A stretch of 13,872 nucleotides of DNA from Microcaldota archaeon (GTDB lineage Archaea; Micrarchaeota; Micrarchaeia; Micrarchaeales; Micrarchaeaceae), in the NCBI GenBank assembly GCA_021834865.1, contig JAKBRD010000021.1, positions 1 to 13,872 of the forward strand, given 5' to 3'. Under the pieces are notes generated by a model. It saw nothing but the letters and a program-made list of their open reading frames with translations. It had not been told where the DNA came from and made no database searches. The translations under genes and the position numbers were made by a program. Shown piece by piece: positions 1 through 13,872 of the stretch (position 1 is the first letter of the stretch; each line of letters starts with the position of its first letter).

Positions 1-2395
1 AAATGCTCTTCAATTCATCCTTCGAGGAATTGACGGTATTATAATATTCCGCAGGAACATTTATATTTATTAGCTTGGCCGGTGCGTTGAGGGCCAGCTT
101 GGAATCGCTCTTGCTCTTCCTGACTATTGCTATTATGTCATTCAGAAGGTTTCCTTCGCTGTCTATATCCTCTGCTACAACCCCGCTCTCAAATATGAAT
201 CCGTTTATGACATATCCATTTGGCTTGTCCTGTGCTACATGCTTTGGAAACTTCTCTAGCATTATGCTGCTGTCGCTGAACATCGCATTTATCTCCTCTG
301 CCGCATGTGGCATTATTGGAGCGAGAGCCTTCAGGGATTCCATAAGAACATGCCTGAGCGTGAATATTGCGGCAATCTTGCTGCCCTCGCCCTTCTTGCT
401 GGTGTCGTATATCCTGTGCTTTACGTTCTCTATGTAATAGTCGCAGAATTCGTGCCAGAAGAAATTTACAAGCTTGGTAGCTGCATCATAAATGTTGTAT
501 GCTTCGTAATCTTTGTCCGCGCCTTCAAGGACTGCGTTGAGCCTTGTGAGTATCCACGCGTCAAATATATTGATGTCGTTGTGAGGCGGCTCTTCCGGGA
601 TCTTGTTCTCGCCTATCGCGTTCCTTACGAAAACAGCCGAATTGTAAGCCTTGCCTATGAAGCTTTTCGCGTATTTGACATCTTCGTAGGAGAAAACCTT
701 GTCCTTGTGCGTAGCACCGCTGAGCGCAACCCACAGCCTTACGCTGTCTATTGAATATTGCTTTGCAAGATTCAGCGGGTCAACGCCATTGCCTAGGCTC
801 TTGTGCATCTCCCTTCCGTCAGGCCCCAATACCATTCCGTGAGTAAGCATTGTCTCAAGCGGCTTGCTCCCAGTTATGGCCCATGTCCTGTATATAGTAT
901 AAAATGCCCAAGTCCTTATTATGTCAGTTCCCTGTATGCGCACAGCCGGAGGAAACGCAGACTTGAAGAACTCCTTATCGTCAGGCCATCCGCTTATGAG
1001 CATTGGCGTAATGCCGGAATCGACCCACACGTCGCACGTGTTCTTTTCGCCCTCTATGTTGGATGATCCGCACTTCGGGCATTTTTCCACCGGCGCCTTT
1101 TCAGCAGCTGGATTCACCGGTAGCATTGACTCTTCAGGGGCTATGGTCTCTCCGCAATCTGCGCAGTACCAGAACGGTATCGGAGTTCCGAATACCCTGT
1201 TCCTGGATATGTTCCAGTCCCACTCTATAAAGTTTGCCCAATCATAAAGCCTTTGCGCAGAGCTTTCGGGTATCCAGTGCATCTGCGATGCCATCTCCTT
1301 TATCTTTTCCGAATATTCCTTGGTTTTGAGGAACCATTGCATCTCAGATATCAACTCAATCGGAGTGCCGCATTTGTCGTGAACTTTCACTGTCTGGCTT
1401 ATCACGTCGCTCTTGACCAGCAGATGCGCAGCGTCAAGATCCTTCAGGACCTCTTCGCGGGCCTCATTTACCTTCATTCCCGTGTACTTGCCTGCGTTGA
1501 GAAGCCTTCCGTTCTGGTCCTCCGCCCTTATAAGCTCCAGCTTGTGCTTGTAATACATCATGACGTCCTGCTTGTCTCCGAATGTGCAAACCATCTCAGC
1601 GCCGGTGCCAAAATCCTTGTCTACGCTGTCGTCGGCTATTATCTTCACATCCCTGCCTGCCAACGGCACAGAAACCTTGCGGCCCACCATTTTCTTGTAT
1701 CTGCTATCGGAAGGATTTACGGCTACGGCTACGCATGCGTGCATCAATTCCGGCCTCGTAGTGGCTATTATTATGTCCTCTTCCGACTTTCCTGGCGAAG
1801 CGAATCTTACATGGCTGAGCTTGGTGTCTCTTTGCTTCTCTTCTGTTTCCTCTCTTGCTATCGAGCTGCTGCAGTGCGGGCACCATTCTACCGGATGGTC
1901 TGCCCTGTAAACGAACCCCTTGCTGTTCATGAGGAGCAGCGACTTCTGGACCTTGGCCCTGTAGTCTTCCCCCATGGTCGCGTATTCGTAGCGCTCGTCG
2001 AATGATGCACCAAGGTATCTCATCCCCTCCTTGAGAACCTTTATGTTTGAATTTGCCACTTCCACGCATTTGTTGTAGAATTCTTCCCTTGGCATGTTTC
2101 TTCCGTATTTCTTTTCAGTTTCTATCTCTGTCGGGAATCCCTGCGTGTCCCATCCCTGCGGGTATAGCACGTTATATCCTTTGGCCCTTCGGTAGCGTGC
2201 AATGGCATCAATGTAGCACACCCAATATGCCTGGCCCATGTGCAGGCTTCCCGTTGTGTTCGGCGGAGGAGTGTCTATTACAAATATGGGTTTTGAAGTT
2301 TCATCTTTGTTGAAGTTGAACATCTCGGCCTTTAGCCAATAATCGTTCCATTTTTCCTCTTCTTTCGGATCATAAGGCAAATAATCACATCGCAT
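1..2395 (-). CDS. valS: Valyl-tRNA synthetase, C-terminus cut by window edge
   Basis: Class I aminoacyl-tRNA synthetase charging tRNA-Val in the cytoplasm. My translation of the minus strand from ATG at 2395 gives 798 residues without a stop to base 2. In order: an N-terminal Rossmann half with DTPPPNTTGSLHMGQAYW (the HIGH motif, here HMGQ), zinc-ribbon cysteines (WCPHC), the CP1 editing domain (ATTRPELMHACVAVAV and FGTGAEMVCTFGDKQDV, typical of ValRS), a second zinc element (WYCADCGE, then CPKCGSSN), RTWAFYTIYRTWA, and a KMSKS-equivalent reading EMHKS (797-811), then the helical anticodon-binding domain. Archaeal ValRS usually runs some 60-90 residues further, so only the tail is missing. 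The ATG is preferred because a TATA-like box lies about 29 bases upstream and suggests a leaderless mRNA. ValRS identity is strong; the KMSKS variant is the only oddity. Confidence 0.95.
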   Translation of the reverse strand, partial: MRCDYLPYDPKEEEKWNDYWLKAEMFNFNKDETSKPIFVIDTPPPNTTGSLHMGQAYWVCYIDAIARYRRAKGYNVLYPQGWDTQGFPTEIETEKKYGRNMPREEFYNKCVEVANSNIKVLKEGMRYLGASFDERYEYATMGEDYRAKVQKSLLLMNSKGFVYRADHPVEWCPHCSSSIAREETEEKQRDTKLSHVRFASPGKSEEDIIIATTRPELMHACVAVAVNPSDSRYKKMVGRKVSVPLAGRDVKIIADDSVDKDFGTGAEMVCTFGDKQDVMMYYKHKLELIRAEDQNGRLLNAGKYTGMKVNEAREEVLKDLDAAHLLVKSDVISQTVKVHDKCGTPIELISEMQWFLKTKEYSEKIKEMASQMHWIPESSAQRLYDWANFIEWDWNISRNRVFGTPIPFWYCADCGETIAPEESMLPVNPAAEKAPVEKCPKCGSSNIEGEKNTCDVWVDSGITPMLISGWPDDKEFFKSAFPPAVRIQGTDIIRTWAFYTIYRTWAITGSKPLETMLTHGMVLGPDGREMHKSLGNGVDPLNLAKQYSIDSVRLWVALSGATHKDKVFSYEDVKYAKSFIGKAYNSAVFVRNAIGENKIPEEPPHNDINIFDAWILTRLNAVLEGADKDYEAYNIYDAATKLVNFFWHEFCDYYIENVKHRIYDTSKKGEGSKIAAIFTLRHVLMESLKALAPIMPHAAEEINAMFSDSSIMLEKFPKHVAQDKPNGYVINGFIFESGVVAEDIDSEGNLLNDIIAIVRKSKSDSKLALNAPAKLININVPAEYYNTVNSSKDELKSI

Positions 2396-2420
2396 GCCGG
2401 CAAGAAGCGCGGCTGACAGC

Positions 2421-2428
2421 TAATATAT
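2421..2428 (-). promoter_or_regulatory. TATA-like box of valS
   Basis: The minus strand reads ATATATTA here, centred about 29 bases upstream of the valS ATG at 2395. That spacing fits archaeal TBP/TFB promoters firing at or next to the start codon, with no leader. No Shine-Dalgarno motif lies between box and ATG. Confidence 0.45.
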
Positions 2429-2440
2429 TCCAGCTATAGA

Positions 2441-2476
2441 TTAAAAATTGTTTGCTGCAACTAGCTGCAGCAAACA
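2441..2476 (-). terminator. Hairpin plus T-run after the PH-like gene
   Basis: Bases 2449-2459 and 2466-2476 form a perfect 11-bp inverted repeat (arm GTTTGCTGCA plus one closing T-A pair) around a 6-base loop. On the minus strand it begins 3 bases after the TGA of the upstream gene (2480-2482) and is followed at once by ATTTTTAA (2448-2441). This is the layout of a bacterial-type intrinsic terminator. Archaea usually terminate on T-runs alone, so the hairpin could instead stabilise the mRNA 3' end or be a protein-binding palindrome. The T-run also lies just upstream of the valS promoter, so it could separate the two transcripts. Confidence 0.6.
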
Positions 2477-2479
2477 GGG

Positions 2480-3706
2480 TCAGTCTGTCGTTTTGCTATT
2501 TATGAAGTGCTCGAATACTTTCTTTTCCTTCTTTTTCTTCTCGTTAAGAGCCCTGGCGTTGAATATGATTGAGTTTCCCAGTATTTTCTTTGCCACTTCC
2601 TGCTTGTGTGCATCAAGCGCATTCTTAATCTCAACGCTGCTTTGCTCCTCTCCAACGTTGCTCTTTTTCTCGGCTTCTTCCTTCCTTAGAAGCCCGAAGC
2701 CTTCGGCTTTCTCCACGTGCGGCATTTCGGCACTGCGGTCTTTTGCGCTTGCGACAGTTTCCACATGGCTGCCAACAAGCCTTTCCCCGAATTCTTGGTA
2801 AACGTTGCCGGTAAATTCCTCTATGTTGAGTTCCGGGAAGCATAAGCAGTCATAGCTTGCGTATGCCGAAGGATCTCCCTCAAGCACTACGGTGTGGCTT
2901 ATATTGTTCATAGCCACATATCTCATCTCATAAGCATTCCTTGCAACCTCCTGCATTACATTCTGCTTTATGGTGCTTGCTATTGTAGCCGAAAGGCTTG
3001 ACCCTACGCTTTTTGTATTTCCGTACAGCATTCCAGCAACCGCACTGCTTCTCGAGTAAACGCTGTGCGTAAGCGTGTACAGGGCCTCTGAGCTCATAGC
3101 ACTGTATATAGTGCTTTTTATCTTAGGCATAAAGTTGAAGCTTACGTTGAGCTGTTTGCCATCGCTGTTCTTTGCGTTTACGCTCACCATCTGCTTCTTC
3201 GAATATTCTTCGGCATAAGCGTCCATGCGCTGCTTTGCTGCAGTTGCTTTCTCTTCATGGATTTCTTCTGAAATGTATTCCATGACATGCCTGGCTCCTA
3301 CTTCCATAGCCACTGTCTGCTGCTTTGCCATAATGTTCTTCTGCGCTTCCATGGTGCCTATTGCATAAGCCATGCGTGCGTCGCTGCTGAGGCTTATCAT
3401 CCTGCTTATCACTTCGAACAGGCCCAGTGCTGCCTTCCTGCTCACGTCGAAAACCTCTGGCTCCTTCCTGCCCACCAGGTTTATCTCCAATCTCCGGCCC
3501 TTCCTGACGTTGGGGAATGCTATCTTGTCATAGAACAGCGACTTGTAGCTAGAACCTGTGAACACCAGAATCCTACTGTTGGTCGCTATTATCCTGTTTT
3601 TCCCCCTGCCAAGCAGCTTTTTCCCGTACTGCGCCTCGTAGTATCTTTCCTCTTCCTCAAATAGCATCGGTTCAGAGAGCTGGTTGGCATTTTCATTGTT
3701 TGACAT
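2480..3706 (-). CDS. Unrecognised protein with PH-like N-terminal domain
   Basis: A 408-residue protein from ATG 3706; I do not recognise the full-length family. Residues about 25-100 resemble a bacterial/archaeal PH-like domain of the YokE/bPH type: RGKNRIIATNSRILVFTG is the usual strand-turn-strand ('iiaTn.Rilvf'), followed by SLFYDKIAFPNV, a strand ending in LEINLVG, and an amphipathic C-terminal helix ending in FEVISRMI. Residues about 105-180 are helical and charged, probably coiled coil. About 195-265 is a Ser/Ala/Met-rich helical part (SSAVAGMLYG, SSLSATIAST). About 270-310 looks like strands with a CLCFPELNIEEF segment, and the last 90 residues are Lys/Glu-rich. No signal peptide or clear membrane helix is seen. 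An in-frame TTG at 3730 would add 8 residues; neither start has a ribosome site. It has its own promoter and terminator-like hairpin, so it appears monocistronic. Function unknown; a scaffold or membrane-associated role is only a guess. Confidence 0.75.
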   Translation of the reverse strand: MSNNENANQLSEPMLFEEEERYYEAQYGKKLLGRGKNRIIATNSRILVFTGSSYKSLFYDKIAFPNVRKGRRLEINLVGRKEPEVFDVSRKAALGLFEVISRMISLSSDARMAYAIGTMEAQKNIMAKQQTVAMEVGARHVMEYISEEIHEEKATAAKQRMDAYAEEYSKKQMVSVNAKNSDGKQLNVSFNFMPKIKSTIYSAMSSEALYTLTHSVYSRSSAVAGMLYGNTKSVGSSLSATIASTIKQNVMQEVARNAYEMRYVAMNNISHTVVLEGDPSAYASYDCLCFPELNIEEFTGNVYQEFGERLVGSHVETVASAKDRSAEMPHVEKAEGFGLLRKEEAEKKSNVGEEQSSVEIKNALDAHKQEVAKKILGNSIIFNARALNEKKKKEKKVFEHFINSKTTD

Positions 3707-3760
3707 AAGTAAGTTTGCGCCTACATCCAAATTGGATTAGAAAGTTGTAATGCTCCTATT

Positions 3761-3770
3761 ATTTATACTT
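3761..3770 (-). promoter_or_regulatory. TATA-like box of the PH-like gene
   Basis: The minus strand reads AAGTATAAAT preceded by an A-rich stretch. Transcription would start near 3739. That gives a short leader to the in-frame TTG at 3730 or about 33 bases to ATG 3706, so the box does not settle the start codon. Confidence 0.45.
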
Positions 3771-3862
3771 TTTGTATTGTGCGTTTGTATCTCCATCATG
3801 CATCGCAACAACCATAAGTTTGTTTATTGCCCGCCTTCGAAAACCATGGACTTTGCCCGGAT

Positions 3863-3878
3863 CTGGCCAAATTGCCAG
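3863..3878. repeat. Small inverted repeat upstream of speB
   Basis: CTGGC and GCCAG flank a 6-base A/T-rich spacer (CAAATT). The repeat is centred about 22 bases upstream of the speB TATA-like element. The spacing suits a dimeric regulator site in the 188-base divergent region, but a 5-bp arm is short and could be chance. Confidence 0.3.
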
Positions 3879-3883
3879 TTTAG

Positions 3884-3897
3884 AAAAGGCTTAAATC
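3884..3897 (+). promoter_or_regulatory. BRE/TATA-like element of speB
   Basis: The stretch AAAAGG followed by CTTAAATC has its TATA-like part centred about 26 bases before ATG 3919. This predicts a leaderless speB mRNA, and no ribosome-binding motif is present in between. Confidence 0.4.
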
Positions 3898-3918
3898 AGT
3901 TAAACCGGATATCTAACC

Positions 3919-4812
3919 ATGCAAATATTGAACTCTGCGGCCCCATATAATCTTTTTGGGCTCGAAGACCAAAGTTACGAGAAAGCTAAGTTCGTGGTAC
4001 TCCCTGTGCCTTACGATTCTACAGTGAGCTATGGCTCAGGCTCTAGAGATGGGCCCGACGCCATAATAAGGGCCAGCAGGCACATGGAACTCTACAGCGA
4101 GGAGCTCGGCTTCTCCCCTGCGGATGCGGGCGTATATACTCTTGAGCAGCTTGAGCCGGACGTGAGCGGACCTGAAGCCATGGTCAAAAGAATAGCGAAG
4201 GAAGTATCTATAATAATCGATGACGGAAAGATCCCGCTTCTGCTTGGCGGCGAGCACACGATTGCCATAGGTGCCGTCAAAGCAACAGCAGATTCCAATA
4301 ACAACTTTAGCGTATTGCATTTCGATGCGCATTCCGATTCGCGAGAGGAATTCATGGGAAGCAGATACTCGCACGCATGTATAATGGCCAGAATAAGGGA
4401 GATGTGCAAGAGCACATACAGCGTAGGGGTAAGGAGCATAGACGAGCAGGGCTATTCAAAGTATTCAAAAGACATACTCTACATGAAAGACATGCGCACA
4501 ATGTCGGACGAAGCGATAGTAAACTCCATATCAAAGCACATAAAGGAAAACGTTTACATAACGATAGACTTGGATGTGCTGGATCCATCTGAAATGCCAA
4601 GCGTGGGAACGCCGGAGCCTGGAGGCATGAGGTACACAAGCCTAATTAACATCCTCTCAGGGGTCTTAAAAGGGAGAAAACTTATAGGTGCAGACATCTC
4701 AGAGCTTGCGCCAATACCCGGGATTAGGGCTCCGGACTATCTTGCAGCAAAGCTGGCCTACGCGCTTGTCGGAATGGCCGTTATAGGCACACGCAAAAAG
4801 GTGCAGAAATGA
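3919..4812 (+). CDS. speB: Agmatinase / ureohydrolase family protein
   Basis: Predicted cytoplasmic Mn-dependent ureohydrolase, most likely splitting agmatine into putrescine and urea for polyamine synthesis. The 297-residue length is normal for the family. All six metal ligands are visible: H113 (GGEHTIAIG), D136, H138 and D140 (HFDAHSD), and D217 and D219 (TIDLDVLDP), followed by the family signature VGTPEPGGM. VGVRSIDE (169-176) is also typical. The substrate loop reads EEFMGSRYSHACIMARI, a variant of the usual H-G-T/H-A-x segment of agmatinases, so arginase, guanidinobutyrase or a related activity is not excluded. The ATG start fits a TATA-like box about 26 bases upstream. The next gene overlaps its stop by 4 bases, so the two are probably co-transcribed. 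Family membership is certain; the exact substrate is inferred. Confidence 0.9.
   Translation: MQILNSAAPYNLFGLEDQSYEKAKFVVLPVPYDSTVSYGSGSRDGPDAIIRASRHMELYSEELGFSPADAGVYTLEQLEPDVSGPEAMVKRIAKEVSIIIDDGKIPLLLGGEHTIAIGAVKATADSNNNFSVLHFDAHSDSREEFMGSRYSHACIMARIREMCKSTYSVGVRSIDEQGYSKYSKDILYMKDMRTMSDEAIVNSISKHIKENVYITIDLDVLDPSEMPSVGTPEPGGMRYTSLINILSGVLKGRKLIGADISELAPIPGIRAPDYLAAKLAYALVGMAVIGTRKKVQK
4799..4803 (+). promoter_or_regulatory. Ribosome-binding site for the phosphatase gene
   Basis: AGGTG sits 5 bases before ATG 4809, inside the speB 3' end. It matches the archaeal anti-Shine-Dalgarno sequence and supports that start. Confidence 0.6.
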
Positions 4813-5426
4813 AAGTGATACTTGCAAGGCACGGCAACACGGAAGCGAACAACGCAGCTGTGCATCAATCGCCTGAAACTCCTCTTTCAAAAGAGGGCAT
4901 AGCCCAATCTGAAGCCCTTGCAAAAAAGCTAGCCAGGGTAGATATAGACCATATAATATCCAGCCCCTATGCTAGAGCAAGGCAGACTGCCGAGATAATA
5001 AATAGAAAGCTGGATAAGCAAATAGAATACGACGACTTGCTCGCTGAAATAATCAGGCCAAAGGAATTCGTAGGCAAACGAGTGGACGATCCTGAAGTGG
5101 AGAAAATCACGAAGGAAATAGAAAAACACGCCAAAAATCCGGAATGGCGCTACCCGGGGTCGGAAAACCTGAATGATTTCATAATCAGGGTAGGGAAATT
5201 CATAAAGCACTTGGAGAGCACAAACTATGGCACAGTGCTTATAATCACGCACAGCGCCGTAATAAAAACAATAATAACAGTATGCATGCTCGGCCAGGAT
5301 ATTGATATTGAGCATTATTCGAAGATTCTAGATTTCCTGCACACGAAGAATACCGGCATAAGCGAACTGAGGTATGATGATTCTGGCTGGGGGCTAATGA
5401 CATACAATGACCTGTCACACCTCTGA
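4809..5426 (+). CDS. Histidine phosphatase family protein
   Basis: A 205-residue member of the phosphoglycerate mutase-like (histidine phosphatase) superfamily. The phospho-acceptor motif is LARHGNTEAN, with R7 and H8. The second arginine is in SSPYARARQTAEII (R56), the acid/base Glu is probably E80 (LLAEIIRP), PGSEN (116-120) aligns with the usual GES segment, and the second catalytic histidine is H148 (IITHSAVIK). It is shorter than true cofactor-dependent phosphoglycerate mutase and lacks its extra insert, so a broad or small-molecule phosphatase is more likely (for example of sugar phosphates, phosphoserine or cobamide precursors); the substrate cannot be read from sequence. The start codon overlaps the speB stop in ATGA and has an AGGTG ribosome site. 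Downstream it faces the UPF0200 gene across 41 bases. Confidence 0.88.
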   Translation: MKVILARHGNTEANNAAVHQSPETPLSKEGIAQSEALAKKLARVDIDHIISSPYARARQTAEIINRKLDKQIEYDDLLAEIIRPKEFVGKRVDDPEVEKITKEIEKHAKNPEWRYPGSENLNDFIIRVGKFIKHLESTNYGTVLIITHSAVIKTIITVCMLGQDIDIEHYSKILDFLHTKNTGISELRYDDSGWGLMTYNDLSHL

Positions 5427-5467
5427 GCGTCAAGAACACTTAAAGCAGAATGCGTCCCTGTTTTGCG

Positions 5468-6055
5468 TCAATGCCCTGCGCTCTTCTTCCCGTGCTCCTT
5501 TGCCTTTTCCTCCTTTTCGCGCTGCTCTATTTCATTTAGCACTTTTTCGACCTTGCTCCTGAGCTCATCGACGCTGCCTGAGTTTCTTATTGTATATTTT
5601 GCATGATCCATGGCGCTTGCTATCCCAAACTGCTTCTCCTTCTCCTCCCTGTTTTCAAAATCGGAATAATTTTTTGGGTCGTCGTCCCTCTTCCGCTCCA
5701 CCAGCCTGTCGAATCTCATCATTTTCGGCGCTACTACTGATATTATCGTAACGTTTTCAAGCGTCTTGAAATACTTTGCCTCGTCTGCGCTCCTGAGACC
5801 CACTATGAGTATATCCTTTGCCGGGAGCTTCCTTATCTTTTCTATGGTCCATCTTGCCACGACGTCATTTCCGTATTCCTTTCTGGCGTTCAGCGAGAAA
5901 TTGCGTATGCTGTCCTTGTTGACTTCTATTCCGTTCTCTGCCATCTTTTCCTTGACTGACGCGCTCATTTCCACTTCCTTGAAGCCCTTTGCCGCAAGCA
6001 TATCTCCAACAAGGCTTTTTCCGGCTCCTGGCATTCCGGTTATGCATATTATCAT
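5468..6055 (-). CDS. UPF0200-type P-loop nucleotide kinase-like protein
   Basis: A 195-residue P-loop protein resembling the archaeal UPF0200 family, a relative of the nucleoside-monophosphate and dephospho-CoA kinases. Walker A is GMPGAGKS (residues 7-14). Further family features are the conserved RKEYGNDVVARWTIEKI stretch (about 58-74), ILIVGLRSADEAKYF (82-96, in the place of the usual 'vidGiRs.aE' strand), and a lid-like segment with RFDRLVERKRDDDPKNYSDF that carries arginines for phosphate contact. The last 25 residues are Lys/Glu-rich and look disordered. The substrate of the family is not established to my knowledge. Translation starts at ATG 6055 with TATA-like sequence about 30 bases upstream. 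It is divergent from the zinc-ribbon membrane gene and convergent with the phosphatase gene. Confidence 0.87.
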   Translation of the reverse strand: MIICITGMPGAGKSLVGDMLAAKGFKEVEMSASVKEKMAENGIEVNKDSIRNFSLNARKEYGNDVVARWTIEKIRKLPAKDILIVGLRSADEAKYFKTLENVTIISVVAPKMMRFDRLVERKRDDDPKNYSDFENREEKEKQFGIASAMDHAKYTIRNSGSVDELRSKVEKVLNEIEQREKEEKAKEHGKKSAGH

Positions 6056-6079
6056 TATAATCGCTTAGAGTTGTACGCA

Positions 6080-6100
6080 AAAACTATTATTATTTATCCG
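6080..6100. promoter_or_regulatory. Shared A/T-rich divergent promoter core
   Basis: The 69-base gap between two divergent starts holds one A/T block, ACTATTATTATTTATCC. On the plus strand TTATTTAT ends about 27-30 bases before TTG 6125. On the minus strand AAATAATAAT lies about 30-35 bases before ATG 6055. One block may thus hold overlapping TATA boxes for both genes, each mRNA being leaderless or nearly so. Confidence 0.4.
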
Positions 6101-6124
6101 GGCTAAATCTATCTTGGTGCTGAA

Positions 6125-6514
6125 TTGCCCACATCCGGCCTTGCATGCCAAAAGTGCCAATACAGGTTCAACTACAAGTTTATCCCAGGGGCTTCGCTCA
6201 CGTCAATAAGGTTCGGAAGCAAAAGGTACATGCGCTGCCCGAAATGCAACAAGTGGTCAATGTTCGACCTCTCAAGGCCGCCTGTTCCTGGCCTTCAAAA
6301 GTATTCGGATTCCAAAGCGTTCGCAAGATACGCTCCATTTTTGATAGTGCCGCTTTTCGCATGGGCGGTTTTTCTTGTCATTATGTCAAATTCGCTTTTG
6401 GGCTACGGCCCTGCTTTGACGATTATCATATACGTAGTGCCTGCATTGGCGCTCGCAATAGCTCCGATACTATTTATAACAAAAAAGGCAAAACTAGTAA
6501 AAATCAAGGGCTGA
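6125..6514 (+). CDS. Zinc-ribbon protein with two membrane helices
   Basis: A 129-residue protein, not recognised by name. A small zinc ribbon is formed by C8-x2-C11 and C38-x2-C41 (CQKC and CPKC), with basic, aromatic residues between the pairs. Two hydrophobic segments follow (about 70-90 and 96-118), and a short Lys-rich tail. This suggests a small membrane protein with both ends in the cytoplasm and a metal-binding head. The start is TTG at 6125, because the next in-frame ATG (residue 37) would cut the ribbon in half and a TATA-like box stands about 30 bases upstream. Its stop codon directly abuts the stop of the convergent malic enzyme gene, with no base between. Function unknown. Confidence 0.8.
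   Translation: MPTSGLACQKCQYRFNYKFIPGASLTSIRFGSKRYMRCPKCNKWSMFDLSRPPVPGLQKYSDSKAFARYAPFLIVPLFAWAVFLVIMSNSLLGYGPALTIIIYVVPALALAIAPILFITKKAKLVKIKG
6478..6504 (-). terminator. T-rich tract downstream of malic enzyme gene
   Basis: Read on the minus strand, the 3' end of the opposing gene gives TTTTTAC, GTTTTG and TTTTTT in close succession, starting about 11 bases after the malic enzyme stop. Clustered T-runs of this kind act as archaeal terminators. Here they would lie inside the neighbouring coding region, where they encode Lys-rich residues. Confidence 0.35.
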
Positions 6515-7792
6515 TCATCCCTGTGTCTTTGTGGATACCTTTTCCAGCTTAATTCCTCTTTTTATTATCTTCGCGGCATTTTTCTTTATTGCGCTGATGT
6601 CGAGTTCGCTGTTCCTTGAGTTGCCTGACTTTATGGCACTGGCAGCTACGGCGCTCGCCACGCTAGACAGCACGCCTACCATCTCCTTGGCGCTATACGG
6701 CGCAGGCAATATATGCTCAACGTCAAGCTCTTTGCCAACGCACTTTGCAAGTGCCTTTGAAGCTTCATATAGCATGTCATAATCAACGTGTTTCGCCCCG
6801 GAATCGAGCAGGCCGCGCATTATGTTCGGAAAGCTCAACACGTTGTTTACCTGGTTCGGAGCATCGGATCTGCCGGTTGCCACTATGAAAGCCCCTGCAT
6901 CCTTTGCGTCCTTATAGGATATTTCAGGTACTGGGTTCGCAAGTGCAAACACTATCGGCTTTTCAGCCATCTTCTGTATCATTTCTTTCGTAAAAACTCC
7001 TGCACTCGAAACCCCTATCAGTACGTCAGCCTTTTCGGCTATTTCTGCAAGGCTTCCCTGCAGCTTTTCCCTATTGGTCAGCGTCGCTATTTCCTGCTTG
7101 AATTCGTTCATTCTGTCCTTGCGCCCATCGTATATCGCGCCTATGGTGTCGACTACATAAATGTTTTTTATTTTCATATAGTTCAAGAGCCTAACTATGC
7201 CCATCCCTGCCGCTCCCGCGCCGTTTATTACTATTTTGATTTTTGTTATATCCTTGCCGGAGAGCTTCAGTGCATTTATGAGTGCAGCCACCGCAACCAT
7301 TGCGGTTCCGTGCTGGTCGTCGTGAAGTATCGGAATTTCTAGCTCCTTAGAAAGCCTGTCCACTATCCTGAAGCATTTTGGCGACTCTATGTCCTCGATA
7401 TTGAAACCTCCAAATCCTGGGGCCAGAGCCTTTACGATGCTTATTATGGACTCTTCCTCCTGCGTGTCTAGGCATATCGGCACTGCATCAACGCCTCCAT
7501 ACTTCTTGAAGAGCATTGCCTTGGCTTCCATTACCGGCAGCCCGGCTTCAGGACCTATGTTGCCGAGGCCCAATATCCTGCTGCCATCTGTTATTATGGC
7601 CACGTTGTTGGGTTTTCCCGTATATGTATAAACTTTGGATTTGTCGTTCTTTATTGCGTTTGATATGACCGCAACTCCCGGAGTATACCTGAGCGCCAGG
7701 TCCTCCCTGCTGTCCACTTTAACCTTGGGTATTATCTCTATTGCTCCCTTGGATGTTTCATAAGCTTTAAGCACGTCTTCGTCAGTAGGCAT
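6515..7792 (-). CDS. NAD(P)-dependent malic enzyme (oxaloacetate-decarboxylating)
   Basis: Predicted cytoplasmic malic enzyme converting malate to pyruvate and CO2 with reduction of NAD(P). The 425-residue size matches the short bacterial/archaeal form without a phosphotransacetylase tail. The N-terminal catalytic domain has LRYTPGVAV (35-43; Y36 is the catalytic Tyr), GLGNIGPEAGLPVMEAKAMLF (K91 the catalytic Lys), the metal-binding NIEDIESP (E133, D134) and ILHDDQHGTA (D158, D159). The NAD(P)-binding domain has GAGAAGMG (191-198) and a strand ending in VVD (213-215). An Asp at the end of that strand favours NAD over NADP, but this is weak evidence. A TATA-like box (7813-7820) about 25 bases before ATG 7792 suggests its own leaderless transcript, downstream of and collinear with the fumarase gene. 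It completes a succinate-fumarate-malate-pyruvate set with its neighbours. Confidence 0.95.
   Translation of the reverse strand: MPTDEDVLKAYETSKGAIEIIPKVKVDSREDLALRYTPGVAVISNAIKNDKSKVYTYTGKPNNVAIITDGSRILGLGNIGPEAGLPVMEAKAMLFKKYGGVDAVPICLDTQEEESIISIVKALAPGFGGFNIEDIESPKCFRIVDRLSKELEIPILHDDQHGTAMVAVAALINALKLSGKDITKIKIVINGAGAAGMGIVRLLNYMKIKNIYVVDTIGAIYDGRKDRMNEFKQEIATLTNREKLQGSLAEIAEKADVLIGVSSAGVFTKEMIQKMAEKPIVFALANPVPEISYKDAKDAGAFIVATGRSDAPNQVNNVLSFPNIMRGLLDSGAKHVDYDMLYEASKALAKCVGKELDVEHILPAPYSAKEMVGVLSSVASAVAASAIKSGNSRNSELDISAIKKNAAKIIKRGIKLEKVSTKTQG
6559..6583 (+). terminator. T-runs downstream of zinc-ribbon membrane gene
   Basis: Two TTTTT runs (6559-6563 and 6579-6583) lie within 70 bases after the plus-strand stop at 6514, inside the opposing malic enzyme gene. 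They could end the plus transcript. No hairpin accompanies them. Confidence 0.25.
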
Positions 7793-7812
7793 TATTACAC
7801 CATTTTAACGCT

Positions 7813-7820
7813 AGTATAAA
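7813..7820 (-). promoter_or_regulatory. TATA-like box of malic enzyme gene
   Basis: The minus strand reads TTTATACT, centred about 25 bases before ATG 7792, in the 52-base gap after the fumarase gene. This argues for independent, leaderless transcription rather than only read-through from the fumarase gene. Confidence 0.45.
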
Positions 7821-7844
7821 ATTTGCAGCTTTTAATAACCAACC

Positions 7845-9242
7845 TTATTTTTCTTTACCTTCATTTGCCTGATTTTTGGGGTCCAGTATCTTTTCAAGCT
7901 CGCCCTTTTCCATTATTTTCATCTCAATGCACACCTGCTTCACGCTTTTGCCTTCGTCATAGGCCTTGACAGCTATTTCAGCGGCTTTGGCGTAGCCTAT
8001 GTATGGGCTAAGAGCAGTAACCAAAGAGGTGTCCATCTCCAGGTTTTTTGCAATCTCCCTTTTGTTTGGCCTTATGCCTATTATGCACCTGGAATCGAAA
8101 GCGTTGACGCCGTTGGATAATATCTTAACTGAGAAAAGCAAGTTGTAAGCTATAACTGGCATGAAAACGTTCAGCTCGAGCTGGCCAGAGTTGGCCGCTT
8201 CCCTCACTGTGTGCATGCTGCCCATTACGTTGAAGCACACCATGTTCAGCATCTCAGCCATGCTGGGGTTTATCTTGCCAGGCATTATCGAAGAACCAGG
8301 CTGCACAGCAGGGAGCACGAGCTCGTTTAGCCCTGCTCTTGGTCCTGAGCCAAGCAGCCTGACGTCGTTGGCTATCCTGTTGAGCGCTATCGCAACGTCA
8401 TCGAGAGCATTGGCAACTTCAAGCTCCGCGTGCTCGCTCTGCATTGCAGCGAAAGTGTTTGCCGATTTCCTGAACCTATGCCCGGTTAGCCTGTTGAGCT
8501 CCGCAATCGCATATTCCGAATAGCTCTTTGGTGTGTTCAATCCGGTGCCCACTGCAGTGCCGCCCAAAGGGAGCTCAAGCATCGAGACCAGCGCCCTGGA
8601 AAGCTCTTCTCTCACGTGCTTAACTGATCCGGCCCAGCCATAAAATTCCTGGCCAAGCGTCATCGGTACGGCATCCTGGAGATGGGTTCTGCCTATCTTG
8701 TATATGTGCGAAAACTCCTTGGCCTTTGCCGAAAGGCTTTTTTCGATATTGCCAAGCGCCGGAATAAGCCACTTGCATATGTAATCGTAAGCCGATATCC
8801 TTATTACGCAATGATAAGTATCGTTAGTCGATTGCGACATGTTTACGTGGTCGTTGGGATGCACAATCTTGTAGTCGCCTTTTTTGCCGCCAAGAATTTC
8901 TATGGCTTTGTTGGCTATTACTTCGTTTACATTCATGTTTGTGCTCGTTCCTGCTCCTGCCTGAAATACGTCAAGGACGAACTGGTCGGAAAGATTGCCA
9001 GAAGCTACAAGCTCCGCGGCTTTCATTATTGCATCGGCCCTCTTCCTGTCAAGCTTGCCAGCTTTCATATTTGCATAAGCTGCAGCGCGCTTGAGCGTTG
9101 CATAAGATCTAATGAATTCGTCCTGCACTCTTATCCCGGATATCTGGAAATTCATCCTTGCCCTCTCAGTCTCTGAGCCGTAATAAGCCTTGGAATCTAT
9201 CCTTACGCTTCCCAAAACATCCTTCTCGGTCCTATAACCCAT
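7845..9242 (-). CDS. fumC: Class II fumarate hydratase
   Basis: Predicted iron-free fumarase, reversibly hydrating fumarate to malate; homotetramer, cytoplasmic. The 465-residue length is typical. Motifs in order: TSTNMNVNEVIANKA (about 99-113), HPNDHVNMSQSTND (128-141), KIGRTHLQDAVP (182-193) with the catalytic-site H187, LGGTAVGTGLNTP (227-239), and the superfamily signature GSSIMPGKIN (316-325) containing the catalytic serine. The main alternative is aspartase, which shares much of this pattern and even PNDHVN and QDAVPMTLGQEF. RTH rather than RTQ, the LELNVFMPVI segment and VTALSPYIGYAKAAEIA (about 402-418) all favour fumarase, as do the succinate dehydrogenase and malic enzyme neighbours. 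ATG 9242 begins GYRTEKDVLG, a normal N-terminus. It is divergent from sdhA across 146 bases. Confidence 0.88.
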   Translation of the reverse strand: MGYRTEKDVLGSVRIDSKAYYGSETERARMNFQISGIRVQDEFIRSYATLKRAAAYANMKAGKLDRKRADAIMKAAELVASGNLSDQFVLDVFQAGAGTSTNMNVNEVIANKAIEILGGKKGDYKIVHPNDHVNMSQSTNDTYHCVIRISAYDYICKWLIPALGNIEKSLSAKAKEFSHIYKIGRTHLQDAVPMTLGQEFYGWAGSVKHVREELSRALVSMLELPLGGTAVGTGLNTPKSYSEYAIAELNRLTGHRFRKSANTFAAMQSEHAELEVANALDDVAIALNRIANDVRLLGSGPRAGLNELVLPAVQPGSSIMPGKINPSMAEMLNMVCFNVMGSMHTVREAANSGQLELNVFMPVIAYNLLFSVKILSNGVNAFDSRCIIGIRPNKREIAKNLEMDTSLVTALSPYIGYAKAAEIAVKAYDEGKSVKQVCIEMKIMEKGELEKILDPKNQANEGKEK

Positions 9243-9259
9243 GAAAACACCAACGTTAA

Positions 9260-9273
9260 TAATTGCGGAATTA
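9260..9273. repeat. Small inverted repeat in fumC-sdhA gap
   Basis: TAATT and AATTA flank GCGG. The repeat lies 18-31 bases upstream of the fumC ATG, where it would cover the start of fumC transcription. It is a possible operator, but a 5-bp A/T arm is weak evidence. Confidence 0.2.
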
Positions 9274-9339
9274 CATCTTAAACGCTTTTCTGAAACTGCT
9301 GCACTGAAGCCGATTATTTACCTAGCAAATCAAATCACG

Positions 9340-9358
9340 TTTATATTTCTTTTTATAT
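9340..9358 (+). promoter_or_regulatory. Tandem TATA-like boxes of the sdh operon
   Basis: TTTATATTT and TTTTATATC occur back to back. The second is centred about 34 bases before the TTG start of sdhA and would give a leader of only a few bases. The 146-base gap also has to hold the fumC promoter on the other strand, so the two transcription units could be controlled together. Confidence 0.45.
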
Positions 9359-9388
9359 CAAATAGTCTAATTGGTTTAGGGTAATATT

Positions 9389-11107
9389 TTGGCAGAATAC
9401 GAGGTTGTCGAATCGGACATACTTATAATAGGGGCTGGAGGAGCAGGCATGCGCGCCGCACTCGCGGCGCTTTCAAACGGCTCTAATGTAATAATAATCT
9501 CAAAATCCGTGCTTGGAAAGGCCCATACTGTAATGGCTGAGGGCGGCATAGCTGCTTCGGTTGGCAATGTGGATTCCAAGGACAACTGGCAGGTGCATTT
9601 TTCAGATACTATGGTTGAAGGCGTTTACCTTTCAAACTGGCGCATGGCCGAGCTCTTGGCAAAAGAGGCTCCAGAAAGAGTTTTCGAGCTGGAGCGCTTC
9701 GGCGCGATATTTGACAGGACCGAAGAAGGCAAGATAATGCAAAGGGCCTTCGGAGGCCACACATACAGGAGGCTCTGCCACGTCGGCGACAAGACTGGGC
9801 TTGAAATAATAAGGACGCTAGAGGACCAGATAATACATAAAAACGTAAAGGTGATGGACGAGATATACATCACCAAGCTTTTCAAGGATGGAGATTCGTT
9901 CTCAGGCGCGCTCGGGCTTTCAATGCGCGAAGGCAAGTTCTATCTTTTCAAGGCCAAGGCTCTCATAATATCGACAGGAGGGTGTGGCAGGGTGTTCAAG
10001 ATTACTTCCAATTCATGGGAATCGACTGGAGACGGGCTTGGGCTTGCTTACAAAATAGGGGTTGAGCTGCAGGACATGGAAATGATACAGTTCCATCCAA
10101 CAGGCATGGTATATCCTCCTGGAGTTGCAGGGCTGCTGGTTACCGAAGGCGTGCGTGGAGAGGGTGGCATCCTTACAAACACAAAGGGCGAGCGCTTCAT
10201 GCTCAGGTACTCGCCAGAAAAGAAGGAGCTTGATGCAAGGGATGTTGTGGCGCGATCAATATATTATGAAATACAGGCCGGAAGAGGCACAGAGCATGGC
10301 GGAGTGTACCTTGACATAAGCCAGAAGGGCGCAGACTTCATAAAAAAGAAGCTTCCAGGCATGTATTCGCAGTTCAAGGAATTTGCAGGCGTGGACATAA
10401 CAAAGGAAAAAATGGAGGTAGGCCCAACAGTGCACTATCAGATGGGTGGAATAAGGGTAGAAGCAGAAACCGGTGCGACTAACATAAAAGGCGTCTTCTC
10501 TGCAGGCGAGGTTGCCTCAGGGCTTCATGGTGCCAACAGGCTCGGCGGAAACTCTCTGGCTGACATACTGGTTTTCGGCAAGCGTACAGGAGAGGCCGCA
10601 AGCAAATACGTCAAGAATGCAAAACCTGGAAAAGTTAAAGATGCCGATGTGGCTTCAGCAATAAACGAAGTGAAAGCTTTCATAAAGCCCGGAGGAAAGA
10701 ACCCAAATGTGCTAATCGAACAACTGCGCGAAAAAATGTCAAGCAATGTGGGCATAATGAGGAACGAAAAGGACCTTCAGGATGCGCTTGAAACTATAGA
10801 GTCGATAAAATCACAATTCAAGGATGTCGGAGTATCTGGCCAGTTCGTATACAATAAAGGCCTATTGGCATGCCTTGAGCTTGGCAACATGCTCGTAGCT
10901 ACTGAGGCCATAGTCAGAAGCGCCATAATGCGCAAGGAGAGCAGGGGAGCCCATACGAGGAGCGACTACCCAAAGAAGTCAAAAGAATGGCTTAAGAATA
11001 TAATATGCAGCATAAGTGCCGACGGAAGCATGTCGCTTTCGACAGTGCCACTCAAGGAAATACCAGAAGAACTCAAGAAACTTGTAAAGCCAGAGGTATA
11101 TCAATGA
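9389..11107 (+). CDS. sdhA: Succinate dehydrogenase/fumarate reductase flavoprotein subunit
   Basis: Catalytic subunit of complex II, oxidising succinate to fumarate on covalently bound FAD at the cytoplasmic face. In 572 residues the sequence shows the dinucleotide-binding GAGGAG (15-20), the covalent-flavin site KAHTVMAEGGIAA (H46 the FAD-linked His), QFHPTGMVYPPG (H236, T238) and TEGVRGEGG (E253, R256). It also has DARDVVARS (R284 in the place of the proton-shuttle Arg), the substrate histidine H349 in GPTVHYQMGG, and R384 in HGANRLGGNSLAD. All key residues are present, so it should be active. The start is TTG, giving MAEYEVVESDILIIGAGG; no upstream ATG fits and a TATA-like box sits just upstream. 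The sdhB start overlaps its stop by 4 bases. Direction (Sdh or Frd) cannot be told from this subunit alone. Confidence 0.95.
   Translation: MAEYEVVESDILIIGAGGAGMRAALAALSNGSNVIIISKSVLGKAHTVMAEGGIAASVGNVDSKDNWQVHFSDTMVEGVYLSNWRMAELLAKEAPERVFELERFGAIFDRTEEGKIMQRAFGGHTYRRLCHVGDKTGLEIIRTLEDQIIHKNVKVMDEIYITKLFKDGDSFSGALGLSMREGKFYLFKAKALIISTGGCGRVFKITSNSWESTGDGLGLAYKIGVELQDMEMIQFHPTGMVYPPGVAGLLVTEGVRGEGGILTNTKGERFMLRYSPEKKELDARDVVARSIYYEIQAGRGTEHGGVYLDISQKGADFIKKKLPGMYSQFKEFAGVDITKEKMEVGPTVHYQMGGIRVEAETGATNIKGVFSAGEVASGLHGANRLGGNSLADILVFGKRTGEAASKYVKNAKPGKVKDADVASAINEVKAFIKPGGKNPNVLIEQLREKMSSNVGIMRNEKDLQDALETIESIKSQFKDVGVSGQFVYNKGLLACLELGNMLVATEAIVRSAIMRKESRGAHTRSDYPKKSKEWLKNIICSISADGSMSLSTVPLKEIPEELKKLVKPEVYQ
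11093..11097 (+). promoter_or_regulatory. Ribosome-binding site of sdhB
   Basis: GAGGT lies 6 bases before ATG 11104, within the sdhA 3' end. It fixes the sdhB start and excludes the longer in-frame extension back to 11005. Confidence 0.65.
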
Positions 11108-11853
11108 AAGACAAGATAACCATAAGCATATTCAGGAAGGATCCGGCATCCGGCGAAGAGGGCAAATTCGTGGACTATGAGGTTCCGGTAAAAGAGGGTA
11201 TGGTGGTTCTGGACGCTGTCAACTATGTTACAGAAAACATGGATACAACTTTGGCTGTCAGGTGGAATTGCAAGGCTGCGAGATGCGGCTCATGCGCAGC
11301 TGAAATAAACAATAGGCCCGCACTCATGTGCAAAACGAGGATAGATATTCTTGGGGATAAGATAAAAGTGGCGCCCATGGCAGTATTCCCACTGGTAAAA
11401 GATTTGGTCACCGATGTTTCAGAAAATTTTGAGATAGATCGCAAAATCCCAGGATTTACGCCGAGAGAAGGCGTAGAAAGCCCATGGATAATACCACAGA
11501 TGGACGTAGACAGGACAAAGGAATTCAGGACTTGCATAGAATGCTTCCTGTGCATGGACGTGTGCCACGTCGTAAGGGAGCACAAAAAGGACTATGTGGG
11601 CCCACGCCACGTAATCAAAGCCGCATCGCTCGACATGCATCCGATGGATACTGTTGACAGGTCCAAGTACCTGAACAAGGAGGGCGGCCTAGGGTATTGC
11701 AACATAACAAAGTGCTGCCAAGAGGTATGCCCTGAGCACATAAAGATAACAGACAACGCAATAATACAGGAAAAAGAGAGGGCAGTTGACAACTACTATG
11801 ATCCAATAGCGATGTTCCTAAAGAAAATATCAAAAAAACCAAAAGTTGATTGA
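11104..11853 (+). CDS. sdhB: Succinate dehydrogenase iron-sulfur subunit
   Basis: Electron-transfer subunit of complex II, 249 residues, linking the flavin to the membrane part. The N-terminal ferredoxin-like domain carries a [2Fe-2S] site, C56-x4-C61-x2-C64 (WNCKAARCGSC) and C76. The C-terminal helical domain has C144-x2-C147-x2-C150-x3-C154 and C199-x5-C205-x3-C209, giving a [4Fe-4S] centre plus the third cluster. Two deviations stand out. The first four-Cys motif ends CH instead of CP. An extra Cys, C204, sits beside C205 in CNITKCCQEVCP, where enzymes with a [3Fe-4S] centre have none. The start overlaps the sdhA stop in ATGA and has a GAGGT ribosome site. The stop codon TGA is followed at once, in the same frame, by the TTG start of the membrane anchor gene. 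Confidence 0.94.
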   Translation: MKDKITISIFRKDPASGEEGKFVDYEVPVKEGMVVLDAVNYVTENMDTTLAVRWNCKAARCGSCAAEINNRPALMCKTRIDILGDKIKVAPMAVFPLVKDLVTDVSENFEIDRKIPGFTPREGVESPWIIPQMDVDRTKEFRTCIECFLCMDVCHVVREHKKDYVGPRHVIKAASLDMHPMDTVDRSKYLNKEGGLGYCNITKCCQEVCPEHIKITDNAIIQEKERAVDNYYDPIAMFLKKISKKPKVD

Positions 11854-12570
11854 TTGGGAATTTACAAATCTCTGCATAACATACTTCCTTCGGAGTTCAT
11901 AGAGCCGAACTGGAGGTTCTATTCTTTTGTATTCCTCATAGCTTTTACAATAGTGATGCTTCTAGAGTTTCCTGTCAAGCCATACCACGGAATAATAGAC
12001 CCATTCTATTCGCCAACTATACTCGTGCTTCCGTTTGTCGGTTTATTCAGGCTCACATGCTACGCATACAGAAAGGACTATCACAGGCACATATTCAAGC
12101 ATCCAGTTTCCTGCGCGCTTGACAACAGGGGGGATTCCGCATTGAGGGATTATACCGGAGAGACGAAGTTCTTCAGGGTTGAAAACCTGCACAGGTATTT
12201 CATGTATTTCGGCGTAGCAATACTGCCATTTTTCTTCTATGATTTTTATCTGTCCATAACCTTCGGAGGAGGGCTGATAATAAGGCTCGCAAGCCTGATA
12301 CTTCTAGCGAACGCCATAATGGTAACGCTATGGGTATTTTCATGCCATGCAGTGCGCCACCTAACGGGCGGCAGGATGGACTGCTACGGATGCAGGTTTG
12401 CCGGAAAGCAGAAGAATTCATTCTTCAACCTCCAGTCAAAATTCAATTCACACCACGAGGCTTTGGCGTGGTCCAGCTTGATACTGTTCGTATTTGTGGA
12501 CCTGTATATAAGAGCACTCTCTGCGGGAATACCGCTTGACGTAACATTGCTGCACATAGCGCACATATGA
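11854..12570 (+). CDS. sdhC: Succinate dehydrogenase membrane anchor, Sdh1-like
   Basis: A 238-residue multi-pass membrane protein that would anchor SdhAB and pass electrons to quinone. Hydrophobic segments lie at about 22-38, 53-69, 113-135, 141-164 and 205-225, suggesting five helices. Conserved-looking residues cluster at helix ends: RLTCYAYRKDYHRH (66-79, C69), TGETKFF then NLHRY (111-115, H113), SCHAVRHLTGG (163-173; C164, H165, H169), DCYGC (176-180) and NSHHEALAWSSL (198-209). As I recall them, the RLTCYxYR, NLHRY and SCHxxRHxxGG patterns match the anchor of actinobacterial Sdh1-type enzymes rather than classical SdhC or SdhD. In Sdh1 a Rieske-type [2Fe-2S] centre sits in the membrane part. 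The start is TTG directly after the sdhB stop; the next ATG would remove the first helix. Function is strong from context, cofactor content is inferred. Confidence 0.85.
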   Translation: MGIYKSLHNILPSEFIEPNWRFYSFVFLIAFTIVMLLEFPVKPYHGIIDPFYSPTILVLPFVGLFRLTCYAYRKDYHRHIFKHPVSCALDNRGDSALRDYTGETKFFRVENLHRYFMYFGVAILPFFFYDFYLSITFGGGLIIRLASLILLANAIMVTLWVFSCHAVRHLTGGRMDCYGCRFAGKQKNSFFNLQSKFNSHHEALAWSSLILFVFVDLYIRALSAGIPLDVTLLHIAHI

Positions 12571-12574
12571 AAAA

Positions 12575-12757
12575 ATGATGATAACGATGAAAAAGATATT
12601 GCCTTCGAAATACCGTTATCCGATATTCTTCCTTGCATTCATGGTGATAAGCGCTGCCGGGCTTCTGTCAAAATACGCTGGGCTCAAGCTTGAATATACT
12701 GCGATAATAGTCGCTATCGGCTTCCTAATGTTCCTTTTCTCCATAGTACTGCCATAA
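12575..12757 (+). CDS. Small two-helix membrane protein, candidate extra Sdh subunit
   Basis: A 60-residue protein with two hydrophobic helices (about 15-32 and 41-59) joined by a short loop with Lys and Glu, and a basic N-terminus (KKILPSKYR). It starts 4 bases after the anchor stop; ATG codons at 12575, 12578 and 12587 are all in frame, and none has a clear ribosome site. Its position as the last gene of the sdh operon and its size suggest a small accessory membrane subunit, comparable in role to the small fourth subunit of some complex II enzymes, but no motif proves this. Only 15 bases separate it from the convergent permease gene. It could also be an unrelated small protein carried by the operon. 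Confidence 0.65.
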   Translation: MMITMKKILPSKYRYPIFFLAFMVISAAGLLSKYAGLKLEYTAIIVAIGFLMFLFSIVLP

Positions 12758-12772
12758 TGTCGCATTGAAAGT

Positions 12773-13872
12773 TCAGCTCCTTCCATGCGTCAGGTACCTG
12801 TAGCGTATTACTACATCGTTTATAACGTCTATAGAATCCATGCACCTGTCGCTAAGTATCTCCATGTGCTCATAGATTTCCTTGTACTCGATTATCCTTT
12901 TTATATCGGTTCCCTGCATTATCCTTTTGAGCGACGACCTAAGTATTTGGTCTGCATCATTTTCATATCCGGAAGCCTCTATAGAATTGCTGCGTATCTT
13001 TCCTATTATCTCTTCAGCACTGAGATCGTTTAGTACAGATATGCTGTCCTTGAGTAGTGCGAAGCATTTTTCCGTTGCTTCTTCCATCCCAAGCATATCC
13101 TTTTCCACGTCCTTTATTTCGTATATCATGAACCTGGATCCTATAGCTTCTATACCATCCATTACATCGTCAAGTCTCTCTGCCAGGTGTGAAACGTCCC
13201 TGTATGATATGCTGCTTGCCCCGTAATTCGCGATGTAGTCCAGTATGTCATGGACCACAAGGTCTGCTTCATGCTCCTCGCCCTTAACCAAATCAAAAAA
13301 CTCCCTGTTGCTTATCTTTGATCTGAGCCGGTCATCGATGTAAGAAAAGCCCTTATCTATGTGGCTTATGAGCTGTTCAAACTCTGTTCCAAGGGTCCTG
13401 GTTATCAGGAATATCTCGTTTTCTCTCGACGTCTCTGAAAGCGATTTGCGCTTTGTTTCAGGGAGCAGAACCATTGTCACTACGAATCCAGCCAGCGCAA
13501 GAATGCCAAGCCCTCCGAGCAGTGCATATTTCCCAAGCTGTGTCAATATAACCGGAAAAGCCAAAGTAGACAGCGCTGCCCCAAGCTTCCCAGACATGGA
13601 AGCTATTCCATGGCCCCTGGCTCTGTACTGGGTTGGATATAGCTCGGCCGGATAAACATATGTTGTAGTGTTAGGGCCGTAATTGGAGAAGAAAAACGTC
13701 AGACCGTAAATGATGAAAAAGGCGAGAGGGATTATAGAAAGCAGATAGCTCCCAGCCAAAGCGAGCACTATGAAGCTTATTCCCATAGCTAGGAACCCTA
13801 TCGACTGTATCGGCTTTCTGCCCTCCCTGTCTATAAGCGCCACGGCAACCCAGTATCCCGGGACAGCGGCAA
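12773..13872 (-). CDS. MFS permease (PHS-like) fused to PhoU-like DUF47 domain, N-terminus cut by window edge
   Basis: The reading frame is open to the right edge, so the visible GTG at 13843 is internal; upstream codons read AAVPGYWVAVALIDREGRKP. That segment, GPNTTTYVYPAELYPTQYRARGHG and the glycine-rich helix after it resemble the PHS phosphate:H+ symporter group of the major facilitator superfamily. At least four membrane helices are visible up to about 13450, ending in the usual LPETK. After a short linker, bases from about 13396 to 12796 encode a helical domain matching DUF47 (PhoU-like, usually partner of Pit transporters). Its markers are KGEEHEADLVVHDI, AERLDDVMDGIE, and YKEIYEHMEILSDRCMDSIDVINDVVIRYR. 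It has two D/E-x3-D metal-binding motifs, DDVMD and EILSD. The predicted role is phosphate uptake with a cytoplasmic regulatory tail. MFS and DUF47 assignments are good; the phosphate substrate is inferred. Confidence 0.88.
   Translation of the reverse strand, partial: AAVPGYWVAVALIDREGRKPIQSIGFLAMGISFIVLALAGSYLLSIIPLAFFIIYGLTFFFSNYGPNTTTYVYPAELYPTQYRARGHGIASMSGKLGAALSTLAFPVILTQLGKYALLGGLGILALAGFVVTMVLLPETKRKSLSETSRENEIFLITRTLGTEFEQLISHIDKGFSYIDDRLRSKISNREFFDLVKGEEHEADLVVHDILDYIANYGASSISYRDVSHLAERLDDVMDGIEAIGSRFMIYEIKDVEKDMLGMEEATEKCFALLKDSISVLNDLSAEEIIGKIRSNSIEASGYENDADQILRSSLKRIMQGTDIKRIIEYKEIYEHMEILSDRCMDSIDVINDVVIRYRYLTHGRS

Follow-up and report, generated by a model that had tools for sequence, protein, structure and literature searches.

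The window analyzed here (the whole stretch of DNA, 13,872 nucleotides) ends on its right side within a gene. A single frame on the minus strand, 12773-13870 including its TGA stop codon (12773-12775), comprises 365 codons and runs on without a stop as far as the window's right edge; thus, the window contains only the 3' part of the gene. The plus strand over 12773-13870 has several stops. Pfam recognized both parts of the encoded protein within this one frame, residues 8-149 as Sugar_tr (E 2.6e-18) and 8-151 as MFS_1 (E 2.3e-12), followed by residues 164-350 as PF01865 (DUF47, PhoU_div; 33.5 bits against a curated cut-off of 24.4, E 3.4e-8). This agrees with an earlier note on this DNA, which had described one uninterrupted frame joining the C-terminal half of a PHS-like MFS permease to a DUF47 domain. 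The permease half is represented by its C-terminal 147 residues (13430-13870, minus strand, as for all features of this gene), the tail by 218 residues of DUF47 / PhoU_div of the PitR type (12776-13429), modeled as six long helices with a PhoU fold. When the tail was scored alone against PF01865 it reached 35.5 bits, again above the cut-off of 24.4, and covered profile positions 17-208 of 214; one relative (G008/L020, 19.1 bits) falls below this cut-off.

Convergent with the fusion gene, a succinate dehydrogenase/fumarate reductase operon occupies 9389-12757 on the plus strand. It consists of a flavoprotein (9389-11107), an iron-sulfur subunit (about 11095-11853), a 238-aa protein (11854-12570) that matched nothing in Pfam and a hydrophobic frame of 56 aa (12587-12757), possibly an additional membrane subunit. 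No tRNA was found in the window, nor any Rfam family at the gathering threshold. Elsewhere, in the genome G006 (G006:C2:195153-200532), the strand opposite the fusion gene carries a 753-aa histidine-kinase-type frame, about 3 kb downstream of that gene.

The best relative, L001, lies on the complete chromosome of Candidatus Micrarchaeum sp. strain A_DKE and is identical to the window in 350 of 365 residues. It supplied the upstream MFS half: the whole gene (L001:9140-11095) encodes 652 aa from an ATG, or 654 from an upstream TTG, and the 5' part beyond the window edge corresponds to 287 residues counted from the ATG. The earlier note had itself named a frameshift joining two genes near 13400-13430 as a danger to its reading. 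This is excluded, as the same single frame was seen in L001 and in the contigs L002-L006, L008 and L009; in L007 the contig end cuts the gene, and the junction is still continuous. Across the junction (residues 138-165) 8 codons differ between the window and L001, all synonymously, and against the more distant L004 there are 13 synonymous and 7 nonsynonymous changes. In the comparison with L001 the permease part shows 24 synonymous changes and 1 nonsynonymous change, the tail 51 and 13. The reading as two frames was found in L010 (UBA168; L010:4990-7468), where an ambiguous base and a frame break coincide with the junction; we left this sequence unmended, and the broken junction is likely an assembly flaw. 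Although the window ends within the gene and the junction of L010 is broken, an origin of the fusion in a sequencing or assembly error that joined neighboring genes can practically be dismissed, being refuted by the complete chromosome, the several further contigs, 250 database proteins and the purely synonymous junction changes relative to L001. Thus, a PHS-type MFS permease is covalently joined to a PhoU-fold DUF47 domain, which we regard as confirmed. A phage origin was also considered and rejected: a tblastn search against phage records returned 35 records; in no case was 80% of the query covered, identity stayed below 60% throughout, and the best 20 of the 35 rows end at or before query residue 457, none reaching far into the tail.

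We next consider the permease half. Its nearest solved structures by sequence are rice PHT1;11 and the 7sp5 phosphate transporter, both matching over the permease half only. An AF2 model of the full-length protein (pLDDT 86.6, pTM 0.74) shows helices as expected of a twelve-helix MFS protein and then a helical tail; its confidence is lower where the two domains are linked, with block means of 66-69. In a Foldseek search with this model the PiPT and OsPHT1;11 entries ranked first. Ten putative site residues are all present in L001 (D35, D38, D128, Y129, Q156, W248, D252, Y256, N354 and K382, L001 numbering), and the window itself contains two of them, N354 as the Asn of a GPNTTT motif (13670-13672) and K382 as the Lys of an SGKLGA motif (13586-13588). 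D35, D38, W248, D252, Y256 and N354 do not vary across the 238 fused rows whose permease is long enough, N354 being Asn also in 90/90 unfused MFS rows, while D128 is kept in 97.5% and Y129 in 99.6% of the 238. N354 is expected at, and we take it to be part of, the phosphate site; D35, D38, D128, Q156 and W248 presumably line the site as well. In an alignment to 7sp5, the other four, Y129, D252, Y256 and K382, stand opposite PiPT Y150, D324, Y328 and K459 (chain numbers shifted by 2); these PiPT residues are named from PDB titles, K459Q being the title of PDB 9b49.

Q156 and K382 are each kept in 80.7% of the 238 fused rows, K382 being otherwise Arg. The exceptions at the two positions are the same 46 of 238 proteins, with W for Q156 and R for K382 as an invariable pair (46/46). 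These 46 proteins lie between P0299 and P0351 and carry Thermoplasmata names where an organism is given. From sequence, the paired change suggests that these proteins may have another substrate or a receptor role, and thus not all members of the family need carry phosphate. Against the NCBIfam model for phosphate:H+ symporters, TIGR00887, the permease half scored 315.9 bits, a strong match but below the equivalog cut-off of 610.3; for this reason we call it PHS-type and not a TIGR00887 equivalog.

The tail carries D/E-x3-D motifs, as the earlier note had claimed, but four of them and not the two it counted. In tail numbering these are E52-x3-D56 (EHEAD, 13262-13276), D87-x3-D91 (DDVMD, 13157-13171), E156-x3-D160 (ENDAD, 12950-12964) and E190-x3-D194 (EILSD, 12848-12862). 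E52 and D56 were each found in 245/245 fused tails, E190 and D194 each in 244/244, D87 and E156 each in 99.6% and D160 in 100% of the 245. Furthermore, E52, D56, D87, E156, D160 and E190 are invariant in 34 rows that include both fused and stand-alone proteins. The DUF47 tail is predicted from the model to adopt a PhoU-like fold. The fusion lies outside PitR as defined by a single PF01865 domain, given that Sugar_tr/MFS_1 is also in the protein, and the tail alone matched no NCBIfam family at E<=0.001.

The pairing of a PHS permease and a PhoU-like domain in one chain stands as the earlier note proposed it, but it is not a local oddity. In three protein searches with fusions as queries (the best 120 of 183, of 5130 and of 602 matches), 250 of the 351 proteins among the matches listed match HMMs of both halves at E<=1e-5, which is not a frequency, since fusion queries enrich the sample for fusions. 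The database's own Pfam labels are concordant, with PF01865 accompanying PF00083. Source names among the matches listed include Micrarchaeia, 'Marsarchaeota', Thermoplasmata, Nitrososphaerales/Nitrososphaerota and Thermoprotei; one odd name, Methanothrix sp. for P0126, which is 91% identical to L001, is probably a binning error. Judged by these sequence matches, the fusion is a large archaeal family. Among 196 genomes drawn from the phylum of A_DKE, PF01865 was found in 72 and a close PHS relative in 14, fused in 14 of 14; seven further MFS matches are weaker (29-34% identity) and correspond to frames of 442-476 aa without a fusion. Among 300 genomes drawn from the phylum of G010, with at most four candidates scored per genome so that further fusions may be missed, the PHS fusion occurred among the matches listed (E<=1e-40) only in G010, as two frames, and the other strong PHS-type matches listed are unfused frames of about 460-520 aa.

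The genomes that carry the fusion differ from those with a stand-alone DUF47 in their other phosphate importers. A stand-alone DUF47 occurs in 59 of the 196 genomes, 53 of which have a match to Pit (PF01384) no more than 600 bp away from it. Pit was found over cut-off in 53 of 57 genomes with only a stand-alone DUF47 compared to 2 of the 14 with the fusion (Fisher p 1.1e-8, a generous value because kinship between the genomes is ignored and for most of them, being MAGs, no completeness is stated, which also makes the absences soft). Both counts leave out G136, which has a 553-aa frame with a weak PF01865 match and no PHS match, and the sub-cut-off Pit matches in G131 and G170 were likewise left out. 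In the two fusion genomes with Pit, G009 and G061, Pit adjoins its own second, stand-alone DUF47. PF12849 and PF02690 were found in 0 of the 14 fusion genomes and PF01895 over cut-off in 0 of 14, and one weak PF01895 match in G019 lies within the fusion's own tail. Thus, in 12 of 14 Micrarchaeota fusion genomes no other phosphate importer of the searched families was found. The complete chromosome of A_DKE (L001/G001) is the firmest case for this absence, having no match to Pit, a Pst-type binding protein, PhoU or a Na/Pi cotransporter.

According to the main text of PMC13170248, bacteria have three transporter-regulator pairings: PhoU-Pst, PitR-Pit and NptA-PhoU. The archaeal fusion fits none of them, and instead combines the regulator family of PitR, the fused layout of NptA and the permease type of PiPT/PHT1. 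NptA, a bacterial Na/Pi importer described in that main text with a C-terminal PhoU, resembles it in having a PhoU-type regulator fused at the importer C-terminus (PMC13170248); however, NptA is a Na/Pi cotransporter (PF02690), whereas the archaeal protein is an MFS permease (Sugar_tr/MFS_1) with a PF01865 tail and no PF02690 among its Pfam matches. The distinct control principle that the earlier note saw in a permease with its own PhoU-like domain is therefore not new as such, having already been published for NptA in a different transporter family. PitR-PitA shares the regulator family PF01865, but there the regulator stands alone beside Pit, whereas the archaeal fusion has it within an MFS permease, and 12 of the 14 fusion genomes lack Pit. 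The PHS symporters (PiPT, plant PHT1 and yeast Pho84) provide the best sequence and fold matches and share conserved site residues, yet the solved relatives match the permease half only and the archaeal permease stays below the TIGR00887 cut-off. Plant PHT5/VPT (SPX-MFS), named in PMC11528361, is likewise an MFS phosphate transporter fused to a phosphate-status domain; that domain is SPX, in contrast to the archaeal fusion, whose Pfam matches at E<=0.001 include no SPX. Finally, PhoU-PstSCAB is an ABC importer with a separate PhoU, while the archaeal fusion genomes lack both PF12849 and PF01895 over cut-off.

In the open literature searched, with subscription journals and preprints outside its scope, we found no described case of a PHS permease/DUF47 fusion, and databases carry the PF01865/PF00083 architecture as automatic domain labels. 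The main text of PMC13170248 contains no occurrence of archaea, fused, fusion or MFS, and it restricts its PF01865 set to the single-domain PitR architecture, by which fusions of the present kind would be left out. The archaeal fusion would extend the three-pairing scheme set out in that main text to a fourth transporter family and to archaea. Furthermore, it is a possible reason why many Micrarchaeota with the gene show no Pit or Pst. The action of PhoU is hard to test where regulator and importer are separate; in a one-to-one chain, deletion or mutation of the tail offers a clean test of a direct action of a PhoU-fold domain on its importer. The fused design is widespread in archaea and may be a self-controlling phosphate intake valve.

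We lean slightly towards the view that the protein is a proton-coupled PHS-type phosphate importer whose cytoplasmic, PhoU-fold C-terminal domain acts as a brake in cis. The permease would import phosphate with protons, and the tail would bind metal via its acidic motifs and read cytoplasmic phosphate or the state of the permease; at high internal phosphate, the tail would keep its own permease non-transporting. A regulator of the Pit kind would have switched partner by gene fusion and been incorporated into the importer that takes the place of Pit. A regulatory rather than a structural role of the tail is argued for by what has been published on how PitR and the PhoU domain of NptA behave in S. 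aureus, and by repeated fusion.

According to PMC13170248, PitR and the PhoU domain of NptA are documented in S. aureus to act mainly on the PhoPR two-component system. By analogy, the tail could be a signaling module and not a brake, reporting the phosphate flux of the permease to a histidine kinase and response regulator; we judge this plausible but rather unlikely. An absence of two-component systems would have favored a mechanism in cis; their presence counts for signaling. Among the 14 fusion genomes covered by these counts, 13 have a response regulator over cut-off, one each, in frames of 405-515 aa, and in 11 of the 13 a HATPase_c frame of 742-832 aa lies within about 2 kb of the regulator (G001:C1:900557-902637 and equivalents); the two such frames that were checked, in G009 and G019, are PAS-HisKA-HATPase_c kinases. 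However, the kinase and the fusion gene are not neighbors as a rule (in G001 the fusion lies near 310 kb and the kinase near 900 kb), and signaling needs no covalent tie.

The tail might instead serve the permease structurally, stabilizing or oligomerizing it, or buffer the entering metal-phosphate, without sensing. This is distinctly unlikely: tail-less PHS-type permeases are common (90 unfused rows), so that a permease does not need the tail, and the link of stand-alone DUF47 to Pit points to regulation. It is more improbable still that the substrate of the permease is not phosphate but another oxyanion or an organic acid, or that some members are non-transporting phosphate receptors. The score below the TIGR00887 equivalog cut-off and the 46 proteins with changed Q156 and K382 speak for such a reading, but L001 keeps the conserved site residues, the closest solved structures are phosphate transporters, and in 12 of 14 genomes no other phosphate importer of the searched families was found.

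Returning to the in-cis brake and the partner switch that would have produced it, we analyzed the ancestry of the two halves. In a quick DUF47 tree (95 rows), the 41 PHS-fused tails (L010 being represented by its separate tail frame) cluster as a single group with one change of label (SH-aLRT 96, the sole support measure); the stand-alone rows of this tree are the loci with the best Pfam scores from the phyla of G001 and G010 only, without Thermoplasmata, Nitrososphaeria or bacteria. The stand-alone rows nearest to the fused tails are L027, L034 and L080, and in the genomes of L027 and L034 (G110 and G068) the gene lies beside Pit by coordinates. In a quick MFS tree (72 rows, with L010 counted as fused), a single clade of fused PHS rows conflicted with the tree when three eukaryotic rows were included (p-AU 0.047) and was allowed without them (p-AU 0.503); the grouping to be tested was fixed ahead of the AU test, when a first tree had already been seen. 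Fungal and plant Pho84/PHT1-like rows fall among the fused archaeal PHS proteins in this tree, a placement made unsafe by the great length of the eukaryotic branches (1.3-1.6). The simplest, though undemonstrated, scenario is a single ancient event in which a Pit-type regulator was fused to a PHS permease.

A wider proposal can be put together from these parts, which we consider unlikely to hold as a whole. The fusion proteins would form a fourth, archaeal class of transporter-coupled PhoU, in which an old switch of partners tied a regulator of the Pit type to a PHS permease; the result would be a self-contained phosphate homeostat of importer, sensor and brake, replacing Pit, Pst and PhoU in archaea with minimal genomes. 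The Thermoplasmata-named subclade of 46 members would be phosphate receptors, and tail-less relatives, possibly including eukaryotic Pho84/PHT1, would have arisen by loss of the tail. The proposal also takes in a second MFS case, G285.

In G285, a 625-aa frame (G285:C8:17698-19572; L099:699-2573) matches MFS_1 with 158.9 bits and PF01865 with 84 bits. Its permease is an MFS protein not of the PHS kind, and its distant DUF47 is placed with the stand-alone DUF47 domains of the same phylum; grouping this tail with the 41 PHS-fused tails was rejected (p-AU 3.6e-7, on a long branch of 1.9). Thus, DUF47 has been joined to MFS permeases at least twice, the second kind being represented by one example.
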